Positions 1 through 64,000 of a stretch of 64,000 nt of DNA are shown piece after piece (the stretch's first letter is position 1; every line of letters begins with the position of its first letter). Both the position numbers and the translations under genes were made by a program. Origin of the DNA: a virus; IMG/VR virus record IMGVR_UViG_3300042691_035814, positions 1 through 64,000 of that record; one strand, 5' to 3'. The notes beneath the pieces were generated by a model. The model was not told the DNA's origin and ran no database searches. It saw only the letters and a list, made by a program, of their open reading frames with translations.

Positions 1-233
1 GTAGAGATATTTCTTACGCAATTAGAACAAAGATTTCAATACTGAAAAACCATGTTAATGGTTTACAGTATAAAGATGGTAAGATAATTGCGGTACCTCA
101 AGGTTACATTTCCGATACTAAGGAAGCACTTGAAGAATACAAGAAAAAATATTCTGATTATTGGAATGGTATTTTACAAGGTACAGGTGAAATTCAACTT
201 AGTGAATCAACTGAACCTGAAATAGACGAATAG
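1..233 (+). CDS. C-terminal fragment of an unknown phage protein
   Basis: An open frame enters from the left edge (reading from base 3) and ends with TAG at 231-233, leaving 76 visible residues. The visible part is mostly charged and probably helical, with a Lys/Glu/Tyr-rich stretch in the middle, and it ends in an acidic tail (ESTEPEIDE). I recognise no domain and cannot assign a function from the tail alone. It sits 27 bases before the exonuclease gene on the same strand, so it probably shares a transcript with the replication genes. Confidence that it is coding is good; identity is unknown. Confidence 0.7.
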   Translation, partial: RDISYAIRTKISILKNHVNGLQYKDGKIIAVPQGYISDTKEALEEYKKKYSDYWNGILQGTGEIQLSESTEPEIDE

Positions 234-260
234 TATTTTTTAACTTTAATAAAATGGTTA

Positions 261-1280
261 ATGTCGGTTTTACTTGTTGATGGTGACAATTTACTTACAA
301 TCGGTTTTTTTGGTCTCAAGAATTACTTCTATAAGGGGCAACACATTGGAGGAATCTATCATTTCCTTAATACTCTTAGAAGAAGTTTTGAAGCATACCA
401 TTTAGATAAAATTGTTGTCTTTTGGGACGGTGAAGAATCATACAGAACAAGAAAAATTATCTATTCTCCTTATAAAGAGAACAGAAGGAAAAGAATTAAA
501 AGTGAGGAAGAGTTAAGTTCCTATTTATATCAAAGAAATAGAATTAAAAAATATCTTGAGGAAGTTTATGTTCGTCAAGGTGAATATGAGTTCTGTGAGA
601 CAGATGATTGTATCGCATATTATACACACAATTCACCAAATGAGAAAAAAATTGTTTATTCTTCTGATGGGGACTTGACTCAACTTATCTCTGAGACCAC
701 AAGTATTTATAATCCTTCACATCAAAAATTATATAAACCTGGTGATGTATACATTTATGACAAACAAGAAGTCATAATTGAAAATGTAAAACACATAAAA
801 ATGTTGTGTGGTGATTCATCAGATAACATTGCTGGTATTAAAAATTTTGGTATTAAAAAACTGTTCATTTTATTTCCTGAAATAAAAGATAAGAAAGTAA
901 CATTAGAAGAAATAAAAAACAGAGCAAATGAATTGTTTGAACAAGATAAGAACAATTATTTGATAAAAAATTTTATAACAGGTGTTACAAAGTATGGTGT
1001 TTTAGGTGAGGAATTTTTTGAGTTAAATAAAAAAATTGTCAGTTTAGATGAACCTATATTGACAGAAGACGCAAAAGAAAATATTGATTTATTAATCAGT
1101 GAAAATCTTGACCCGGAAGGTAGATCATATAAAAATACAATGAAAATGATGATGGAAGATGGAATTTTTAATCTTCTTCCAAAATCAGATGACGCTTGGA
1201 TAAACTTTCTAAATCCTTTTCTGAGATTAACTAGAAAAGAAAAAAATAAAAGAATAATAAAAATCAAAAATCATGAGTAA
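261..1280 (+). CDS. 5'-3' exonuclease / RNase H (FEN family, T4 Rnh-like)
   Basis: A 339-residue protein of the flap endonuclease / 5'-3' exonuclease family, expected to remove RNA primers and 5' flaps during lagging-strand synthesis. The PIN-type metal centre is visible: D7 and D9 in LLVDGDN, D56 in FWDG, E113 and the D115-D116 pair, and D136/D138 in SSDGD. The helix-3-turn-helix DNA-binding element with GDSSDN at 184-189 followed by AGIKNFGIKK is diagnostic. The length is close to T4 RNase H (about 305 residues) with a longer C-terminus. An ATG at 254 is in another frame, so 261 is the start. It lies directly upstream of the helicase operon and overlaps the next gene by 8 bases. Family assignment is firm; whether it is primarily RNase H or exonuclease in vivo is inference. 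Confidence 0.9.
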   Translation: MSVLLVDGDNLLTIGFFGLKNYFYKGQHIGGIYHFLNTLRRSFEAYHLDKIVVFWDGEESYRTRKIIYSPYKENRRKRIKSEEELSSYLYQRNRIKKYLEEVYVRQGEYEFCETDDCIAYYTHNSPNEKKIVYSSDGDLTQLISETTSIYNPSHQKLYKPGDVYIYDKQEVIIENVKHIKMLCGDSSDNIAGIKNFGIKKLFILFPEIKDKKVTLEEIKNRANELFEQDKNNYLIKNFITGVTKYGVLGEEFFELNKKIVSLDEPILTEDAKENIDLLISENLDPEGRSYKNTMKMMMEDGIFNLLPKSDDAWINFLNPFLRLTRKEKNKRIIKIKNHE

Positions 1281-1704
1281 TCAAGAAGTAACGAAATTCG
1301 AATTCCTTTTAACATTAGGAGGAAACATTGTTTGTCAACGTTATTTTAACGTAAAAGACCACAACCCAAAATCCAGAAGGTCAATGGATATACATTATTA
1401 TGTAAAAGATGTTTGTGAACAAATAGAACACGATTTAAAAATTAAAAGCTCAAATTATTTGTGTGAGAATCAAAACTCATATCATTCTATTGAAAGCACA
1501 GACGAAAATGTAGACCATTTTCTTTTGGAAATTAAAATTGTCGATGAAGTTTTTGTTCAGAGAATATTTCCGGCTTATTTGTATCATCCAAAGGCAAGAT
1601 ATACGGTTGATATTAGACCAAAATTGAAGAGAATTCTTTCAGACTTAACTGATATTTTATCTTCAAGAGAATTAGAAACAACATATCTACAATACGAACT
1701 TTAA
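1273..1704 (+). CDS. unknown phage protein in replication operon
   Basis: A 143-residue protein I do not recognise. It starts 8 bases inside the end of the exonuclease gene and ends 12 bases before the helicase, which argues for translational coupling and a replication-related role. The sequence is a mixed alpha/beta globular type with no signal peptide or membrane segment. Possible roles would be a helicase loader or a single-strand binding accessory, but no motif supports either and I do not assign one. Confidence 0.8.
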   Translation: MSNQEVTKFEFLLTLGGNIVCQRYFNVKDHNPKSRRSMDIHYYVKDVCEQIEHDLKIKSSNYLCENQNSYHSIESTDENVDHFLLEIKIVDEVFVQRIFPAYLYHPKARYTVDIRPKLKRILSDLTDILSSRELETTYLQYEL

Positions 1705-1716
1705 TTAAACTATTAT

Positions 1717-3093
1717 ATGCAAGAAAAAAATTTTGGGTACTTAGGTTTTTCATTTCAACAATCTTTGATTAAGGCAATAATAGAAGATAAAAAGTATGGA
1801 GAAACTATAATTGATGTACTAGAGAGTAAATATTTTGAAAATCAATCTTTCAGGTACATAATGGAGAACCTGAAAGAGTATTATACAAAATATAATAAAA
1901 TACCTGATTATCAAACTGTTGCACAAAAAATCACAGCAGAGACAGGAAATATCGAGTCTTCTCAAATACATTTAGATACTCTTCAAATAATAAAAGACGC
2001 AAATTTAGAAACATCTTATGTAAAAGACACTGCTTTAAATTTCTGTAAACAACAAAATTTAAAAAGAGAATTAAAGATAGTTTCAAATATTATTGAAAGT
2101 GGTGAATTTGAATCTTATTCTAAAATTGAAAAGATAATTCAAATGGCATTACAAGTCGGAATTCATTCAGATGATGCAACTGATATTTTTCACGACATTG
2201 ATGCAGCGTTAGAAAAAAATGCAAGAGAAGCAATACCAACAGGTATTGTAGGTATGGATAATTTATTGAAGGGTGGTTTAGGTAGAGGTGAACTTGGAGT
2301 TGTTTTGGCACCAACCGGAACAGGTAAAACAACATTACTTACTAAAATTGCCAATACCGCTTACAATTATAACTTCAATGTTCTTCAAATATTTTTTGAA
2401 GATAATCACGCACAAATTAGACAAAAACATTTTACAATATGGACAGGTATTTCACCTGATGAACAATTATTAAATGTTGATGCAGTTAAAGAAAAAGTAA
2501 AAGAAGCTGAAGAGAGGTCAACAGGAAATATCAGATTGTTGAAATTTCCAAGTGATAGTATAAGTGTTAGTGATATTAAATCTAAAATCAGAAAAATGAT
2601 TTCTGATGGTTTTAAAATTGATTTATTAGTTTTAGATTATGTTGATTGTATTTCACCTGAAAGGTCGGCAGATGGTGAAGAATGGAAAGGAGAAGGATCA
2701 ATTATGAGAAGTTTAGAAGCAATGACTAGTGAATTTAATATTGCCATTTGGACCGCGACTCAAGGTAACAGAAATTCAATCTCATCAGAAATTGTAAATT
2801 CAGACCAAATGGGTGGGTCAATCAAAAAAGCACAAATTGCACACGTAATCATATCTATTGCAAAAACGATAGAACAAAAAGAACACAAACTGGCCACACT
2901 AACTCTACTTAAGTCAAGGATTGGTCAAGACGGGGTTGTTTTCCAAAATTGTAAGTTTGATAACGAATATTTGGTGATTAACACCGATACTCAAAATACC
3001 TTACTTGGTCATCAAGAAGAGAGACAACAGAACAATCAAAATAGAGCTAGAGAGGCGTTTTTACAAAGACAACAGGTAGGAAATAGAAGGTAA
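1717..3093 (+). CDS. replicative DNA helicase, DnaB/gp41 family
   Basis: A 458-residue RecA-fold hexameric helicase expected to unwind DNA at the phage fork and recruit the phage primase. The N-terminal 150 residues look like the helical DnaB N-domain. The C-terminal motor has Walker A APTGTGKTT at 198-206, the catalytic Glu in FFEDN near 228, Walker B LLVLDY at 303-308, and a downstream WTATQGNR segment matching the family's H3/H4 region near 346-353. The C-terminus is Gln/Arg/Asn-rich and probably disordered. Length matches T4 gp41 (475) and bacterial DnaB (about 470). No intein interrupts the Walker A site, a common insertion point. Confidence 0.93.
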   Translation: MQEKNFGYLGFSFQQSLIKAIIEDKKYGETIIDVLESKYFENQSFRYIMENLKEYYTKYNKIPDYQTVAQKITAETGNIESSQIHLDTLQIIKDANLETSYVKDTALNFCKQQNLKRELKIVSNIIESGEFESYSKIEKIIQMALQVGIHSDDATDIFHDIDAALEKNAREAIPTGIVGMDNLLKGGLGRGELGVVLAPTGTGKTTLLTKIANTAYNYNFNVLQIFFEDNHAQIRQKHFTIWTGISPDEQLLNVDAVKEKVKEAEERSTGNIRLLKFPSDSISVSDIKSKIRKMISDGFKIDLLVLDYVDCISPERSADGEEWKGEGSIMRSLEAMTSEFNIAIWTATQGNRNSISSEIVNSDQMGGSIKKAQIAHVIISIAKTIEQKEHKLATLTLLKSRIGQDGVVFQNCKFDNEYLVINTDTQNTLLGHQEERQQNNQNRAREAFLQRQQVGNRR

Positions 3094-3213
3094 AAATTTT
3101 TTTTTCACAGACCTGGATTTTGAAAAATATATATGGTATTTATCTTTACCTCAATCAAAATCGGCGCCAAAAATGATGAGAAATAATACATAAAAAATTA
3201 AAAAAAGTTACAC
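3094..3213 (+). promoter_or_regulatory. intergenic leader before the reductase gene
   Basis: A 120-base gap between helicase and reductase. It has a T-run just after the helicase stop, a TATTTAT element at 3137-3143 like those before many other genes here, and a small GC-richer patch (TCGGCGCC, 3161-3168). No convincing hairpin terminator. The TATTTAT lies about 70 bases before the ATG, farther than at other sites, so a promoter with a real 5' leader is possible but unproven. Confidence 0.3.
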
Positions 3214-5124
3214 ATGAATTTCAAAGATATCGAAGTCCCATGGGGAGAAATCGGTTACATTACATTTAAACGAACCTATTCAAGAAGAATAAAAGAAGAT
3301 GACCCTAATTCAAAAACAGAAGAATTTTGGCAAGTAATTCAAAGAGAACTTGATGCATCAGATAAACAATTAAACGTTGGTTTTACTGAGGAAGAAAAAG
3401 AAAGATATGCAGAATTAAGAATGAAATTAAAGTTCTCAACTGCAGGAAGATTTATGTGGCAGTTAGGTACAAAAACGGTAGATAAATTGGGTTTACCGTC
3501 TTTACAAAATTGTGCTTTTACCGTGGTGAATTCACCTATCAGACCATTTACTTGGGCGTTTGAAATGTTGATGTTAGGTAGCGGTGTTGGATACAATATT
3601 CAAAAACATAATGTGTATCAATTACCTAAACTTAAAAATAAAATTAAGATTGAAAGAAAGGACACAAAAGATGCGGATTACATCGTTCCTGACAGTAGAG
3701 AAGGATGGGTAAAATTACTTGGTAAGGTATTAAAAGCTCATTTTTATGGTGGAGAAGGGTTCACCTACTCAACTATTTGTATTCGTTCAAAAGGAGCGCC
3801 AATTAAAGGATTTGGCGGTACATCTTCAGGTCCGGAAGATTTGTGTTGGGGTATTAATGAAATTCATAAAATTTTAAATAGTAGGTCAAATAAAAAACTA
3901 AGACCAATTGATTGTTTAGATATTATGAACATCATTGGTTCTGTAGTTGTTGCGGGAAATGTTAGAAGGTCAGCACAAATTGCATTAGGTGATTTTGATG
4001 ATTTAGAGTTTTTGAAAGCAAAAAGATGGGATTTAGGTACCATTCCTAACTGGAGAGCAATGAGCAACAACTCAGTTATCGCTCCTGAAGATATTGATGA
4101 ACTACCTAATGAATTTTGGGAGACATACAATCAGGGAGAACCATATGGTTTAATTAACTTGGAATTATCAAGAAGCGTTGGTAGAACAGGTGAAACACAA
4201 TATCCTGACCCTGACGTAGAAGGATTTAACCCTTGTGCAGAACAATCTTTAGCAAATTTTGAAACGTGTTGTTTAGGTGAAGTTTATCTTCCAAATATCG
4301 ATAGTTATGATGAATTGAAAGAGGTTCTGACATATGTATACAGAATGAATAAACATTCTTTGGCGTTACATTGTTCATTGAAAGAAACAGAAACAGTAGT
4401 TAATAAAAACATGAGAATGGGTATTGGTATGACCGGTATCCTACAAGCAACTGAAGAACAACAATCATGGTTAAAAGATGCGTATGTTTGGTTAAGAGGG
4501 TATGATAAATGGTATTCAGGTGAGAAAGGTTTCCCTGAAAGTATCAAATTAACTACAGTTAAACCAAGTGGTACATTGAGTCTACTTGCAGGTGTTACTC
4601 CAGGCGTGCACCCGAACCCAGCGGGTCCTTACTATATCAGAAGAGTTCGTATTTCTTCACATTCACCATTAGTTGAGGTTTGTAGAAAACATGGTTACCC
4701 AATTGAATATCAAAGAAAATTTGATGGTTCAGAGGACAAATCAACCATGGTTATTTCATTCCCATGTAAATTACCTGAAACAACACCAGTTGCCGCTGAT
4801 TATGACTGGAAGACACAAATGGACATGGTTAGAAGAATGCAATCAGAGTGGTCTGATAATTCAGTAAGTTGTACCGTATATTACAAGAAAGAGGATATGG
4901 AAGACATTAAAGAGTACTTGAGAAAACATTTTAAAAATGAAATCAAAACAGTATCCTTCTTGTTGTACTATGGACACGGATTTGACCAAGCACCATACGA
5001 AACGATTACTAAAGAACAGTATGAAGATATGGTTGGTAAAACCAAACCAATAACCTCTGTTGAATTTAAAGAGGATGAAATGGAATTACAAGAATGTGCA
5101 ACCGGTGCGTGTCCAATCAAATAA
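3214..5124 (+). CDS. adenosylcobalamin-dependent class II ribonucleoside-triphosphate reductase
   Basis: A 636-residue reductase that makes dNTPs from NTPs using coenzyme B12, in the monomeric RTPR (Lactobacillus leichmannii) family. Key residues align with the reference enzyme: C100 (LQNCAF) for C119; the N339-P-C341-A-E343 active-site loop for N406/C408/E410; C352 eleven residues later for C419; and the C-terminal shuttle pair C628/C633, five apart as in C731/C736. At 636 versus 739 residues it is a compact version. It needs no separate radical-generating subunit but depends on host B12 supply. The C-terminal cysteine pair needs re-reduction; thioredoxin and glutaredoxin genes lie near 52 kb. 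The 3' end overlaps the next small gene. Confidence 0.93.
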   Translation: MNFKDIEVPWGEIGYITFKRTYSRRIKEDDPNSKTEEFWQVIQRELDASDKQLNVGFTEEEKERYAELRMKLKFSTAGRFMWQLGTKTVDKLGLPSLQNCAFTVVNSPIRPFTWAFEMLMLGSGVGYNIQKHNVYQLPKLKNKIKIERKDTKDADYIVPDSREGWVKLLGKVLKAHFYGGEGFTYSTICIRSKGAPIKGFGGTSSGPEDLCWGINEIHKILNSRSNKKLRPIDCLDIMNIIGSVVVAGNVRRSAQIALGDFDDLEFLKAKRWDLGTIPNWRAMSNNSVIAPEDIDELPNEFWETYNQGEPYGLINLELSRSVGRTGETQYPDPDVEGFNPCAEQSLANFETCCLGEVYLPNIDSYDELKEVLTYVYRMNKHSLALHCSLKETETVVNKNMRMGIGMTGILQATEEQQSWLKDAYVWLRGYDKWYSGEKGFPESIKLTTVKPSGTLSLLAGVTPGVHPNPAGPYYIRRVRISSHSPLVEVCRKHGYPIEYQRKFDGSEDKSTMVISFPCKLPETTPVAADYDWKTQMDMVRRMQSEWSDNSVSCTVYYKKEDMEDIKEYLRKHFKNEIKTVSFLLYYGHGFDQAPYETITKEQYEDMVGKTKPITSVEFKEDEMELQECATGACPIK

Positions 5125-5287
5125 ACTAATAGAAAATATCGATTACTATATCGACAAGGAGTCAGGACTTATGGTTCTGACTTCTTTTTTTCATTTAAAA
5201 AGAGGGTTTTGCTGCGGGAATGGTTGTAAACATTGCCCTTTTGAACCAAAATATATAAAAAATAATAAAAACAAGAAAAACCCATAA
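5060..5287 (+). CDS. DUF5522 small cysteine-rich protein
   Basis: A 75-residue protein whose core (Tyr-Tyr-Ile then LKRGFCCGNGCKHCPF) matches DUF5522, a short Cys-rich family found mainly in Bacteroidota. The CC-x3-C-x2-C cluster could bind a metal, which is inference. The only ATG lies 65 bases inside the reductase gene; a GTG at 5105 would give a 60-residue form with a 20-base overlap, and the conserved region starts after that point, so the start is uncertain. The stop codon at 5285-5287 sits inside the terminator hairpin. Function is unknown. Confidence 0.75.
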   Translation: MNLKRMKWNYKNVQPVRVQSNKLIENIDYYIDKESGLMVLTSFFHLKRGFCCGNGCKHCPFEPKYIKNNKNKKNP

Positions 5288-5301
5288 TTTATGGGTTTTT
5301 T
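5276..5301 (+). terminator. Rho-independent terminator after the reductase operon
   Basis: Perfect inverted repeat AAAACCCATAA / TTATGGG with the downstream arm running into a T-tract (5295-5301). It ends the exonuclease-helicase-reductase-DUF5522 transcript. The DUF5522 stop codon lies within the stem. The A-run upstream and T-run downstream make it plausible in both directions. Confidence 0.85.
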
Positions 5302-5307
5302 AATTTA

Positions 5308-5337
5308 CTATAAAATGAGTTTTATATATAATATAGT
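5308..5337 (+). promoter_or_regulatory. candidate promoter before the 175-residue gene
   Basis: A TATA-rich run (TTTATATATAATATAG, about 5320-5335) immediately after the terminator and ending at the ATG at 5338. A new transcript must start between the terminator and this gene unless read-through occurs. There is no clear -33 element; assigned by position and composition only. Confidence 0.3.
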
Positions 5338-5865
5338 ATGAAAAAAGTACAAATTTTAAGTAAAAAAAATGCGGATAGAATGTATCCTTTTTTGTGCACA
5401 AAATTCCAAATATATTTTAATTATGTGATTAACAATTATGAACCTGAATCAATAGAATATGAAATAGAACAAGATTTAATTGATTATTCATATATGGTAA
5501 ACGCAACACCACCCGTATTAATACCTTTGTTTCATAAAATACTTAAACCTTCACCACCAATTAAAAATCCAATACTTAGATTTTTTAAAAAAGTTAGATT
5601 GTTTTTAAAATACGAAAGATTTTTTATTAAAAAAATTGACCCGAGTTTAATTAGGATTGGTGAAAAAATGACAATAACTCAAGATTTAAGAAGAAAAAAT
5701 TTCAAAAAATTGTTAGTTAAAAGAACAGAACATGGTCTTGAAAGTGTTACTAATTCAAATGTATTTTGGTCAAATGAAGAATTTAAATATTTGAGAGGAA
5801 TAAAAGATAATTCTACCGAATATTTGAATTGTCAATTTAATGGGTATAAACCTCATTCGTTATAA
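5338..5865 (+). CDS. unknown basic phage protein
   Basis: A 175-residue Lys/Arg-rich protein with no family I recognise. It has two hydrophobic-basic stretches (around 60-100, with repeated Phe-Phe-Lys-Lys motifs) but no clear membrane segment. It stands alone between the terminator at 5.3 kb and the baseplate operon, after its own promoter-like sequence, so it may be expressed at a different time from the tail genes. Confidence 0.7.
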   Translation: MKKVQILSKKNADRMYPFLCTKFQIYFNYVINNYEPESIEYEIEQDLIDYSYMVNATPPVLIPLFHKILKPSPPIKNPILRFFKKVRLFLKYERFFIKKIDPSLIRIGEKMTITQDLRRKNFKKLLVKRTEHGLESVTNSNVFWSNEEFKYLRGIKDNSTEYLNCQFNGYKPHSL

Positions 5866-5884
5866 TTAATTTTATTCTTCTTTA

Positions 5885-5891
5885 TATTTAT
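5885..5891 (+). promoter_or_regulatory. TATTTAT element before the baseplate operon
   Basis: TATTTAT ending 4 bases before the ATG of the gp25-like gene. One of about ten such elements found close to start codons here (also 8223, 16245, 29177, 32017, 39248, 45047, 49892, 52494, 62548). Candidate late-promoter -10-like element; if it is one, the transcript would be nearly leaderless. Confidence 0.35.
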
Positions 5892-5895
5892 TGAT

Positions 5896-6348
5896 ATGGC
5901 GGTAACATACGGTATAGATTATCCATTTAGAGACAGTTTAAAAGGTGATTTTTTAAAATTAACTGAATCACCTGAAAGAGAAGTTAGAGCTAACTTATTA
6001 CATCTTATTCTGACAAGAAAAGGTACCAGATATTATTTACCTGATTTTGGTACAAGAATATATGAATATATTTTTGAACAAAACGATTTCATATCACACG
6101 CACAAATAGAAGAAGAAATAAGAGAAGCGGTTAGAAAGTATATACCAAATTTGGACATTAATTCAATCGAAGTATTATCAGCGGAAAATGATGAAGATTT
6201 AGATTATGGAGCAATGGAAGATGAGGACACAAGATTATTTAGAGCCTCGTCATCATCTGCTAAACCGTATACCGCTAGAGTTAAAATCGATTATACGGTA
6301 AATAACGGTGCATTTGCGTCATCCGATTTTATAATTATAAACATATAA
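5896..6348 (+). CDS. baseplate wedge protein, gp25/gpW-like
   Basis: A 150-residue protein of the T4 gp25 / P2 gpW lysozyme-like baseplate family. The pattern of this fold is visible: a short N-terminal FRD-x-LKGDF segment, RANLLHLILTRKGTRYYLPDFGTRI in the centre (about 33-57) with the family's E/L-x6-T-x-x-G-x-R-x-x-x-P-x-F-G signature, and a following IEEEIREAVRKYIP helix. It is the inner sheath-initiator/wedge component of contractile tails. It is followed at once by the gp6-like gene, the same order as W-J in P2, which supports the call. An acidic insertion around 97-115 is unusual. The enzymatic lysozyme activity is lost across the family. Confidence 0.88.
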   Translation: MAVTYGIDYPFRDSLKGDFLKLTESPEREVRANLLHLILTRKGTRYYLPDFGTRIYEYIFEQNDFISHAQIEEEIREAVRKYIPNLDINSIEVLSAENDEDLDYGAMEDEDTRLFRASSSSAKPYTARVKIDYTVNNGAFASSDFIIINI

Positions 6349-6349
6349 T

Positions 6350-8182
6350 ATGGCAAAAAAGATATCATACGCTATTAGAGATTTTGCGGGTTTAAGACAA
6401 GAGTTGGTTAATATGTCGAAAGAATATTATCCTGACTTAGTTAAAAATACTAATGACGCATCAATATATTCAGTTCTTTTAGATATAAATGCTGCGGTTG
6501 CGGATAATTTACACTTTCATATAGACAGAGTTTGGCAAGAAACAATGTTGGATTTTGCTCAACAGAGACAATCACTATTTCATATTGCAAAAACATATGG
6601 AATGAGATTACCGGGTAACAGACCTTCAGTGGCGTTGTGTGATTTTTCTGTAAATGTTCCGGTTAGAGGAGATAAGGAAGATGAAAGATATCTTGGTGTG
6701 TTAAAAAGTGGTGCTCAAGTTTCAGGAGGAGGTCAAATATTTGAAACAATTGAAGATATTGATTTCTCAAAACCATTTAATAGTAGGGGTGAACCTAATA
6801 GATTAAAAATACCAAATTTTGATGGTAATAATAAATTAATTTCATATACAATCGTAAAAAGAGAACCTGTGGTAAACGGGGTATCAAGAATATACAGAAG
6901 AGTAATTACAGAATTAGACCAAAAACCTTTCTTGAAATTGTATTTACCAGAACAAAATGTTTTAGGTGTCACTTCGGTTATTCATAAAGAAGGGACATCA
7001 TTCGGGGGTAATCCAACATCAAACGAATTTACTTCACAAACAAATAGGTGGTATGAAGTTAAATCTTTAGTTCAAGATAAAGTTTTTGTACCAAATCCAA
7101 CTCAAGCGTCAGATACATCTAATTTTATTGCGGGTGATTACATAAAAGTAGAAAATAAGTTTATCACAGAATATACTCCCGAAAATTACTTTTCATTGAC
7201 ATTTGGTTCAGGTGCGGTTGACCCTATGGAAAATTTAGATAGTTTTATTGAAGGTAATATGAAAGTTAATTTAGGTACCTATCTCAATAATTTATCATTG
7301 GGTAGAACACCTAAAGCAAATACAACTGTTTTCGTAAAATATAGAGTTGGTGGTGGTAAGGATAGTAATTTAGGTGTTAGTGTAATAACTAGTGTAGATA
7401 ACGTTGAATTTAATGTTCAAGGACCTAATTCAAACACAAATACTCAGGTTATTCAATCTTTAACGGTTACAAACGTAACACCAGCAATTGGGGGTGCGGA
7501 TCAACCGACAATTGAAGAAATGAGAAACATGATTGCATATAATTTTGCTGCTCAGAACAGAGCGGTAACATTAAATGATTACAAATCTTTAATTGAAAAT
7601 ATGCCATCAACTTACGGAGCGCCTGCTAAAGTAAATGTTATGGAAGAGGACAATAAAGTTAGAATTAAATTATTGTCATATGACCAAGATGGTAATCTTA
7701 CTGATATAGTTTCAGATACACTTAAAAATAACATTTCAAATTACTTAACAGAGTATAGAATGTTAAACGATTATATCGATATCGTGACAGGTGAGGTTAT
7801 TGATTTAGCTTTAGAAATTGATTTAGTTTTAGATAAAAATGAAAGTCAAACGGATATACTTAAATCTGTAATTCAAGAAATTACTACATATTTCTCCATA
7901 GATAAAAGAAAAATGGGTGACCCTTTACTTGTTGGTGATTTGAATAAAATGATAGGAAATGTTGGCGGAGTTGCTAACGTCATCGACACAAGGGTTTTTA
8001 ATAATATAGGAGGAGAATACTCAACCGCTGAAGTGTCTCAATCATATAAAGACAGTATTACTAAAGAAATTCAACAATCAGATTCAACTATATTTATGAA
8101 ATCTAATCAAATTTATCAAATTAGATTCCCTAATAAAGATATAAGAATTAGAGTTAAAACTTTAGCTACGACTACATTTTAA
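6350..8182 (+). CDS. baseplate wedge protein, gp6/gpJ-like
   Basis: A 610-residue homologue of T4 gp6 / P2 gpJ, the wedge protein that forms the inner baseplate ring. The N-terminus describes a helical region rich in Asp/His (VADNLHFHIDRVWQE, about 50-64), and the C-terminal half has the conserved TIEEMR-x5-Y-x-F-AAQNRAVTLNDYK segment near 385-410 typical of gpJ-like proteins. It starts one base after the gp25-like stop. T4 gp6 is 660 residues, so length fits. Together with gp25 it identifies a contractile tail. Confidence 0.88.
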   Translation: MAKKISYAIRDFAGLRQELVNMSKEYYPDLVKNTNDASIYSVLLDINAAVADNLHFHIDRVWQETMLDFAQQRQSLFHIAKTYGMRLPGNRPSVALCDFSVNVPVRGDKEDERYLGVLKSGAQVSGGGQIFETIEDIDFSKPFNSRGEPNRLKIPNFDGNNKLISYTIVKREPVVNGVSRIYRRVITELDQKPFLKLYLPEQNVLGVTSVIHKEGTSFGGNPTSNEFTSQTNRWYEVKSLVQDKVFVPNPTQASDTSNFIAGDYIKVENKFITEYTPENYFSLTFGSGAVDPMENLDSFIEGNMKVNLGTYLNNLSLGRTPKANTTVFVKYRVGGGKDSNLGVSVITSVDNVEFNVQGPNSNTNTQVIQSLTVTNVTPAIGGADQPTIEEMRNMIAYNFAAQNRAVTLNDYKSLIENMPSTYGAPAKVNVMEEDNKVRIKLLSYDQDGNLTDIVSDTLKNNISNYLTEYRMLNDYIDIVTGEVIDLALEIDLVLDKNESQTDILKSVIQEITTYFSIDKRKMGDPLLVGDLNKMIGNVGGVANVIDTRVFNNIGGEYSTAEVSQSYKDSITKEIQQSDSTIFMKSNQIYQIRFPNKDIRIRVKTLATTTF

Positions 8183-8222
8183 AATCATTTTTATTTATTT
8201 TAATAGAAAATAACATCGTTTC

Positions 8223-8229
8223 TATTTAT
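8223..8229 (+). promoter_or_regulatory. TATTTAT element before the giant baseplate protein
   Basis: TATTTAT 7 bases before the ATG at 8237, in the 54-base gap after the gp6-like gene; a related TTTATTTATTTT run lies about 30 bases further upstream. Same class as the element at 5885. Confidence 0.3.
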
Positions 8230-8236
8230 TATAAGA

Positions 8237-11200
8237 ATGATACAAAAGCACAGAATTTCGACAAATATTGGTAAGGACCAAAAAGTAACAGTTGAACTTA
8301 AACAGGATTACGATTTATTGGAAATTTTATCTTTAAAATTTTCACAAGTTGATGTTTATAGGTCATTATGTTCCGACTATGGCGTCGTTGTAGGTAGAAT
8401 TTCCGCAAATAATGGGTTTGGAATACCCAATGCAAGGGTTTCTATTTTTATTCCACTGGCTGACGAAGATGCCGATGACCCCGTTATTTCTGCTTTATAT
8501 CCATATACTGCAACTGATGATACAAACGATGGTGGTTATAAGTATAATTTATTACCATCAAGAAGACAACATGGTGGACATGAACCCACGGGTACTTTTC
8601 CTGACCAATTAGATATTTTAACTAGAGAAGAAGTACTTGAAGTTTACGAAAAATATTACAAGTACACAGTTAAAACAAATGAATCCGGAGATTTCATGAT
8701 ATGGGGTGTTCCGGTTGGACAACAGACATTACACGTTGATGTTGATTTATCTGACATTGGTTGTTTTTCATTAAGGCCTGATGATTTTATTGCTCAAGGT
8801 GCGGGCGTTGATCAATTTATGACGACGTATAAATTCAAATCATCACCAGACCTTGCGTCACTTCCTCAAATTATAACATTTGAACAAACAATAGAAGTTG
8901 TACCTTTTTGGGGTAACGTCGAATTATGTGAAATCGGTCTAACAAGAACAGATTTTGATTTAGCCGACCAAGGAATTACAATACAACCTAAAGCATATCT
9001 TATTGGAGGGACATTTTCTGATACGGGAAAAAATTCAGTTAATAAAAATTGCAGACCCAGAAAGAAAATGGGTCGAAAATGTATGATGACATCTGAAAAG
9101 GGTCAAATAGAAACAATTAGATTTACATCAAAAAAAGATTCGCAGAGTAGGCCAATATTAGAAGAAGTGGAGTTGGATGAAGATATTGATGAAAATGGTT
9201 CATTTATGATGTCCGTAGATATGAATATGGATTATCTCGTAACAAATGAATTTGGTGAAAATGAATATAGCAACGACCCAAATAAAGGTATACCAACGTC
9301 GGCTGTTCAAAGATTTAGATTTACAATTAAAAATGAGAGTTTAGGTAGGGTTAGGACAACCGGAAGTTATTTAGTCCCTAACATTAAAGAACATGTTAGT
9401 ACTTTTACATATCCTGACGAATCGACAAAATCATATGCGTGGTCTACAAATTACGATGATTATCCTTTTTATGGTCAGTCAGATATTTTAAATAATGTTG
9501 ATGGTTTTTGGTACCCACAAGATTATTTTTATAGATTTACCTACAATAAAGTCTACACAGTATCTTCTTTTCAAAATTCGTATGAAACTGACTACAATGT
9601 TAAAAAAGAACAATTTTTAGGTATTAAAGAAATTGTTCCTGCGGAAGAAGAAGATTGTGACTCTTCAGTTAATACTTTTCCTGTAAATTTTGCTGTTAAG
9701 AATTACACTTTTAGTTTATTAATTGCTGATATTTTATTATATATTGAATATTTTCTAAATATAGTAAAATTAGGTTTTTTTAATGCTGCTGTTAAATCAA
9801 TAATGGGACTCGCATGTTCTATCGATGAATCACCAACAAGAAAACTTTCACTTCTATTAAAAAATTGGGGATTAAATATACAAGAAAGGTCACAAAAAAC
9901 TTTACATTTAATATCGTATCCCGAATGTGATGAGTGTACTGATGAAAATGACGCAAATAATTTACCACCAATTTTAACCGGATCACCAGTGGCAAATCCG
10001 TGTTACGTTGGTACATTTTTAATAAATAATACAGGTAGAACACAAAATGGGACATTACCTATGAGTAATTTTATTTTTTCCGCATCTACTGAAGGTAATT
10101 GTGTAAATTGTTCGGACCCTAATTTAGATATTGTATTAGCATCACAAAATAACCAATACTATACTTCCGGGTACACATCTTTGGCACATTTTTATCAAAA
10201 CATAAATAATTATATTGCAATCACATATAATTCGAATGCTAGTATATTTAGTGGAAATAAGTTTTTCAATATCTTAAGTGATCGTGTACAAGCGTCACCT
10301 ATTTATTGGAAAAGTTACACATATAATTTCAGTGCGTATGGTGGAATATCAAATTTAAGTTTAGTTTATAATGGAGTGCCTTACAATATACCTTTTCCAA
10401 TTAGTGCAACAACTTTTTTTCAGAGTTTATCTGGAGGTACGTTTGGTCCATCTGGTGCAACATTAACAATTACTAATCCCAATCAATTCACCATTGCACC
10501 AAATTGTACAAAAATTTTTGGTAATCTTACTGTTGTACATACCGGAGGTACTTCACCAAATACGGTGTCACCGTCAATAACAACTAGTTCAATTATTATT
10601 GATTATGAAAATATTACATTTTATGATGAAGATAATGCCTTTATAGATTTAAATCCACCATATCCTGCAGTACCAACAGGAAGAACTGTTCCAATTATAT
10701 TAGCAAACTCTGGATGTACAGAAACTGACCTATCATTAGCGATTACCGCGGAAATTGAATCTGGTTGTAATTTGTACGATTCACCGTACAATGAAAATTT
10801 GATTAATTATTATATCACTTCTACCGGTAATTTAAGTACTGATATCGGTGGATTTGGTGATAGGTTTTCAGTTAGTGATGATGATGGTAGGTCATATGTT
10901 TTACCTGGTAGTTATACTCCGGGGACTCAAATATACGCCACAGTGGTTAGTGACATTTATAATCTTAATGTTTGTTATTCATCAAAAAAAGGTGGTCCTA
11001 ATTTTGTTTATTTTGATGACATGCTAGTACCTCTTCCAAGATTGTGGGATGGCTACCTTAGAGGTAAAATTACGAAATCAGGTGTATCTGAATTTAGTAA
11101 CGGTGTTTTTTATATTGTACCAGGGTCACAAACTTTTTGGAGATTAATTGATATACTTAGTGAATTTAGAAAAAGAAAAAGAGTCGCAAAATTATTTTGT

Positions 11201-12556
11201 GGGGGTATTGCCAATTATAGTTTTATAAATAATTGGTTATCTGGTTCTTTGTATTTCTTTGCATTTAAGGCGAAAAATAAGAGGAGAAATAACACAAAAT
11301 ATTGTACCGATGTTGTTAAATGGATTACAGACCAATCAAGATTTTATTATAGGTCATGTAGATATGAAGACGCAACAAATACATGGGGTTCCAATTGGTA
11401 TGGAGGAGAGAAAAAAATAAATAGACCAACAACATTTGTTGATTTGGGTCCTCGAGATGAGTTCATTAAAGAAATATGTACTGACCCAAGTGTAGACCCT
11501 AATTGTTCTGTGTCTAGACAAATTGGACCAACATCGTTTAAAAGTTTTGGTGAAATACAAGGACTTAATATAAATTACAGACTTGATGTCACAAATGCGT
11601 CATATAATATAAATGATTTTTTTGATAATACCGGATTTTCAGGATACAGAAGAGTAATGAACGGTGATGTTTTACAATTAATATCAATTAATAATGAAGT
11701 AGGTATTGAAGAATTTGATTTACAAAACCCTAAATACCTCGGTTATTCGTATCAATTATTAGACCCCGAATTTTATCCTGACGTATTTAGTACGGATGGT
11801 GACGGTACACCCGGAACATATATGAGTGGAGGTAAACCAAACGGACCATTACCAGTAACATTTGATTTTACTGAAGATGGTGAGAGAATACGTGCTTGTT
11901 TGAATGAACCTACACATATTGACTATAGTGGAAATCATGTACAAGGTAGATTAACTGAATCTTCGCAACCTGTTCCTTTTTATTTATGGGAAAAAAATGC
12001 CAGTGGATTTGGAGATAACACACTAAATCAACATTGGGATTTTACACAAATTCAAGTTCAACCTTTACAAGGAATGACTTACGCGTACAGTTTAACAGGT
12101 TCACCAAATGATTCTTCAGACCAATATTTGTTATTACCGATGACATATACGTTCCCTGGTGAAACATTTACAGGAAATACCGGTAATGCAACAAATGAAT
12201 TACCTTATGATGTTGTGGTGGTTTCTCCTGACCCTGATAATCATACCATATACGATAGTGAATATCCAGGATTCACTTATTTATATGTGACTAGTGGTTC
12301 TACCTCAGGCACAGAAATAACTGCATATTTGGGTACACTTTATACAAGATACGGTACTGCAGGACAATGGCATTCAATTGCGTGGGATTATACTAACGAT
12401 TTCTTAATTAGAAGAACTGAGAATTATTATAGTGGTAGTAAACAAATTTTATCAACCCCATTCTTATTTTATTTTGGTTTAAGACCGGGCAATACTGGCT
12501 TGGATAAATTTATTGAAAGGTTTGGACCCACCGGAGTGTTCCCTACACAAGAATAA
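8237..12556 (+). CDS. giant baseplate/tail structural protein with regulatory-like beta domain
   Basis: A 1439-residue virion protein in the position where T4 carries gp7. The first 175 residues contain a carboxypeptidase-regulatory-like / Ig-like beta module: GRISANNGFGIPNARVSIFIPL (about 54-75) and a later ESGDFMIWGVPVGQQTLHVDVD (about 150-172), split by an inserted Tyr-rich loop. The middle and C-terminal parts are Thr/Ser/Gly/Asn-rich beta-type sequence with many cysteines. Residues 489-528 form a long hydrophobic helical stretch, odd in a soluble structural protein. A basic region (FRKRKRVAKLF then KAKNKRRNN) sits near 975-1025. It overlaps the next gene by one base (TAATG). Wedge role is inferred from context; sequence identity to gp7 is not claimed. 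Confidence 0.75.
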   Translation: MIQKHRISTNIGKDQKVTVELKQDYDLLEILSLKFSQVDVYRSLCSDYGVVVGRISANNGFGIPNARVSIFIPLADEDADDPVISALYPYTATDDTNDGGYKYNLLPSRRQHGGHEPTGTFPDQLDILTREEVLEVYEKYYKYTVKTNESGDFMIWGVPVGQQTLHVDVDLSDIGCFSLRPDDFIAQGAGVDQFMTTYKFKSSPDLASLPQIITFEQTIEVVPFWGNVELCEIGLTRTDFDLADQGITIQPKAYLIGGTFSDTGKNSVNKNCRPRKKMGRKCMMTSEKGQIETIRFTSKKDSQSRPILEEVELDEDIDENGSFMMSVDMNMDYLVTNEFGENEYSNDPNKGIPTSAVQRFRFTIKNESLGRVRTTGSYLVPNIKEHVSTFTYPDESTKSYAWSTNYDDYPFYGQSDILNNVDGFWYPQDYFYRFTYNKVYTVSSFQNSYETDYNVKKEQFLGIKEIVPAEEEDCDSSVNTFPVNFAVKNYTFSLLIADILLYIEYFLNIVKLGFFNAAVKSIMGLACSIDESPTRKLSLLLKNWGLNIQERSQKTLHLISYPECDECTDENDANNLPPILTGSPVANPCYVGTFLINNTGRTQNGTLPMSNFIFSASTEGNCVNCSDPNLDIVLASQNNQYYTSGYTSLAHFYQNINNYIAITYNSNASIFSGNKFFNILSDRVQASPIYWKSYTYNFSAYGGISNLSLVYNGVPYNIPFPISATTFFQSLSGGTFGPSGATLTITNPNQFTIAPNCTKIFGNLTVVHTGGTSPNTVSPSITTSSIIIDYENITFYDEDNAFIDLNPPYPAVPTGRTVPIILANSGCTETDLSLAITAEIESGCNLYDSPYNENLINYYITSTGNLSTDIGGFGDRFSVSDDDGRSYVLPGSYTPGTQIYATVVSDIYNLNVCYSSKKGGPNFVYFDDMLVPLPRLWDGYLRGKITKSGVSEFSNGVFYIVPGSQTFWRLIDILSEFRKRKRVAKLFCGGIANYSFINNWLSGSLYFFAFKAKNKRRNNTKYCTDVVKWITDQSRFYYRSCRYEDATNTWGSNWYGGEKKINRPTTFVDLGPRDEFIKEICTDPSVDPNCSVSRQIGPTSFKSFGEIQGLNINYRLDVTNASYNINDFFDNTGFSGYRRVMNGDVLQLISINNEVGIEEFDLQNPKYLGYSYQLLDPEFYPDVFSTDGDGTPGTYMSGGKPNGPLPVTFDFTEDGERIRACLNEPTHIDYSGNHVQGRLTESSQPVPFYLWEKNASGFGDNTLNQHWDFTQIQVQPLQGMTYAYSLTGSPNDSSDQYLLLPMTYTFPGETFTGNTGNATNELPYDVVVVSPDPDNHTIYDSEYPGFTYLYVTSGSTSGTEITAYLGTLYTRYGTAGQWHSIAWDYTNDFLIRRTENYYSGSKQILSTPFLFYFGLRPGNTGLDKFIERFGPTGVFPTQE

Positions 12557-14319
12557 TGGAAAAGAAAAGAATTGTTTTACCAACAAAAAAATTTTTTAAG
12601 GCGAACGAACAAGACAATAGTCTAAGAATAAATTTATCTCAATCTGAAAATTTATTAAGAGAAGGTGATAAAGATATTATTTTAGATATTGCAGAACAAT
12701 TTAATACAGAAAGAAATGATAGTAAAAACTATAAGATATATGGTAAGATAAGAATGGTTTTTAGAAATATATTTTCCGGACAAACATCTTATGTTCCATT
12801 ATCTAGAGATTTATATTTACTTGGCGATGGAACAGGTTCTAATGATGGGTTTTTACCATATAATGAATTTGCGTTTTTAAGAAATGATGTTGTTAGAGAA
12901 AAAAACTCACCAAATTCAGGAAGTACTTTAGGTACATTTTCTCAAAATATAACAGTAGAAGGTTATACTGGACATACAACTGTAACACCAATTATGGCAC
13001 CATATCATAATTGGAATTTATATCTATCTTATGTGTATACTGGTGACACTTCTTTCCCCATGAGATACACTTTGACAGGTAACACATATGCAGATTTTAC
13101 TGCGGGAGATGGAATACCTTTTAGAGTATATACTAGTGGTAAATACTATAAGTTTATATCACCTGTTGAACACGGAATATCTGCGGGAGAATACCTGATT
13201 TTATCAGGAGGTTCGTTTAATAACTCAATACCATTAAGTGGAAGAACATATTATGTGGATAGTGTTGGTGATGAAACATATAATTCGTCAAAATATGTTT
13301 TGAATATTTTACAAACACAAATTGAAACAGGGTATACGTTAAGTAACATTATGGTTTGTAAAAGATGTATTGATAAAAATAACATCAATGGTACGACATC
13401 ACAATATTATGTACACAAACATAAAACACTTACAACATATGATTCTTATTTATTAGACAAGTTAGGTTTTGAATCATCAATATGGGAAGAAGAAAAGAAA
13501 TTATTATTTGAAAATAGTTTGGGGACAAATGATTATTTGGTTGTTAGAAATAGAATGGAGTCGTTGTATTATTCATTTAAGCAACCGTTTATATTAACTG
13601 GAATAACAAATAATTTAGGGTACACACCAACTGATGTGTATGTGTCAGTAATCTTTAAGAACGGAAACGGGTATTTTAACTATCCACCTAAAGTAGGTTA
13701 CAAATTTCATTTTCATGACACATGGATTGACCAACATTTTAGTGGTAACACCAGCGAAGAAACATCATTAACATCAACAAGTTTTAGTTCTAACACACCT
13801 ATTTATAGTGCGTTTACATTTAATTCAGGTAATTCGTTATCAGTTGGGTCAACACTTACGGGTGCGTTTGTAGAATATAATGACAGAGATTTCAAAGAAA
13901 GAATAATAAGTGAAGCGTTTCATAAATTATCTACACCTAATTTAATTTTTGACCATGATCAAGACGATCCAACAACATACTCTGGAGCGTCCGCAGATAA
14001 TTTAGTCGGTCTTTTTTATCAACCACATAATAGAGTTAAACTAAGAGAGTTATCACCATACGTTGAATCGTATAATACAAATGACATTTTTAATTTACCT
14101 GAGAATGTAAAATATGATAATAATGAAAAATTGTGGAAATGGAGAGACTTATACGACCATGGTTATGTTGACCCTGATGGATACGGGACAGATTTTCCTT
14201 TCATGAATAATAATCATTATGTACATAATGATATAAATTTTTACCTAAGAAACGAACAACAATATAGAAATAAGGCGGACGGTATAATAAAAATTAAAAA
14301 TAGAAATATAGACTGTTAA
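12556..14319 (+). CDS. baseplate/tail structural protein, unknown family
   Basis: A 587-residue protein translated through a TAATG stop/start overlap with the giant gene before it, and followed without any gap by the next gene. The N-terminal 70 residues are charged and helical; the rest is Ser/Thr/Tyr/Gly-rich beta-type sequence like its neighbours. A recurring Tyr-Thr-Ser-Gly composition is shared with the adhesins downstream. Its position between the gp6-like gene and the fibre genes suggests a baseplate wedge or fibre-attachment role, but I recognise no domain. Confidence 0.75.
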   Translation: MEKKRIVLPTKKFFKANEQDNSLRINLSQSENLLREGDKDIILDIAEQFNTERNDSKNYKIYGKIRMVFRNIFSGQTSYVPLSRDLYLLGDGTGSNDGFLPYNEFAFLRNDVVREKNSPNSGSTLGTFSQNITVEGYTGHTTVTPIMAPYHNWNLYLSYVYTGDTSFPMRYTLTGNTYADFTAGDGIPFRVYTSGKYYKFISPVEHGISAGEYLILSGGSFNNSIPLSGRTYYVDSVGDETYNSSKYVLNILQTQIETGYTLSNIMVCKRCIDKNNINGTTSQYYVHKHKTLTTYDSYLLDKLGFESSIWEEEKKLLFENSLGTNDYLVVRNRMESLYYSFKQPFILTGITNNLGYTPTDVYVSVIFKNGNGYFNYPPKVGYKFHFHDTWIDQHFSGNTSEETSLTSTSFSSNTPIYSAFTFNSGNSLSVGSTLTGAFVEYNDRDFKERIISEAFHKLSTPNLIFDHDQDDPTTYSGASADNLVGLFYQPHNRVKLRELSPYVESYNTNDIFNLPENVKYDNNEKLWKWRDLYDHGYVDPDGYGTDFPFMNNNHYVHNDINFYLRNEQQYRNKADGIIKIKNRNIDC

Positions 14320-15117
14320 ATGGAAATTCTTAGAAAAACGGAAGACCAAAATATTTTATTGAATACTGAAAACCAATTTAAAACTGATTTAGGTTGGCAA
14401 GAAAATTTTCAAGAATTAGAAAGAGAAACTTTATTAAGTATTATTAATCCGATTGAAAATTATGAAACTATGCGGTATATACATAAACCATATACCTCAT
14501 CAAACGGTGTCTCACAAACAGACATATGGTTTTATTTTTATTTTATTGATTCAACAGGAACAGGATACACAAACGGATTAGATTATGAACTAGTTGGAAT
14601 AACAGCTAAAGAGAACGAATTAATGTTGAAACAGTCAACCGAAAGTTTTTTTAGATTAGAATTTTATAAAACACCAAATGGCGATATACCCGACAGAACA
14701 AATAGAAGACTAGTTTTTGCAAAAAATTTGGCGTTACCATTAGGTGAAAAATATTTGTACACTACGTTGAATGGATTTATTCATTTACCTGTTTTTATGG
14801 GTTCAAACTATAAAAATAAAGAAAATATGTATTTGTTTTGGTTTAGTGACGATTCAGCATTTAATGAAACAAATTTAACTGGTAACACATTTTATATGAC
14901 CGCTAAATTTTATAATGCTAAAGACGGTACTATTTTAGATTTTACCACAACGGGATTAACAATGAATCAACAAGTAATTGAGCCAAGAGACATGTATTAT
15001 AAAATGCAAATAAATCGTTCAGATTATTCTTATGAAGTGTATAGATATACTAGTGGAACCACAGGAACAAGAATTGGTGAAGCTCATGACCCAATAATAT
15101 TTTATGAGAAAATGTAA
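14320..15117 (+). CDS. baseplate-associated structural protein, unknown
   Basis: A 265-residue protein whose ATG follows the previous stop directly. The N-terminal 45 residues (KTEDQNILLNTENQF, then GWQENFQELERE) resemble a short helical attachment segment, followed by beta-type sequence. No membrane segment or signal peptide. By context it is part of the baseplate/fibre assembly; no family assigned. Confidence 0.72.
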   Translation: MEILRKTEDQNILLNTENQFKTDLGWQENFQELERETLLSIINPIENYETMRYIHKPYTSSNGVSQTDIWFYFYFIDSTGTGYTNGLDYELVGITAKENELMLKQSTESFFRLEFYKTPNGDIPDRTNRRLVFAKNLALPLGEKYLYTTLNGFIHLPVFMGSNYKNKENMYLFWFSDDSAFNETNLTGNTFYMTAKFYNAKDGTILDFTTTGLTMNQQVIEPRDMYYKMQINRSDYSYEVYRYTSGTTGTRIGEAHDPIIFYEKM

Positions 15118-15119
15118 AA

Positions 15120-16238
15120 ATGGAAAAAAATACGTATAAAATATTAATAAATCAAATACCAAAAGTTAAGCTACATTCATTAACAGGACAATATTGGTTT
15201 GATAGTTTTGGTAATTTATTTCCGTGGTCAGGAGGTACAAACTTATCACCTGAAACCGGTACAACATATTTTAATGTAAGTGGAGGTACAGTCACTAGTG
15301 GTTATTATAGATGGAATGGAACTACTTGGGTAACATATACTGGTAACACTGGTTATGATTATTATGTACCTATTTTTTTAGAAAGTAGTGTTGATGAAAT
15401 GGGTGTAATGGTTGGGTTTGATGGTAATATTACTCAAATGAATCAATTATGTAATTTTTCTTACACTCAAACAGGTTCAACTATACAAGTATATAATACC
15501 TCAGACCCTTTAGTTTTAAGAACATTAAAAGAACAAACATATACAATTAATTGGGGTGATGGAAGTGTATCCGGAATTACAATAACAGACGGAACACCAT
15601 CAGCGTCATTACCATCATTAACACATACATATTCAACATCGTCAGGATATACTATATCAATAACTTTAGATTCACCTTGGTCTAAACAGAAATTAAGTAA
15701 ATTAGTAACAATACCTAAAAATATTTCAGTTGCAAATCCTTTAGGTACTTTCAGTGGATTTACCATACCATTTACAATTAATACGGGACAAACAATTGAT
15801 TATTTAAATGATTATGATTATGTTCAAGGATATACTGGATATACCACAATATCGTTTGCTGCAATTGGTAAAAGTAGAATTTCTGAATTGAAATTATATG
15901 GGTCAAACACATATAGTGGAGTAACAACAGGTACGAATAATGGTATAGGATATAGTGCGTATACAATTGATGGTTTATATTATACCGATTATAGTGATGG
16001 GTATACTATGATAACCGGGTCAACATCAGGGTATACAAAAGAAGAAATATTCAATAATTTGATAACAAGAAATGAACATTTCCTTGGTTTTATAGATGAA
16101 CCAACAGTCTATTCTGACATTTTTATTGAAAGAGGTAAACAATCACCTTTGGAAAATAATTTAAGATTATGTGAAATTGATAATGTTGGAGAACTTGACT
16201 TGTATGGAAATGGATTTTTTAATGTAAAAAAACAATAA
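15120..16238 (+). CDS. tail structural protein with PKD-like domain
   Basis: A 372-residue protein. A PKD-like Ig fold is visible around 140-190: TINWGDGSVSG, then SLTHTYSTSSGYTISI, the usual WGDG...HTY signature of PKD domains, which in surface proteins mediate protein or glycan contact. The N-terminal 100 residues include a Gly/Thr/Tyr-rich region (YRWNGTTWVTYTGNTG) of the kind seen in phage fibre adaptors. It starts 2 bases after the preceding gene. Likely a baseplate-peripheral or fibre-attachment protein; exact location in the virion is inference. Confidence 0.78.
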   Translation: MEKNTYKILINQIPKVKLHSLTGQYWFDSFGNLFPWSGGTNLSPETGTTYFNVSGGTVTSGYYRWNGTTWVTYTGNTGYDYYVPIFLESSVDEMGVMVGFDGNITQMNQLCNFSYTQTGSTIQVYNTSDPLVLRTLKEQTYTINWGDGSVSGITITDGTPSASLPSLTHTYSTSSGYTISITLDSPWSKQKLSKLVTIPKNISVANPLGTFSGFTIPFTINTGQTIDYLNDYDYVQGYTGYTTISFAAIGKSRISELKLYGSNTYSGVTTGTNNGIGYSAYTIDGLYYTDYSDGYTMITGSTSGYTKEEIFNNLITRNEHFLGFIDEPTVYSDIFIERGKQSPLENNLRLCEIDNVGELDLYGNGFFNVKKQ

Positions 16239-16244
16239 AAATCA

Positions 16245-16251
16245 TATTTAT
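16245..16251 (+). promoter_or_regulatory. TATTTAT element
   Basis: CATATTTAT in the short gap between two structural genes, 12 bases before the ATG at 16264. Same class as the element at 5885. Confidence 0.3.
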
Positions 16252-16263
16252 TAATAAAAGTTT

Positions 16264-17184
16264 ATGGCAGTAGGATCATATGGTATAGTAAGACCTTCAG
16301 ATGTTTCACCAGCGGATGTTGAAATAATATTTCATTATGTTTCTGAAAGGACATCTACTTCACCGGTAACAATGAAAAAATTAAATTCAGAGGATATATT
16401 GACCCCTGTTTTTCATAATGCAAATACAACAAATGACACAAATGCACCTAATGTTGAAATTTTGGGTGGTTTATATAATTTAAAATTAAGTGCAGATGAC
16501 TTTTCAGATTTAGGTATATATACACTACATATTAGACCAAAACAAATCAGAACTACGATTTCTGATTGCGGTATTTTGGCGTCATTACCATCGGTAAGAG
16601 GACTAATTATTGACTTAAGTAACATACCATCTGAAGATAGGAATAAATTTACACCTCAAGGATTAGTTGGATATAGAGTTGAATATATAAACACGGTAGA
16701 TAATAAGAAAATACCTAACTTTTATAGAATAGTTACATCATCTTTTTATTGTACACCTATTGTATCAAATCTAACAAGTACGACACAAAAATCTATAAGG
16801 TATCAATATACCGAACAAGCGACAAATTTGATGTTTTTAACTGTAACACCATCATCCGCTCCGTCAAATAAACCTAATACAGTACCATTTATTGGTTCAC
16901 CATCACAAAAAATTATACTTACAAATACTTTTGTGAACCCAACAACTATTGAGATAGAAATGGTTGAACATGATGCGTCTACATTGGCGAATGCGTTGTA
17001 TGGTAATCAAACTAAGGCGGTATCTTCCGGTATTTATACGATTTATGATAATAACAACAATATCTATAAGCAATACAACCTATATGAAGTTAAGGATGAA
17101 TTTAACGAAACGTTGTACGAAGTTCGTGAACAGAGAACAGATATTGACGAAACACTAAACTTTGACACTATTACAACAATATAA
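16264..17184 (+). CDS. baseplate structural protein, unknown
   Basis: A 306-residue protein of about the size of T4 gp8, though I see no sequence-level match to it. The N-terminus ([20 protein letters not shown]) and an alternating beta-type pattern throughout are typical of phage wedge proteins. It ends at TAATG, so its stop overlaps the start of the 1585-residue gene by one base, indicating coupled synthesis. Function inferred only from neighbours. Confidence 0.75.
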
Positions 17185-20100
17185 TGGCCAAATATATAGT
17201 ACCAAGTAAAGCCGCAAGTGGGGCACAAACATTCAGTGATAGTTTAGTTGGTAATCAAATTACCGATGGTACTAGTCAATTAACTAATACTAATTTTATT
17301 TTAGATAAAGTTATCCCTGAAAAAGACAGTAAAAAATTTAGAACAGGTACATTCTCAGATTTTTTAACTCTTGATGATTTAAAGGAGGAAACCAAATCAG
17401 TAACAACTCAGTCTAAAAAACAAAAAGAAGAAGAAGTAAAATTTAAAGGTAGTAAGAATGATGCGGGTAAATCTTTATTTGGTTCCTTAAAAGAAAGATT
17501 ATTAGTTTCATTATCAAGAATAATAAAAAAATATCCGGCAGCGGTTTTAGTTGATAAAAATAAACCATCTAGTGCGAGTCCTTATAGTGCGGAAAATATT
17601 GTTTATGACAATAATTTAAAAACCACTGAATTCTTTATACAAACATCGTTGTTTTTTAATCCAATTGATGTTGTTTTTTCTACACCAAAAAGTAACATTA
17701 TACCAGACTCAGATAATGAAATAAGAAATTTTTATTCTTCATATAAAAATTATGTGATTGATATAAATGGTGTAACATATGGTATTATAAATTACGTAGA
17801 ACCAAATGCGGTAAATAAAATAAAAATCAAGGTAAATGGTCAACCTTTCCCTAATCTTACAGCATATACGGGAAATTATTTGATTAGACCAACTGATTCA
17901 ATAACGGAAGAATTTTTTAATGGTTTAGATGATTTAGAAGAAATATTATTAAATAGAGAAACCACACCAAAATATAACGCTCCGTTTTTAATACCTAAAG
18001 ACAATTCCGATAATTCAAAAACCATTTTAGCAACAGTAGAATATAATTGGCCAATATCGAGAGATGGATGGAATATTGAAATACTTGGTGTTAATTATGA
18101 AAAATATGTCACAGATTTAATTGATGTTGCAGACCAAATAGACGATTATAAATCTAACTTATTTGTTAGATTTATGTCATCACCTCAACTTTATGAGTTT
18201 GATACAGAAGAAAAGAAGGCGGAATCTGTTTTTCAGTTGTATGGACAAAGTTTTGATACAGTAAAAAAATATATTGACAATATCGCGTACATGCGTAATG
18301 TGTCTTATGATGGTATTAATAATTTACCAGACGTACTTTTAAAAAATTTAGCAAATACGTTAGGTCTATCAACAATTAAATTATTTGATGAACAAAGCTT
18401 AGACCAAATTTTATATACAAGAATTGATTCACAGTACACCGGAGTTAATTTAGGGTATAATCAAATTGAAGCAGAATATGAATTTTACAGAAGAATACTC
18501 ATTAATCTTGCTTACTTATATAAATCAAAAGGAACAAGATCATGTATTGAATTTTTCTTAAAATTTATCGGTGCACCTGAACCAATGATTCAATTTGATG
18601 AATATGTTTATAATGTAACATCATTTCCAAAATCGTTTGATATTGACCAAGACATTTATGATGTAACATTAGGTGTCAAAAATTTAACGACTGCAACATT
18701 TATTCCAAGTGCGTACACATATACTAATACAGTAATTACTTCTTCAACAACATATACTAGAGATGAGTATCCTGTTGAAGAAGGTACAGGTTATCCAAGA
18801 AAAGCGTTTAGTGAAGCAAACGACATCTTTTTTGAAAAAGGTGCAGGTTGGTATGATATAACAATTGACCATAGATCGAGAGATATACTTGATGTTGATA
18901 ATTCAATTACAACTGGTAGAACAAAAACATTAAAGACAAAAATGAAACCATATACATATGGTGAAGAATACTTTGATGTTTTTAGAACATTACCTGGATT
19001 AGATACTGGTTATGAATTAGAAGCGGATATAGATAATAGAAAGAGTGAAATTTTTGGTGAAAGTTCATATTTTGTTTTAAATAGAAAAAACATACAACTG
19101 TATCTTTCAGCATCAAGAACTGTTGATTATGACATCTATAGAAAATCTAGAAACTTAGAATTAACATTCGGTACCACAACATTATATCCACAAACAGGAG
19201 TAACTTTTGCTGAGTATCTAAATGAAGTTTTAAGTAGACTTATAAAGAACTCACATAAAATAAGATATAAAAAGAATTATATAATATTGGAAGATGTCTT
19301 TAGAGATTATCTTTCAAGAACAACATATACCCCATTTAATTTTATTGACGTAGAAGAATATATAAATCGAATGAGTCCATACTGGACACAAATGATTGAC
19401 CAGTTTATTCCTGCTACAACACAATGGTTAGGTGGAAATGTGATTGATAATGGTGTATTAGGTAGACCAAAATATCCATATAGATTTGGTTGTCAACCTA
19501 AAAAGTTTATTGAAGAATTATTTCCTGATTTTGAAACAGCGATTGAAGAAGATTTAGAAACATTATTAGGTTCAGAAGAAAATTTTAGAGGTTTAATTAA
19601 GTTGACCGGAGTAACTTATTATCCTGTAATCATTATTGATGATGTTGTTTATTCAGGAACAAATTATTCTGTTATAATAAGTGGGACATCAAACACAACA
19701 AATAGTGCTCAATTATTTGACCCATTCCCTATGACAGGATGTACCAGTTTAACAAATAATGATCCAGTAAATTTGGCGTTAATTTGTGATTACAAACAAT
19801 ATATTAATCCTGACGTAACGAAAATCAAACAATTATGGATAACCGCATTATCAAATTTAATTGATGATTATATCAATACTTCAGAAACTATGGATGAACC
19901 CGGTTGTATTGATAGTTATGCTCCATATACCGCAGAAACGGGAAATAGTTCATGTCCACAAGTACCTAAACCACTTTTAACTTATAATATTTTTGTAGAT
20001 ACAGACGGTATTGATAAAATAGAAATAACATCTATAAAATATGGTACAAATGATTGTTCAGTAAACGATTATTTAGACTATATGTTTAATGCGGAATATT

Positions 20101-21941
20101 TGACTACACCATCAACTTGTGGGTTAAACGTAAATTTAATAAGTGGTTGTGATGTTTATGAAGGAGGCACTGAAGATTGTTTATTAACCGGTAATTTAGT
20201 AATTGAATTAGAAAATGCGGTTGGATTACAAAATAGTCAAGATGGTTGGCCGGTACATATATACACAGATTGTTTAACCGGAACTAACTTAAACATAAAT
20301 TTTGTTTCGGGATATAGTTTACAATACATAAGTGGATGTACTTTTCAAATAACAGGCGTTACAGAAAATGACGATTTTACCATTAGTGTTTTAGACGGAG
20401 CGAATTGTGAATCTAGAGTTCGTTTTAAAGGTTGGCAATTAAAGGCGGAACACGACCCATATGTTCCGGCTAGAAGCCATTATCAAGAATTTTATATTTC
20501 TTCTTATGATAACAATGAAGGATATGATATTGATTTACAGACTGGCGTGACATGGTGTGACGATTATACTGGATATACATTAGTATCAAATACTGAAATA
20601 TTAAGTTCGTACAATTACGGACTTAAAAACGATTCTAAAATAATAAGAATTGAACAAAGTAATATTGCTAATGTCTTATTGGAATTTGCTAATGGAACTT
20701 TCACTAATCAAACTTTAGAAGATTTTTTAATATCTGGTGAATTAGAAATTGTTAACGTACAAGATATTAATATTACTAATTGGTTAATAATGGCGGAATA
20801 TAAACCGTGTACAAGTTTATCTAATCATTCATTTGTTGTTGCACCTGAAAGTGGATATTCATTTAGTTACGATTATTCAGTTGGTTATGTGAATCACATC
20901 GATTGTTTAAGTTCAATTAAAAAATCATTAATTACCGGTTTAACTGTAAACAACACATATACAGTGTTTGAAGTTTTACCAACTAGTAAATTTAGAGTTT
21001 ATACAAATAAAATTATTAGCAATGGTAGTGTAATTAATACAAACTATTTCTTTGATGAAAGATTTCCTGAAGATTTACAAGTTAGACAAGACGAACCAAT
21101 TGAACCTTGTTGTGATTATCCTGAGGATTATTACAAATATTACAGAGGCGATTTCTTAATTGATAGAAATGGTTACCCAATAGAAGTTATTGCGGTTGAT
21201 TTAAATTATTGTGACTTTAGTTTTTATTATAATTTTAATGTGACAGGACAGTCAATCGGTGATTTAGTTGTGTTTAATGGTAATGATGACCACCAACCAA
21301 TTGTACAACATAATTATCAATTACATAACACATCGTTGTCATTCAGTGCTGAACAATTCTATACTGACAGTGAAAATTGTTCAACAGTTCCTGCAGTTGG
21401 TTCGTTGGCAAGACCTATTTATACCGGTACTTGTACAGGAACACCTGTTGTTACATGTGTTGTTCCAACACCAACTCCAACCCCAACACCAACTCCGACT
21501 CCAACTGCAACACCAACACCAACTAATACACCGACTAGTACACCTACACCAACACCAACAAATACACCAACACCAACACCGACACCAACTATAACACCAA
21601 CACCAACAATACCACCTAAAGCAACAACAACACCGACGCCAACACCTACACCTACTGCGACGCCAACGCCAACACCAACAGCGACTTCTATTTCACCAAC
21701 ATATATTTATTTGGCAGAAATGAGGTCTTGTGATGATTGTGGAAGTAATGTGGGTCAAATAGTTGTTGGTTCGTATACAACACTAACAATAAACAGTTAT
21801 GCGATTCAAATCGGTAGTCCCGCACCACAAACCACAGTATATAAAATTTTAGCTGGTAGTAGTGGTTTTGCTGCTATAACTGTTGTACCAACAGGTTCAA
21901 ATAATTGTACAGTTGCTTGTAACTATGAAGTAATAACTTAA
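17184..21941 (+). CDS. very large tail protein: gpI-like helical part, beta modules, Pro-Thr linker
   Basis: A 1585-residue virion protein. Residues about 340-480 are helical with the motif [20 protein letters not shown] near 450-469, similar to P2 gpI-type tail proteins, and P2 places gpI right after gpJ, so a baseplate role fits. The central part is beta-type and Cys-rich. Residues about 1428-1502 are an uninterrupted Pro-Thr linker (21465-21690), followed by a compact C-terminal domain of about 80 residues with paired cysteines (SCDDCG, NNCTVAC). The layout suggests a baseplate-anchored protein that displays a terminal domain on a flexible stalk. gpI similarity is tentative. Confidence 0.78.
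21465..21690 (+). repeat. Pro-Thr codon repeat (CCAACA/ACACCA array) in a tail protein
   Basis: About 225 bases of imperfect six-base repeats (CCAACA, CCAACT, CCGACT) encoding PTPTPT with occasional TNT, TST, TAT and ITP variants. It resembles the array at 28636-28820 closely, with shared blocks of 15-20 bases, and more loosely the one at 42390-42590. Synonymous codon variation is present throughout, suggesting age or selection against slippage. Confidence 0.85.
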
Positions 21942-21960
21942 AAAAATATAAATTCTAATA

Positions 21961-24273
21961 ATGGGATTAAACGTAAGAATATATAATGTAACATTCACAC
22001 ACAACTATAAAGTAGAGTATAGGACAAATACCTATGCAGGTACATATACGTTTCATAGTTTTCAAAGTGCGGGAACAAATAATGTTACAATAGGTAATTT
22101 AGAATTTGATACTCTTTATTATGTTAAATTAACAGATTTAATTACGGGTCAATATGTGATTACTCAGATAGTAACACACGATAGTAAATTTTATGATTGT
22201 TATGACCATATTAATTTTACTATTTCTGCTAGTACTTGTAGTTGTGGTGATTATCAAATCCAATTAATTGATTTAACATCACCGAATGGTAATCATTCAT
22301 CAGTAATAAACGGTATTCCTAATTCATATTACATATATTCCGGAACAACACACCATATAACTGGTGCGACATTTATAACAACAGCAACGACTAATCCGTC
22401 AACTAAGGTAATTTATCAAACATCTGGTGAAACCGAAACACCAACATTAATTTACTTCTTTGTTGTACATAGTGATGGTTTTTTAACTGGTACAACAGAT
22501 AACTGTCCTTGTTATTTAAATCAACCAAAAAGACAAGGTGGATTTGAAGTTAAATCAATATGTTTATGTTGTAGTGGAGGTGCGGGTTATGAATGGAGAC
22601 CGTATACTTATTACTGTGAAGTTGAACCTGAATTTGAAATTACATATCAATTAACAGGAATTTCTACACCATATAATGTATGGTACGATAGTGATACAGA
22701 TAAAGTTTGGGTTGCCGATGCGGATAATTATCTTGATGGTAACATTTATTGGTTTAACCCATCTACAGGAAATACAAGTGAAAGTGCTGTCACATATATT
22801 ACAGGTGCTACAGGATATACTAGTCATCTTAGAGCAAATAAATTATATAGTACATTTATAGACACAATATATAAAAGAATTTATTTTGTTGGTAAAAGTG
22901 ATGGTCCGGCACCAACAGTGGTAAATGGTATGATTATTTACGATATTACGGGAAACACTATTCAACATATTCCATATGGTAGTAATACCGATTATAAGAG
23001 AGGATTATTATTTTATACTGACAATTATATATATAGTAACATTTTTGTAGGTTCAACATCGGCAGTTACTGCAACTCATACTGATTTGATAAGAGTTGAT
23101 AGAATTAATCCAAGTGGAACAACACCAACTGTTTTGTCTGGATTAACTGAGTTTGACCATTTCTTTGCGGGATTTGTTCCTGTTGGTGTTGAAGTTAATA
23201 CAGGAACTACTTTAAGTGAAACGAGATATTGGTTTGTATCTTCCGCAGGTGCAAGTTCGACTGGTAATATCTATATATTTGACAGTGATTTTAATTATCA
23301 ATCAACAATTATATTAACAGGTCAAAGTACAACTGGTACTACTGGTTTGGGTGGTAGGTATTGGCAAAGTATATTTTATGACAAAGTTAAAAATAAAGTA
23401 TATGTTAGTGATATCGGTGGAGGATTTACATGGGTATTTCAACCAAGTTCAAACTATGAATCCGCAACAGTATTGAAAATATTTGATTTCAAAAATGTTA
23501 TGGAATCAAAATATTCAGATTCTAGACCTGTGGTATATTTTTCAATTGACCCTGTTTCTGATAAACTATATTTTGGAGTCGCGATTACAAATAACGTAAA
23601 TGGAGACGTAACCGCAATTAAAAAAACATACGAAGTAGATAGAGATACTTTTGAAATTAAAAGATTGATAACAGGTTATACCTTACAGAGATTAGATATA
23701 GTGACTGATGAATATGGTAATAATAGTTTAATGGGTCCGGATGGTGGTAATCCTTATTGGGGTGGTGGTTCATGGAATACAGATGGTAAAATAGTTTTTT
23801 ATAATAACAGTGTTGGTAATAGTAATACTGGTAATGTTGTTGTAGATGAACTACAATTATATAATATAAACACAGGTTTACCAACAGGTACAATTATAGA
23901 TAATACATCTAATCTTGATCAATATATCGCACCATTTCCTGATACTGTTGCAACTGGTAGTACATATGAAGGGGTGTCAGGTTGTCCAATTACATATACA
24001 TTAACTTGTCCAACAATTACAAAGACATCGCCAAGCACAACGCAAATAAATTATGAAGTCAATATAGTTGATTCAGTAAAAAATAACCCAAATATTGCAA
24101 CAATCAAAGTATCTGCGTTAGATTCTGGATTGAATGTTGATGATTTTGATACGTATAGTCCACCGTTTAATAATTATTATAGTGGTATTTTCAGTGGATT
24201 AACTGTGGACACATACTCAATAAAAGTAGAATATTTAGATTCGGGTGCAACAGTGTTATCAGGATGTACATAA
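21961..24273 (+). CDS. tail adhesin with Fn3-like and beta-propeller modules
   Basis: A 770-residue protein. Residues about 15-65 look like a fibronectin-III-like domain (YKVEYRT ... FDTLYYVKLTD). A Cys-rich segment follows (CPCYL, CLCCSGG, near 180-205). Residues about 225-640 contain NHL/SMP-30-like propeller blades, with recurring WYDSDTDKVWVAD, YDKVKNKVYVSDIGG and DPVSDKLYFGV patterns. The C-terminal 90 residues again look Fn3-like and end in SGCT. No signal peptide, so it is virion-assembled, probably as a receptor-binding or fibre protein. Propeller fold is inferred from the blade pattern. Confidence 0.72.
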   Translation: MGLNVRIYNVTFTHNYKVEYRTNTYAGTYTFHSFQSAGTNNVTIGNLEFDTLYYVKLTDLITGQYVITQIVTHDSKFYDCYDHINFTISASTCSCGDYQIQLIDLTSPNGNHSSVINGIPNSYYIYSGTTHHITGATFITTATTNPSTKVIYQTSGETETPTLIYFFVVHSDGFLTGTTDNCPCYLNQPKRQGGFEVKSICLCCSGGAGYEWRPYTYYCEVEPEFEITYQLTGISTPYNVWYDSDTDKVWVADADNYLDGNIYWFNPSTGNTSESAVTYITGATGYTSHLRANKLYSTFIDTIYKRIYFVGKSDGPAPTVVNGMIIYDITGNTIQHIPYGSNTDYKRGLLFYTDNYIYSNIFVGSTSAVTATHTDLIRVDRINPSGTTPTVLSGLTEFDHFFAGFVPVGVEVNTGTTLSETRYWFVSSAGASSTGNIYIFDSDFNYQSTIILTGQSTTGTTGLGGRYWQSIFYDKVKNKVYVSDIGGGFTWVFQPSSNYESATVLKIFDFKNVMESKYSDSRPVVYFSIDPVSDKLYFGVAITNNVNGDVTAIKKTYEVDRDTFEIKRLITGYTLQRLDIVTDEYGNNSLMGPDGGNPYWGGGSWNTDGKIVFYNNSVGNSNTGNVVVDELQLYNINTGLPTGTIIDNTSNLDQYIAPFPDTVATGSTYEGVSGCPITYTLTCPTITKTSPSTTQINYEVNIVDSVKNNPNIATIKVSALDSGLNVDDFDTYSPPFNNYYSGIFSGLTVDTYSIKVEYLDSGATVLSGCT

Positions 24274-24292
24274 TAAAAAAAATAAAATATAA

Positions 24293-26200
24293 ATGTCAAA
24301 TTTAGTATCAATACAGTTTCAACCAACAATATATCCACACAATGTGTATACTGGAAGTACATCAGGTTCAACAAGTGGAATTATTTGTAGCGCACAAACA
24401 ACTTCTTGTTCATTTACTGTAGATGATACGTATAAAGCATCGTACAATACTATTTGGTTAAGAATTGTATCTGATGAAGGATGTAAAGAACAATTATATC
24501 AAGTTTTAGTAAATGAACCTGATTGTGGCGGTGAATATTGTGAATTCTCGGCAACGACTGTTTATAATGGACTTATAAATGATTGTGATTTAGAAATTAG
24601 TGTCTCGTCAACAGAAATTTTAACATCTGGTGGAACCGCAAGTGCAACTGTAACATATACAAAAAATCATGGTCCTGTTTCTATCTTGTGGAATAATGGT
24701 CAAACAGGTCAGACTATTACGGGATTATCTGGTGGAACATACACTGTTAGTGTTACTGATACTTCAGTATCTGGTTGTACCGTAACTGGTTCAACAACAG
24801 TTTATGAAACAATGGTGTTCTCTGCAACATCGATAACATCATTTAATCAAATTAATTTAGAGTCATATACGAATCGTTTGGCGATAAATTGGGGTGATGG
24901 TGATGAGAATATATATACCACAACTGGCGGTTCTACAACTGTATCTCACACGTATTCAAGTCCATATACTGGTTTAGTGAAATTAAAATCTATTGATTTA
25001 AGTGACGTAGAAAGATTCGATATATCCGCCGCCACCCCAACAACAAATGCATACACGGTAGATACATCCGAAGCGAGAAAATTAGAAAGGGCTAGATTAT
25101 ATATAACTAGAACTCATGGTAAAACAACAGGACTTGTATCTCAATTACCGGGAAGGTTATCCCCAACCACATTAACATTAACAATTAATAACGCGTATAT
25201 TAGTGGTGGCACCGCTGATTTACCAAGAAATCTAACGGATGGTAGATTTTATACCGGAGTATATATAACAGGTAACACAAATCAATTCCCTACCGGAGTA
25301 ACAGTACTTGATATTTGGGGTGTTAATACAGTAACGGGTCTAATTTCGGATTACCCAAGATCACTTCAAATTAGTAGAATATATGGTTTTAATACTATTT
25401 CAGGATCTACGAGCCACATACCAACAGGAATGACAAATTTTGGTATACAAGGTTCTGCATATATGTTTGGTGATATTGCAAATGTACCGACAGGAATAAC
25501 AAGTCTTAATATATATGGACAAAGTATTGTTAGTGGAAATACAAGTAGTCTTAGCGGAAGACCATTGGTGGAACTTACAATTGATAATGAAGAAGGTTAC
25601 GAAACATCGGGCCACACTATAACAGGTTTACTTTCTTCATTACCAAAAACACTTACCAGAATTCAAATCGGTGGTGCAAATACTATAAGTGGTAACACTA
25701 TTGACGTACCTACTGGAGTAACATACTTCAATTTGAAAGGTCAAAATAGGTTACAAGGTGATATAGATAATTTACCGAATAAATTAACAGATTTATTCTT
25801 AGGTGGGCAAAACACTGTTTCAGGTTTAACATCTAACATACCAACAGGAATCACTGTTTTTGAAATCGGTGGTTTAACTACTGTTACGGGTTCACTAAAT
25901 AATATACCAAATAATGTGTATTATTTTGTTCTAAAAGGTAATTCTAATCTAACAGGGTATACCGCAGGAAGAACCTGGGTTAATAATATGAATAGATTTA
26001 TTTATATACCAACTAACGCAGCAAATAAATTATCTGACGCTAATCTGGATTCTTTATTTATTGACTTTACAGGTTATACTTGGACAACAAGTTCTAGATT
26101 CGGTGTTGCTAAACTTGAGACACGTGGAAGTGGAACAACCGCGTCGGATTCGGCTAAAGCAATATTATCGGGATATGGTATAAACATAGTATTCTATTAA
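24293..26200 (+). CDS. tail adhesin with SprB repeat, PKD-like domain and 22-residue solenoid
   Basis: A 635-residue modular protein. Residues about 110-172 match the SprB repeat known from Flavobacterium gliding adhesins (VSILWNNGQTGQTITGLSGG, then TYTVSVTDT and GCTVTGS). Residues about 196-230 are PKD-like (INWGDGDE ... VSHTYSS). From about 300 to 560 there are around eleven 22-residue repeats with consensus T-x-F-x-I-x-G-x-N-T-V-S-G-x-T-S-x-I-P-T-G-I, resembling LRR/FNIP-type solenoids. A globular C-terminal cap follows. SprB repeats are a Bacteroidota signature, so the domain was probably acquired from a host. Expected at the fibre tip or side; role is inference. Confidence 0.8.
   Translation: MSNLVSIQFQPTIYPHNVYTGSTSGSTSGIICSAQTTSCSFTVDDTYKASYNTIWLRIVSDEGCKEQLYQVLVNEPDCGGEYCEFSATTVYNGLINDCDLEISVSSTEILTSGGTASATVTYTKNHGPVSILWNNGQTGQTITGLSGGTYTVSVTDTSVSGCTVTGSTTVYETMVFSATSITSFNQINLESYTNRLAINWGDGDENIYTTTGGSTTVSHTYSSPYTGLVKLKSIDLSDVERFDISAATPTTNAYTVDTSEARKLERARLYITRTHGKTTGLVSQLPGRLSPTTLTLTINNAYISGGTADLPRNLTDGRFYTGVYITGNTNQFPTGVTVLDIWGVNTVTGLISDYPRSLQISRIYGFNTISGSTSHIPTGMTNFGIQGSAYMFGDIANVPTGITSLNIYGQSIVSGNTSSLSGRPLVELTIDNEEGYETSGHTITGLLSSLPKTLTRIQIGGANTISGNTIDVPTGVTYFNLKGQNRLQGDIDNLPNKLTDLFLGGQNTVSGLTSNIPTGITVFEIGGLTTVTGSLNNIPNNVYYFVLKGNSNLTGYTAGRTWVNNMNRFIYIPTNAANKLSDANLDSLFIDFTGYTWTTSSRFGVAKLETRGSGTTASDSAKAILSGYGINIVFY
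25190..25975 (+). repeat. 66-base coding repeat (22-residue solenoid units)
   Basis: About eleven diverged tandem units of 66 bases inside the adhesin gene. Conserved positions are the IPTG/LP turn, an aromatic or Leu at unit position 3, Ile at 5, Gly at 7 and the NTVSG loop. One unit is longer (near residues 425-455). Diverged enough that recent slippage is unlikely. Confidence 0.75.
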
Positions 26201-26284
26201 ACTATAAAAATGATTGATTCACTAACTAAGAAAAAAAAACTATATTCTATAATAAATAAAAATGAAATTAAATGTTTTATATAA

Positions 26285-29152
26285 ATGCCATTACCAACAG
26301 TATCTGCTAGTATAACTATTACAGTATCAGGACCAAATACCGGACCATTTGATTTATACTCAAATGTTGATGGATATACAACACCTTTTGAAAATAATGT
26401 ACCAAAATCGTTTTTAGCCACTGGTTATACGGTTACAACAATTCCTATGGGTACAACAACTATTGAAATACGTTCAGATAATTTTACATGTACTAATAGT
26501 GCGTATATAAGTGTGTCAGGAGCACCAAGTTGTTTTTGTGCAACTGTCACTATTATCAATGGTGATTTATTAGTTGCGACAGGTAACACGAATACATCTT
26601 TAAACGGGGTTTTATTTTTAGATGATGGATTAGGTGGGACAGATGGTGTTAAATGTAATGGTGACAGTCCAAACACACAATATACTGAAGATGGTATTGA
26701 TTATTTTTGTACAACATATTCTGGATTTCCGTTAATTAATTTATATTATTATCAAGATGATGTTGTTGTTTCAGGTGCGACAGTTTTAAGTGATGTTTTA
26801 AGTGGTGAAATATGTAACAGTGATGGTGATTGTAGATGTTGTGATTATGGATTTACAGAAGTTGGTGGAATTTGTACACTGACCGCGAGTACATTAAGTG
26901 GCGTTAGTGGAACGACATATATTTTTACTACAGGAGACACTAATTTGTCATATTTAAGAGATGGTACATATTTTTATGAAAATATAACAACAAAAACATT
27001 ACCATTAACTTTTGCTAATAATGCCAGTTTTATAACAAATGGAGTTTTATCAGGTTCTTCTTTACCTAATGGGCAATTTGGAGGATTAGTGGATGGTACT
27101 AATTACACAAACAGTCAAATATCAAATTTATATGGAACAAACGATTCAAATATTTCAGGAGCACCAATAACGGTTGTTACGAGCGCAACAACAGTACCAT
27201 GGAGAGAAACGGTATCTGCTTCACCTTGGAACGGTATAATGAATAATGCGGGAATAAAATTTGCCACAGGATTTAATCAATGGGTAGGATTTTATAAATG
27301 TTTGGATGTACCATCAACTCAAACGTATCATTTATTTCTTTCTGCAGATGATATGTTTGGTTTGAAATTAGATGGTGAATGGTTGGTAAAAAGATTAAAT
27401 AAAAATTCTGCAGCCTATCCCGCATTAACGGTTGGTAACGCAATAGGTGCTGATGGTTTATTTGACAAATCAGTTTCACCCGCTAGATTTTTACCTTTTC
27501 ATGTAGGTCATGTTTTACCTATAACATTAGACGCGGGTACACACATTTTTGAATTTTTCTTTTCGGATGCATTTAATTATGGTGGTACATGTTGTACAAA
27601 CGGTTGTTTTGAAATATATAGTGGTGTATCTGTAAATACATTAACAGGTGTAACTACATATAATGGGTTATCTGGATATACCGCGTTTTCAACAAGACAA
27701 ATAACAGGATTAACGCAAACAATACTTGGTAATTATGGTGATAATTATGGTATTTTTTGTGATGTTGATGGGACATTATTAAACATATGTGGTGGACTTG
27801 GCGCAGCTTATTGTTATTATGAAGAAGTTCCGGTTTGTGATGATTGTACTTCTTGTGATAACAAATATACATGGACACCAATAGGAGGTGGTTTATGTAC
27901 AGCAACAGATACCGTATCTGCAACACCACCCGTAACTCCATATACCGCATATACACGAACTAATTCGGTATATAGTTCATCTGGAACAATAATTTATGAT
28001 GATGATTGGGGGTTAAATGGTAGTGGTACAACAATAACAGCATTAACAACTGCTGACGTTTGGAAAAACACAACAACATCAAACGGACCATTAAATAGGA
28101 CTGCGGTATGGGCATATCCGGCAGCATTTGACCCAATTGATTATCCATTAGATGTTTGGTTAGGATTTAATAAATGTCTTGAAGGAATTGAGGCAGGAAC
28201 ATATTATATTGGAATTGCTGCAGATAATGAATTCAGGCTTGAACTTGATGGTAATGTTATATTAGACACATTTAACTATACAGGGATAACTGAACTAAAT
28301 AAGTTCATGAAATGGCACGTTTATCCAATAAATCTTCTTGCAGGTGACCATATTCTTGGTTTATATGGTTATAATTTTAGTATTACTGGAACACCAAACC
28401 CGGCAGGATTTGGTTGTGAAATTTATAATAACACGTTGTCAGAATTAACTGGTGCGACAACAACCGGAGATTTAAATATAATATTTACGTCAGCGTCTTT
28501 TAATGGTTCAATTATTCCTGTTATAAAAAATAATGATGGGACTTATTTATCATCAGGATACACATGTCCAAGTGGATATGAATATGCACCATGTGATGGT
28601 AATTGTTGGAAGATATTATATTGTGGTATTGCAATACCTACACCCACACCGACTCCAACACCAACACCGACTCCAACACCAACACCGACTAACACACCAA
28701 CTAGTACACCGACATCAACACCAACAAATACACCTACTAGTACACCAACACCAACAGCAACTAACACACCAACTCCGACCCCTACCTCAACACCAACGCC
28801 AACACCAACGAATACTCCATCAGGAGACTTTTATTTTTTACAGAATAATAGTGATGATGGTAGTATTGAAAATGTAAGGAATCTGATGGGACTATCTTTT
28901 GGTTTTATAACCGTACCTGTTGGTCCTGGACAAACTGAATCGGGAACATATGGCACAACTTATAATACTCCTTTGTATGTTGATGTCATAGCACCGTCTG
29001 GTGGAGGATCATTAAAATTATATAAAAATAACGTATTGGTTGATTGTATTCCAGTTTTAGCAACAGACGCATACCCACTTAATTTAGCACCATCTACCAC
29101 TTTTACAATTCCAAATACTTTAAAAATTGTTTTAAGTAATAGTGGATGTTAA
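26285..29152 (+). CDS. tail adhesin with duplicated PA14-like modules and Pro-Thr linker
   Basis: A 955-residue protein. Two related modules, about 300-450 and 590-720, share a Trp-x-GF-x-KCL lead ([22 protein letters not shown]), a LSADD/IAADNEF-x-L-x-LDG core and a later AG-x-H-x-F/L strand, the pattern of PA14-like carbohydrate-binding beta-barrels. Cys-rich segments separate them. Residues about 785-845 form a Pro-Thr linker (28636-28820), followed by a C-terminal domain of about 105 residues. Same stalk-and-tip plan as the 1585-residue protein. Glycan binding is inference from fold resemblance. Confidence 0.75.
28636..28820 (+). repeat. second Pro-Thr codon repeat
   Basis: About 185 bases of CCAACA/CCGACT/ACACCA-type repeats encoding PTPTPT with TNT and TST variants. 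It shares the order TNTPTSTPT-x-TPTNTPT with the array at 21465, which could support recombination between the two tail genes. Confidence 0.85.
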
Positions 29153-29176
29153 TGATAAAATAAAATTAAAAAAGAA

Positions 29177-29183
29177 TATTTAT
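29177..29183 (+). promoter_or_regulatory. TATTTAT element
   Basis: AATATTTATAATAT placed 5 bases before the ATG at 29189, in a 36-base gap. Same class as the element at 5885. Confidence 0.35.
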
Positions 29184-29188
29184 AATAT

Positions 29189-31348
29189 ATGAGTTATTTG
29201 AGTAGTAACAATTCTGAGTTTTTGTCAGCTCGAATTACAAAAAAAGGTAGACAAGCAATTGCAAAAGGTAATTTTGTTATAGAATACTTTCAAATAGGTG
29301 ATTCTGAATTTGATTATACGCAACCTTTTAATGGATATACCGGATTAGGTAGCATACCACATCAAAAAGTATTGTCTCCTTTTGATATTGAGGCGGGTGT
29401 AAAATACCCATATAAACTTGATTCTTCTGATGATGCAACAACTTTTGGTAATCCTGTTCAAAATGCATCAACGGTTACTATTAGAAATATTATGGGACCT
29501 GCAGGACATGTTTCAAATTATTTAGAATATGACGAAAACGCGTGTACAGGTACAACCGTTGAATGTTTGACTGAAAGAATAAATTTAAGTTCAATTAACG
29601 GTACAAATACAATTTCAGTTAGTACGGGTAACACATACGATGATTGTGGGTTTATTACACTTGTGTTTAGTCAGTTTGTTGGTATGGATCCGAATCATCC
29701 TGTAATTTCAGGTAATTCAACAAGTTTAATATATAGAATATCAGGGATTACAACAGGAGTAAGTACAAATACAATTTATTTAGACAGAGAAACACCTGAT
29801 TTTTCAATGTTATCTGGATATACTCAAGTTGTTTGTAATAAATGTAATAACGAATATCCAATAGACACACAAATTTCACCAGTTTGTCATCCAAATGATA
29901 TTGATACTCAACAACAATTAGACCCATGGACTATGGAAGTAGTTTGGACTGATAAACCAATTGGTTTTGATGTTAATGGTCTTGACGAAAATTTATCTGG
30001 TTTTACAAGTAATGTTTATGTCTCTACAAAAGAATTATATGGTTATACTGAATCTTCAGGTCAAACATTCACGAATTATACCGGAGGTACATTATCAAAT
30101 GCAACGGCGTACTATAATTCATTTAATGAAGAAATAATTGTTGAACCTGAAGCACAAAGGTGTGTTGCAATTATTCATTATTCTGAACTCGGAGATGTTG
30201 TAAATGACCCTGAAAGATTTTTTAAGTACGATGATTATATTAGCAATGATACTGATTCTGCTGGTAACTCAATAATCGATGACCCTAATGGTATACCATT
30301 AAGTGATACCGAATATTTTGAGGTATATATCCCATGGATTTACTATCATAGAAATACCGGTTCTACATTTGGTGCAATATTTCATATGGACGATACTAAT
30401 TATTATATAAAATCTACCAAGAATCCTTATCATTCTTTAAAATACAGATATCTAATTGATGAACGAGGATATCGTGTTGGTAAAGTATTTGTAAATAATA
30501 AAGTAATTGTTTTTGATGACCAAGAACTTGTCGCTGTTTTAGATTATAAATCCAATAGAAGATATACTTTACCCGCAGCAAAAGTAAGTGTTGTCCCAAG
30601 TGACACTGACCCATCTAATTCTATTTTAAGTGGTGGTACAGGTCAGACAATATGGGTAACATATATGTTTGAATATACTGGAGATACAAAATTAAATGGA
30701 TTACCTTGTAACTATTACAATAGTTCTAATTTAGACCCGACTTTAAATTCATGTGCATTCAATGTTTGTTCTAATGTGACAGTTAAAATAAGTGGTAGTA
30801 CTATGCCAAATATGAAATCAATATTTAGTGGTTCTACCGATGGGTTCATTGCTAACAAATTTTATATACTAGCACAAGAAACTAATGTTGGTGAATTACC
30901 TTCACATGATCAATGGATTTTAATGGATTATACAACTGAAGCCGGTGGAGACGGAAGTAATTTGTTAAATCCAACTGGAGTGACAGATGTGACTTATACC
31001 ATAACTAAAACTAAATTTAATAACGGAACAATATTTGATTTAGAAACTTATTTAGGACCCATACCTAATGAACCATCAACTGACCCGCAATTTGGTGACG
31101 AACAACCGTTCCCTGGTAGTATACGATTAATAAGAGCAACTGACATTGAACAAATGAATTTTTTGGTAAACTTACCTTCTTCACAGTTTACTGAAACACA
31201 AAACCCAACGTATTCAAGTGGTTTAGATAAAAGAATTACCGAAGTTGCATTGTTAAACTCAAATAAAGAACCTTATGTTGTTGCAAAAACAGCTAAACCA
31301 ATTAAAAGAATTGGTACACAAGTATTTGCGGTTCGACTTGATTTTTAA
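29189..31348 (+). CDS. tail/baseplate structural protein with fibre-adaptor-like N-terminus
   Basis: A 719-residue virion protein. The N-terminus (ARITKKGRQAIAKGNF, about 14-29, then YFQIGDSEF) resembles the first domain of phage tail-collar/fibre adaptor proteins, where an alpha/beta cap binds the baseplate. The rest is Thr/Ser/Asp-rich beta-type. The C-terminal 60 residues (TYSSGLDKRITEVALLNSNKEPYVVAKT) again look conserved. It closes the first structural block; the next gene is a recombination enzyme after a promoter-like gap. Family similarity is a judgement by eye. Confidence 0.72.
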   Translation: MSYLSSNNSEFLSARITKKGRQAIAKGNFVIEYFQIGDSEFDYTQPFNGYTGLGSIPHQKVLSPFDIEAGVKYPYKLDSSDDATTFGNPVQNASTVTIRNIMGPAGHVSNYLEYDENACTGTTVECLTERINLSSINGTNTISVSTGNTYDDCGFITLVFSQFVGMDPNHPVISGNSTSLIYRISGITTGVSTNTIYLDRETPDFSMLSGYTQVVCNKCNNEYPIDTQISPVCHPNDIDTQQQLDPWTMEVVWTDKPIGFDVNGLDENLSGFTSNVYVSTKELYGYTESSGQTFTNYTGGTLSNATAYYNSFNEEIIVEPEAQRCVAIIHYSELGDVVNDPERFFKYDDYISNDTDSAGNSIIDDPNGIPLSDTEYFEVYIPWIYYHRNTGSTFGAIFHMDDTNYYIKSTKNPYHSLKYRYLIDERGYRVGKVFVNNKVIVFDDQELVAVLDYKSNRRYTLPAAKVSVVPSDTDPSNSILSGGTGQTIWVTYMFEYTGDTKLNGLPCNYYNSSNLDPTLNSCAFNVCSNVTVKISGSTMPNMKSIFSGSTDGFIANKFYILAQETNVGELPSHDQWILMDYTTEAGGDGSNLLNPTGVTDVTYTITKTKFNNGTIFDLETYLGPIPNEPSTDPQFGDEQPFPGSIRLIRATDIEQMNFLVNLPSSQFTETQNPTYSSGLDKRITEVALLNSNKEPYVVAKTAKPIKRIGTQVFAVRLDF

Positions 31349-31368
31349 TATTTACTATTTAAAAAATA

Positions 31369-31380
31369 TTAGTTATATAT
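31369..31380 (+). promoter_or_regulatory. TTAGTTATAT promoter-like element before the resolvase
   Basis: TTAGTTATATAT lying 6-17 bases before the ATG at 31387. A near-identical TTAGTTATATT occurs upstream of the genes at 35351 (35320-35330) and 40446 (40405-40415), all non-structural genes, so it may be an early/middle promoter class distinct from TATTTAT. Confidence 0.35.
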
Positions 31381-31386
31381 TTTTAT

Positions 31387-32007
31387 ATGAGTATTAAAAT
31401 CAAAAACAACCCAAAAATTCTCGGTTTAGACATCAGCACCAAGACCATCGGCTTTGCATTGTTTGATATATCAACATCCAAATTGTTGGAATTAACCCAT
31501 TTCTCACCTAAAATTAAACCACAACCTGAAGATAAGATTGAGGAATTAATTAAAAAGGCGGATGCGTTTAAAAAACATTTAGAAAATTATAGGGATATGT
31601 CGATTGAAAAGGTTGTTATTGAAGAACCTTTATTAAATTCAAATAATATCTATACAGTTCAAACTTTATTAAGATATAACACACTTATTTTAAAAAATTG
31701 TTACGATATATTAGGTGTTTTACCTACGTTTATATCCACATATAACGCTAGAAAGTTTGCGTTTCCTGATTTGGTCGGAGTAAATGAAAAAGGTAAAAAT
31801 GTTTTATTTGGTGGTTATCCAAAAGATATTGATAAAAAACATGTTATTTGGGAACATGTGAATGCTGTTTGTCCTGAAGTTAAGTGGCAATATACTAAAA
31901 CAGGTAATTTAAAGAAAGAATGTTACGATCAATCGGATGCTGTGACATGTGTAATTGGGTATATTAACATGACAACAAAAAATATGGCAAATAAAACTTC
32001 CAATTAA
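31387..32007 (+). CDS. RuvC-like Holliday junction resolvase
   Basis: A 206-residue RNase-H-fold nuclease expected to resolve branched DNA before packaging. Acidic active-site positions are visible: D15 in LGLDISTKTIGFA, the E79-E80 pair in KVVIEEPL, and the C-terminal YDQSDAVTC segment with Asp near 181-184. Length and motif order match RuvC/poxvirus-type resolvases. It would replace T4 endonuclease VII (gp49), which has an unrelated fold. Starts after the structural block behind a promoter-like element and is followed by the putative small RNA region. Confidence 0.83.
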   Translation: MSIKIKNNPKILGLDISTKTIGFALFDISTSKLLELTHFSPKIKPQPEDKIEELIKKADAFKKHLENYRDMSIEKVVIEEPLLNSNNIYTVQTLLRYNTLILKNCYDILGVLPTFISTYNARKFAFPDLVGVNEKGKNVLFGGYPKDIDKKHVIWEHVNAVCPEVKWQYTKTGNLKKECYDQSDAVTCVIGYINMTTKNMANKTSN

Positions 32008-32016
32008 TAAAAAGAT

Positions 32017-32102
32017 TATTTATAATTTATATTAGGACGGGACATAGTAATATGTGTTGGTTAGTTTCCCCTGAAGTTGGTGTCTTCAGGGGATTTTTTT
32101 TT
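32017..32102 (+). ncRNA. candidate small structured RNA or transcription attenuator
   Basis: Between the resolvase and primase genes lies a TATTTAT element (32017-32023), then about 80 bases with two hairpins: ACATA-GTAA-TATGT (32042-32055) and a strong CCCCTGAAG/CTTCAGGGG stem (32068-32092) followed by a T-tract. There is no recognisable gene; a 28-codon frame from 32052 runs through the terminator and has no support. Either a free-standing phage sRNA of about 70 bases or a leader that attenuates the primase operon. Seen: promoter-like sequence, hairpins, terminator. Inferred: function. Confidence 0.5.
32068..32102 (+). terminator. strong Rho-independent terminator upstream of primase
   Basis: Nine-pair stem CCCCTGAAG / CTTCAGGGG with a 7-base loop and a run of nine T after one A. 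Ends transcription from the resolvase gene or from the candidate small RNA. Confidence 0.88.
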
Positions 32103-32131
32103 ATCAATTTTTTTCACTATTATTTGATAAT

Positions 32132-33073
32132 ATGGTAAAACAAGATGTTGACTACTCATTAATTACTGACATTCTCGAAGACATTTTGGGTGATTATAAA
32201 ATGCACAATGAGAATAAAGGTCAAATATCTTTTGATTGTCCAGTATGTTCATATGAAATTAAAGGATTAGATTATGGTGATGGTAAAGGGAATTTAGAAG
32301 TAAATTATAAAAATAACGTTTTCAAATGTTGGTCTTGTTCAGAGACAAATGAAACACATGGTTCTATATACAAATTAATTAAAAAGTTTGGTAACAGTAG
32401 ACAATTAAAAAAATATCAATTATTAAGACCGGACGATGACGATTCATCAAACAAAAGATTTTACAAAAAAATTAAGTTACCAAAAGAATTCATACCGTTT
32501 ACTAATGTGACACTTGGTATGAAAATGACGCCTTTTTATAAACAAGCTCTTAATTACATTAAGAAAAGAAATATTACAGATGAAATGTTACAAAAATTCA
32601 ACATTGGATTTTGTAACACTGGTATGTACGAGAATAGAATTATCATACCATCATATGATGAGGATAAAGAATTAAATTATTTTGTTGCCAGATCTTACTT
32701 AACAAGAACTAAATTAAAATATAAAAATCCCAGTGTTCAAAAAGAATTAATTATTTGGAATGAGTATTTGATAAATTGGGATGAACCTGTTTACTTAGTT
32801 GAGGGTGCTTTCGACAGTATATTTTTACCGAATTCAATTCCTATGTTGGGTAAATTTATGACTGATAAGTTATTTAAGAAATTATATGAGAATGCTAAAA
32901 AAATAATTATTGTATTAGATGGGGATGCGTATGAAGATGCGGTTAAGTTATATCATAAGATTAATTGTGGTAAACTAATGGGTAAAGTTTGGATAGTAGA
33001 ATTACCAAAAGATAAAGACATCGCCGATTTACAAGGTGATTTAAATAACTACAACATAAAACAAATTGATTAA
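32132..33073 (+). CDS. DNA primase (zinc-finger plus Toprim, DnaG/gp61-like)
   Basis: A 313-residue primase that makes RNA primers for lagging-strand synthesis with the helicase at 1717. A zinc-binding N-domain is visible with C36/C39 (CPVC) and C66/C69 (CWSC) flanking a short beta sheet. The Toprim domain shows VYLVEGAFD with catalytic E224 and a LDGDAYED motif with D263/D265. The 313 residues are close to T4 gp61 (342), shorter than DnaG because the helicase-binding C-domain is small or absent. Its stop overlaps the next start by one base (TTAATG). Firm. Confidence 0.9.
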   Translation: MVKQDVDYSLITDILEDILGDYKMHNENKGQISFDCPVCSYEIKGLDYGDGKGNLEVNYKNNVFKCWSCSETNETHGSIYKLIKKFGNSRQLKKYQLLRPDDDDSSNKRFYKKIKLPKEFIPFTNVTLGMKMTPFYKQALNYIKKRNITDEMLQKFNIGFCNTGMYENRIIIPSYDEDKELNYFVARSYLTRTKLKYKNPSVQKELIIWNEYLINWDEPVYLVEGAFDSIFLPNSIPMLGKFMTDKLFKKLYENAKKIIIVLDGDAYEDAVKLYHKINCGKLMGKVWIVELPKDKDIADLQGDLNNYNIKQID

Positions 33074-33933
33074 TGATAAATTTAAATGATGTATCTCTTG
33101 AAATAAGGGATTTAATGGAAAAAAGAAGAAATGAATTGGAATTAACTTTCATAGAAGAAGAACATATATATCATATGAGAGATATTGATGGAGTAATAAA
33201 AAAGAATTTTCCATCTGTATCTAAAGTAGTTAAAAAATTTCACTCACATTTTGATGCAGAAGGGAAGGCATTACAAATGTCAAATGGTGACCCCGAAGGT
33301 CAACAAAAGTTATTGGCGGAATGGAGGGCTGCTGGTGAGTACTCAACTAATATGGGAAGTAGAGTACATTATGTTTTAGAGAATGACACAATAAGTAGAT
33401 TTGGTAACTACAAAGAGGTTAGACAACCAATATTCAGTTGTGATGAAACACAAATCACAAAAAGTGATTCTATGATATCTGCAGGTAAAAAGTTTCTTGA
33501 TTTAATGACAGAAAGAAATGCAATATTATTAGATACTGAGAGTATTTTAGGTGACCCTGAATTAGGTTATACTGGTCAACCAGATAAAATATGGTTGATG
33601 ATGAATAAAGAAAAAACTGATTTTGGTTTTGTTGTTACAGATTGGAAAACAAATCAACCTAAAAATTTTGAGGCTCAATATTATACTAAAAAAATGTATC
33701 ATCCTTTCAATGAGTATGATGATACTGCGTTAGGACATTACTTTCTTCAATTACCGTTGTATGGTAAATTATTTATTAAAATGTTAGAAGGTACAAAATA
33801 TGAATCAATAAAAATGTTGGGTTGTGTGATTGTATTACTAAAAGACGATGGGACTTTTCAAGAATATAAAGTTCCCGGTTATGTAAATAATACAATTTTA
33901 AAAATGGACATTAAAAAATATTTAAAGAGATGA
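33073..33933 (+). CDS. PD-(D/E)XK nuclease, RecB/Cas4-like
   Basis: A 286-residue nuclease with the RecB-family motif set: GSRVHYVLE (H99), GYTGQPDK (D171), VVTDWKTN (D190, K192) and the QLPLY motif (Q226, Y230). Expected to act as a DNA exonuclease in recombination or DNA processing next to SbcCD. There are no clustered cysteines, so the iron-sulphur cluster of Cas4 and AddB is missing. It is translated in overlap with both neighbours (one base with primase, four with SbcD), indicating a tight recombination operon. Substrate polarity unknown. Confidence 0.85.
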   Translation: MINLNDVSLEIRDLMEKRRNELELTFIEEEHIYHMRDIDGVIKKNFPSVSKVVKKFHSHFDAEGKALQMSNGDPEGQQKLLAEWRAAGEYSTNMGSRVHYVLENDTISRFGNYKEVRQPIFSCDETQITKSDSMISAGKKFLDLMTERNAILLDTESILGDPELGYTGQPDKIWLMMNKEKTDFGFVVTDWKTNQPKNFEAQYYTKKMYHPFNEYDDTALGHYFLQLPLYGKLFIKMLEGTKYESIKMLGCVIVLLKDDGTFQEYKVPGYVNNTILKMDIKKYLKR

Positions 33934-34748
33934 TAAAAAAAATAGTACACATTGCAGATATACATATCAGAACATTTCAGATGCACGATTTGTATAAAAA
34001 ACAATTTGAAATTTTATTGGAAGACATAGGAAAAAAATGTGTTGAATGGTATGATGAAAATATTAGTCCATCACAAATAAGAATTGTAATTGTTGGGGAT
34101 ATTGCACATCAAAAGATAAACATTTCAAACGAACAATTAATGTTGACAAGTTGGTTTTTAAAAGAACTAACTAAATTTGGTAAGGTTGTTATTATACCGG
34201 GTAATCACGATTTTTTGGAAAATAATGTACAAAGATTGGATAGTATTTCTCCTGTTGTAGATTTATTAAACAATGAATGGATAACATATTATAAAGATAG
34301 CGGACAATATAATGATGATAACATAGATTGGATTGTTTATTCCTTGTATCAACACAATAAAAGACCTGAGTTTAGTAAAGATGATAATCAATTAACGATA
34401 GGGTTATTTCATGGACCAATCCAAGGGTTATCAACTGATTTAGGTTTTGAATTTGAAGATGCATATGATAAACTAAATTTTGTTGATTTGGATTTATTGT
34501 TATGTGGTGATATACATAAAAGACAAATGTTTACATTACCAAGTGGGGGTAGAGCGGTAATGATTGGTAGTTTAATTCAACAAAATTTTGGTGAAACGGT
34601 AAAGCATCATGGGTATGGTATTTATGATATTGAAGAAGACAAGTATGAGTTTGTTGACTTACCTAATCAACAACCTTTCTTACACTTTTCAATCTCCGAT
34701 ATAAAAGACATAGAAAATGAAACAGAAGAACTCGTTAATATTGGATGA
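33930..34748 (+). CDS. SbcD/Mre11-like nuclease subunit (T4 gp47-like)
   Basis: A 272-residue calcineurin-type phosphoesterase. The metal-binding motifs are in order: D10-I-H12, G56-D57, G91-N-H-D94, LFHGP near 163, and CGDIHKR near 190. With the SbcC homologue at 36185 it should form the recombination nuclease that trims DNA ends, as gp46/gp47 in T4. Shorter than T4 gp47 (339), with a reduced C-terminal capping domain. Starts 4 bases inside the RecB-like gene (ATGA overlap). Confidence 0.9.
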   Translation: MIKKIVHIADIHIRTFQMHDLYKKQFEILLEDIGKKCVEWYDENISPSQIRIVIVGDIAHQKINISNEQLMLTSWFLKELTKFGKVVIIPGNHDFLENNVQRLDSISPVVDLLNNEWITYYKDSGQYNDDNIDWIVYSLYQHNKRPEFSKDDNQLTIGLFHGPIQGLSTDLGFEFEDAYDKLNFVDLDLLLCGDIHKRQMFTLPSGGRAVMIGSLIQQNFGETVKHHGYGIYDIEEDKYEFVDLPNQQPFLHFSISDIKDIENETEELVNIG

Positions 34749-35289
34749 TGAATTTATCAGGTATTGTGAAATAAACAATGTTGATGATGTTCAGAAACTT
34801 GCAAAAGATACTTTTAATCGAGGGTATTATATATTGAAGTATGGAGAATCACCTTTCTCTTTTAGTAATAAAGAAAAGATTGTAGAAAAAGAAGTCATTA
34901 AAGAAATTATTAAAGAGGTACCGGTTGAAGTGATTAAAGAAGTTCCTGTGGAAAAAATAGTTGAAAAAGAAAAAATTGTAGAAGTAATAAAAGAAGTTCC
35001 AGTAGAAAAAATAGTTGAGGTAATAAAAGAAGTACCGGTAGAAATTAAAGGAGATGAAAAAATCGTGGTAAAAGAAGTAATTAAAGAAGTTCCAATAGAA
35101 AAGATTATTGAGAAAGAAAAAATTGTAGAGGTAATCAAAGAGGTAACTAATGATGATGAGATAAAAAAATTAAAAGAAGAGAACACTAAATTAAAAGAGG
35201 AATTAGAAAAGATAACATCGTCATTAGAAACATTAAACAAAGCAAAATACATGAAGAATAGTAACATGAATTCTATATATGATGAATAA
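34717..35289 (+). CDS. repetitive Lys/Glu/Val protein between SbcD and SbcC
   Basis: A 190-residue protein that starts 32 bases inside the SbcD gene. Residues 1-45 look like a small folded domain (LDDEFIRYCEINNVDDVQKLAKDTF). Residues about 52-145 are built from repeats of EVIKEVPVEKIV and EKEKIVEVIKEV, and the last 45 form a predicted coiled coil (EEIKKLKEENTKLKEELEK type). The repeat is likely an extended charged rod or a coiled spacer. No enzymatic motif. Possibly an accessory of the SbcCD complex given its position; this is inference only. Confidence 0.72.
   Translation: MKQKNSLILDDEFIRYCEINNVDDVQKLAKDTFNRGYYILKYGESPFSFSNKEKIVEKEVIKEIIKEVPVEVIKEVPVEKIVEKEKIVEVIKEVPVEKIVEVIKEVPVEIKGDEKIVVKEVIKEVPIEKIIEKEKIVEVIKEVTNDDEIKKLKEENTKLKEELEKITSSLETLNKAKYMKNSNMNSIYDE
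34870..35150 (+). repeat. tandem EVPVEKIVE coding repeat
   Basis: Imperfect repeats of about 30-45 bases (GAAGTTCCNGTAGAAAAAAT type) encoding KEVPVEKIVE units, six or more copies with synonymous differences. Confidence 0.7.
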
Positions 35290-35319
35290 AAACTAGAATA
35301 CTTTTTTTATTTGTATTTT

Positions 35320-35330
35320 TTAGTTATATT
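35320..35330 (+). promoter_or_regulatory. TTAGTTATATT promoter-like element
   Basis: TTG followed by a T-run, then TTAGTTATATT, about 20 bases before the ATG at 35351. The arrangement is nearly the same as that before the sigma factor (40395-40415). Confidence 0.4.
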
Positions 35331-35350
35331 TTAATATAAAATTTTAGATT

Positions 35351-35659
35351 ATGATTTCATTAATTACAACATTACTTTTTTGGACTTTTATGGCTTATGG
35401 TATGAGTACAATAATTGTTTATGGCACTATTTTCGAACCTTTAAGGGAATGGTTTAAAACAAACAATAAATTTTTAGGTGACTTGACCGGTTGTATTATG
35501 TGTACATCTACGTGGGTAGGATTTTTCTTGTCACTATGTTTGGGTGGTTTGGCAACTAAATTTTTTGATATACATTGGTTACCATCTATTTTTTTTGATG
35601 GAATGTTTACCACTGGAATTGTTTGGGCTGTTAATACTATAGTTGAACATTTCGAATAA
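35351..35659 (+). CDS. small membrane protein, DUF1360-like
   Basis: A 102-residue integral membrane protein with three likely helices: about 4-27, 45-70 (containing CIMCTSTWVGFFLSLCLGG) and 75-97. The C-x-x-C followed by WVG in a membrane helix resembles DUF1360-type proteins found in phages and sporulating bacteria. No known function. It interrupts the SbcD-SbcC gene pair and has its own promoter-like element upstream. Confidence 0.75.
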   Translation: MISLITTLLFWTFMAYGMSTIIVYGTIFEPLREWFKTNNKFLGDLTGCIMCTSTWVGFFLSLCLGGLATKFFDIHWLPSIFFDGMFTTGIVWAVNTIVEHFE

Positions 35660-35678
35660 AAAAGGTTAAAAACAGAAA

Positions 35679-36185
35679 ATGGGGTTTATTGGTAAAAATA
35701 ATTTAGATGATACATTAGTCAGAAATGAAGTAATAAAGTTTGCAAATATTACTCTTGGACTTAAGCTTTATTCCAATCCCGCATATAACAAGATTGACTT
35801 AATTTGTAAGAAAGAAAAAAATATGGGTGTTGAAGTTGAACATGGTAAGTGGTCCGGAGATTTTTGGAAAAATGATGCGTATTCGTTAATATCTAATTTA
35901 GGTTTTCGTACATTAAACATTCCTAAAAGAAAACACAAATATTGGTTAGAATATTATAATGGGAAATTTAATCCATCACATGATAAAAACTTATACATAA
36001 GGACAAATAAAGACTTTACACAATTTTTGGTTGTTGAACCACATGTGATTAAAGACCCCAAAAAACTTTATGAGTGTAAATTTCAACCTAATAACAGTGA
36101 TTGTGTTGAAGAATGGTTATCACTCAAAAAGAAAGACGTAAGAACATACAATTTAATTAAAGGACAATTTATATTACAAGATTAA
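35679..36185 (+). CDS. putative PD-(D/E)XK endonuclease-like protein
   Basis: A 168-residue protein with a pattern consistent with a restriction-endonuclease-type fold: NKIDLIC (D40) then MGVEVEHGKW (E52, E54) in adjacent strands. The middle has basic residues (PKRKHKYW) that could contact DNA. It overlaps SbcC by one base (TTAATG), so it is likely co-expressed with the recombination nuclease. The motif is short and could be coincidental; a structure prediction would settle it. Confidence 0.6.
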   Translation: MGFIGKNNLDDTLVRNEVIKFANITLGLKLYSNPAYNKIDLICKKEKNMGVEVEHGKWSGDFWKNDAYSLISNLGFRTLNIPKRKHKYWLEYYNGKFNPSHDKNLYIRTNKDFTQFLVVEPHVIKDPKKLYECKFQPNNSDCVEEWLSLKKKDVRTYNLIKGQFILQD

Positions 36186-38527
36186 TGAATTACGAAAATC
36201 CATTTATAAGAGTAACGTGGGAAGACACTGCAGAAAACTTTACACCAGAAAAAATTAGAAGAGTAAAAACTTATTTTCAAAATAAGTATAACTCAAAAAA
36301 TGTTCAGGTTGTAACAAAAAATTTATCTGACATTCAAAACACTAAGTTGAAATCATTAGATGTTTCTGATAACATAACTGATAAACAATATCAGAAGAAT
36401 TTAATGAAAGATTTTATTAGAGAGAATGCTATTGCCGTAAAGTGGGAACTAATTGATAGGTTAGATAATAAAATAAATGCAGAAATTGATAAATTAAATC
36501 CAAATAAAGTTAAGTATAACAAGTGGTTTATAAAAAAAATAAAGTTTTCTAACTTCTTATCTTTTGGTGACAATAATGAAATTGATTACACAAAACTTGA
36601 AGGTATCACTGTAATAGAATCGACACCTAAAAACTTTGGTGGCAAGTCCACATCAACAGTAGATTTACTCATGTTTTTGTTTTTTAATTCTACTACAAAA
36701 ACAAAAACTAACGCAGAAATTTTTAATAAGTTTACCGATAAAGATGAAGTAGTTGTAAGTGGCGAAATTAGTATTGATGGAGAAGATTATGTAATTGAGA
36801 GAAAAATCATAAGAAAAAAGTCAAAGACAGGTGATTACACAATAACTAATAAATTAGAATTTTATAAAATAAATTCAGACGGCACTATTCTCAACTTAAA
36901 TGGAGAACAAAGAAGAGAGACAGAAGAATTTATATCATCCGCTATTGGTACTGAAGAAGATTTCTTATCAACTATTTTGACTACAGGTTACAATCTTGAA
37001 CAAATGATTGAATCTAAAGCAACCGCGAGAGGACAAATCCTTACTAGATTTTTAGGATTAGAAAATTTAAAAGTTAAAGAAGAAAGGTGCAAAGAAATAT
37101 ATAATGATTGGTCCAAAAAACTGACATCTAATTCGTATAACATCGTTCAGTTGGAAACTGATAACTCAAAATATAATGATGGAATAGTAAATTCAGAAAA
37201 AGAAATTGAAAAACTTAATGGTTCATTAAATGATTTGAATAAAAAATTAAAAAATCTTGAAGATAGAAGAGATGAAATATTAAGTTCAAGAAACAATGAC
37301 ATAGATCAGGATTTAATCAGAATAAATCCTATTATCTTAGAGCAAGAAATTAAATCTTTGGGTCAACAAAGAGATGAAAAAGAAAAAAGTGCAAACGAAA
37401 TAGTTGTTACCGAACCATCTGAATTTTATTTGGAAGAGGAACATAATAAGATAAAGGAGGAAATTAACAACTTGACTGTGGAAAAAAGAGTTTCATCCAC
37501 ATCTATAACCGGAAATGAAAAATTAATAGAAAAACTTGAAAAAGGTACCGTTTGCCCTACTTGTAGTAGACCTTTAGAGGACGTTGACAATACATCTGAA
37601 ATAAATAAATTAAAAAAAGAGATAATAAAGTTTAAAGAAAAAATAGAAAAATGTGAAAAAGATTTAAACAACCTTGAAAAAAAAGAACTTAAATTTACCA
37701 CCCTCAAGAAAGAATATGATGATTATGAAAGAAATAAATTGAGAAGGTCAAGAATTGAATTAGAGATAGAACAAAAACAATTTGAGATAGATGGAAAAAA
37801 GAATAACCTTAAAAGATATGAAGAAAACAAGAAAAAATTAGACGACAATAAAAAGATAGATGCGGAAATTGTTACTCTAAGAACCCAAATAGATTCAACA
37901 AATGGAGACATCAGACAAACAAACACATCAATAAACAATCACACTGTGAATATAAACAGTTTAAAAGATAAAATTAAAGTGAACCATGAATTGATTGACA
38001 AAATCAAATCAGAGGAAGAGTTGTTGGGTGTATTTAAAACATATCTTACCATTTATGGTAAGAACGGAATTTCGAAAGTTATTCTTAAAAATATGATTCC
38101 GCTTTTGAACATAGAACTACACAGATTATTGTCAGATAGTTGTTATTTCATTTTGGAATTGAATATCAATGACAAAAATGAAGTGGAATTTCTTATGATT
38201 GATAATGAGACAAGAGTGGTTAAACCATTAAATTCCGGTTCAGGATACGAGAGAACAATTTCATCATTGGCAATTAGAAGTGTTCTTACCAAGATATCGT
38301 CATTACCTAAACCAAATATAGTAGTTATGGATGAAGTATTTGGTAAAATTGCTGACGAGAATTTAGAAATGGTTGGGGAATTCTTCAAAAAAATTAAAAA
38401 TTATTTTGAACATATAATCGTTATATCGCATAACACATTGATTAGGAATTGGTCAGACAATTTGGTAATGATTAATAAAAATGATAATATATCATCTATT
38501 GAGTTCGTAACAACAAAAATTTCTTAA
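36185..38527 (+). CDS. SbcC/Rad50-like ATPase subunit (T4 gp46-like)
   Basis: A 780-residue SMC-type ATPase. An unusual N-terminal extension of about 115 residues precedes the ATPase head. Walker A GGKSTST lies near 151-157, a long heptad coiled coil flanks the zinc hook VCPTCSRP (C457, C460), and the C-terminal head has the signature region SGSGYERTI near 685 and Walker B NIVVMDEVFGK near 712-722. With SbcD at 33930 it should form the end-processing complex. The longer N-terminus compared with T4 gp46 (560 residues) could be a phage-specific interaction domain. Confidence 0.92.
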   Translation: MNYENPFIRVTWEDTAENFTPEKIRRVKTYFQNKYNSKNVQVVTKNLSDIQNTKLKSLDVSDNITDKQYQKNLMKDFIRENAIAVKWELIDRLDNKINAEIDKLNPNKVKYNKWFIKKIKFSNFLSFGDNNEIDYTKLEGITVIESTPKNFGGKSTSTVDLLMFLFFNSTTKTKTNAEIFNKFTDKDEVVVSGEISIDGEDYVIERKIIRKKSKTGDYTITNKLEFYKINSDGTILNLNGEQRRETEEFISSAIGTEEDFLSTILTTGYNLEQMIESKATARGQILTRFLGLENLKVKEERCKEIYNDWSKKLTSNSYNIVQLETDNSKYNDGIVNSEKEIEKLNGSLNDLNKKLKNLEDRRDEILSSRNNDIDQDLIRINPIILEQEIKSLGQQRDEKEKSANEIVVTEPSEFYLEEEHNKIKEEINNLTVEKRVSSTSITGNEKLIEKLEKGTVCPTCSRPLEDVDNTSEINKLKKEIIKFKEKIEKCEKDLNNLEKKELKFTTLKKEYDDYERNKLRRSRIELEIEQKQFEIDGKKNNLKRYEENKKKLDDNKKIDAEIVTLRTQIDSTNGDIRQTNTSINNHTVNINSLKDKIKVNHELIDKIKSEEELLGVFKTYLTIYGKNGISKVILKNMIPLLNIELHRLLSDSCYFILELNINDKNEVEFLMIDNETRVVKPLNSGSGYERTISSLAIRSVLTKISSLPKPNIVVMDEVFGKIADENLEMVGEFFKKIKNYFEHIIVISHNTLIRNWSDNLVMINKNDNISSIEFVTTKIS

Positions 38528-38565
38528 CATAAAAAAATTGTTTTACATTTGTTAAAATTTTAGAA

Positions 38566-39243
38566 ATGACAGAAAAAAACCACAAGGATTTTAAACTATT
38601 TGCTAAGGACCAAAACATTAGTTCCTTAAAACTAGATTATTACAACAAAAGAATTGAAAACAGTCTCACACCATATATTTTGGAAGAAAGACAAATGAAT
38701 GTCACCATCATGGATGTATTTTCAAGATTGATGATGGAAAGGATTATTTGGGTTGCGGGAGTTGTTGACGACCATATGTCAACAATTGTTCAAGCTCAAT
38801 TGATGTTTTTGGATTCATTAGATAATAATGACATTACTATGCATATTGATAGTCCGGGTGGAAGTGTAAAATCTGGTTTATCTATGGTTGATGTTATGGA
38901 TTACATTCGTTCAGATATTAAAACTATAAACACAGGAATGGCGGCGTCTATGGGTTCAATTTTACTTGGAGCAGGGACAAAAGGTAAAAGAGGTTCTTTA
39001 AGATTTTCAAGAACGATGTTACATCAATCTAGTGGAGGATTTAGAGGAAATATTCAAGATGCAGAAATAGACATGATTGAATGGAAAAAAATGAATGATA
39101 TTCTTTTTGATTTACTTGGAGGATATTGTGGGAAATCATCTGACACAATTAAAAAAGACGCAACAAGAGATTTATGGTTATCATCAGAAGAAGCGTTGGA
39201 ATATGGAATTATAGATGAAATTGTTGTTAGAAAAAATAAATAA
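38566..39243 (+). CDS. ClpP-like serine protease
   Basis: A 225-residue S14-family protease. The triad is complete and correctly spaced: S128 (GMAASMGS), H153 (TMLHQSSG), D202 (RDLWLSSEEALEYGIID); the oxyanion-forming HIDSPGGSV segment is at 93-101. The first 45 residues are longer than host ClpP's processed form. No ClpX/ClpA or other unfoldase of that family is seen in the window, so it would rely on a host ATPase, or act as a prohead protease as ClpP-like enzymes do in some phages. No scaffold is fused to it and no head genes flank it, so the role is open. Confidence 0.88.
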   Translation: MTEKNHKDFKLFAKDQNISSLKLDYYNKRIENSLTPYILEERQMNVTIMDVFSRLMMERIIWVAGVVDDHMSTIVQAQLMFLDSLDNNDITMHIDSPGGSVKSGLSMVDVMDYIRSDIKTINTGMAASMGSILLGAGTKGKRGSLRFSRTMLHQSSGGFRGNIQDAEIDMIEWKKMNDILFDLLGGYCGKSSDTIKKDATRDLWLSSEEALEYGIIDEIVVRKNK

Positions 39244-39247
39244 ATCA

Positions 39248-39254
39248 TATTTAT
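39248..39254 (+). promoter_or_regulatory. TATTTAT element before the membrane/coiled-coil pair
   Basis: CATATTTATATATA 15 bases before the ATG at 39270. Same class as the element at 5885; suggests late expression of the possible lysis genes. Confidence 0.35.
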
Positions 39255-39269
39255 ATATAAAAAGAGTAT

Positions 39270-39626
39270 ATGACTTCGATAGGAAAACACATAAACACAA
39301 TATTACTCTTAGTAATAGGCTGTGTAATAGTATATTGGTTATTTTTTGTTTTATCACCAAATGTAGAAATGTCTGCAGAATCTAAAGCGAAAATTGATTC
39401 TTTGAATAATAACATTAAAAAATACGAAGAAGAAAATAAAAAAATTGATTCAGTGATTACTCAGTATCATAATGAAATAGAAAAAGTCAATAACAATATA
39501 ACAAGAATAAAACAAGAAAAAACAATAGTAAAAGAAATATATCATGAAAAAATTATTAGTATTGATACTTTTAACAGGACTCAGATTGACGAGTTTTTCT
39601 CAAACAGATACGGGAATAGACAATGA
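39270..39626 (+). CDS. N-anchored coiled-coil protein (spanin-like inner component)
   Basis: A 118-residue protein with one membrane helix (about 9-28) and a long Lys/Glu/Asn coiled coil (about 37-95), ending in FNRTQIDEFFSNRYG. This is the architecture of an inner-membrane spanin (Rz-like). The 3' end overlaps by 83 bases, in another frame, a gene with a signal peptide, as Rz and Rz1 genes do. The TQID motif near the end recurs in the 95-residue protein at 41271. Lysis role is inference from architecture. Confidence 0.65.
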   Translation: MTSIGKHINTILLLVIGCVIVYWLFFVLSPNVEMSAESKAKIDSLNNNIKKYEEENKKIDSVITQYHNEIEKVNNNITRIKQEKTIVKEIYHEKIISIDTFNRTQIDEFFSNRYGNRQ

Positions 39627-39960
39627 TGAAAAATGCTTCAAGATATCAACTATTAGGTTGATAATGAAGGATTTATTGAGTGGAGATTCCGCTAAAGCCG
39701 TATTAAAACTAACGGAAGAACATTTGAATGAATGTGAAATCAAGTCTGTATACAAAGACAGCATCATCAACAAGCAACTGATTAAAATCGATAACCTCAG
39801 CGGAATTATTAGTGATGAAAGAACGAAATACGGTATTTTAGAAGATCACACAAAAAAACTTGAGACATCATTAAAAGTTCAAAAGTTGAAAAACAAATGG
39901 ACTTTTGTTTCCGGTGGTATATTAGTTTTAGTTCTTGGGGTACTTAGCATTGTAAAATAG
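39544..39960 (+). CDS. exported protein with C-terminal membrane helix, overlapping the spanin-like gene
   Basis: A 138-residue protein with a clear signal peptide (MKKLLVLILLTGL..., possible cleavage after the Ser-Phe-Ser region near 19) and a C-terminal hydrophobic helix (about 119-138). It is helical between. No lipobox Cys near the cleavage site, so it is not a classical lipoprotein o-spanin. The out-of-frame 83-base overlap with the upstream gene resembles Rz/Rz1. Alternative: a phage envelope protein unrelated to lysis. Confidence 0.62.
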   Translation: MKKLLVLILLTGLRLTSFSQTDTGIDNDEKCFKISTIRLIMKDLLSGDSAKAVLKLTEEHLNECEIKSVYKDSIINKQLIKIDNLSGIISDERTKYGILEDHTKKLETSLKVQKLKNKWTFVSGGILVLVLGVLSIVK

Positions 39961-39969
39961 AATACATGA

Positions 39970-40398
39970 ATGAATCAATACATTTTGTTTGTTTATGGAC
40001 AATTTGAAGACCATGAGGATGTAGAATATTTTTGTAACGAAATTTTTTCACAATCAGAAACAATTGAATCCGTAAAGTATATTATAGAAAACCTTCAAAA
40101 CATCATTTTAATCTTTGAATCCTCTACTGACCAAACTAAACTTTCGATTGAAATTTTCAATCTTTTGGATAACGAAAATATCAATTATTACTTTCTTTTT
40201 CAAAAAAGCGGAATGGTATCTGCACACATTCCAAGTTCAATTAATGAACATATTTTCAAATTTAAGGTGGACGAGTTACCAAATACGAATGAGGAAGCGA
40301 AGATGGATTTGGATTTAATACTTGACAAAATTAAAAAGGAGGGTATAGGTAGTCTTACTAAAGATGAAAAAAATTTCCTTGATAATTTTGAAAATTGA
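39970..40398 (+). CDS. unknown protein with DUF6576-like C-terminal motif
   Basis: A 142-residue soluble protein. The last 30 residues (LDKIKKEGIGSLTKDEKNFLD) match a short helical motif common at the C-termini of Bacteroidota proteins, including rhomboid-family proteins (DUF6576-like, DxILxKI-x-GxxSLTxEEKxFL). The N-terminal 100 residues are alpha/beta with no recognised family. The motif suggests an origin from, or adaptation to, a Bacteroidota host. Confidence 0.7.
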   Translation: MNQYILFVYGQFEDHEDVEYFCNEIFSQSETIESVKYIIENLQNIILIFESSTDQTKLSIEIFNLLDNENINYYFLFQKSGMVSAHIPSSINEHIFKFKVDELPNTNEEAKMDLDLILDKIKKEGIGSLTKDEKNFLDNFEN

Positions 40399-40404
40399 AT
40401 TTTT

Positions 40405-40415
40405 TTAGTTATATT
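40405..40415 (+). promoter_or_regulatory. TTAGTTATATT promoter-like element before the sigma factor
   Basis: TTG at 40395-40397, a T-run, then TTAGTTATATT, 31-41 bases before the ATG at 40446; parallels 35311-35330. Suggests the sigma factor is expressed from a different promoter class than the TATTTAT genes. Confidence 0.4.
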
Positions 40416-40445
40416 CTTTTTACGCACCCCCATCAATCATTACAA

Positions 40446-41258
40446 ATGAAAAAATCAATTATAATCAACACAGAAGAAATAAATCAATACATAAAAGATA
40501 TTCGTAAAATCCCTGTCATAAGTCATGAAAGACAAGAGCAAATTTTCCAAAAATTAATCGACAATAATTTAACAAAAAATGAAAAAAGAGAACTATACAA
40601 TGAATTAGTTATAGGTAATCTCAGGTTTGTAATTTCGGTTGCGAAAATGTATCAAAATCAAGGGATGGATTTACTTGATTTAATATCTGAAGGCAATTAT
40701 GGTTTAATCAAAGCAGCGGAAAAGTTTGACCCAACATCAGGGTTAAAATTTATTTCATATGCTGTATGGTGGGTAAGACAATCAATAATGGCATCATTAA
40801 ATGAGAATTCTAGAACAATAAGAATCCCATCAAATCTTGTTCAAGAGTCACAAAAAATAAAAAAAGAAGAAGTAAAAGAAGAAGATAATTTGTATGAAAG
40901 ATATAGTGATGACCCATACAATCCAACTAATTTACCATATTGTATTGGTTTAAGTAAAGAAATTAATGAAGATGGTGACCAACTTATTGATTTACTCCCA
41001 AATAAAAATATTGAATCACCGGATGCGATTTTAAATACCCCTGATGAAATAAAAAAGAAAGTCAATTATATGTTAAGTGTTCTCGATGAAAGAGAAAAAA
41101 CAATAATTGAAAGATATTATGGATTGACCGGTACTGAATCTAATTTAGAAGACTTAGGAGAAGAGTTTGGATGTACAAAAGAAAGAATTAGACAATTAAG
41201 AGATAAAGCAATAAAAAAACTTAGAAACGAAAGTTTTATGCTATTAAACTATTTATAA
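40446..41258 (+). CDS. RNA polymerase sigma-70 family factor, region 3 reduced
   Basis: A 270-residue sigma factor of the group 1/2 (RpoD-like) type. Region 1.2 is at about 11-40, region 2 at about 45-117 (NLRFVISVAKMYQNQGMDLLDLISEGNYGLI, then FISYAVWWVRQSI for -10 recognition), and region 4 at about 205-262 (LDEREKTIIERYYG, LGEEFGCTKERIRQLRDKAIKKL). Between them the usual region 3 helix bundle is replaced by a charged linker (SQKIKKEEVKEEDN, about 135-175). An in-frame TTG at 40395 would add a non-homologous leader, so the ATG is chosen. Expected to steer host polymerase to phage promoters; target promoters unknown. Confidence 0.9.
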   Translation: MKKSIIINTEEINQYIKDIRKIPVISHERQEQIFQKLIDNNLTKNEKRELYNELVIGNLRFVISVAKMYQNQGMDLLDLISEGNYGLIKAAEKFDPTSGLKFISYAVWWVRQSIMASLNENSRTIRIPSNLVQESQKIKKEEVKEEDNLYERYSDDPYNPTNLPYCIGLSKEINEDGDQLIDLLPNKNIESPDAILNTPDEIKKKVNYMLSVLDEREKTIIERYYGLTGTESNLEDLGEEFGCTKERIRQLRDKAIKKLRNESFMLLNYL

Positions 41259-41270
41259 AATAAAAAAATT

Positions 41271-41558
41271 ATGAAAAAATTTATTGAAGAAAAATTCACA
41301 ATTATTGTTTTAGTGATTATACTATTATCATTTTTTAAATCATGTGGTGATAGTAGAGAAATTTCTAAAATTAGAAAAGAATTAAAGGATTTAAATGATT
41401 CTACTTACAATAAAAAAGAATTGGATATCAGACTACAAATTGAAGGTTTGAAATCAGAGAAAAGAATGATTCAGTCTACCGATCGTAAAATTCTTGATGT
41501 TAATAGACAAACACAAATTGACCAAGAAATAACTACACTTGAAGGGAAATTAAAGTAA
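41271..41558 (+). CDS. small membrane-anchored coiled-coil protein
   Basis: A 95-residue protein with an N-terminal membrane helix (about 9-24) followed by [14 protein letters not shown] and a coiled coil. The motif [10 protein letters not shown] near the end resembles NRTQIDEF in the 39270 protein, suggesting the two are paralogues. The SCG after the helix recalls a lipobox, but the hydrophobic segment is longer than in typical lipoprotein signals. Possible lysis or envelope role. Confidence 0.65.
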
Positions 41559-41559
41559 T

Positions 41560-42780
41560 ATGAAAACTTGGTTACAGAAAAATTATAAAACATTAATAAT
41601 TGCTGCATTTTTAATACCAATCTTTACAGTTGCAATAGTATCTATTTCACACGTAACAAAATGGTATGGAATATCAAATCCGGTAACGTGGTCAATTTAT
41701 CTTTCAGTAGGTATTGAAATTGCTGCATTATCAACATTAGCCGCGTTATCTGCAAATATGGGAAAAAAAGTGTATTTCCCTTTTGCTATTGTAACCATAA
41801 TTCAATTTATTGGAAATATATTTTTTGCATATAGTTTTATCGACATCGAAAGTAAATCGTTTCAAGATTGGGTAGGTATGGTTTCACCTATTGTAGAATT
41901 TATGGGTGTTGATAATAATGATTTTGTTGGACACAAAAGATTTTTAGCATTATTTGCTGGAGGTATGTTACCAATTATTTCATTGTCTTTCCTTCATATG
42001 TTAGTTAAGTTTACTGAAGAGGAAAAGAAAAAACAACAAACCGTAGAACCAAATGTACAACCCGTAGTTGATATTGAAGAAATTAGTAAACAAGCAGGTA
42101 AAATTGAAGCAGAAAAAGAAAAACAAAAATATACACCTACTAACGAAGAGTTGAAAAAATTGGAAGAAGTTTTGATAAAACCATCTCAGGCACCAAAAAC
42201 CGCATCTGAAATGATGTTGACAAAAAATGAAGACATTATTAATTCAATACCACCGGATGATGAAGTTTCCGATTTGGATATTAAACCTGAGAATGAATCA
42301 GAAAAAGAAGTAATAGAGGACGAAGAAAAAAAAAACTTAATTCCTGAACCTACAGCAACACCTGTTTGGTTTAATAATCTTTTTAATCCTACTGAAACAC
42401 CCATATCAACACCTGAATTAACATCCACCCCCGTACCAACAGATACACCAACACCTACCCCCACACCAACGGATACTCCAACACCAGAACCTACCCATAC
42501 ACCCACACCTGAACCAACGGATACTCCAACACCAACCCCCACACCAGAACCTACCCATACTCCAACACCAATTCCAACTGATAGTGACGACCAAACTATG
42601 GAAGAAAAAAAAAACTTCGAAATATTATCAGAGGAACCAACAAAACTTTTGGATTCAATCCATTTAGTTGGAAATGACGTTAACAAACCAACAAATTCAC
42701 CAAAACCGATATTAATAAAAGGAAATAAAAAAACAGTTTTGAGAAATGTTGGTAATTCACAACGTAGACACGTTAGATAA
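41560..42780 (+). CDS. four-helix membrane protein with long Pro-Thr tail
   Basis: A 406-residue protein. The first 150 residues carry four likely membrane helices (about 11-31, 44-65, 71-93, 127-150). A charged helical stretch (152-210) and an acidic segment follow, then a Pro-Thr linker (about 265-345, with [12 protein letters not shown] units) and a basic C-terminus (ENKK, QRRHVR). Its linker mirrors those of the tail adhesins at 17184 and 26285, but here it is attached to a host-membrane-type domain. It precedes the amidase-fold gene, so a holin-like or envelope role is possible. No homology identified. Confidence 0.72.
42390..42590 (+). repeat. third Pro-Thr codon repeat
   Basis: About 200 bases of ACACCA/CCAACA/ACCCCC-type repeats encoding [14 protein letters not shown] and variants. 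More diverged from the two tail arrays than they are from each other, with Asp, Glu and His inserted. Confidence 0.8.
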
Positions 42781-43360
42781 CAAAAAACTAAACGTAGTCA
42801 AAAGAAGAGTAAAAAAAAATCAAATTTTTTTATACGACACTAATAGAAGAATTGACGATTTTATTAGTAAATTAAAGTATCGTAAGAACGGAAAATACGA
42901 AGATATCCCACATTTTATTGTTTCTAAGTTAGGATTAGTTTACAAAGTATTTGACACTAATTATTATTCAAGAACTTTTAATGATAATAAATTAGATAAG
43001 AGATTTATCAAAATTGCTATAGAAAATTTAGGTTGGTTAAATAAAAACACCATAACCGGAATTTTACACAATTGGATAGAAGACCCATACAGGTCAGTAC
43101 CCGCCACTTCAAATTGGAGAAATCATTTTTTTTGGGACAAATATGAAGATAATCAAATAGATTCACTGGTTGAATTATGCGAAAGTATTTGTAATGAACA
43201 TAATATACCATATAATATAGTACCCTCACAAGAATATGATAAAAACATTCATAATTTCCGTGGAATTGTATGTAAATCCAATTTTTCAAATATTTATACA
43301 GATATAAACCCTTCTTTTAATTTTAAAAAATTTTATGTCAATACAGAAGAAAACAAATAA
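42746..43360 (+). CDS. amidase-2/PGRP-fold protein, probable endolysin with altered zinc ligands
   Basis: A 204-residue protein resembling N-acetylmuramoyl-L-alanine amidases of the T7 lysozyme type: a central [17 protein letters not shown] strand-turn-strand (YHFII...DG region in T7), a following IAIENLGWL strand, and a C-terminal GIVCKSN...TDINPSF segment in place of the usual GHxxV...DPGPxF. The expected first zinc His (IHHT-type) reads IFLYDTN and the second (GH) reads VCKS, so the canonical zinc site looks altered. It overlaps the upstream membrane-protein gene by 35 bases. Cell-wall lysis is the likely role but catalytic competence is in doubt. Confidence 0.65.
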
Positions 43361-43862
43361 TAGTTACGATGAGATAAGAGGTATGCTTAAAACCATCAGA
43401 ACAATTAAAGAATCTAAGAATCCTCAAAACATTATAAAAGAGGAGGAAGAAAAAACAGATTTTAGTACAGACGGAACTGATGAAAAAAGTGACGTAATTG
43501 TAATAAATGATGTCGAGACCAAATTAATATCCAGTGATAAATCTGATATGAAACTTGATGAAAAACAAAAAACAGGTATTTCATCTATGATTGATAATTT
43601 TAGAACACAAGTTTCTCAAATAGTTGATTTTGAACCTGGTTTTACGATTACTGAAAAACAAATAAGATTAGATGGTACATTAACCGATGAAGAGATAAAT
43701 TTTGTATTTATCGCTGGAGAGGATGGAGGTTTGTATATGAATAGTGACATGTTAGAGTTATCTGAAGAAGTTATGATACTATTAGATAAGTTAGTAAAAT
43801 TTGAGAAGGTGTTTAAAGATGGTATGGAACCACTGATAATACAAAGACAAACAAATGTATAA
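43335..43862 (+). CDS. unknown acidic phage protein
   Basis: A 175-residue acidic protein; residues 1-75 are low-complexity and charged, residues 80-170 fold-like with helices (ISSMIDNFRTQVSQI, ELSEEVMILLDKLVKFEK). Begins inside the end of the amidase-like gene and ends at a TAATG junction with the next. Unrecognised; might be a scaffold or core component by composition, but nothing decisive. Confidence 0.7.
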   Translation: MSIQKKTNNSYDEIRGMLKTIRTIKESKNPQNIIKEEEEKTDFSTDGTDEKSDVIVINDVETKLISSDKSDMKLDEKQKTGISSMIDNFRTQVSQIVDFEPGFTITEKQIRLDGTLTDEEINFVFIAGEDGGLYMNSDMLELSEEVMILLDKLVKFEKVFKDGMEPLIIQRQTNV

Positions 43863-44101
43863 TGGCACTAACAAACGAAGATAAGAGAGAAATTGAAAAA
43901 ATAGTTAAGAAAGAGATTAAAGATTTTATGGACTCAACACAAGCACATAAAATCGTTGTTAAAGTAATTCAAGACGAATTGGGAACGAAAAAGATAGACG
44001 ATAAAATCGTAGACTTATCTACTAAAGTTGTTGTCGAATTGTTCAAAACATTATGGCAAAAAAAGTCATTTTGGGAACAATCCCTTAAAAGTGTAAGATA
44101 A
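43862..44101 (+). CDS. small helical phage protein
   Basis: A 79-residue Lys-rich helical protein, translated in one-base overlap (TAATG) with both neighbours. Sequence is mostly alternating charged and hydrophobic residues with FWEQSLK near the C-terminus. No family recognised. Its size and coupling suggest it works with the 175- and 318-residue proteins around it. Confidence 0.7.
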   Translation: MALTNEDKREIEKIVKKEIKDFMDSTQAHKIVVKVIQDELGTKKIDDKIVDLSTKVVVELFKTLWQKKSFWEQSLKSVR

Positions 44102-45057
44102 TGAAAAAGAAAAATTATTCTAAAGAAGATATATTAAAATTAGTGAGTTTAGCACATAAGGATATTACAAGAAAAAAAGGTAAAGACCATAGTCCAAACG
44201 TAAATGAATTACAATCTTGGATTGATGAATATATTTCTAAAGGAAGTGAAGAAAAGACAGAAGTAGAAGAAAAATGGTCACAAAAATACAAACGTTCAAT
44301 TGATTGCAATAACCCTAAAGGGTTTAGTCAAAGAGCACATTGTCAAGGTAGAAAGAAAAAAGTTAATGAAGGAGAAAAATTAAAAGGTGGTTTAAGTGAT
44401 AATAAAACACTTGAAGATATTGCTAAGAAACATAGTAAAAAAAAGTACCATGATACTGACAATATGATTACTTTATTGAAAAAGCAATTGAGTATGGGAA
44501 TGAAGGTTGAAATGGAACATACCAAAAGTAAAGAAAAAGCAAAAGAAATTGCACTTGATCACCTATCGGAAGACCCAAATTATTATACTAAATTAAAAAA
44601 AGTGGAGGCAAAAGAATCGATGGGTGCAGATTCATCTGGTTCATTTGAAGCTGGTGCTTTTGGTGGGAAAGTAATTAAGAGAAAAATCACTAATATACCA
44701 AATTTCGATACTGAATTGGATGAAGCAACAGATGCAAGTTCTTCAGGTTCTTACGATGTACCTTTTTTAGGTTCAACAACAAAAGGTCGTAAAAATCCGT
44801 TAGAAATTAAAGGACCAGACTCAATTAAGAACAGTAGAGCGGTTAAAGATAAGAATTTCCCTAAATGGGGTGGTCCCGGTGGAGTTTTTATAAAAATTAA
44901 GGATAAATGTAAGAAATTTCCTTATTGTAATCAGGGTGATATTAACGCATTGGAAGTTTTAAGGGAATCTATCGATGAAATATCTAAAAAAACAGGAATT
45001 CCTAAGACTGAAATCGAAAATTTAGTATTAAATGAAATAAAACAGATATTTATTTGA
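44101..45057 (+). CDS. phage protein with DUF5661-like motif
   Basis: A 318-residue basic protein. A segment near 60-80 (DCNNPKGFSQRAHCQGRKKK) is typical of a phage structural/core family, and residues about 139-165 (EHTKSKEKAKEIALDHLSED then PNYYTKL) match a DUF5661-like helical motif. The C-terminal 40 residues are helical (LRESIDEISKKTGIPK). The central part is Gly/Ser-rich and probably disordered. Likely a virion or prohead component by family habit, not demonstrated. Confidence 0.72.
   Translation: MKKKNYSKEDILKLVSLAHKDITRKKGKDHSPNVNELQSWIDEYISKGSEEKTEVEEKWSQKYKRSIDCNNPKGFSQRAHCQGRKKKVNEGEKLKGGLSDNKTLEDIAKKHSKKKYHDTDNMITLLKKQLSMGMKVEMEHTKSKEKAKEIALDHLSEDPNYYTKLKKVEAKESMGADSSGSFEAGAFGGKVIKRKITNIPNFDTELDEATDASSSGSYDVPFLGSTTKGRKNPLEIKGPDSIKNSRAVKDKNFPKWGGPGGVFIKIKDKCKKFPYCNQGDINALEVLRESIDEISKKTGIPKTEIENLVLNEIKQIFI
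45047..45053 (+). promoter_or_regulatory. TATTTAT element inside the end of the upstream gene
   Basis: ATATTTATTTGATATG: the element lies in the last codons of the 318-residue gene and ends 5 bases before the ATG at 45059. Same class as 5885; its coding constraint makes it less certain. Confidence 0.25.
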
Positions 45058-45058
45058 T

Positions 45059-46504
45059 ATGAAAGCAAATGAATTAATGAACATTGTGGAAAGTTTTCTT
45101 TACGATGAGGTTAAGAAGAATATTCTCAACGAAGGAAAAGATGTGTTTCACATAAAATGTGAAGGACAATTAGTTGATACATTTAAAACAAAAGAAGAAG
45201 CTGAAAGTCATTTAGATATTTATAAAAAAGACCATCCAGGTAAACAATTTATAATCGAAAAAGGTATGTACGAATCATACGAAGAAATGATTGATAAATT
45301 AGATGAAATGGGTGAAAAACTACAAGAAAAAGAAAATACAGATATGAAACATCAAGAACCAATGGAAGGTAATGCATTTGTTGCCGCATTAAATAAAGCT
45401 AAAGAAGCTGGAGAAGATACATTTACCGTTGACGGTGAAGAATATGACGTAAAAGAATCATGGCAAAGTTTGGAAGAAGAAGAAATGATGAATTATGAAG
45501 AAGAAATGGGTGAAGGAGAAGATTGTATGGAATGTGGTCAAATGGAAGAAGAAGAAATAAGTGAAGAAGAGTATTTTGGAATAACAAATAAAACTTCAGA
45601 AAAGAGTTTAAAAGAGTCTTTACATCGTCATTTAATGGAATTACACCCTTCACATGTTGAAGGTGATGACTTTAGTGACCTTGAGTGTATGAAATGTCAA
45701 GGTGCTGGTGTGGACTCTATGGGTCATGAATGTAAAGGTTGTGGTGGTACAGGTATGGAAACACCTCACATTGAAGATATGGGAGATGATGATTATGATT
45801 TTGAAGATGAAGTGAATGAAACAGACATGTATGAAGAAAAACAAACATGTAATGAGTGTGGAAGTGAAATGAAAGAAGGAATGTGTATGGAATGTGGTTC
45901 AATGATGGAATCAAAGAAAAAAATTCGTGTAACTGAGTCTGAATTAGTTGATATTATTAAGGGTATGGTAAAAGAATCTGTTCGTGGATTAGAAGTTACC
46001 AAAAAAGCACAAAAAGGAAGTAAAAAAGACAATGACGAATATATTAAGAGTGTTGGTGATAAGATGAAAAAAGCAGCTTCTTTTAACAATAATGACAATC
46101 CAGAATTCCCTAAACAAATTGGTAAAGGTGAAAAAGCAACTGTAAAAAGAACAAGTGAAGAAGAAGAATTTATAAGTGATAATAGAGGAGGTGGATTACA
46201 AGATTTAAGATATGAATTTGAACCATCAGATAAATTTAAGGATAGATTAAAAAAGGCGTTAGAAGGTCATTCAACTATGGGTAATTCACAGGATGCTGCA
46301 AATGTTGTTAAAAGTGATTTAGGTAAGAATGTCGCTAAAAATGCAGAAAGAAAAGAGAAGAAGAGAAAAGAAGCACCGATGTACAACAAAGATGCTCAAC
46401 CTGTAAAAATTGTTAAAGAATCAGAAAAAAAAGTGCCAGGTGTTTTATTAGAAGAAATGAATAAAATGAAACACTTGTTATCTTATAACAAAAAAACTCA
46501 GTAA
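45059..46504 (+). CDS. acidic phage protein with DnaJ-type and ribbon zinc fingers
   Basis: A 481-residue protein, very rich in Glu, Met and Lys. Clustered cysteines are ordered: CMEC (C156, C159); CMKCQGAG (C210, C213) and CKGCGGTG (C225, C228), which is the CxxCxGxG signature of DnaJ zinc fingers in two copies; and CNEC...CMEC (C264, C267, C276, C279), a rubredoxin-like ribbon. The C-terminus (LLEEMNKMKHLLSYN) resembles that of prohead-core-type proteins. No J-domain. Zinc binding is likely; a chaperone-like or nucleic-acid role is inference. Confidence 0.72.
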   Translation: MKANELMNIVESFLYDEVKKNILNEGKDVFHIKCEGQLVDTFKTKEEAESHLDIYKKDHPGKQFIIEKGMYESYEEMIDKLDEMGEKLQEKENTDMKHQEPMEGNAFVAALNKAKEAGEDTFTVDGEEYDVKESWQSLEEEEMMNYEEEMGEGEDCMECGQMEEEEISEEEYFGITNKTSEKSLKESLHRHLMELHPSHVEGDDFSDLECMKCQGAGVDSMGHECKGCGGTGMETPHIEDMGDDDYDFEDEVNETDMYEEKQTCNECGSEMKEGMCMECGSMMESKKKIRVTESELVDIIKGMVKESVRGLEVTKKAQKGSKKDNDEYIKSVGDKMKKAASFNNNDNPEFPKQIGKGEKATVKRTSEEEEFISDNRGGGLQDLRYEFEPSDKFKDRLKKALEGHSTMGNSQDAANVVKSDLGKNVAKNAERKEKKRKEAPMYNKDAQPVKIVKESEKKVPGVLLEEMNKMKHLLSYNKKTQ

Positions 46505-46531
46505 TATCTTCTTTTTATTTTCTTTTATCCT

Positions 46532-46549
46532 TATATTAAATTTAATATA
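46532..46549 (+). promoter_or_regulatory. perfect 18-base palindrome upstream of the 151-residue gene
   Basis: TATATTAAATTTAATATA, fully self-complementary, 4 bases before the ATG at 46554 and within a longer TATCCTTATATTAAA context that is repeated, less symmetrically, at 47016-47041. Candidate operator or promoter; simple AT palindromes also arise by chance in DNA of this composition. Confidence 0.35.
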
Positions 46550-46553
46550 GGTT

Positions 46554-47009
46554 ATGGAAAATAATGAGGATTTTATGGAGTATATTACATCAGAAAGTTA
46601 TAAACATCAAATTGATATTTGGTGTAAAGCGTACAATATAAGTCGTGAAAAAACAGAACTTTTTTACGACTTTCTAATTTCCTTATACGATTTAGTTGAA
46701 GAAACTTATTTAGGTCCTGACGTATTGATATATGAAAAGGATCAAAGAGGTCATTTTACATGGTGTTGGGACAGAATTATAAATTCATTTAATAAGGAAA
46801 AAATACATTTTAAATCCCGGGGTAATCATTATGAGTATTTTTGGAATTTCTTCTTAGAAGCATATTATTTTGTTCAACTTGATGGTGAAAAAGTAAAAAT
46901 ATCTGAGTATTTGTTCAAGTTATTTGATTTAAAATATCAAAAAACCAGATCCGAACTTGATGTGGTGATAGAAGTTTATAAAATGTTTGAAAATAACTTG
47001 AAAAAGTAG
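46554..47009 (+). CDS. unknown phage protein
   Basis: A 151-residue acidic protein, helical with many aromatic residues (Tyr, Trp, Phe around 20-110). Preceded by the palindrome at 46532. No recognised domain, signal peptide or membrane helix. Context: first of a run of small genes. Confidence 0.72.
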   Translation: MENNEDFMEYITSESYKHQIDIWCKAYNISREKTELFYDFLISLYDLVEETYLGPDVLIYEKDQRGHFTWCWDRIINSFNKEKIHFKSRGNHYEYFWNFFLEAYYFVQLDGEKVKISEYLFKLFDLKYQKTRSELDVVIEVYKMFENNLKK

Positions 47010-47015
47010 AAAAAA

Positions 47016-47041
47016 ATCCGTATATTAATATTTAAAACAGG
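47016..47041 (+). promoter_or_regulatory. promoter-like element before the Hc1-like gene
   Basis: ATCCGTATATTAATATTTAA followed by AACAGG, 8 bases before the ATG at 47050. Shares ATCC-x-TATATTAA and a closing AGG with the region before 46554, which suggests both genes use the same promoter type. Confidence 0.35.
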
Positions 47042-47049
47042 ATATTATT

Positions 47050-47238
47050 ATGGATACGTTAAAAGAAATAAAAGAACTTGTTGAAAAAATGTCTGTTGAA
47101 ACCCGAAAAGTTTTTGATAAAGGTAATCACAGTGCATCTATTAGGGCAAGAAAATACGCACAAGAAATAAAAACATTAATTCCTAAATATAGGAAGGAAA
47201 TTTTAGACGAAATTAAAAAACATGACACAGGAAATTAA
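47050..47238 (+). CDS. histone H1-like protein (Hc1 family)
   Basis: A 62-residue basic helical protein matching the Hc1/Bacteroidota H1-like family: a leading KEIKELVEKMSVE helix, then KVFDKGNHSASIRARKYAQEIK where the KGN-x3-x-RARK-x-L/AQE-IK signature is characteristic, and a last PKYRKEILDEIKK helix. Such proteins are abundant and thought to be DNA-binding in Bacteroidota. In a phage it could condense DNA or compete with the host protein. The next gene starts 17 bases inside this one. Confidence 0.8.
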   Translation: MDTLKEIKELVEKMSVETRKVFDKGNHSASIRARKYAQEIKTLIPKYRKEILDEIKKHDTGN

Positions 47239-47401
47239 AACATTTTTATTTATTTTAAGTATTGTATATATTTTAAGATTTGTTGTGGAGTTCGTTTTAA
47301 AATTAATGGATAACAATCCATCAGTGTTAAAAGTTTCTAATACTAATCAAGTTTTCTTATATTTTGCAATATCTTATTTTATAACTTATTTTCTCATTTA
47401 A
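47222..47401 (+). CDS. small two-helix membrane protein
   Basis: A 59-residue protein (ATG 47222, TAA 47399-47401). Two hydrophobic helices (about 8-28 and 42-59) flank a polar segment with DNNPSVLKVSNTNQ. It overlaps the Hc1-like gene by 17 bases and ends 7 bases before the next gene. Coding is supported by the continuous frame, the coupling and the membrane-protein pattern. Function unknown. Confidence 0.6.
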   Translation: MTQEIKTFLFILSIVYILRFVVEFVLKLMDNNPSVLKVSNTNQVFLYFAISYFITYFLI

Positions 47402-47408
47402 CACATTT

Positions 47409-47864
47409 ATGTTCGAAACAATAAAATCACTAAAACCATATTTTTTCTCATTACGGGAAATTGATAACAATGTAAGTTTAGATATTAAATTACCTCTAAA
47501 TTGGAAATATGATGTAATAGTTGCACCTTATAGGTCAGTAAAAACTAAAGTTCAAGACAAAAACGATAAATTTAGTTTGTTGTCATTAATTTCTAATGCC
47601 AATCAGGAAGGATACGATGTTGTAATAAGTTGTGCGAATGAAATTATCACGATTAATAAAGAGGAAGAAGAAAAACAAAGATTGTTTCAGCAGAAAGTAA
47701 AAGAATTGCAAGAGTTATTTCAAAAAGAATCATTAAGTAAATTAAAAGATATAAATTTATTGAACGATTATGGACAAGAGATTACACCAAGGATTGGAAT
47801 GGTTGAACAAGGAGATGTCGAAGGACAATTTGGAGATACAGAGCCACAAGGAGAAAATGATTGA
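47409..47864 (+). CDS. unknown phage protein
   Basis: A 151-residue protein; residues 1-80 look beta-rich and globular (LKPYFFSLREIDNNVSLDIKLPLNWKYDVIV type), then a Glu/Lys/Gln coiled-coil region (about 78-108) and an acidic Gly/Gln/Glu tail. Unrecognised. Its stop overlaps the start of the next small gene. Confidence 0.7.
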   Translation: MFETIKSLKPYFFSLREIDNNVSLDIKLPLNWKYDVIVAPYRSVKTKVQDKNDKFSLLSLISNANQEGYDVVISCANEIITINKEEEEKQRLFQQKVKELQELFQKESLSKLKDINLLNDYGQEITPRIGMVEQGDVEGQFGDTEPQGEND

Positions 47865-47967
47865 GGATATAAAAAAATTAGACAAAACAAAAATGTTCGC
47901 ACCCGAACCTAAAAAAACAATGTTACAAAAAATATTGTTAATATTTGGATATGGAAAAAAAAGGTGA
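47857..47967 (+). CDS. very small phage protein
   Basis: A 36-residue frame (ATG 47857) overlapping the previous stop by 8 bases and preceded by AAGGAG, one of the few Shine-Dalgarno-like sequences in the window. The peptide ends with a hydrophobic-basic segment (MLQKILLIFGYGKKR). An upstream in-frame ATG at 47770 would embed 87 more bases in the previous gene and is less likely. The next gene begins 16 bases inside it. Confidence 0.5.
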   Translation: MIEDIKKLDKTKMFAPEPKKTMLQKILLIFGYGKKR

Positions 47968-48184
47968 TTTATTAAATCAATTGGCTATAGTATCAGATTT
48001 ATTGGAAAAAATGAATATTGAATCTAAATCGAGAACAATAATTGTAGAAGTAAGTGAAAATGAATTTGACAGAGTTTTCAATTTAGTCGAACAGAAATAT
48101 GCAAAAAAATTAGAAAAACCTAAATCAAGTTTTAATATAACTATTGGAACGGTTGATATTCTTTTTAATACGAGTAGTGTCTAA
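47951..48184 (+). CDS. unknown small phage protein
   Basis: A 77-residue protein (ATG 47951, preferred over the in-frame TTG at 47945). A helix (LLNQLAIVSDLLEKMN) is followed by an alpha/beta pattern (TIIVEVSENEFDRVFNLVEQKY, INITIGTVDILFN). The 3' end runs 20 bases into the convergent minus-strand gene. Function unknown. Confidence 0.65.
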   Translation: MEKKGDLLNQLAIVSDLLEKMNIESKSRTIIVEVSENEFDRVFNLVEQKYAKKLEKPKSSFNITIGTVDILFNTSSV

Positions 48185-48803
48185 ATAATTCTGTTCTTTT
48201 ATACCCTTTATCTTCCAACATTTTATAGAGTAAACTTCTTTGGTGTGTTGTAATATCTTTTACAAATATAAAATTTGTTTTCTTTTTACTTAGTAAATCA
48301 TTTTTTACAATTTCAAATAATCTGTTAGCGTCTTCAATATTTTTGTTACCAAATAATCTCACATCGTTTTCTATCTGAACAAACAATTTATTATTAAGTG
48401 TGAATATCTGAGCAATTTCTGTTACTGAATTAATATATTCCATCATTTGATGGTATCGAATTCTTTTTTTAGTGTTAAAATCATAAATAAGTTCTTCTTT
48501 CCAATATGGAATAATTTCTTTAATTCTGAACTTATTATCTTCAATTTTTGCTTCTACGTTTCTACCTAAACTATCTCTGACATAAGTTTTTGTGGCCCAT
48601 CTATTATTTGGGAAAATAAGTCCTAATTCAAAGTGAAGTTTTTGTTGTCTTTTACCACCTTGTTCTTGAACAAATGCAGGTTTTTTCTGAGTCTTGAATT
48701 CTCTCCAATACTCATAAACAGTGGTTCTTTTCATACACCGGAATAAAATTTTTATTCTTTTCTTATTACAGAAAAGAACTATGAAATATTTTCCGTTTTT
48801 CAT
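48165..48803 (-). CDS. unknown phage protein on minus strand
   Basis: A 212-residue basic protein (ATG at 48803). The first 25 residues are hydrophobic-basic and may not be part of the fold; an internal ATG at residue 24 (MKRTTVYEYWREF) is an alternative start. The middle is beta-type and the C-terminal 60 residues (NLFEIVKNDLLSKKKTNFIFVKDI, then THQRSLLYKMLEDKGYK) look alpha/beta. It is translated with the 53-residue gene upstream by an ATGA overlap. No recognised family. Confidence 0.7.
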   Translation of the reverse strand: MKNGKYFIVLFCNKKRIKILFRCMKRTTVYEYWREFKTQKKPAFVQEQGGKRQQKLHFELGLIFPNNRWATKTYVRDSLGRNVEAKIEDNKFRIKEIIPYWKEELIYDFNTKKRIRYHQMMEYINSVTEIAQIFTLNNKLFVQIENDVRLFGNKNIEDANRLFEIVKNDLLSKKKTNFIFVKDITTHQRSLLYKMLEDKGYKRTELFRHYSY

Positions 48804-48961
48804 AAAAATTTAGATATCAATGAGAAAAGACCATATAAACCCAAAAGAAACCAAACTAAGATAAACCAACCACCCCATTTATCAACAAAGTCGGCTCTTC
48901 TTTGAAATTTTTCTTCACCAATAACTTCTTTGTTTTTTTGTTTACAATTTGAACATGCCAT
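48800..48961 (-). CDS. small CxxC membrane protein on minus strand
   Basis: A 53-residue protein (ATG at 48961, TGA at 48802-48800). The N-terminus MACSNCKQKN has a CxxC pair, a charged stretch follows, then a hydrophobic helix rich in Trp and Leu (about 31-52). Its stop overlaps the start of the 212-residue gene by 4 bases (ATGA), so the two form a minus-strand operon. Function unknown. Confidence 0.65.
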   Translation of the reverse strand: MACSNCKQKNKEVIGEEKFQRRADFVDKWGGWFILVWFLLGLYGLFSLISKFL

Positions 48962-49044
48962 ATCATAATATATACTATTTTATTCAATTTTCAAAGCATT
49001 TTTTTTTATCGTTTTTTTTGTTTATAATTTTTAAAAACAGAACA
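48962..49044. promoter_or_regulatory. divergent intergenic region
   Basis: An 83-base AT-rich region between the minus-strand pair and the methylase gene. It must hold promoters in both directions. On the plus strand TTTGTTTATAATTTTTAAAA (49018-49037) is the best -10-like sequence; on the minus strand a TATATATTATGATATGG run precedes the ATG at 48961. Confidence 0.35.
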
Positions 49045-49887
49045 ATGATATCTTATATTGGTGGTAAAGCAAGAATTGGTAAATGGATTGTCCCTTTCAT
49101 TCCAAATGATATAGAAACCTATGTAGAGGGGTTTTCCGGTATGTTTTGGGTCTTTTTTAATATGGACCTGTCTAAGTACCCAAATCTTAAAACTGTGGTT
49201 TATAATGACTTTAATGGTCTTAATGCAAACTTATTTAGTTGTACTAAGGAATATGATAGACTTTGGGAAGAATTATCTAAATACCCTTGTCAACAACTTG
49301 GTGTAGTTGATACACCACCCGAGTACGCACAAATGTTTAAACAATATCAATCCGAAATATTTGTTGATAATTTGGTGATAACAGAAGAAAACAAATTTGA
49401 GATTGCGTGTAAATATGTCTATGTATTAACGCAAGTTTTTTCTGGTTCAAAACCTGAAACATCATCATATACCGACTATAAAGGAAAATATCGTTGTAAG
49501 GTTCTTATTTTCATGGATAAATTGAAACATCCAAAATATAGAGAACATTTTGATAAAATAACATTTATTGAAAATATGGATTTTGAATTGGTTGTTAAAA
49601 AGTACGATTCTGAAACCACGTATTTTTATATGGATCCACCATATTGGAAGACGGAAAATTATTATTCAAATCATGATTTTGACAGAAATGACCATGAAAG
49701 ATTGGCAAATTGTTTAAAAGACATTAAAGGAAAATTTAGTTTATCATACTATGATTTTCCTCTACTTAATGTTTGGTTCCCACAAACTAATTATAGGTGG
49801 GAAAATAAGAATTTCAAAAAAGCGGCAGCAGCTAAAAAAGACGGTACACAGAACGAAGGTACTGAATTGTTGATAATGAATTATTAA
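49045..49887 (+). CDS. DNA adenine methylase, Dam/D12 class
   Basis: A 280-residue N6-adenine methyltransferase. The SAM-binding motif MISYIGGKARIGKWIVPFI at 1-19 and the catalytic DPPY at 197-200 (MDPPYWKTENYY) are in the order typical of the alpha (D12) class; YSGxF-like and Asn-rich segments occupy the usual positions. An in-frame ATG at 48949 adds a hydrophobic leader, so the ATG at 49045 is chosen. No restriction endonuclease of the matching type is next to it. Likely function: protect phage DNA or regulate promoters; target site unknown. Confidence 0.88.
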   Translation: MISYIGGKARIGKWIVPFIPNDIETYVEGFSGMFWVFFNMDLSKYPNLKTVVYNDFNGLNANLFSCTKEYDRLWEELSKYPCQQLGVVDTPPEYAQMFKQYQSEIFVDNLVITEENKFEIACKYVYVLTQVFSGSKPETSSYTDYKGKYRCKVLIFMDKLKHPKYREHFDKITFIENMDFELVVKKYDSETTYFYMDPPYWKTENYYSNHDFDRNDHERLANCLKDIKGKFSLSYYDFPLLNVWFPQTNYRWENKNFKKAAAAKKDGTQNEGTELLIMNY

Positions 49888-49891
49888 AACA

Positions 49892-49898
49892 TATTTAT
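49892..49898 (+). promoter_or_regulatory. TATTTAT element before the NusG paralogue
   Basis: CATATTTATTTAC ends 4 bases before the ATG at 49903. Same class as the element at 5885. Confidence 0.35.
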
Positions 49899-49902
49899 TT
49901 AC

Positions 49903-50430
49903 ATGGAATCATTTTGGTATGTTATAAAAGTTATGCCGGGTAGAGAAAGAAAATTAAACGAACAGTTTAATCAACAAATACAGACCGGTAAAATAGAAAA
50001 TATTAGTAGATTTATTTGTCCAACAGAACACACATCAGTTTCAGTTAAGGAGAAAAAAATAGTTAAAGAGAAAGTACTTTATAGTGGTTACTTATATTTT
50101 GAATCATTTAAAAGATTAAATGATAGTGAATTAAAGTATATTTCAGGGTTCGAAGGTATCATGGGTATGATGGGAGACAAAACACCTCTTTTGGTTAGAA
50201 ATGAAGAAGTTGAAAAAATACTAAAAGACGATGCGTTGGAGAATCACTTAGAATCAAAAAGGATAAGACTAATGAAAGGGGATGAGGTTTTGGTTTTAGA
50301 AGGTCCTTTTCAAACATTTCACGGTATAGTTAATGAGATTAGGGATAACAAAGTAGAAATTAATGTAAAAATATTTGGAAGAGATACATCAGTTTCGTTA
50401 ACTTTGGACCAAATTGAAAAAACACGATAA
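49903..50430 (+). CDS. NusG-like transcription factor
   Basis: A 175-residue NusG paralogue. The N-terminal domain starts with FWYVIKVMPGRERK (usual W-Y-V-x-x-x-x-G-x-E pattern) and includes KEKVLYSGYLYFES and ISGFEGIMGMMGD, corresponding to the P/LFPGYVFV and TPGV-x-GFVG segments of NusG. The C-terminal KOW domain (about 121-175) has MKGDEVLVLEGPFQTFHGIVNEI. Length matches bacterial NusG (about 180). Expected to bind RNA polymerase and affect elongation or termination; with the sigma factor it suggests phage control of transcription. Whether it acts for or against the host is unknown. Confidence 0.9.
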   Translation: MESFWYVIKVMPGRERKLNEQFNQQIQTGKIENISRFICPTEHTSVSVKEKKIVKEKVLYSGYLYFESFKRLNDSELKYISGFEGIMGMMGDKTPLLVRNEEVEKILKDDALENHLESKRIRLMKGDEVLVLEGPFQTFHGIVNEIRDNKVEINVKIFGRDTSVSLTLDQIEKTR

Positions 50431-50431
50431 T

Positions 50432-50713
50432 ATGTCACCAGAAGTTTTAATTTATATTCAGAATGTGAAAGATTACTTTAAAAAAAGTAAAGAGACTCGA
50501 GATTACTTTATTGGAAAAAAAGATGAAGACACATTTTTTGAATTTTTAACCGAATTCGCACAAAAAAATTTTGAAGACGCTAATCAACCCGAACTTTCTA
50601 GAGAACAATTTGAATTATTAAGAGAAATGGTAAATGGTTCAAATTTTGAAAAAGAAAAAGATAGTAATCTATTTTTTGAGGTTAATGGTTATGGTTCTAT
50701 TTGTTTAAATTAA
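50432..50713 (+). CDS. unknown acidic phage protein
   Basis: A 93-residue helical, acidic protein. The ATG at 50432 follows the NusG stop by one base; an in-frame TTG at 50414 is an alternative. Rich in Phe and Glu (FFEFLTEFAQKNFEDANQPELSREQF type), with a short beta C-terminus (FFEVNGYGSICLN). Sits between the NusG and AAA+ genes. Function unknown. Confidence 0.68.
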   Translation: MSPEVLIYIQNVKDYFKKSKETRDYFIGKKDEDTFFEFLTEFAQKNFEDANQPELSREQFELLREMVNGSNFEKEKDSNLFFEVNGYGSICLN

Positions 50714-50727
50714 TAATAAAAAATTAC

Positions 50728-51867
50728 ATGTCATCATTAAAGTTAACGGAAAAAACACGTCCGTCATTCATACAGGTTTACGATACCTCGTATGGTAGTG
50801 AAATTCCTGCGGAACAATATTTTGTTGTGAATTTTGATTCAATAGTATCAAAATATTCAGATAGTACACACTATTGTCAGAGCATTATAAAATATTTTGA
50901 ATCAATTGGGTTTGAAAAACACTCGTTAATATCCACCGTTAATAGAAGAGAAGATAAAGTTTCAAACGCATTGTTTGTAAACGAAAAGTTAAGGATGATG
51001 ATAAAAATTGATAACCAAATGGGTGATAGCGTTTGGAGTTTCAATTCATTCTTTTCTCCCAAAAAAATTGAAACAAATAAAAAAAATGATGATTTAGTTC
51101 AAGTTACATTTTTATATGATATAAAATTAGGTAGTTTAGATAAACAAATTAATCTAAAGAAAATATCTGAATTTAAGAGAGACAAGAAAAAATCAAGTAT
51201 CAGTTTGGTTAAAAGTGATATGGGTCATTTAGATGTTGAAGATTATGACCTAACAATTCCACCTATGGATTTAGGTTTAAATTATGGTGAAGAATTTATT
51301 AAAATACATGATTTAATAGTTAGTAGATTAAATAAACCAAACGGTAAAGGTATTATTTTACTACATGGTGAACCAGGTACAGGAAAAACTTCTTACATAA
51401 AACATTTAACTAGTTTAATTGAAGAAAAAAATATCTTGTTTATTCCTCCATCAATGGCGGAAATGTTATCTGAACCATCAATTATACCATTTCTTATGTC
51501 ACACAAAAATTCTATATTAATTATAGAAGATGCTGAAAGAGTAATTGCGGATAGAGAAGGAAATGGTTCGGCGGTTGGTGTTTCAAACATATTAAACATA
51601 ACTGACGGTATTTTGGGTGATTGTTTGAATATTCAGATAATTGCAACATTCAATATGAAAAGAGAAAAGATTGATCCAGCATTACTTCGTAAAGGAAGAT
51701 TAATTGCGGAACATAAATTTGAAAAACTTTCTGTTGAAAATACAAATAAACTACTAAAACACCTTGAAAAAGATTATACTTCTACAGAAGAAATGGCTTT
51801 AGCGGATATCTATAATGTAGACGTTGAATTTTATAAAACAAATAATAAAAGTAAAATAGGATTTTAA
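50728..51867 (+). CDS. AAA+ ATPase
   Basis: A 379-residue ATPase. The N-terminal 190 residues are not recognised; the C-terminal part has Walker A GEPGTGKTS at 214-222, Walker B ILIIEDAE near 264-271, and a sensor-2/arginine-finger-like DPALLRKGRL near 313-322. The arrangement resembles BCS1-like and other single-ring AAA+ proteins. The N-domain probably defines a phage-specific substrate. It is followed by thioredoxin after one base. ATPase activity is well supported; function is unknown. Confidence 0.83.
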   Translation: MSSLKLTEKTRPSFIQVYDTSYGSEIPAEQYFVVNFDSIVSKYSDSTHYCQSIIKYFESIGFEKHSLISTVNRREDKVSNALFVNEKLRMMIKIDNQMGDSVWSFNSFFSPKKIETNKKNDDLVQVTFLYDIKLGSLDKQINLKKISEFKRDKKKSSISLVKSDMGHLDVEDYDLTIPPMDLGLNYGEEFIKIHDLIVSRLNKPNGKGIILLHGEPGTGKTSYIKHLTSLIEEKNILFIPPSMAEMLSEPSIIPFLMSHKNSILIIEDAERVIADREGNGSAVGVSNILNITDGILGDCLNIQIIATFNMKREKIDPALLRKGRLIAEHKFEKLSVENTNKLLKHLEKDYTSTEEMALADIYNVDVEFYKTNNKSKIGF

Positions 51868-51868
51868 A

Positions 51869-52174
51869 ATGGAATTTATTGACACAAAAAAATTAGAAGA
51901 ATTACAAAGTAATAATACAAAAATGTTAGTGGACATAACCGCGTCTTGGTGTGGTCCATGTAAAACCTTAGTACCAAGATTAGAAAAAATTGAATCAGAT
52001 TACCCTGATATCAAATTTGTAAAATTAAATGCTGACACAAATAGAGATTATTTAATTAATTCTGGTATTAGTTCAGTACCTACCGTTATGTTTTTTGATG
52101 GTAATAAACTTATAAGTCGTTCAACAGGAGTACAATTGGAGTCGTTTTATAGAGAAATTCTAAAAAATATGTAA
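51869..52174 (+). CDS. thioredoxin
   Basis: A 101-residue protein with the active site W27-C28-G29-P30-C31 and the cis-Pro region SVPTVMFF near 72-79; thioredoxin length and fold pattern are normal. It can donate electrons to class II reductase through the C628/C633 pair. It starts one base after the AAA+ stop and overlaps the glutaredoxin start by one base (TAATG). Confidence 0.93.
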   Translation: MEFIDTKKLEELQSNNTKMLVDITASWCGPCKTLVPRLEKIESDYPDIKFVKLNADTNRDYLINSGISSVPTVMFFDGNKLISRSTGVQLESFYREILKNM

Positions 52175-52458
52175 TGAAGAATACTATTGTTATTTTTACA
52201 CTAAATGGTTGTTCACATTGTTCAAGTTTGAAAGATAGACTTGATGAAATTAATATCCCATATTTAGATGTTGAAATAACACAAAATGAAAAAATTTGGG
52301 AACAAGTAGTAGAACAAACTGGTGAGGATTTAATACCGACAGTTTTTATTAAACAAGAAAATTCTGATGACGGATTCATATATATTCCGGGAAAAGATTT
52401 CGAAAGTGAAGACGAAATAGTAGAAAAAATAAAAAATCATTATAATGAGGGGGTTTAA
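52174..52458 (+). CDS. glutaredoxin-like protein
   Basis: A 94-residue protein with C13-S-H-C16 in the first loop after TIVIFTLNG, and a LIPTVFI cis-Pro segment near 68-74, the glutaredoxin/thioredoxin-like pattern. The active-site CSHC differs from the usual CPYC, so specificity may differ. It follows thioredoxin directly and likely serves redox partners of the phage such as the reductase. Its stop codon lies in the terminator hairpin. Confidence 0.85.
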   Translation: MKNTIVIFTLNGCSHCSSLKDRLDEINIPYLDVEITQNEKIWEQVVEQTGEDLIPTVFIKQENSDDGFIYIPGKDFESEDEIVEKIKNHYNEGV

Positions 52459-52469
52459 CCCCCTTTTTT
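52449..52469 (+). terminator. Rho-independent terminator after glutaredoxin
   Basis: GGGGG-TTTAA-CCCCC followed by TTTTTT. The glutaredoxin stop TAA lies in the loop. Ends the NusG-AAA+-thioredoxin-glutaredoxin transcript. Confidence 0.88.
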
Positions 52470-52493
52470 AATTTATTAAACGTCAAATAAAAG

Positions 52494-52500
52494 TATTTAT
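52494..52500 (+). promoter_or_regulatory. TATTTAT element before the second fibre block
   Basis: TATTTAT in the 61-base gap after the terminator, 19 bases before the ATG at 52520. Since the terminator lies immediately upstream, a new promoter here is required for the fibre genes, which strengthens the case that this element is one. Confidence 0.45.
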
Positions 52501-52519
52501 TTAAAAGATAAACTTTTAT

Positions 52520-53737
52520 ATGTCGTTACAGAAAATAAATTGGTCACAAATTGATACTGACCCATACTTTGGTGATGTTGATTTAGGAACTCAGGAAAAT
52601 TATCTAAAAAATGTATTTGCGGAAAATTTATTCGTATCGGGTATAACCGCAGGTACTATAAATGTCAATAGTAGTGACATACTAACCAAAATAAGTGGTG
52701 GTACAGGTATATCTGTTACTGGTGGTAACACAGGTATAACGATAAGTAATTCTAATCCAGACCAAACTGTAACAATATCCGGTGGTACAAATATTCAAAT
52801 AACAGGTACATACCCAAATTTTGGTGTAAATTTTACAGGAACAACTGGTTCCGGTGGAGGAACATTTACAGGTGGTACCGTTGCTGGTCAAACGACATTT
52901 CAAGCAGGTTTAACCGCAACAACAATTAGTGGTGGTACGTTTTTTGGTAATGGTGGTTCATTATCATTTACAAATACAGGTGCAACAACAATACAAGTAG
53001 GGGGTATTGCTGAAAATACAATATTAACTGGAAAAACATTTCAAGAAGTTTGGGATTTATTATTGTATCCATATGAAGAACCGGCATTTTCGTCATTTAG
53101 TGTTAGTCCTACGTTACCGACATTTGAATTAGGTCAATCTGTAACAGCAGGAACAAAAACATATAGTTGGGGAATACAAGATAGTCAAAATTTAAGTGCG
53201 GGCACAATATCAATTATAGAGTACACTGGAACATCACAATTCAGAACAATATCAAATGGTCTAACAGGTACTTCAAAATCAATAACAACCACATCTCCAA
53301 CATTTTCAAGTACAACACCAACAACTCAACTTATTTATACAATTAGTGCGTACGATACTCGAAGTAATTTATTTACTCGTTCAATAAATGGTAACTGGAG
53401 ATATAGATGGTATTATGGAAAATATTCCGGTACCACCATAACACCATTAGAAATTACGGGTTTAACTGATACTGCATTAGTGACAAGTGTCGTTAACAAT
53501 TATATTACTTGGGACCCAACTGTAAATCCAGAATACGGATACTTAATAATTCCAACTGGATTAACACAACCAACAAATTTAAGAAATTCTACATCAGGTT
53601 GTCAAGGTTCTAATATACCGTACACAACTGGTGGAACAGTGTCGTTTACAAACACATACGGTGTTTCGACAGCGTATATGATATATAAAACAGATAATCA
53701 ATTCGCAGGTCAATATAATGCTTGGTTATGTCAATGA
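52520..53737 (+). CDS. tail-fibre/virion protein with Gly-Thr-rich beta repeats
   Basis: A 405-residue virion protein. The N-terminal 40 residues (SLQKINWSQIDTDPYFGDVD) look like an attachment segment; residues about 40-170 are repetitive beta sequence with GGTGISVTGG, GGTNIQITG and GGTFTGGTVAG units, typical of trimeric phage fibres. The C-terminal 200 residues are Ser/Thr/Tyr-rich beta. First gene of the second fibre block after a terminator and promoter-like gap. Receptor binding is inference. Confidence 0.75.
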   Translation: MSLQKINWSQIDTDPYFGDVDLGTQENYLKNVFAENLFVSGITAGTINVNSSDILTKISGGTGISVTGGNTGITISNSNPDQTVTISGGTNIQITGTYPNFGVNFTGTTGSGGGTFTGGTVAGQTTFQAGLTATTISGGTFFGNGGSLSFTNTGATTIQVGGIAENTILTGKTFQEVWDLLLYPYEEPAFSSFSVSPTLPTFELGQSVTAGTKTYSWGIQDSQNLSAGTISIIEYTGTSQFRTISNGLTGTSKSITTTSPTFSSTTPTTQLIYTISAYDTRSNLFTRSINGNWRYRWYYGKYSGTTITPLEITGLTDTALVTSVVNNYITWDPTVNPEYGYLIIPTGLTQPTNLRNSTSGCQGSNIPYTTGGTVSFTNTYGVSTAYMIYKTDNQFAGQYNAWLCQ

Positions 53738-53762
53738 TAAAAAATAAAAACATTAATTAATT

Positions 53763-56700
53763 ATGGGTGAAATATCAGGAGGAGTACAAGTTTTAGGTTT
53801 CATATCACCGACAAACACTTCAGATCAATATGCAGTTATTGACCCAATATATGGTATAGATGGATGGAGAAACGTTGGTTCTTTAGCGGACATGTATGCA
53901 ATCCCTAATGCGAGGAGAAGAATCGGTATGGTGGTTGGTGTTTCAGGAACACCGGTAACGTATTATACATTAACAGGAAATACATGGACAGGAGCAGCAT
54001 CCGATTGGACACCATTCACAATAGGTAGCTCAGGAAATAATTTTTTATCTTTAACTGGTGGTACAGTATCAGGAGATACGATATTTCAAAGTGGGATAAC
54101 AGCAACAACAATATATGCAACATACTATCAAAATTTACCTTCTTTTTTATCCACGACCGGAGGTACATTAACAGGGCAACTAAATGTACCAACAATATCT
54201 GCAACAACAATATCTGGTACCACATTTTATGGTGATGGTCAGTATTTAACAAACTTACCTAAAATAACAGGATTTACATATCAACCACCAGGACAACCCT
54301 CACACAGTTTATTTATTTACACAAACTACAATACAGGATTTAGTGTGGATTTATCGTCATTGGCTGCAGACGTAACTATTACGGGAGGAACATACAATCC
54401 AGGTAATGGAGTAATAACATTTACAAGTAACGGTGCACCTCCTTTTAATGTTTCTGGATTAACCTCAGGATTTACTGATACATATATAACAACAACAACA
54501 TTTAACGATACTAATGGTGAAGTAACAACAACTACAAATACGGGTTCTAACGCATTTACAATAACAGGATTAACACATGGTTCAGGCACAGACAATAGAG
54601 TGGTTGTTTGGGATGGTGCTGGTTCCACCAAAAAACAAAAAGCAAGTTCATTAATAACCGATAATGACACATCAGTTGGTATTGGTACAACAACTCCAAG
54701 TGCGTTGTATATTTTAGATGTTAGTGGTGATACAAGAATTGGTATTGGTACTGGTGACACTACAACATTTGGTAATGGAATAGTTTTTAGTTTTGGTGAT
54801 GGTGCACCTAAAATTTCCGGTGGTAGTGAGAAAATTCAAATCGGTGTTCCAAATAAGTCTGGAACTAGAACTTTTATTGGTACTGTTGGTGGTAATATAA
54901 TAACAAGTGGGTTTACAGAACTTGAAGTAGGTTTTGGTGATTTGTCACAAAATGGAGGAACATTTAATAATACAAAATTAACAGGTAGGGTATTAAGTCA
55001 ATCTGGTGACACCACATTTAATTTTTTAACTGTTGAACCAATTTATCAAACGGTTGGTAGTCCATATAGTGGTACAGTTAGAGCATTTTATTATAATCCA
55101 AATGTAAGTGCTACATTTAATGGTAGACAGATAGCGTTTGAAAATACCAGAGGTGATGTTTTATTTAATACAACATCTGGAGGTGTAGGTATTGGAACAA
55201 CAGGGATAACTAGTGGTAATATATTGGATGTTGTTGGTAATGTTGATATACAAGGTAAATTAAAATTCTTTGACACAATCAACATACCTCTTAAAACTGC
55301 AATTAGAATTGGTTCGGGTGTTGATGATGTTGGTAATGACGACAACAATCCACAAGACGGTGTTTTTATAGGTAGAGGGGCTGCAACATCTATTTTGACT
55401 GGAGCAACCTCATTAATTTCCATTGGTGTCAATTCCTCGTCATCAACAACATCTGGTGGTAGGTACTCAGTTCATCTTGGAAGAAATAGTGGAAGAGGAA
55501 ACACCACAGGAACACAAAATACATTTATTGGTAGTGGAGATCAAACTAATATTCCTTCTTCAACAAGTGATTCAATACATATCATTGCTGGTGGTGGATA
55601 CGAAAATAACGATGCGTCACAAGTACTAACAGGACTAACATCACAATACGCATTTATTGGTGGTGGATTTAATAGTTCATCATATGTAAATAATTTTTAT
55701 TTAGGTGCGGGACCATATGTTAGTGGTACTTCAAGTGCTAATTTGAATTTATATGCACCATCGGCAATTGGTTCAAATGTTGTTGGTTCTAATTTTGAAA
55801 TTAATGCTGGTAGAGGTACTGGTGGTGGTAAAGGAGGTGACATTATTTTTAGAACATCAACATCAGGTTCAACAGGTACAAGCATACAGACATTATCACA
55901 AAGATTAAAAATAGGTGGTCAAGACGGAAAAATAACCGTAGATAATTTAGTTGGTTCAGGAACAAGAATGGTTGTTGCTGACACAAATGGTGTTTTAAGT
56001 ACACAAGCGATATCCGGAGGTACAATTGCAGGCTCAGGAACTTCCGGAAGAGTTGCATTTTGGAATGGAACCTCTTCGTTATCGAGTGATCAAGATATTG
56101 TTTGGAATAATACGGATAAAAGACTAGGTATTAATACACCATCACCATCATGTAGACTAGAAGTAACAACAGATAGTGGCAGTACCATTAATGCTATAAG
56201 AGCAACTCAAACAAATAGTTCATTAGGTATTGATGATTATACCGCGTCACTAGCAATTTTAAATAAATCATCGACAACCAATTCTTATTCTTTGATGTCA
56301 TTTCAACATACCACATCAAACATTGGTATTGCTAGAATAGGTAGTAAACTTACATCTACAAGTAGTAATGGGTCTGGTGATTTTGTTTTTCAAATTAAAG
56401 AAAATGGCGGTTTCAATGATGCAATTTATATAAAGTCAAACGGTAATATTGGTATAGGAAATACTGACCCTAATAATAAATTAGTTGTTAGTGGTTCAGT
56501 TAAAACCACAGGTGTAAATATTTTTGAAAATCTCTCAGGTGCAACAACAAGAATGGTTGTTGCGGATAGTACTGGACAACTTAGTACACAAACAATACCT
56601 ACAGGTGGGTATAGTGTAGTTAAGGTAACTGGTTCAACACATACCGTATCGGCAACTACAGGTGAATTAATTATATTGGCTGACGCGGCATCAAATGCAA

Positions 56701-56894
56701 TTACAATTAATCTACCTACAGTAGTCGGTAACACAGCGAAATACACAATTAAAAAAACAGATAACACTAGTAACATTGTGACAGTTGACGCTGACACTTC
56801 AGAAACAATTGATGATGGTACAACTGCAGAAATTAAAGTACAATATGCATCAATAACGTTGATAACAGATAATACAGAATGGTATATAATTTAA
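53763..56894 (+). CDS. large tail-fibre protein with repeated modules
   Basis: A 1043-residue fibre-like protein. Repetitive motifs include STTGGTLTGQLNVPTISATTI (about 125-145), GIGTTTP-x-LDVSGD segments, and two copies of TRMVVAD-x-x-G-x-LSTQ-x-I near 733 and 928. The last 100 residues (STHTVSATTGELIILADAAS, then TINLPT and VTVDADTSETIDDG) form a compact beta domain typical of the tips of large phage tail proteins. No S74 intramolecular chaperone motif seen. Likely a long fibre subunit. Confidence 0.75.
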   Translation: MGEISGGVQVLGFISPTNTSDQYAVIDPIYGIDGWRNVGSLADMYAIPNARRRIGMVVGVSGTPVTYYTLTGNTWTGAASDWTPFTIGSSGNNFLSLTGGTVSGDTIFQSGITATTIYATYYQNLPSFLSTTGGTLTGQLNVPTISATTISGTTFYGDGQYLTNLPKITGFTYQPPGQPSHSLFIYTNYNTGFSVDLSSLAADVTITGGTYNPGNGVITFTSNGAPPFNVSGLTSGFTDTYITTTTFNDTNGEVTTTTNTGSNAFTITGLTHGSGTDNRVVVWDGAGSTKKQKASSLITDNDTSVGIGTTTPSALYILDVSGDTRIGIGTGDTTTFGNGIVFSFGDGAPKISGGSEKIQIGVPNKSGTRTFIGTVGGNIITSGFTELEVGFGDLSQNGGTFNNTKLTGRVLSQSGDTTFNFLTVEPIYQTVGSPYSGTVRAFYYNPNVSATFNGRQIAFENTRGDVLFNTTSGGVGIGTTGITSGNILDVVGNVDIQGKLKFFDTINIPLKTAIRIGSGVDDVGNDDNNPQDGVFIGRGAATSILTGATSLISIGVNSSSSTTSGGRYSVHLGRNSGRGNTTGTQNTFIGSGDQTNIPSSTSDSIHIIAGGGYENNDASQVLTGLTSQYAFIGGGFNSSSYVNNFYLGAGPYVSGTSSANLNLYAPSAIGSNVVGSNFEINAGRGTGGGKGGDIIFRTSTSGSTGTSIQTLSQRLKIGGQDGKITVDNLVGSGTRMVVADTNGVLSTQAISGGTIAGSGTSGRVAFWNGTSSLSSDQDIVWNNTDKRLGINTPSPSCRLEVTTDSGSTINAIRATQTNSSLGIDDYTASLAILNKSSTTNSYSLMSFQHTTSNIGIARIGSKLTSTSSNGSGDFVFQIKENGGFNDAIYIKSNGNIGIGNTDPNNKLVVSGSVKTTGVNIFENLSGATTRMVVADSTGQLSTQTIPTGGYSVVKVTGSTHTVSATTGELIILADAASNAITINLPTVVGNTAKYTIKKTDNTSNIVTVDADTSETIDDGTTAEIKVQYASITLITDNTEWYII

Positions 56895-56898
56895 TAAC

Positions 56899-57360
56899 AT
56901 GGCATATAATCCACAAAATCCAAATGGTCAAGCATTAATGACAGGTTCAACACCTGTAGTAGTTGCTTCAAATCAATCGACAATAAAAACATCAATACAA
57001 GAAACATCAACTGGTGGTGCGAACATTCATCATTATGTATCTCTTTCGGGTGTGAATCAACAAGTAATAACGTCTTCACCGGCCAGAATAACTGGATGGT
57101 ACATTTATAACGATTCATTGAATGTAAGAAGAATTAGTTTTTATGACAACACTTCTGTACAGTCTGTTGGTTCTATATCAGGGGGATTTAAATTTTCTGT
57201 TGTAATTCCATCAAGTGCTGGCGCTAACTGTTCTTTTCCCGGAGGAATAAGTTTTAATACGGGTATTACTTACAATGTAGGTACAACAGTAAGTAGTACT
57301 GGAACAACATCACCAACTGTAGATAATGAATTAAGTATTAACATTTTTTATAAGGACTAA
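56899..57360 (+). CDS. small virion surface protein
   Basis: A 153-residue protein. The N-terminus (NPQNPNGQALMTGSTPVVVASNQS) matches the opening of a widespread phage virion protein type (NGQxxMxxSxPVVIAxDQS), followed by a jelly-roll-like beta pattern (ARITGWYIYNDS, RISFYDN, FSVVIPSSAGANCSFPGGISF). No known function beyond being a capsid or tail decoration protein. Lies between two giant fibre genes. Confidence 0.72.
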   Translation: MAYNPQNPNGQALMTGSTPVVVASNQSTIKTSIQETSTGGANIHHYVSLSGVNQQVITSSPARITGWYIYNDSLNVRRISFYDNTSVQSVGSISGGFKFSVVIPSSAGANCSFPGGISFNTGITYNVGTTVSSTGTTSPTVDNELSINIFYKD

Positions 57361-57367
57361 TTAATAT

Positions 57368-60300
57368 ATGGCAATAAGATATTGGTATTTATCTGGTGGA
57401 ACGGCGAATTGGAACACCTCTCGTTGGTATACAAATGCACAACTTACAGGTACACCTGTAAGTATTACTACAGCAGATGACGCTATTATAAATCAAAACT
57501 CAGGGCCAGGAACATTAAATATTAATGCGTCAACAACAATCAAAAGTGTAAATTTTTCGGGATACACAGGAGGATTTTCTACAAGTACATCTGGAATTAT
57601 TTTAACAATAAATGGTGGGGATGGTAGTGCAAATAATTATTCATTAGTTGGTTCACCATCAATCTCATCATCTGCACAAATAAGATTAAACGCAACTTCC
57701 GCATTATCACGTAAAGTGATTAGAAATGGAATGACAATAAATAATGTGTTTAGTGTTAACCCAACAGTAACTGGCGCAACTTATGATTTTGATGATTATT
57801 TTGAAACAAATTCAGGTGTAACGTTTACATTATCAACAGGTAGGGTAAATTTTAATGGAGATAACGGAACATATAATGCAACACTTGGTAGTTTTGTGTC
57901 AACAACATCAAGTGGTAGAACTGTTACATGTACTGGTATAAGTAAATTAAATTTAATTGGTGGTGGAAGTACGACAGGTACATCGGTATTTGTTTGGAAT
58001 ACTTCAACCACAACTGGTTTAACTGTAAGTATAAATTCAATTTATATTACTGGAGAATCTTTAGGTAGAAAACTTGTTCGATCTGCTAATAATTTTCAAT
58101 TAAACGATTTTTACATAAATTGTATAGCTGAAAGAGTTGGATTTGATACACCTCCACCAAACATTAATAATTTATATGTAACTATTCCTTCAGGTACTGG
58201 GTTTATTTTTAGTGATGGTCTTATTGTTAGAGGAAATATAGATTTTACAACATCCACAGGTAGATGGTTATACACCGCAGCAAATCTTTACTTATATGGT
58301 AATTTAACATTGTTTAGTGGTTTAACATTTGACCCAACAAATTCAACATTTGGTGAATTAAATTTTATTGGAAATAACGACCAATATTTTTATGTAAATG
58401 GAAATACAACAACCTTCTCATCAGCTTCTGCAATAACCGCGTCTAAAAATAATACTAAATTAATTATTAGTGGTGACACAAATATAGGTGTACTTAATTT
58501 GAGTGGAGTAACTTTTAAAACAGATAATGTATTTTCGGGTAGAACAATAAATGTATATAACGGTGGATATATAGATTTTACAAGTAATCCAAATCCATTA
58601 ATAAGCACACAAATAATGTCTATCTATAACAGATCAGACTATTTTAGTTGCCCTAATTTAAATTTTGTTAATTTAGATATTCTAAGTGGAGGTAAATTTT
58701 TAAATTTAAGTGACGTTTATCAAAATACTGGTGGGTTTTTAGAAATTTTTACAAGTGGTATAACATACTTAAATTCTGTAAATGGTACTGTTGATTTAAG
58801 GAATTTGAACATTACCGGAGGTGAATTATATCTAACTCAGTCAGGCACATCGACAGTTACAAATACAATTTTAAAAAGAGAAACACCATTATCAGTTGAC
58901 CCCATTTTAACTATATCAAACCCATTAGCAAACTATAATTGTAATGCAATAACGATATCTGCAGGAACATTTACACACAACTGTACTGTAACCCCCACCT
59001 CTAATACGTTAATCTATAACAATGGTGTTTTATTAAATAATGGTGGATTATTTAGGTCTGATGGTAAAGTATCTTTGTTTGATAATTCTTCAATAAGTGG
59101 TATTAATTCTAATGATTACCAATTTATAATTGATAACTTTGAATTTAATGGACAATCTTCAGGATATTTTAGTGGTAAGATTTCAATTTCAGGTAATTCC
59201 CCAACATATATTGATATAACCGGGACTACAGTACAAGTAGATGGATTTATAAATGGTTCACCTAGAACTTTATCTTTAAGATCAGGAACACTAATTAGTA
59301 ATGGTGGAGCAACAATAGGTAAATTTTTAACTAATAATTCAACACCAAATAGAACATTAACAATTGCTAGTGGCACAACATGGGAAATAACTCAATCAAA
59401 TGGTTCGGACACTGCAGTTTGGTCAATTGATAACCCCAGCACATTTACATTGAACGCCACTGGAAGTACAATAAAATTAACAAATTCAAGTAGTGCGGCA
59501 ATTGCCACATTTAACGGCGGAAATAAAACGTATGATACTTTTTGGATTAACAGAACTGGTAGTACTTCATCGAATCATATCCTTGGTAACAATACATTTA
59601 GAGAACTTAAAGACGGAAACGAATATAGTTTATCTGGTCAGAAATTAACAAATTTCACAATACCGGCACATTCATTATTGTTTCAAGATGGGTCTACTCA
59701 AACAGTTGACATTTTTAATGTAAATGGTATTCCAACCGCAAGAATAATTTTAAACAATATTGGTAATTCTGGCAGTACACCACAATACACAATACAAAAA
59801 AGTACGTCAACACAATCAGAAATAACAAAATGTTTTTATTTAGACATAAGAAGGTCACAAGTAATACCGGTTGAAAATATTTGGTATGCTAGAGGTAGTA
59901 TTGAAGGTGTTTCTAGCAGTAATTCAGGTTGGACCATAACAGATGAAAGATATTGGGTTTCAGGTGGTACAAAATCATGGAATTCAACATCAAACTGGTC
60001 TGTTTCTTCGGGAGGACCATCTGGTTCTACAGTACCAAGTAGTACGATTTCAGCAATATTTGATACTAATTCCGGTAATGAAGTTGTTATAATAACAGGT
60101 ACAGCAACTTGTTTTGACTTTGATATTAGTACATTTAATGGAACAATTAGTGCATATACAACACAAAATTTAACTGTTTATGGTGATATAAATTTAGGTA
60201 ATAGTATAACAGGTTTTACAAATAGATTACAAGCACAACCGAGAAACAATGATATAAATATTTTTAGTAATGGTGTTCAAAATAATTTTCTTTTAGACAT

Positions 60301-61054
60301 ATATGATAATATAACACCGCCAGTTAGACACACTGTTAGACTAGGTGATGATTATAATTCCACAAATTATATAGTTCATCGTCATCATAATTTTGACACT
60401 AATTCAAAAAATATAACTGCCCCATCATTTATAACTAATTTATTTCCCTCTGAACTTTATTTGAATAATAGTATTATAACGTTAACTGGTCCTGGAAATC
60501 CACAAGCGTCATTATCCGTTTGGGATTTATCTAATGAAGCGCTTATATTTGATTGTGGTACAAGTGAAATAGTAATTACTGATTCAACAAATAATGAAAT
60601 TGGTTTTAACGGTGGGGCCTTTACATACAATAAAGTTAGGTTTGAAAGAGGTTCAAGTTCCGGTTATACAGTTATGTATTATGGTTCATCAACTAGATTG
60701 ACAGGAAATAGTTTTGATGAGTTTATTTTTAATTGTACCGAACCACATACATTATATTTTACAAGTGACAACGGTGTAGGTGTTACAGGTGTAACTGTAT
60801 TTAATCAATTTAGAACAAACGGGTTTTCAAATAGTAAAAGATTAACATTAGATAGGAATGGTTCAGGACAATATATTTTTAAATCTACAAATCCCGGGAG
60901 AATAAAACTGAATAATGTAAATGTTACTCGTTCATATGCGGAAGAAACAGGTAAATTTTTCGCAAATATTAAGAATAGTACAATAAGCGCAGACACAACA
61001 AATTGGTCTTACTACGTTGATGGTAAAAATCTAGGTTTATTGGGAGTTGGTTGA
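57368..61054 (+). CDS. giant tail-fibre/adhesin with duplicated SGGT...W modules
   Basis: A 1228-residue Ser/Thr/Asn-rich beta protein. A module at the N-terminus (YWYLSGGTANWNTSRW) recurs near 860 (RYWVSGGTKSWNSTSNW), each followed by a similar run leading to a parallel beta-helix-like pattern of short strands (NITGGELYL, VSLFDNSSISG and similar). This suggests an internal duplication of a receptor-binding or beta-helix unit. Signal peptide absent. Its end overlaps a minus-strand gene by 18 bases. Adhesin role is inferred from composition and position. Confidence 0.75.
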   Translation: MAIRYWYLSGGTANWNTSRWYTNAQLTGTPVSITTADDAIINQNSGPGTLNINASTTIKSVNFSGYTGGFSTSTSGIILTINGGDGSANNYSLVGSPSISSSAQIRLNATSALSRKVIRNGMTINNVFSVNPTVTGATYDFDDYFETNSGVTFTLSTGRVNFNGDNGTYNATLGSFVSTTSSGRTVTCTGISKLNLIGGGSTTGTSVFVWNTSTTTGLTVSINSIYITGESLGRKLVRSANNFQLNDFYINCIAERVGFDTPPPNINNLYVTIPSGTGFIFSDGLIVRGNIDFTTSTGRWLYTAANLYLYGNLTLFSGLTFDPTNSTFGELNFIGNNDQYFYVNGNTTTFSSASAITASKNNTKLIISGDTNIGVLNLSGVTFKTDNVFSGRTINVYNGGYIDFTSNPNPLISTQIMSIYNRSDYFSCPNLNFVNLDILSGGKFLNLSDVYQNTGGFLEIFTSGITYLNSVNGTVDLRNLNITGGELYLTQSGTSTVTNTILKRETPLSVDPILTISNPLANYNCNAITISAGTFTHNCTVTPTSNTLIYNNGVLLNNGGLFRSDGKVSLFDNSSISGINSNDYQFIIDNFEFNGQSSGYFSGKISISGNSPTYIDITGTTVQVDGFINGSPRTLSLRSGTLISNGGATIGKFLTNNSTPNRTLTIASGTTWEITQSNGSDTAVWSIDNPSTFTLNATGSTIKLTNSSSAAIATFNGGNKTYDTFWINRTGSTSSNHILGNNTFRELKDGNEYSLSGQKLTNFTIPAHSLLFQDGSTQTVDIFNVNGIPTARIILNNIGNSGSTPQYTIQKSTSTQSEITKCFYLDIRRSQVIPVENIWYARGSIEGVSSSNSGWTITDERYWVSGGTKSWNSTSNWSVSSGGPSGSTVPSSTISAIFDTNSGNEVVIITGTATCFDFDISTFNGTISAYTTQNLTVYGDINLGNSITGFTNRLQAQPRNNDINIFSNGVQNNFLLDIYDNITPPVRHTVRLGDDYNSTNYIVHRHHNFDTNSKNITAPSFITNLFPSELYLNNSIITLTGPGNPQASLSVWDLSNEALIFDCGTSEIVITDSTNNEIGFNGGAFTYNKVRFERGSSSGYTVMYYGSSTRLTGNSFDEFIFNCTEPHTLYFTSDNGVGVTGVTVFNQFRTNGFSNSKRLTLDRNGSGQYIFKSTNPGRIKLNNVNVTRSYAEETGKFFANIKNSTISADTTNWSYYVDGKNLGLLGVG

Positions 61055-61222
61055 TTTTTTCTTTTTTAAAGTCACTAAATCATAACATAAGTTTAAAATA
61101 CCAAGTATTATAATTGTAGTTGAAAAATATTTTTCTATTGACCCACTAGTACCCAAACCAAAATTTTTTATTAATACACCTAAAATTATTAAGAGTATAT
61201 TAGTTATTAGTCTCATTTTCAT
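61037..61222 (-). CDS. small two-helix membrane protein, minus strand
   Basis: A 61-residue protein with two hydrophobic helices (about 4-22 and 32-52) and a basic C-terminus (LKKKKSTNSQ). The second Met (61216) is also possible. It overlaps the previous minus-strand gene by 23 bases and the end of the giant fibre gene by 18 bases (convergent). Function unknown; coding confidence moderate. Confidence 0.55.
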   Translation of the reverse strand: MKMRLITNILLIILGVLIKNFGLGTSGSIEKYFSTTIIILGILNLCYDLVTLKKKKSTNSQ

Positions 61223-61412
61223 CTTCTTTTAATTTTGATATACATTTATATAAACAATAAGATTCTTCTAAAGAATACAAACCATTTTGTTGATTGTTAA
61301 TTATTGAAAGTTCTAATATTTTTATTGCGGATTTTTTATCTATATTTTTCATAAAATCATCAAATTGTTTTTGTGATTCAAATTGAAATAAACCATTGAA
61401 AAGATTTTCCAT
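61200..61412 (-). CDS. unknown small acidic protein, minus strand
   Basis: A 70-residue acidic helical protein (FQFESQKQFDDFMKNID, then IKILELSIINNQQNGLYSLEES). It starts 60 bases from the divergent plus-strand DUF192 gene and overlaps the small membrane protein downstream. No family recognised. Confidence 0.6.
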   Translation of the reverse strand: MENLFNGLFQFESQKQFDDFMKNIDKKSAIKILELSIINNQQNGLYSLEESYCLYKCISKLKEDENETNN

Positions 61413-61471
61413 TATACCTTATTTTTATAAAGAATAAGTAAAATATTCAATAAAGTCAAATAATTATTAGT
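61413..61471. promoter_or_regulatory. divergent intergenic region
   Basis: A 59-base AT-rich gap between divergent genes. Promoters in both directions must lie here or inside the genes; a TATTTTTATAAAG run near 61420-61432 is the only obvious element. Confidence 0.3.
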
Positions 61472-61831
61472 ATGTCAATACTAATTAACAACAAAGTATA
61501 TAATGCAGAATATCTCCATAAACCTGAGGAGATGGAAAAAGGGATGATGGGTAGAGAAGAATTAGACGGTTGTATGGTTTTTAATAAAGGTAAGGGGTAT
61601 CATTCATTTTGGATGAAAAACTGTCTAATTCCCCTTGATATTGTGTTTGTACTTAACGATAGGATAAGTAGAATACATTCAAATTGTGAACCTTGTGATG
61701 AAGACTGTAATAAAAGATATAGTGGTATTGGTGACCACATTATTGAATTTCCTGCGGGTGTCGCAAAAGAATGGAAGGTTGGTGATCGGGTAAAAATGTA
61801 TCTTGGGACACCACAAAATCCTGTTCGGTAA
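61472..61831 (+). CDS. DUF192 family protein
   Basis: A 119-residue protein of the DUF192 family: KGMMGREEL (about 23-31), SFWMKNCLIPLDIVFV (46-60), and IEFPAGVAKEWKVGDRV (about 91-107) are the family's three conserved segments in order. An added Cys-rich loop (NCEPCDEDCNKRYS, 71-84) sits where the family normally has a shorter loop with one Cys. Usually secreted or periplasmic in bacteria; here no signal peptide is present. The last 30 codons overlap the methyltransferase gene on the opposite strand. Function is not established for the family. Confidence 0.85.
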   Translation: MSILINNKVYNAEYLHKPEEMEKGMMGREELDGCMVFNKGKGYHSFWMKNCLIPLDIVFVLNDRISRIHSNCEPCDEDCNKRYSGIGDHIIEFPAGVAKEWKVGDRVKMYLGTPQNPVR

Positions 61832-62483
61832 TTATTTTATCAAATTTATAATTCACTTTTGGTTTTGTTTTTTGAAAAACCCAAAAATAAGAATGGTATT
61901 TTCTTGCGTGTATTTGTCTTGTCCATCTACCACCAAAACTATTAATTCTCATTTTAGCTAATAACACAAACATATCTTTTGGGTAAAATCCTAATTCAGC
62001 AGCCATTTGCATTACCATAACGTGAGTGAAATGATTTCTACCTCCGGATACGGTATCTTGACATTTGAATATCACAAAACCATCATCTTTACAAACACGA
62101 TATAATTCTTTTAATGATTTATAATAATTCTCTTTTAAATCATTGTAAGTGGTATAACAGACAAATCTTTTAGCGATAATAGAACTACCTTCCTTATTGT
62201 CTTTATATGTTTTTCCTGCAATTAAAAACGGAGGGTCGTACATAATACTTGACATAGAACCACCATCAAATGGTAGATTTTCCGAATTAGCACAGATAAC
62301 AGAATCATTTATAGGTGTGATATCTGATTTAAATTTTGGTGAAGGTAAATTCTTCCAAAAATTACCTTTAGAGTACGTACAATCCAAATCAAATTGTTCA
62401 ATATTATACAAATTCATTATATTCCTAATAACCTCATAATTAGTATTGTAAACACTTTTTACGGGTTTAAATGATTTATCCAT
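61740..62483 (-). CDS. DNA N4/N6 methyltransferase-like protein, minus strand
   Basis: A 247-residue methyltransferase with D83-P-P-F86 (SSIMYDPPFLIAG) as the catalytic motif, upstream FDLDCTYSKG and ENLPFDGGS segments of the SAM domain, and KDDGFVIFKCQD of the fold core. The arrangement suggests a beta-class enzyme or an orphan. It acts probably on DNA but no target-recognition domain is obvious. Its last 30 residues are encoded antisense to the DUF192 gene. The gene faces the MGCGC-type small gene across a divergent region. Confidence 0.75.
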   Translation of the reverse strand: MDKSFKPVKSVYNTNYEVIRNIMNLYNIEQFDLDCTYSKGNFWKNLPSPKFKSDITPINDSVICANSENLPFDGGSMSSIMYDPPFLIAGKTYKDNKEGSSIIAKRFVCYTTYNDLKENYYKSLKELYRVCKDDGFVIFKCQDTVSGGRNHFTHVMVMQMAAELGFYPKDMFVLLAKMRINSFGGRWTRQIHARKYHSYFWVFQKTKPKVNYKFDKIITEQDFVVSQDTFLPDHQPSILLRHPQEIQ

Positions 62484-62569
62484 TTACTTTTTTATTTTAA
62501 TTTTTTATGTTTATAAAAATATACTTAATAAAAATCAATAAACCAAATATTTATTAAAAAACAATTACT
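62484..62569. promoter_or_regulatory. divergent intergenic region
   Basis: An 86-base gap between the methyltransferase (minus) and the small Cys protein (plus). AT-rich; contains a TATTTAT element at 62548-62554, 15 bases before the plus-strand ATG. On the minus strand a TATAAACAT run (about 62507-62515) is a weak promoter candidate. Confidence 0.35.
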
Positions 62570-62746
62570 ATGGGTTGTGGATGTAAAAAAAAGAACCAAA
62601 ATCAGCCAGTACAAGTTACACCAACTAGTGTAAATGTAACAATGACAGAAAGTCAAACTAATCAAACTTCAAATGTTACTTTAACTGAAGAACAACAAAA
62701 ACAAGTTGATGCGATTGTTGATAAGTTAAATCAAATTAAATCTTAA
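62570..62746 (+). CDS. small MGCGC-type phage protein
   Basis: A 58-residue protein (ATG 62570, TAA 62744-62746) starting with MGCGCKKKN, a leader seen in many small proteins of Bacteroidota phages, followed by a Gln/Thr/Val-rich stretch and a C-terminal helix (EEQQKQVDAIVDKLNQ). The N-terminal Cys pair could be modified or bind metal. Followed by a perfect hairpin terminator, so it is probably a single-gene unit with its own TATTTAT element. Confidence 0.65.
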   Translation: MGCGCKKKNQNQPVQVTPTSVNVTMTESQTNQTSNVTLTEEQQKQVDAIVDKLNQIKS

Positions 62747-62752
62747 AACTAT

Positions 62753-62780
62753 ACGACACAATTGTGTCGTTCTTTTTATT
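62753..62780 (+). terminator. Rho-independent terminator after the MGCGC gene
   Basis: Perfect palindrome ACGACACA-ATTGTGTCGT followed by TCTTTTTATTTT. Ends the small-gene transcript. Confidence 0.82.
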
Positions 62781-62804
62781 TTAACAATATATAAATATAT
62801 AAAT

Positions 62805-63002
62805 ATGAAATTTCAAACAAAGTTAACAAGTGTTAATGTACTGGAAGAAGTGTATAAAAAATTTAAATTAAAAACGGTTGAAAATCCAATCAATTTACAA
62901 AAATTGGTAAATAGGTGTTTAGATTTATACAACAAAGATGAGTCATTTAGAAATAAAATAGATAACTATGATGACTTATCATCAAAAGGTTCAAAATTTT
63001 AG
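62805..63002 (+). CDS. small helical phage protein
   Basis: A 65-residue basic/helical protein with the core TKLTSVNVLEEVYKKFKLK and QKLVNRCLDLYNKD, which resembles a short phage family with a ribbon-helix-helix-like pattern. It could bind DNA, which is inference. Has its own transcript after the terminator at 62753. Function unknown. Confidence 0.62.
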   Translation: MKFQTKLTSVNVLEEVYKKFKLKTVENPINLQKLVNRCLDLYNKDESFRNKIDNYDDLSSKGSKF

Positions 63003-63009
63003 TTACATA

Positions 63010-63032
63010 ATTTTTATTTTCAAAATAAAAAT
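63010..63032 (+). repeat. AT-rich perfect inverted repeat
   Basis: An 11-base arm ATTTTTATTTT, a C, and its perfect complement AAAATAAAAAT in the 50-base gap before the methyltransferase at 63053. No T-tract follows directly, so a weak bidirectional terminator or a binding site; may be chance in AT-rich DNA. Confidence 0.3.
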
Positions 63033-63052
63033 CTTATAATTTATAAAAAGAT

Positions 63053-63646
63053 ATGGCACACAAAGAACAAAAAAATTATTTAAATAAATTAAAAGAAACG
63101 TTTCCAGATTGGTTTAAAGACAGAAAAGTTTTAGATATTGGATCTTTTGATGTAAATGGTAATGAAAAACCATGGTTCGATAATTGTGAATTCATTGGGT
63201 TAGATATTGGACCTGGTAAAGGTGTAGATGTTGTTTGTCCTGCAAATGAATATGATGCGCCAGATGAGACATTTGACACTATAATTTCTTGTGAATGTTG
63301 GGAACACAACCCATTTTATAAGGAGAGTATACAGAATGCGGTTAGAATGTTGAAAAGTGGTGGATGTTTTATTTTCACCTGTGCAACAACAGGAAGACCC
63401 GTACATGGTACAAAAACACAAGACAGAATAGATAGAGAAAAACGTTTTACATCACAAGGAAATTCATCTGAAAATTGGATAACGATGCCAAATGTTTTTA
63501 GAGAGAATTGGGATTCTGAATACTACAAAAATGTGACAGAACAAGATATCCGTGACTGTATTAATATCGACGAAATTTTTTCATCATATCAATTTGAGGT
63601 CGAACCAAATCATTGTGATTTATATTTTTGGGGAATAAAAAAATAA
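63053..63646 (+). CDS. class I SAM-dependent methyltransferase
   Basis: A 197-residue methyltransferase of the Methyltransf_11 type: motif I VLDIGSFDVNG at 26-36, an acidic GLDIGPG motif II near 49-55 and DTIISCECWEHNP near 79-91, then a GGCFIFTCAT strand. No DNA-methylase catalytic motif (DPPY/NPPF), so the target is likely a small molecule, sugar or protein. It precedes a glycosyltransferase by 15 bases and may modify a glycan or nucleotide sugar; that is inference. Confidence 0.8.
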   Translation: MAHKEQKNYLNKLKETFPDWFKDRKVLDIGSFDVNGNEKPWFDNCEFIGLDIGPGKGVDVVCPANEYDAPDETFDTIISCECWEHNPFYKESIQNAVRMLKSGGCFIFTCATTGRPVHGTKTQDRIDREKRFTSQGNSSENWITMPNVFRENWDSEYYKNVTEQDIRDCINIDEIFSSYQFEVEPNHCDLYFWGIKK

Positions 63647-63661
63647 TAAAATAATTTATAG

Positions 63662-64000
63662 ATGAGTCTTACAATAGTCATAAGCACCAAAAAAATTGAC
63701 GAAACTTACAAAAAACACGTAAGGGAAACTTGCGGAATTAATGAGGTTGAGATTTTAATGTACGAAAATCCAAATGGTGTATCATTAACTGAGATATATA
63801 ATAAAGGATTAAATGAGTCAACTAACAATATTGTTGTTTTTTGCCATGATGATATTATTTTTAATAATCAAAACTGGGGTAAAAAACTAATCAATGATTT
63901 TAATGTTTCCGGATATGGTATATTAGGCGTTGCCGGTAGTACTTTTATGTCAGATACTGGTAAATGGTGGGAAGATTTTAGTAAAATGGTTGGAATTGTA
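63662..64000 (+). CDS. glycosyltransferase (GT2-like), truncated by window edge
   Basis: The first 113 residues of a glycosyltransferase family 2-like protein: LTIVISTKK at the start, NKGLNESTNN and then VVFCHDDIIF (D63-D64 of the DxD-type site), NWGKKLINDF, and GILGVAGSTFMSDTGKWW. This pattern fits the Glyco_tranf_2_5 type, seen in phages near sugar-modifying enzymes. The frame continues past base 64000. It may glycosylate virion proteins or DNA bases; no substrate evidence. Confidence 0.8.
   Translation, partial: MSLTIVISTKKIDETYKKHVRETCGINEVEILMYENPNGVSLTEIYNKGLNESTNNIVVFCHDDIIFNNQNWGKKLINDFNVSGYGILGVAGSTFMSDTGKWWEDFSKMVGIV

Follow-up and report, generated by a model that had tools for sequence, protein, structure and literature searches.

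A tail-cassette gene and its neighbours

The window, a 64,000-nucleotide stretch of viral DNA, carries a gene for a product with one diverged SprB-type domain (predicted to be Ig-like) followed by a leucine-rich-type array, in a variable cassette after the baseplate genes (Table 1). The first-pass annotation had located an SprB repeat at positions 24620–24810, and these coordinates do correspond to residues 110–172 of the 635-residue frame. Bacterial contamination is ruled out as the source of the gene by the phage operon and by the identical sequence in several viral assemblies: a 100% identical product is found whole in two other viral records, and its first 558 residues in a third. No match to the gene was obtained by tblastn among named phages and plasmids, and the product, whole or as fragments, had no confident match in Pfam, NCBIfam or PHROGs. 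The proposal that it is a tail adhesin could be borne out as probable, the gene being placed after the gp25 and gp6 baseplate genes and within a syntenic cassette; the tail location is probable from gene position only.

Table 1. Coordinates and basis of the features discussed, in window positions.
Feature	Position	Strand	Basis or remark
T4-like baseplate wedge gp25	5896-6348	+	PHROG match, E 2e-18
T4-like baseplate wedge gp6	6350-8182	+	PHROG match, E 3e-25
Large protein after gp6, window copy without SprB	8237..12556	+	homologues bear SprB repeats in distal half
Highly conserved lineage marker gene	16264..17184	+	at least 351 IMG/VR relatives
Conserved tail-cassette protein, N-terminal ~800 aa, synteny anchor	17184..21941	+	homologues upstream of SprB arrays
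Neighbouring cassette protein, 770 aa	21961..24273	+	ORF; relatives in same cassette
Probable tail adhesin gene, 635 aa	24293..26200	+	ORF; 100% identical copies in other viral records
N-terminal domain, residues 1-71, possible attachment module	24293..24505	+	match to stand-alone ~110-aa protein
SprB-type repeat (predicted Ig-like), residues ~101-173	24593..24811	+	profile match, shuffles, tblastn, alignment, AF2 model
Confident core of SprB-type repeat, residues 116-167	24638-24793	+	profile match
PKD-like segment, residues 196-237 (NWGDGDEN...VSHTY)	24878..25003	+	motif by eye only
22-residue leucine-rich/FNIP-like repeat array, residues 333-560	25289..25972	+	at least 9 units PTGITxLxIxGxNTVSGxxSNI
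Neighbouring cassette protein, 955 aa	26285..29152	+	sub-threshold PA14 match, Pro/Thr linker

The N-terminal domain is 36% identical (E about 1e-5 to 2e-5) to a stand-alone protein of the same cassette in related phages. The PKD-like segment had no match in Pfam. The leucine-rich array does not reach the Pfam cut-off (LRR_4 E 0.016 and FNIP E 0.069 at best), its 22-residue units are regular, and none of the other phage loci examined has it. A whole-protein AlphaFold model, computed without an alignment, was too poor for use (pLDDT 42).

The genes starting at 15120, 16264 and 17184 form a conserved block. Among the 80 nearest relatives of the 16264 gene, the stretch that follows 17184 varies greatly. 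The gene at 16264 has neither a Pfam nor a PHROG family despite its many viral relatives, which points to a phage lineage that is abundant yet poorly represented in such libraries. Long Pro/Thr (PTPTPT) linkers of the phrog_15511 type occur in three proteins of the window (21464-21680, 28632-28809 and within ORF 41560-42780); two of the three lie within the adhesin cassette, and these linkers, encoded by short tandem repeats, are likely to be variable in length. The PA14 match of the 955-residue neighbour (E 0.001) indicates a possible carbohydrate-binding domain. Further along the same contig, a sugar-nucleotide cassette (bases 66590-76883, L186:2590-12883) encodes a GDP-mannose dehydratase, a GDP-fucose-synthase-like epimerase, a family 11 glycosyltransferase and a DegT aminotransferase.

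The SprB-type unit: sequence and predicted fold

Against a profile of 641 Bacteroidota repeat segments, residues 116–167 score 43.4 bits, a value already reduced by a HMMER bias correction of 15.9 bits and obtained in a partly circular test, the seed loci having been found with the window repeat as query. The next-best ORF of the window reaches 3.8 bits, and of the shuffles scored with the same profile (2,000 of the whole protein and 2,000 of the domain) the best reaches 9.8 bits. About 16% of the bacterial repeats score below the window copy. Independent evidence comes from Pfam, since 40 of 41 aligned relatives of the window repeat match the SprB family PF13573.

When residues 101–176 were compared by tblastn with one genome per species, at least 190 relatives were retrieved. 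The best 80 of these share 36-72% identity with the window repeat and all belong to Bacteroidota (Saprospiraceae, Chitinophagales, Flavobacteriales and others). A Shine-Dalgarno motif precedes only 1 of 38 gene starts, and scarcity of this motif is known for Bacteroidota. The nearest isolates by gp6 include Flavobacterium phage immuto (26% identity) and a Microcystis phage, the two matches being similarly weak. Together, the bacterial relatives, the Shine-Dalgarno count and the Flavobacterium phage match support the Bacteroidota host that had been suggested from the repeat, and such a host is likely.

The HMM search of the SprB family that the annotation had named as a check gives a divided answer, depending on the model used. 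PF13573 itself has no match in the window protein at E≤1 (whole protein) or E≤10 (fragment), and its single match in this gene, obtained in the longer record of this phage (141,857 bases), amounts to 15 bits against a cut-off of 28 bits; the 641-segment profile recognizes the repeat. The Pfam model ends near the conserved W and thus covers only the first half of the unit, where the window copy is degenerate: of the C.G..DG..GG..PYtYsW signature, the Cys, DG and GG are lost, which is why Pfam misses it. The second half (LWNNGQTGQTITGLSGGTYTVSVTD..GC) has been well preserved, with its W, G, GxY, VTD and C ladder, and eight of nine near-invariant SprB positions are retained overall (W33, T38, G48, Y50, V54, T55, D56 and C62). 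The repeat is thus one diverged SprB-type unit, SprB-like without being a Pfam member. The original assignment therefore stands as to similarity, which goes far beyond chance, and not as to formal family membership, with one diverged copy below the cut-off.

Modelling of residues 101–173 by AlphaFold2 with a 42-sequence alignment yielded a six-strand sandwich (pLDDT 78), so that an Ig-like fold is predicted for the domain. The top three Foldseek matches of this model are to fragments of the Aureispira surface adhesin GhpA (TM 0.65-0.67) and are weak at E ~0.03; many PKD and Ig domains come next, all matches having E>0.02. Searched against PDB sequences, the SprB profile picked up GhpA, RemZ and two phage proteins, the neck whiskers protein gp24 and the T5 decoration protein; a relationship between SprB repeats and the Ig-like domains of phages is thus suggested by fold and, weakly, by sequence. 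A PDB hit of WD-40 type (E 3e-6) was discounted as spurious, since it extends over just 26 residues of the G/T-rich stretch.

Such weak matches to phage Ig-like domains, the T5 decoration protein for instance, raise the question of whether the domain is a generic Ig-like beta domain whose SprB resemblance arose by convergence and composition. The Pfam score below the cut-off and the size of the bias correction also speak for this explanation. It has nevertheless to account for a corrected score well above that of any shuffle, for the retained near-invariant positions and for best relatives that are PF13573 repeats, all from Bacteroidota, and we regard it as unlikely.

SprB repeats elsewhere in the phage lineage

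The window phage has one copy of the repeat and no tandem array. Among the 80 nearest relatives of the 16264 gene, SprB after 17184 is seen only in the window phage, although many of these loci end before that position; likewise, among 31 long records, only the window phage gives a PF13573 signal. A lone copy below the Pfam cut-off could be a functionless relic. More specifically, the unit might be the decaying remnant of a former array, now a mere linker between the N-terminal and leucine-rich parts. The degenerate first half, the single copy and the nearest relatives devoid of SprB, where covered, are in keeping with decay, whereas the well-conserved second half (W, GxY, VTD, C) argues for a fold that has been kept. 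This explanation appears to us about as doubtful as that of a generic Ig domain.

SprB arrays are found in more distant relatives within this myophage lineage. In 12 viral loci retrieved by SprB search alone, a homologue of the 17184 gene (E<1e-98) lies directly upstream of an SprB array, carried by a protein of 713-903 residues with 3-7 copies, and PF13573 matches above the cut-off were obtained in all 10 of the tested records of these loci. A second search, with a bacterial repeat as query, brought 61 viral contigs with SprB, several of which may represent one virus assembled repeatedly; 18 carry the 15120/16264/17184 block and 5 more carry part of the marker set. Around 70 viral contigs besides the window phage bear SprB repeats.

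Three positions can be distinguished within the lineage. The first is at most 42 nt away from where the 17184 homologue ends. The second lies in the 8237 homologue, which is conserved over its first ~530 residues and carries the repeats in its distal half; 8237-12556 homologues with 2-4 distal repeats are present at loci L192, L206, L221, L233 and L246. In the third, the repeats are part of the 17184 homologue's own ORF: there are 13 copies in a 4683-residue ORF (L245:3-14051) and 6 copies in another (L217:2-3103). In addition, the 642-kb uncultured phage genome LR756502.1 shows, at 515575-517239, four places similar to the SprB-array protein of locus L087.

Direct inheritance of the window copy from the arrays of these sister phages is unsupported: the repeats nearest to it by score come from bacteria, and no phage repeat ranks higher than 17th. 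With some 70 viral contigs and three positions in one myophage lineage, it looks as if phage and host draw on a common pool of surface-protein modules. SprB repeats on a phage contig could also act as a marker of the host phylum.

Proposed role and comparison with known systems

Taking these elements together, we think it quite probable that the product is a modular tail adhesin and the phage a myophage of Bacteroidota. In this adhesin the SprB-type domain would be an exchangeable Ig-like spacer or weak-adhesion module, and no gliding-specific action is needed. The N-terminus would provide attachment to the virion; a rigid Ig-like stalk, or a surface for weak glycan adhesion, would be formed by the SprB-type and PKD-like domains; and a leucine-rich-type solenoid at the tip would select the receptor. 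The SprB-type domain may have been captured from host surface proteins and swapped between tail genes.

It had also been suggested that the phage may mimic, block or bind the gliding-motility adhesin system, and this part of the annotation is unsupported. In studies of SprB, export and surface display were followed with its last 448 residues and not with the repeats, and SprF acts as the SprB carrier that anchors it to the cell surface (PMC12635249). SprB repeats are also present in a fucoidanase unrelated to gliding (PMC7698502) and in proteins whose genes lie close to those of polymorphic toxins (PMC7073777). Because the repeats extend to such proteins, and because export was followed with the C-terminal residues, the repeat marks Bacteroidota surface proteins and not gliding. 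No T9SS C-terminal sorting domain could be detected in the 635-residue product (no Por_Secre_tail or CHU_C match in Pfam).

Mimicry or binding of the gliding machinery, be it SprB, SprF or the moving track, with adsorption steered or blocked as a result, would fit the SprB type of the domain as well as observations in Flavobacteriia, where gliding proteins are important for adsorption of phages, with SprB and RemA as possible receptors (PMC13288928). Yet SprB export and display were followed with a construct of its C-terminal region, of which no counterpart was found here, SprB is anchored to the surface by SprF, non-gliding proteins bear the same repeats, and a lone diverged copy makes a poor mimic of a long array; this explanation looks very improbable. 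A related idea, that repeat-to-repeat or carrier contacts let the phage dock on, or ride, the moving surface adhesins of its host, would if true amount to molecular mimicry of the gliding system by a phage, but we give it scarcely any credence.

The modular tail adhesin that we favour can be set beside several known systems. With the PF13573 repeat of Flavobacterium johnsoniae SprB and of many T9SS-secreted proteins, it shares the same unit, by profile and alignment, and the same Bacteroidota sphere; it differs from these proteins by its single, half-degenerate copy below the cut-off, by the lack of a T9SS sorting domain and by being a phage gene product. The best structural neighbour of the modelled domain is GhpA (grappling hook protein A) of Aureispira (PDB 9flw, 9g8b and 9flu), which also matches the SprB profile but is a giant cellular adhesin of 5898 residues and not a viral protein. 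The phage Ig-like decoration proteins (T5 pb10, neck whiskers gp24 and Moo19) provide virion Ig-like domains with a weak SprB-profile match; these are located at the capsid or neck, whereas the window gene is baseplate-adjacent. Among cultured phages, Flavobacterium phage immuto (Immutovirus) has a related gp6 and a similar layout from baseplate to fibre and spike genes, but the gp6 identity is low and no SprB match was found in the 42-kb stretch examined.

A close parallel in organization is offered by the adhesins of crAss-like phages and Bacteroidota myophages, whose modular BACON/PKD Ig-like architecture has been shown experimentally (PMC13370021). There as here, Ig-like modules occur in varied combinations near structural genes and the predicted hosts are Bacteroidota; unlike the window gene, however, these adhesins combine BACON and PKD modules in gut phages, and SprB is unmentioned in the text of that paper. 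A literature search turned up no account of phage tail genes with SprB repeats. The finding is real and modest: a probable phage adhesin contains a divergent SprB-type domain, as part of a wider pattern of SprB modules among the tail genes of one myophage lineage. SprB-type repeats thereby join BACON, PKD and Big among the Ig-like modules of Bacteroidota phage adhesins.
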